This document shows positions 1 through 7,128 of a stretch of DNA of 7,128 bases, in pieces; the stretch's first letter is position 1, and every line of letters starts with the position of its first letter. Source of the DNA: Succinivibrionaceae bacterium (lineage in GTDB: Bacteria > Pseudomonadota > Gammaproteobacteria > Enterobacterales > Succinivibrionaceae); the NCBI GenBank assembly GCA_003477345.1, contig DMTG01000208.1:1-7128 (forward strand). Direction: 5' to 3'. Position numbers and translations under genes: made by a program. The notes under the pieces are model-generated. The model saw nothing but the letters and a program-made list of their open reading frames with translations, was not told the DNA's origin and ran no database searches.

Positions 1-839
1 TCATCAGGAGAGCGTTCAAAATCAAATGACAGCCAGATACCCACGGTTCTGCCTATGAGATCGCGGTTAGGCACAAAGCCCCAGAAGCGGCTGTCCTTGC
101 TGTTGTCACGGTTATCCCCCATGGCAAAATAGCAGTCCTCCGGCACCACCCACTCGCCGTCAGAACCTCCGGACTGCTTATAGTAATAGGAGGTCAAATC
201 AACTGAATTCTGATTTACCATCATATGATGATCAATCTCGCCAAGCTTCTCTTCGTATACGTCATAGTTGTCTACAAAGCCTATGCCTTCGGCAGTTACC
301 TTGCCTACGACATGACGGGCCACCGGTTTGACCGTATCGCTGTCCTTTTCCTTTATGAATAATTCCTTGTCTTTATAAATCACGGTATCCCCAGGCAGGC
401 CCACAATGCGCTTGATATAGCAGGTAGACTCATCTTCAGGGTACAGAAAAACCGCGATCTCTCCGCGCTCAGGTCTGCCTGTATCTATCCAGACTTCATT
501 GGTCAGAGGATTTCTAATGCCGTAGCTCCATTTTTCAACAGCAATGAAGTCTCCAGGCTGCAGCGTAGGCAGCATGGAGCCTGACGGGATTCTGAACGGC
601 TCGTAGATAAAGGCTCTGAAAACAAAAACAACCAGCAGAACCCAGAACATGCTGGCAAGCTCGCCCACAATGCCGGTCTTTTCAAGAATTTTCTTCTTCT
701 CTTCTGCAGTTATATTGGAATTGCTTTCAAGACGCGCCTCCAGGGCCTTTTTGCGCTTAGGTCCTGCAAAAAAATGATCCTGTACATAAGCAATCCCGCT
801 CACTATGACCAGGACAAACAAAATATAAGAAAAAAGCAT
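1..839 (-). CDS. lepB: Type I signal peptidase LepB (C-terminus outside window)
   Basis: Inner-membrane serine protease that removes signal peptides from exported proteins on the periplasmic face. 279 codons are visible; the 3' end is cut by the window edge. The E. coli protein has 324 residues, and by alignment only about 20 residues should be missing, so this copy looks somewhat shorter in the middle of its periplasmic domain. Visible layout: TM1 at about residues 2-19, a charged cytoplasmic loop at about 26-56, TM2 at about 60-78, then the catalytic domain. IPSGSM at 84-89 carries the nucleophile Ser88, YIKRIVGLPGD at 141-151 carries the general base Lys143, and the conserved box MGDNRDNSKDSR spans 240-251. 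The ATG at 839-837 has an AGGA Shine-Dalgarno motif 8 nt upstream and gives the expected N-in TM1. The gene lies 56 bp after lepA with no visible terminator, so it is probably cotranscribed. Identification is firm. Confidence 0.96.
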   Translation of the reverse strand, partial: MLFSYILFVLVIVSGIAYVQDHFFAGPKRKKALEARLESNSNITAEEKKKILEKTGIVGELASMFWVLLVVFVFRAFIYEPFRIPSGSMLPTLQPGDFIAVEKWSYGIRNPLTNEVWIDTGRPERGEIAVFLYPEDESTCYIKRIVGLPGDTVIYKDKELFIKEKDSDTVKPVARHVVGKVTAEGIGFVDNYDVYEEKLGEIDHHMMVNQNSVDLTSYYYKQSGGSDGEWVVPEDCYFAMGDNRDNSKDSRFWGFVPNRDLIGRTVGIWLSFDFERSPD

Positions 840-895
840 TTTTCTAGTCCTATTTATACAGATTTTGCATTCTGTTTAAATTCTCTGATAATAAA

Positions 896-2710
896 TCAGT
901 CATCCTTGCCGACTTTCAATATCGCCAGGAAGGCATCCTGAGGCACTTCAACCCTGCCTAACTGCTTCATGCGCTTTTTACCGGCCTTCTGCTTCTCTAA
1001 GAGTTTACGCTTTCTGGTTATATCACCGCCATAGCATTTTGCAAGTACGTCCTTTCTTAAGGCTTTAACGGTACAGCGGGCAATGATCTGTCCGCCGATT
1101 GCAGCCTGAATGGCGATATCGAACATCTGGCGCGGTATAAGCTCGCGCATTTTTTCAACCAGAGCACGGCCTTTGGACTGAGCCACCGAGCGGTGCAGAA
1201 TCAAAGCCAGAGCGTCCACGCGCTCCTGAGCAATCAGAATATCCATTCTGACCAGATCATCGCGGTTGAATCTCTTGAAGCTGTAGTCGAGAGATGCATA
1301 GCCTCTGGAGGCAGACTTCAGTCTGTCAAAGAAGTCTAAAACCACCTCTGACATCGGGATCTCATAGGTAAGTGCCACCTGATCACCGTGATAGACCATA
1401 TTGGTCTGAATACCGCGCTTTTCCTGGCACAGTTTCATTATTGTGCCCACATACTCTGAAGGCATCAGCATACGGCATTCAGCTATTGGCTCGCGGATTT
1501 CAGCAATATTGCTGACAGGCGGGAGCATGGCAGGACTGTCAATAAGCACAATCTCCCCTGAGGTCAGCAGAACCTCATAAACCACTGTAGGAGCTGTAGT
1601 TATAAGATTCAGATTGTATTCGCGCTCAAGTCTCTCCTGAATGATTTCCATGTGCAGCATGCCAAGGAAGCCTACTCTGAAACCAAAGCCCAGCGCCTTG
1701 GAATTCTCAGGCTCGAAAAACAGCGATGCGTCATTTAAAGACAGCTTTTCTAAAGCATCTCTGAATGCGTTGTAGTCATCGGTATCCACCGGGAACATGC
1801 CTGCATAAACCTGCGGTTTTACCTTTTTAAAGCCCGGCAGAGATTCTTCGGTGCCGTTTTTGGCATTGGTGATGGTATCGCCTACAGGAGCACCGTGAAT
1901 GGTTTTTATATCACAGGCAATCCAGCCTACTTCTCCGCAGTGCAGGACGTCAACTGATACTCTTTTTGGTGTAGAAACACCCAGCTGATCTACCTGCCAG
2001 GTATTACCCTGAGACATAACCTTGATTTTATCGCCCTTGCGCAGCGTGCCGTTCTTGACGCGCACCAGAGCCACAACGCCCAGGTAGTCATCAAAATAGG
2101 AATCAATAATCAGCGCCTGCAGCGGAGCATCCGGATCACCCTGTGGTGCCGGAATCGAGGTTACTATGCTCTCGAGCACATCTTCAACGCCCACACCGGT
2201 TTTGGCGCTGCAGCGGCAGGCCTCCTGAGCCTCGATGCCTATAAGATCTTCAATCTCGTTGACTACCTTGTCAGGATCGGCAGAAGGCAGATCAATTTTA
2301 TTGAGCACAGGAATTACTTCCAGGTTCAGATCTAGGGCCTGATAGCAGTTAGCCAGAGTCTGCGCCTCAACGCCCTGGGTAGCGTCTACTACCAGCAGTG
2401 CACCCTCGCAGGCGAACAGAGAGCGGGAAACCTCATAGGAAAAGTCCACATGGCCTGGAGTATCGATAAAATTAAGCTCATAGGTTTTACCGTCACGGGC
2501 CTTGTACTTCAGGGTTACGGCCTGAGCTTTGATGGTAATACCGCGCTCCTTTTCAATATCCATATTGTCCAGAACCTGTGCGGTCATTTCTCTGTCGGAA
2601 AGACCTCCGCACATCTGAATAAATCTGTCAGACAATGTTGATTTGCCGTGATCGATATGGGCAATTACAGAAAAATTGCGCACCAGTTTTGGATCGTAGT
2701 TATCTACCAT
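896..2710 (-). CDS. lepA: Elongation factor 4 (LepA), ribosome-binding translational GTPase
   Basis: Translational GTPase that binds the ribosome and is linked to back-translocation, initiation or assembly functions; cytosolic, with part of the pool membrane-associated in E. coli. At 604 residues it is close to the 599 of E. coli LepA and collinear with it throughout. GTPase motifs are intact: G1 AHIDHGKST 17-25, switch I region RGITI 56-60, G3 DTPGH 83-87 (including the catalytic His87), G4 NKID 137-140, G5 SAK 168-170. The EF4-specific C-terminal domain is present, with [16 protein letters not shown] and [12 protein letters not shown] near the end and a final AILKVGKDD. The chosen ATG adds about six residues before the conserved [10 protein letters not shown] core compared with E. 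coli, and no other start is nearby. Its Shine-Dalgarno is weak (an AAAGAAA tract). It is followed by lepB, and the leader upstream has its own candidate promoter. No frameshift or missing key residue was seen. Confidence 0.98.
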
Positions 2711-2761
2711 ATGAGCTTTTTCTTTAAGTTTTCTTAATGTTTTTAATATATTCGTAAAATT

Positions 2762-2782
2762 CTAAGGAGGATTGCCGGGCAT
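2762..2782 (-). other. Possible six-residue leader peptide (MPGNPP-stop) upstream of lepA
   Basis: In the lepA leader, an ATG at 2782-2780 opens a reading frame of Met-Pro-Gly-Asn-Pro-Pro and then TAG. An AGAAGG motif (2797-2792) lies 9 nt upstream, a better ribosome-binding site than the one before lepA. The stop is 51 nt before the lepA ATG. Pro-Pro followed by a stop is a known type of slow-translating or slow-terminating sequence. The codons CCT CCT TA also reproduce the anti-Shine-Dalgarno tail of 16S rRNA (CCUCCUUA). Whether it is translated is unknown; an open frame this short can easily arise by chance. Confidence 0.28.
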
Positions 2783-2816
2783 CAGGACAGGCCTTCTGAC
2801 AGCACTCGTAGCTTTA

Positions 2817-2843
2817 AGTATAAAAGAGCACAATGCCAGTCAA
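2817..2843 (-). promoter_or_regulatory. Candidate sigma-70 promoter for lepA-lepB
   Basis: On the minus strand, TTGACT (2843-2838) and TATACT (2822-2817) are separated by 15 nt. Each hexamer is one base from consensus, but the spacer is two shorter than ideal. Transcription would start near 2810 and give a leader of about 100 nt before lepA. Its place between rseB and lepA suggests lepA-lepB can be transcribed independently of the sigma-E operon. No terminator was found after rseB, so read-through is also possible. Confidence 0.45.
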
Positions 2844-2859
2844 TCTCTCTTAAGAGAGA
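2844..2859. repeat. 16-bp perfect palindrome abutting the lepA promoter
   Basis: TCTCTCTTAAGAGAGA is its own reverse complement and ends one base before the -35 hexamer of the candidate lepA promoter. No T tract follows it on either strand, so it does not look like an intrinsic terminator. A dimeric regulator's operator is one reading. A simple-sequence coincidence (TC/GA repeats) is the other. Confidence 0.5.
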
Positions 2860-2953
2860 AAGCATATTTTAGCAATTTTATGCGCTTTTCAAAAATCCAA
2901 GCTAAATATATTATTTTACTACTGTTATCTAAGGTATGCCAAACAGCCTGTGC

Positions 2954-3907
2954 TTATCTGTTTTTAGGATTTATCTTAGAGAGAACCGTCTCTGCAATGG
3001 CATGAGGGATTTCTCCTATGACTGCATACTCGTAGGAAGCGCTGTTGCGGCGCAGCAGAGACAGAGTACCGTTCCTTACCGCCGGTATGGTTACCGACAT
3101 TTTAGGACTTCTATAGACTCTGAAATCGGTAATACCGTCAGAGTATACCTGAAAATCGGCCAGATCTCCTGAAGGGAGAGCCTGCCTGCCTTCTTCTGTA
3201 AGCCTGTAGGACTTAGGTATATTCAGAACCTGCCAGGGTTCTATCTTCTGCTCTGCCCCTGTGTTGTCAGATGCGACACTGAAGCGCTCGAAGATGGCAT
3301 CTTCAGGCAGAGTCTCAGGAATAGAATCAAGCTTTAGGGAGGTGACGGACAGTCTTAGTGCTGTAAGGCCGTCCGGGGTCACTACAGCTAATTCAGTAGG
3401 CAGCGAGCTTTCATCATCCTTGCCCACAAAATAGCTATATCTTAAATCATCCTTAGGTGCCAGTCTTAATATGGTTACCTTTCTGCCCTGCAGTCTGGTT
3501 CTGCCTGCCACCACGCAGGCATAGCCGTCAAGCTTCGAATTTTTATCAAAAATTCTGTCAAAAATCAGCGTCTCGTGCCAGGACAGAGGAGATACCAGAT
3601 TCCTGTCATTGTTGAAGTCGTAGCCTGCAAGATTTTTGAGGGCATAGCCTGCAACCTCGCCATTGAGATTTTTCCAGATGTTGATAGAGGAATTATTCTT
3701 ATAGCGGTGCACCAGACTGTAGGAAGCGTAGGTCTGTCCTGTAGCATTGGAAAGATTCATTTCAAAGCTGGAATAGTAAAAGCGCTGCTGCATATTCTGA
3801 AAATCGAGCATGCAGCTGTTACTGTCAGCCTTGGCGCTGCTTATAGAAAAGAAAAAAAATAAAACCGCAAAGTTAATAAACTTGGCGGTTTCTGATAGTA
3901 ATCTCAT
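2954..3907 (-). CDS. rseB: Periplasmic sigma-E regulatory protein RseB (MucB/RseB family)
   Basis: RseB binds the periplasmic part of RseA, shields it from DegS/RseP proteolysis, and releases it when it senses envelope damage such as lipopolysaccharide intermediates. At 317 residues it is nearly the length of E. coli RseB (318). A Sec signal peptide covers residues 1-27, with hydrophobic core AVLFFFFSIS and cleavage expected at AKA|D. The N-terminal lipoprotein-fold domain covers about 30-200 and contains VAGRTRL (132-139) and LRYSYFVGKDDESSLP (155-170), which align with VGRTRI and TRYSYIVWMDTESKLP of E. coli. The small C-terminal domain, about 220-317, contains VYSDGITDF and YAVIGEIPHAIAE, the family's characteristic end. 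The mature protein has two Cys residues (32 and 131). The ATG is 12 bp after the rseA stop with a close AGG motif, so translation is likely coupled. A terminator-like hairpin lies in the first codons (separate entry). rseC, the usual next gene, is absent. Confidence 0.92.
   Translation of the reverse strand: MRLLSETAKFINFAVLFFFFSISSAKADSNSCMLDFQNMQQRFYYSSFEMNLSNATGQTYASYSLVHRYKNNSSINIWKNLNGEVAGYALKNLAGYDFNNDRNLVSPLSWHETLIFDRIFDKNSKLDGYACVVAGRTRLQGRKVTILRLAPKDDLRYSYFVGKDDESSLPTELAVVTPDGLTALRLSVTSLKLDSIPETLPEDAIFERFSVASDNTGAEQKIEPWQVLNIPKSYRLTEEGRQALPSGDLADFQVYSDGITDFRVYRSPKMSVTIPAVRNGTLSLLRRNSASYEYAVIGEIPHAIAETVLSKINPKNR
3847..3891 (-). terminator. Intrinsic-terminator-like element inside the 5' end of rseB
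   Basis: Read on the coding (minus) strand, AAACCGC (3891-3885) pairs perfectly with GCGGTTT (3868-3862). After one C/T mismatch, AAGTT (3883-3879) pairs with AACTT (3874-3870) around a TATT loop, giving 12 paired positions. Directly after the hairpin come TA, eight T, C and four T (3861-3847). This is the full form of a Rho-independent terminator and is oriented only for the rpoE operon direction. The tract encodes the LFFFFS signal-peptide core, so coding constraint explains part of it. Activity is inferred. Confidence 0.55.
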
Positions 3908-3919
3908 TTGACCTGCAAC

Positions 3920-4555
3920 TTAGTTTGCAGAGGCAGTATTTAAAACGTAACCTCTGATGTAATTGTTAATTCTTTCAGCTTCAAGCTTCTTGGCCTGTTC
4001 CGCATTGGACTCAGCTCTGTAATCACGATCGGCTTTTACATCTTTAGTCTGGGTGCTGCTGTTTTCAAGACGAATAACACTGCTGCCCTGTGAGTTCTGA
4101 TAGCTTGCCAGATTTACTCCGCCGACACTGCCTAAAGTAGCATTGACCGCCGGCTCATCAACCGATAAGTTGGCCTCTGCGTTCCAGGTCTGCCAGCCTA
4201 CTACAGTTACTACAGCCACTGATGCGGCTACAGCAAGCTCGGCTGCTGCAATGCTGAACTGCTTTACATACTTGCGCATTCTGAACTTCAGAGGAACTTT
4301 CTGACTTATCTCGGTCTGATCAAGCTTAGGGGTAGCCTCAAGAGCCACCTTGGCTGCAACCTTGTCGGCAAAGTTCATGTCAATCTTCGGTGACAGTTCC
4401 TTGCGCATGGCTGCACCTATAAGGGACCAGTTCTGAAAATGGGCCTTGCTCTCAGCGTCAGCAGGAATTTCTGCCTTGCCAATGGACTCGCCGTCAAATA
4501 AAGCTGATAGTCTTTCTTCTATAGACTCTTCTGCAGAAATCTTTTCATCTATCAT
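3920..4555 (-). CDS. rseA: Anti-sigma-E factor RseA
   Basis: Single-pass inner-membrane protein whose cytoplasmic domain holds RpoE inactive; sequential cleavage by DegS and RseP frees the sigma factor. At 211 residues it compares with 216 in E. coli. The N-terminal sigma-binding domain, about 10-75, carries RLSALFDGE (15-23), matching QLSALMDGE of E. coli, and QNWSLIGAAMR (41-51), matching the SYHLIRDSMR region. One transmembrane helix spans about 102-122, and a periplasmic domain follows, about 125-211, rich in Asn, Ser and Ala. The segment VAASVAVV aligns with VAACVSLA around the E. coli RseP cut, placing the equivalent cut at Ala111-Ser112. SV-GG or GV-NL near 143-149 are candidate DegS sites. 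The start has AGAGGA 10 nt upstream. The gene is 22 bp after rpoE and 12 bp before rseB. The sequence family is divergent, but position and topology make the call secure. Confidence 0.93.
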   Translation of the reverse strand: MIDEKISAEESIEERLSALFDGESIGKAEIPADAESKAHFQNWSLIGAAMRKELSPKIDMNFADKVAAKVALEATPKLDQTEISQKVPLKFRMRKYVKQFSIAAAELAVAASVAVVTVVGWQTWNAEANLSVDEPAVNATLGSVGGVNLASYQNSQGSSVIRLENSSTQTKDVKADRDYRAESNAEQAKKLEAERINNYIRGYVLNTASAN

Positions 4556-4577
4556 ACTTATCAGGTCCTCTTATGTT

Positions 4578-5174
4578 TTACTTTGTCAGTTTGGACATAG
4601 AATCTTCTATGAATTTTCTTGCCCTAAAAATTCTTGACCTTACAGTACCTACCGGAATCTTCATAACTACTGCAATGTCTTCGTACGCCATGCCTTCAAC
4701 TTCTCTGAGCATTATTGCCTGCTTCAGATCGGGCGGCAGCTGCTCTAAGGCTTTTAAAATAACATCCTTCAGTTCTTCTGATTCGATAAGCTTATCAGGA
4801 GTATCGCTCGATGTTAAAACACCTTCAGAATCCTTAGATTCAAAATCAGCGGCATCCACATCTACGTCAGCGTGATACCTGTTTTTTGTTTCTATAAAAT
4901 TCTTGCCCGCATTCACAACTATGCGGTAGAGCCAGGTATAAAAAGAACTGTCGCCTCTGAAGCTTCCCAGCGCTCTATAAGCTTTTATAAAAGCATCCTG
5001 GGCTATGTCACTTGCATCTGCAGTATTGCCGGATGCAAATTTCGAGGCAATCTGGAGAACCTTGTGCTGGTACTTTACTACCAGAAGCTGATAGGCGTTT
5101 TTATCGCCTTCGAGCACCCGCTTGACGATAGCGGCATCAGATGATGCATTTGCAATGTCGTTAAGCGTCTCCAT
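4578..5174 (-). CDS. rpoE: RNA polymerase sigma-E factor RpoE (ECF, envelope stress)
   Basis: Group IV (ECF) sigma factor directing transcription of outer-membrane and periplasmic stress genes. At 198 residues it is slightly longer than E. coli RpoE (191), mostly through a longer N-terminus. Region 2 is strongly conserved: LLVVKYQHKV (30-39), DIAQDAFIKAYRAL (56-69) and FRGDSSFYTWLYRIVVN (72-88), which cover core binding and -10 recognition. A variable acidic linker follows (about 100-130). Region 4 is the helix-turn-helix that reads the -35 element: LPPDLKQAIMLREVEGMAYEDIA (146-168) and IPVGTVRSRIFRARK (173-187). The ATG has AAGG 11 nt upstream. It is the first gene of rpoE-rseA-rseB. Two upstream promoter candidates, one of the sigma-E type, point to autoregulation. 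Confidence 0.97.
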   Translation of the reverse strand: METLNDIANASSDAAIVKRVLEGDKNAYQLLVVKYQHKVLQIASKFASGNTADASDIAQDAFIKAYRALGSFRGDSSFYTWLYRIVVNAGKNFIETKNRYHADVDVDAADFESKDSEGVLTSSDTPDKLIESEELKDVILKALEQLPPDLKQAIMLREVEGMAYEDIAVVMKIPVGTVRSRIFRARKFIEDSMSKLTK

Positions 5175-5198
5175 TATTCTTTATACCTTGTATGTTAT

Positions 5199-5226
5199 TT
5201 TGACCAGAGAAAAACCAAAAAGTTCA
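5199..5226 (-). promoter_or_regulatory. Sigma-E-type promoter of rpoE (autoregulation)
   Basis: On the minus strand, TGAACTT (5226-5220) matches the sigma-E -35 consensus GGAACTT in six of seven positions. GGTCAAA (5205-5199) matches the -10. The 16 nt between GAACTT and TCAAA is the same spacing as in the E. coli rpoH P3 promoter. Transcription should begin near 5193, leaving a leader of about 19 nt that just includes the AAGG ribosome-binding site. Confidence 0.75.
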
Positions 5227-5247
5227 AAATTTTTTTACAGTCCTTAA

Positions 5248-5256
5248 ATTATATCA
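5248..5256 (-). promoter_or_regulatory. Candidate extended -10 promoter upstream of rpoE
   Basis: TGATATAAT on the minus strand is a perfect extended -10 element (TGN plus TATAAT). No good -35 hexamer lies 16-18 nt upstream, which extended -10 promoters can tolerate. Transcription would start near 5241 and run through the sigma-E promoter. It would supply basal rpoE-rseA-rseB expression. AT-rich sequence raises the chance of a false match. Confidence 0.45.
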
Positions 5257-5369
5257 GCGAGCGTCATAATTCGTGGAAATTTCATAAAAAAAACTTCTAT
5301 AAAATTCTTATACCTTTAAAAAATACTATTTCTTTGGTGCAATAAGTATCCTGCTATCCTTTATACAGA

Positions 5370-5375
5370 TATAAT
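5370..5375 (+). promoter_or_regulatory. Candidate -10 box for the mechanosensitive channel gene
   Basis: TATAAT lies on the plus strand about 90 bp before the channel gene start. No convincing -35 is seen at 16-18 nt upstream. A second weaker option is TACTAT at 5404-5409, with TGTCAA 18 nt upstream (5380-5385). Between 5175 and 5465 nothing else but the rpoE promoters and the hairpin was recognised, and there is no sign of a gene. Confidence 0.3.
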
Positions 5376-5426
5376 GGGCTGTCAATTCTTACAATCTAAA
5401 AGATACTATAGTCAGCGGAGACGGTC

Positions 5427-5452
5427 AGATAAGATTTGGCTTTATCTTATCT
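5427..5452 (+). repeat. 9-bp inverted repeat just before the channel gene
   Basis: AGATAAGAT (5427-5435) and ATCTTATCT (5444-5452) are perfect reverse complements separated by 8 nt (TTGGCTTT). The GTG start is 13 nt after the second arm. No T tract follows on either strand, so it is not a typical terminator. It could be an operator or an mRNA hairpin affecting ribosome access. The arms are AT-rich, so the hairpin would be weak. Confidence 0.45.
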
Positions 5453-5465
5453 TCCGAATAAATTT

Positions 5466-7128
5466 GTGAAAAATAAACTTTCTATCTGCACATTCTTAAT
5501 TGTATTTTTCCTGTCTTTTAATTTAACCTACGCAGCTGAAACTAAAATTTCTGAGGTCGAAACGGATATTGGACTGGTATCCCCGATAAATTCCGCAGAT
5601 CTGAAAACTGCCTTTGAATTTCTGACCAATGACAGCGCCATGGCCAGCGAAGACAAGCAGAACGCGCTTGATATTCTCGATCAGGCCAAGGTGCTGCTTG
5701 AAGAGTACAAAGCCATAACCGAAGAAAGGGACGATTTTCTCAAGCAGAAAAAAGCCGCTGAAAAAAAGCTGAAATCGCTCCCTCACGAATTAGCTCAGGC
5801 AGAAAAAAACTACAAGGCAGCTCCCCCTGAGATTAGTGATTCTCTAAGCGACAGCGATCTGCAGAAACTGTTCTCTGACGTATCGGCCAAAGTCGACGAA
5901 TATCAGCTCGAGCTTGCAAATGCCAGCTCCAACTATTCAGCGCTGCAGACCCTGCCTGAAAGAGTTCAGTATGAAATCGCCGCCAACAATGAAAAAATCA
6001 AGAACTCCTATTTAATAATCAACGCTGACAATGATACAAGAAGCATAAAATCCCGCACTGAAGCTCTGCGCATTACTAATCTTAAAGAAAAAAACTCCTT
6101 ACTCAAAAATAGATTAGAGTCCAATCCTCAGCTTCTGGATTACTCAAATTACAAGGAAAAAATCTCTGCCCTGAAGAACAGCTACTATTCTCACTATCTC
6201 AACCGCATCAAAGATGCTCAGAATCTCAGAGTTTCAGCTGAAAGCGTCAAGGATGAAAAAAGAATCAAAGAGATTTCAGAGAAAAGTCCTGCCTTAAAAA
6301 AAGAAATTGAATCCAACGAATTCATATACAAAGTTACCAGTGATCATCAGCAGAAATATCTGACTCTTGTGCAGGATGCGCAGGACATTTCCAATGCGCT
6401 GGCTAAAATCAGAATAATTGATAAGAACTTAGAAAATCAGCTGCAGGGACTGGATAAAAGTCTGGTGCTCTCTCGCCTTTTAAACCGCGAGCAGACAGAA
6501 ATTCCAACCAAAATGCTTGATTACAATATTGAAGAGCTGATACCGAACCTGAATATCTGGATATACGATCTGCGTGAATTCAAAGACAAACTGTTCGATA
6601 TCGATAAGTACATAGAAGAAAGCATTCTTAAAAACCCTGAGCTTGCCAGCTACAGAGAGGAGCTTGAAGAAGTGCTTATCGCCAGGAACGATCTGGTAAA
6701 CGAGCTTTATAAAATCCTTACAGGAGAGCTGGGCATAGCCATATCCTTAAAAGAAGACTATGCCTCCCTCAATGATCTCAGAGCCAAGCTGTCCTCTAAG
6801 ATCACCGAAAACCTGTTCTGGGTAAAATCCAATCAGCCAGTCAGTCTTGAGTTCGTACAGAACATAATTCCAGGTCTGAGTTACGGCTGGGGCAATCTCA
6901 CAGCAAGATTAAGAACCGCCTCCTACTGGGAGAATACGACCAGCACAATTTTCAATCTGGTAATTCCTGCGGTTCTGCTCGCTCTGGTGGTGCTGTTTTT
7001 CAAAAAGAAGCTCGTAACTATCGATAACAGTCTTGCTGCCCGTCTGGACAAGAAAAACGACAACATCTACATTACCCCTGCGGCAATTTTAGTAAAGCTC
7101 GTATACATAATTCCAGGAGTGGTCTGGA
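5466..7128 (+). CDS. MscK/MscM-type large mechanosensitive channel, N-terminal part
   Basis: Large MscS-superfamily channel of the inner membrane that opens on membrane tension to release solutes in hypo-osmotic shock. 554 codons are visible and the frame is open to the window end; family members are about 1,100 residues. A signal peptide covers residues 1-23 (core CTFLIVFFLSF, cleavage near TYA|A). A long, highly charged coiled-coil periplasmic domain, about 25-485, resembles the MscS_porin region. Near its end, ENLFWVKSNQPVSLE recalls the LLxEIxWVPDNPPMS segment of MscM/MscK. The first inner-membrane helix is at about 494-512 (LVIPAVLLALVVLFF), followed by basic residues, and a second begins at the edge. 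The pore-forming MscS domain lies beyond the window. GTG at 5466 is chosen because it gives a normal signal peptide; a TTG at 5436 is in frame and possible. Neither has a good Shine-Dalgarno. MscK and MscM cannot be told apart from this part, so no symbol is given. Confidence 0.82.
   Translation, partial: MKNKLSICTFLIVFFLSFNLTYAAETKISEVETDIGLVSPINSADLKTAFEFLTNDSAMASEDKQNALDILDQAKVLLEEYKAITEERDDFLKQKKAAEKKLKSLPHELAQAEKNYKAAPPEISDSLSDSDLQKLFSDVSAKVDEYQLELANASSNYSALQTLPERVQYEIAANNEKIKNSYLIINADNDTRSIKSRTEALRITNLKEKNSLLKNRLESNPQLLDYSNYKEKISALKNSYYSHYLNRIKDAQNLRVSAESVKDEKRIKEISEKSPALKKEIESNEFIYKVTSDHQQKYLTLVQDAQDISNALAKIRIIDKNLENQLQGLDKSLVLSRLLNREQTEIPTKMLDYNIEELIPNLNIWIYDLREFKDKLFDIDKYIEESILKNPELASYREELEEVLIARNDLVNELYKILTGELGIAISLKEDYASLNDLRAKLSSKITENLFWVKSNQPVSLEFVQNIIPGLSYGWGNLTARLRTASYWENTTSTIFNLVIPAVLLALVVLFFKKKLVTIDNSLAARLDKKNDNIYITPAAILVKLVYIIPGVVW

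What the first reader, a model, noticed from the sequence alone, without database searches (positions are those of the whole stretch)
3847..3891. Intrinsic terminator embedded in the signal-peptide codons of rseB
The sequence shows a 7-bp plus 5-bp hairpin with one mismatch, followed directly by TATTTTTTTT C TTTT, oriented for the rpoE operon. It begins 16 nt downstream of the rseB A of ATG, so it lies within the coding sequence. Inference: most transcripts may end after rseA, giving less RseB than RseA. A ribosome initiating on rseB would cover the first arm, so termination would depend on rseB translation, which is an attenuator-like arrangement. RseB is a brake on RseA cleavage, so its dose would set the sensitivity of the stress response. 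The alternative is that a Phe-rich signal peptide produces the T run and the hairpin is incidental. I know of no described attenuator at this site.
Basis: partly seen in the sequence, partly recalled or inferred. Interest (0 to 1): 0.72.

Follow-up and report, generated by a model that had tools for sequence, protein, structure and literature searches.

The report
Terminator hidden in rseB's signal peptide
In a family of gut bacteria, the first codons of the stress-brake gene rseB also spell a strongly conserved RNA stop signal, which likely ends most transcripts just after the neighbouring gene rseA and so would keep RseB scarcer than RseA; similar arrangements with different sequences turn up in other bacterial families.

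Summary
A 7+5-bp hairpin (window 3892-3861, minus strand) followed by a T tract (3860-3847) lies in the signal-peptide codons of rseB. In Succinivibrionaceae, 34 of 53 genomes with RseB have a hairpin plus T tract there, with about nine unrelated stem sequences; seven more, plus two weaker, have one upstream of rseB instead. Controls: 11 of 594 windows inside rseA/rseB, and 9 of 308 gene starts sampled from one complete genome. Synonymous recoding rarely matches it (window 4/200; 34 genomes together 108/6800). In 19 genomes the arm codons are frozen: GCG 19/19, GTT 19/19, ACC 16/16. Strength and distance from the rseA stop match ordinary operon-end terminators. A separate version occurs in Agarivorans and Aliagarivorans (9 of 12 genomes of that family), others elsewhere, none in E. 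coli K-12. rseB in these genomes usually lacks a Shine-Dalgarno site. Best reading: a real intrinsic terminator ending the rpoE-rseA message, with rseB made by read-through. Ribosome control of read-through is plausible but untested; no competing antiterminator fold is predicted. No transcript data were available.

The parts
5199..5226 (-). predicted sigma-E-type promoter of the operon (TGAACTT, 16 nt, TCAAA), 52 nt before the rpoE start codon
   Evidence: best match in a simple consensus scan of 306 nt upstream, 11 of 12 positions with three allowed -10 forms; consensus recalled, and GAACTT-type sites are listed for Shewanella RpoE in PMC4336711 (passages)
4578..5174 (-). rpoE, ECF sigma factor
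   Evidence: Pfam Sigma70_r2, Sigma70_r4_2
3920..4555 (-). rseA, anti-sigma-E factor
   Evidence: Pfam RseA_N, 44.7 bits over cut-off 24
3908..3919 (-). 12-nt gap between the rseA stop and the rseB start, with only a weak AGG (3914-3912) as ribosome site
   Evidence: sequence; anti-SD energy -3.4 kcal/mol
2954..3907 (-). rseB, with apparent signal peptide MRLLSETAKFINFAVLFFFFSISSAKA
   Evidence: Pfam MucB_RseB and MucB_RseB_C; signal peptide read by eye
3861..3892 (-). terminator hairpin inside codons 6-16 of rseB
   Evidence: -14.1 kcal/mol; conserved across the family; synonymous null
3847..3860 (-). T tract (A, eight T, C, four T), coding for the Phe-rich core of the signal peptide
   Evidence: sequence

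Best explanation
The hairpin and T tract in the first codons of rseB are a conserved RNA element that is predicted to act as the intrinsic terminator of the rpoE-rseA message. It sits 27 nt after the rseA stop codon (26-64 nt, median 32, in 33 family genomes), within the range where ordinary operon-end terminators sit, and rseB's signal peptide is written over it (shown by sequence). RNA polymerase would usually stop there, so rseB message would come from read-through and RseB would be made at a lower dose than RseA (inferred). rseB starts without a good ribosome-binding site (shown by sequence), so it likely depends on ribosomes finishing rseA; one that restarts and moves a few codons into rseB would melt the hairpin and let polymerase through (inferred, the least certain step).
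For: Family survey: 34 of 53 genomes with D >= 17 in rseB codons, 7 with D >= 18 upstream of rseB, 2 with D 16.6 there, 10 not counted as having one. Controls: 11 of 594 interior windows; 9 of 308 gene starts of G015, rseB itself (whose stretch was included on purpose) ranking first. Synonymous null: 40 of the 53 tested; all 34 with the hairpin had 0-14 of 200 recodings as good, 108 of 6800 together. Frozen codons GCG 19/19 (background 13%), GTT 19/19 (36%), ACC 16/16 (32%). Strength: of 80 G015 gene ends facing an opposite-strand gene, 24 reach D 17 (median of these 21.4), 8 reach G015's own rseB value 22.3 and 1 reaches the window's 25.5; stop-to-hairpin distance there 17-92 nt. Outside the family: 18 of 95 genomes inside codons and 15 upstream of or over the start; 17 of those 18 tested by recoding, 0-2 of 200 each; three both-sided pair changes in the Agarivorans-group stem, all in one of 6 distinct rows. 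Missing SD: rseB median -0.9 kcal/mol, 4 of 34 at -4 or better; outside the family 1 of 18 intragenic, 3 of 15 upstream, and 32 of 62 where no terminator is found. In E. coli a closely trailing ribosome stops intrinsic termination inside genes (PMC13323073, passages).
Against: No transcript ends or RNA depth could be seen. 10 of 53 family genomes lack a counted terminator; in 2 of these rseB is not next to rseA (G070, G071), and 5 have a short gap yet none counted (G031, G076, G034, G022, G078). Within the 19-sequence ACCGC group the lower stem has no both-sided changes, so the support there is codon freezing, not covariation. In some relatives up to 7% of recodings score as well. Start codons of several loci (L003, L006, L009, L042-L045, L049, L052, L053) are uncertain. 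The genomes are related, so counts overstate independence. The simple scan missed the site.
Confidence: 0.77

Rival explanations
1. Plain operon insulation: the terminator only ends the sigma-E autoregulated unit so that lepA-lepB are not driven by stress; rseB read-through is constant and unregulated, and its overlap with rseB is a by-product of the short gap.
For: Position and strength match ordinary operon-end terminators. In the window no terminator is found between rseB and lepA, and the best promoter-like site of the window (10 of 12) is at 2942-2913 before lepA. Long-gap relatives use intergenic terminators.
Against: An insulator would be expected after rseB, not before it (inference). 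The loss of the rseB Shine-Dalgarno site together with the terminator suggests that rseB dose itself is being lowered.
Confidence: 0.4
2. Incidental: a hydrophobic, Phe-rich signal peptide gives T runs and a chance palindrome, with no function.
For: The peptide does favour such scores: null means are above zero and up to 7% of recodings reach the observed score in single relatives.
Against: 34 of 53 genomes, about nine stem types, frozen synonymous codons, upstream substitutes, and separate cases elsewhere.
Confidence: 0.04
3. The hairpin is the 3' end of a regulatory small RNA cut from the end of the rpoE-rseA message, and sRNA supply, not RseB dose, is what is selected.
For: A terminator stem with a U tail is what Hfq-bound 3'-derived RNAs need (recalled), and ORF-internal RNAs exist in E. 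coli (PMC7815308, passages).
Against: Stem sequence is replaced freely between genera, unlike a pairing seed; no Rfam family matches the window at gathering score.
Confidence: 0.08
4. The inverted repeat is a DNA operator or an uptake-type repeat rather than an RNA element.
For: ACCGC...GCGGT is an inverted repeat with a fixed core in 19 relatives; its halves are 1.5 times over expectation in the G015 sample.
Against: Spacing and sequence vary between genera and a T tract follows; the full pattern occurs only 1-10 times per genome in six genomes, both strands counted.
Confidence: 0.03

Closest known systems
Internal operon terminators that set gene stoichiometry (ABC transporters of cellulolytic clostridia, PMC9045158, passages)
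   Same: a stem-loop terminator inside an operon, after the gene needed in excess, with read-through supplying the rest
   Different: those lie in intergenic regions; here the terminator is inside the coding sequence of the downstream gene and doubles as its signal peptide
Leader-peptide transcription attenuators (trp type; recalled)
   Same: a terminator whose use could depend on a ribosome translating the overlapping codons
   Different: no antiterminator fold predicted; the translated ORF is the regulated gene itself, not a leader peptide
ORF-internal 3' ends and premature termination in E. coli (PMC7815308, passages)
   Same: 3' ends near or inside the start of genes, some intrinsic
   Different: rseA, rseB and rpoE are not found in its main text, and in E. 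coli K-12 rseA and rseB overlap by one base and my scan finds no such element
rpoE-rseA-rseB-rseC operons of E. coli and Shewanella (PMC4336711, passages)
   Same: same gene order rpoE-rseA-rseB and a sigma-E-type promoter upstream
   Different: described there as one operon; the word terminator does not occur in its main text

Membership tests
Intrinsic (Rho-independent) terminator | stable G+C-containing hairpin | tested here: met
   -14.1 kcal/mol in the window; kept in the fold with upstream sequence
Intrinsic (Rho-independent) terminator | U-rich tract directly after the stem | tested here: met
   A, eight T, C, four T; tail score 5.72
Intrinsic (Rho-independent) terminator | RNA 3' ends in the tract, in vivo or in vitro | not testable with these tools
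   no transcript data held
Internal terminator setting operon stoichiometry | lies between the products of one operon and is conserved | tested here: met
   34 of 53 inside rseB codons, 9 more upstream of rseB, two of these weak
Internal terminator setting operon stoichiometry | lower expression downstream than upstream | not testable with these tools
   needs RNA-seq or reporters; missing SD sites agree but do not prove it
Leader-peptide or switch-type attenuator | mutually exclusive antiterminator structure | tested here: not met
   0.89-1.00 of hairpin pairs kept in the fold from -60 to the hairpin end in 34 of 34 genomes; only this stretch was folded
Leader-peptide or switch-type attenuator | termination changes with translation of the overlapping codons | not testable with these tools
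   needs start-codon and coupling mutants

The most novel reading that the evidence does not exclude
The rseB signal peptide is a dual-code translation gate: ribosomes coming off rseA restart weakly at an rseB that has no Shine-Dalgarno site, and only those that enter its codons melt the terminator, so RseB output is tied to how well rseA is being translated. The gate has evolved repeatedly, with different stems, in at least three gammaproteobacterial families, making RseB dose an evolvable sensitivity dial of the envelope stress response.
Probability: 0.33. Interest if true: 0.8.

Novelty: new variant of a known kind. Interest (0 to 1): 0.66.

Why it matters
The rpoE-rseA-rseB operon is usually drawn as one unit, with RseA and RseB made together. 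If transcripts mostly end inside rseB's signal peptide, the brake on RseA cleavage is set low by design and its dose becomes a tunable, testable setting of the stress response. It would also be a clear case of one stretch of sequence carrying a protein export signal and a transcription stop at once, with unrelated versions in several families, and it gives a simple rule to look for elsewhere: a terminator in the first codons of a downstream gene that lacks a ribosome-binding site.

Tried and rejected
Uptake-type or operator repeat: rejected; ACCGC...GCGGTTTT occurs 1-10 times per genome in six genomes, both strands counted, and its core is 1.5 times over expectation in the G015 sample. Classical attenuator with a competing fold: not found. 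Rfam: no match at gathering score. Covariation inside the ACCGC group: none in six pairs, reported as a negative. Misplaced rseB start: in L001 no other in-frame start codon lies between the ATG and the hairpin, and a later start would remove the signal peptide. Terminator after rseB as the real operon end: of the 33 loci L001-L033, 19 had none between rseB and lepA (the window among them), 13 had a match of varied quality (D 14.9-27.5), and L024 ran off its contig. Literature: ten searches (listings and starts of abstracts) gave no listing that described a terminator between rseA and rseB. The 16 papers that hold rseB, rseA and terminator together were not opened, and only open-licence papers are held, so this is not proof of absence.

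Not tested, dropped or biased: the synonymous null left out 13 of 53 family genomes (L026, L027, L030-L032, L036-L041, L054, L055) and one of the 18 outside cases (L196). Not counted as terminators although D is 17 or more: G066 (D 18.2, 72-110 nt into an uncertain rseB start), G078 (D 17.6, a weak -8.6 kcal/mol hairpin over the start), G070 (D 20.5, at an uncertain start 382 nt from rseA) and G071 (D 20.3 and 17.2, several hundred nt before rseB). For G063 and G064 no rseA was found in the stretch fetched. Duplicate loci L034 and L035 were not used; L012, nearly identical to L011, is not among the 19. Of the order genomes, six with full RseB hits (G082, G099, G115, G130, G154, G166) and two with partial hits (G080, G090) were not fetched. 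No matched control windows were run outside the family, starts there were called by script and some are surely wrong, and several of those 33 hits have short T tails. The score D (minus folding energy plus twice the tail score) and the cut-off 17 are my own, and 17 was set after seeing the family scan. The rseA Shine-Dalgarno figure is the best of up to six candidate starts and G015 starts were called partly by Shine-Dalgarno, so those two comparisons are biased upward; the comparison of genomes with and without the terminator is not, but it ignores relatedness.

Full report
What is there. On the minus strand the window reads rpoE (5174-4578), rseA (4555-3920), rseB (3907-2954), lepA and lepB, with Pfam support for all. 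The rseA stop and the rseB ATG are 12 nt apart. From 15 nt after the A of ATG runs a hairpin of 8 plus 5 pairs (the outermost G.U) with one mismatch and a four-base loop, then A, eight T, C, four T. These bases are codons 6 onward of what reads as a normal signal peptide (MRLLSETAKFINFAVLFFFFSISSAKA). Folding energy is -14.1 kcal/mol and the 121-nt junction folds 2.65 standard deviations better than shuffles. The consensus scanner did not list it. A sigma-E-like promoter (11 of 12 positions) lies 52 nt before rpoE.

The organism. The window's genome G000 (59% complete, 320 contigs) lies in the same family as cultured Succinivibrionaceae: shared contig lengths link G010 to Succinivibrio dextrinosolvens DSM 3072, G029 to Succinatimonas hippei YIT 12066 and G009 to Succinivibrio faecicola. 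Protein divergence is large: RseB of twelve relatives is 35-42% identical to the window's, so a palindrome shared by chance should have been lost at third positions (inference).

Survey of the family. 53 of 56 genomes held have RseB. I scored hairpin plus T tract as D = minus folding energy + 2 x tail score. 34 of 53 have D of 17 or more inside rseB codons. Seven have D of 18 or more upstream of rseB (G009, G032, G023, G067, G062, G061, G064) and two a weaker one there (G065, G060, D 16.6); in these the rseA-rseB gap is 55-278 nt, except G064, where rseA was not in the stretch fetched. Ten are not counted: G031, G019, G066, G063, G076, G034, G022, G078, and G070 and G071, where rseB lies 382 and 1214 nt from rseA; four of the ten do have a match of D 17 or more at some other or uncertain place (G066, G078, G070, G071). 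The stems fall into about nine unrelated sequences (my count): ACCGC...GCGGT in most, and others such as AAGGAGC...GCTCCTT, GAGCCTGCA...TGCGGGCTC, AGCAAGTGC...GCGCTTGCT, TGCAGGTAG...CTATCTGCA, GGCAGTACTG...CAGTATTGCC and GCGGCA...TGCCGC.

Controls. In the same 53 genomes 11 of 594 interior 110-nt windows of rseA and rseB reach D 17. In the complete genome G015, 9 of 308 called gene starts do, and rseB, whose stretch was included on purpose, is the highest of the 308. The 34 family values all stand when only 6 nt before to 93 nt after the start are scanned, a shorter window than the controls. A different scan of G015 gave one gene start of 308 with energy at or below -11 and tail at or above 4: rseB.

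Same peptide, other codons. For 40 of the 53 genomes I recoded the first 27 codons 200 times with each genome's own rseA/rseB codon usage. The 34 with the hairpin had 0-14 recodings as good (window 4; total 108 of 6800); the other six (L023, L046 with a weak match, L047, L048, L050, L017) have no such hairpin in the codons. In the 19 genomes with the (T/A)(A/V)...AV(F/L) peptide, the 3' arm uses GCG for Ala in 19 of 19 (13% in the rest of rseA/rseB) and GTT for Val in 19 of 19 (36%); the 5' arm uses ACC for Thr in 16 of 16 (32%), the other three having Ala. Against this, the six lower pairs in that group show no both-sided change: the signal is frozen codons, not covariation.

It looks like an operon end. 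From rseA stop to hairpin is 26-64 nt, median 32, in 33 genomes (L019 left out because its rseA alignment ran through an upstream stop). Of 80 G015 genes whose next called gene is on the other strand, 24 have a terminator of D 17 or more (median 21.4), 17-92 nt from the stop; 8 reach G015's own rseB value of 22.3 and one the window's 25.5. So by strength and place this is a regular end-of-operon terminator with the next gene's signal peptide written over it.

Beyond the family. Among 95 other genomes of the order, 18 have D of 17 or more inside rseB codons and 15 upstream of or over its start; 62 have none. No matched control was run there, starts were called by script, and several hits have short T tails, so this count is rough. 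9 of its 12 genomes, in the genera of Agarivorans and Aliagarivorans, have GATGCCAG-type stems 18-49 nt into rseB; one (Alginatibacterium) has one upstream; two (one of them Celerinatantimonas) have none. None of 200 recodings was as good in each of the nine. Three pairs changed on both sides, all in the Aliagarivorans row (6 distinct rows; 6 of 500 shuffles as high). A second family (f27, unnamed) has 3 of 5 inside codons (0 of 200 recodings each, but with codon usage from only 64-65 codons), and a third (f8, unnamed) 6 of 7 in the gap. In E. coli K-12 rseA and rseB overlap by a base and the scan finds nothing.

The ribosome site. Where the terminator lies in rseB codons the start has little Shine-Dalgarno pairing: median -0.9 kcal/mol, 4 of 34 at -4 or better, against -6.8 and 34 of 34 for rseA (best of up to six starts, so biased) and -2.5 for random in-gene stretches. 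Outside the family, -4 or better is met by 1 of 18 with an intragenic terminator, 3 of 15 with one upstream or over the start, and 32 of 62 without; of five short-gap family genomes without a counted terminator, three have -6.5. The two features go together, though relatedness is not corrected for. This makes sense mechanically: a well-loaded rseB would keep its own terminator from forming (inference).

Mechanism. Shown: the element, its place, its conservation and the weak start. Inferred: RNA polymerase mostly stops in the T tract, and RseB is made from read-through at a lower dose than RseA. Inferred, least certain: a ribosome that has ended rseA and restarted on rseB melts the arm and allows read-through. 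In E. coli a closely trailing ribosome stops nascent RNA from triggering intrinsic termination (PMC13323073, passages), so gating is plausible in these relatives. There is no sign of a competing antiterminator, so this is not a trp-type switch. RseB and its homologue MucB shield RseA and MucA from cleavage by DegS and AlgW (PMC7400510, passages), so a lower RseB dose would be expected to make the response easier to trigger.

Novelty. Internal terminators that set operon ratios are known, e.g. in intergenic regions of clostridial ABC-transporter operons (PMC9045158, passages), and hundreds of 3' ends inside 5' UTRs and ORFs are reported in E. coli (PMC7815308, passages; rseA, rseB and rpoE not found in its main text). 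I saw no description of one at rseB in ten searches of open-licence papers (listings; the 16 papers were not opened). Hence a new variant of a known kind, with the dual use as signal peptide and the unrelated versions in several families as the new parts.

Noticed in passing
window 3908-3919 and rseB starts of 34 family loci: rseB starts in these Succinivibrionaceae have little Shine-Dalgarno pairing (median below that of random in-gene stretches), although rseA upstream has a strong one.
   Followed up: partly
window 2711-2953, minus strand: rseB is followed by lepA with no rseC as in E. coli, no terminator found in the 243-nt gap, and the best promoter-like site of the window at 2942-2913.
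   Followed up: partly
L026, L027, L036-L041, L054, L055 (genus g2; Anaerobiospirillum by name): RseB is longer (open frames 375-523 aa) with its two domains matched apart, and the rseA-rseB gap is 130-278 nt where rseA was found.
   Followed up: no
L031 (G070) and L032 (G071): rseB has come apart from rseA by 382 and 1214 nt, and no ACCGC-type hairpin is seen in its first codons; a small natural control.
   Followed up: partly
   Followed up: no
L131, L132, L135, L136, L139, L179 (family f8, about 2-Mb genomes): Related CACCAC...GTGGTG terminators lie in the rseA-rseB gap, a similar but intergenic arrangement.
   Followed up: partly
L008 and L033: The tool reports one in-frame TAA inside the RseB match of these two genomes; not examined.
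   Followed up: no
window 5436-7127, plus strand: A divergent gene with an MscS-porin domain, running off the window.
   Followed up: no
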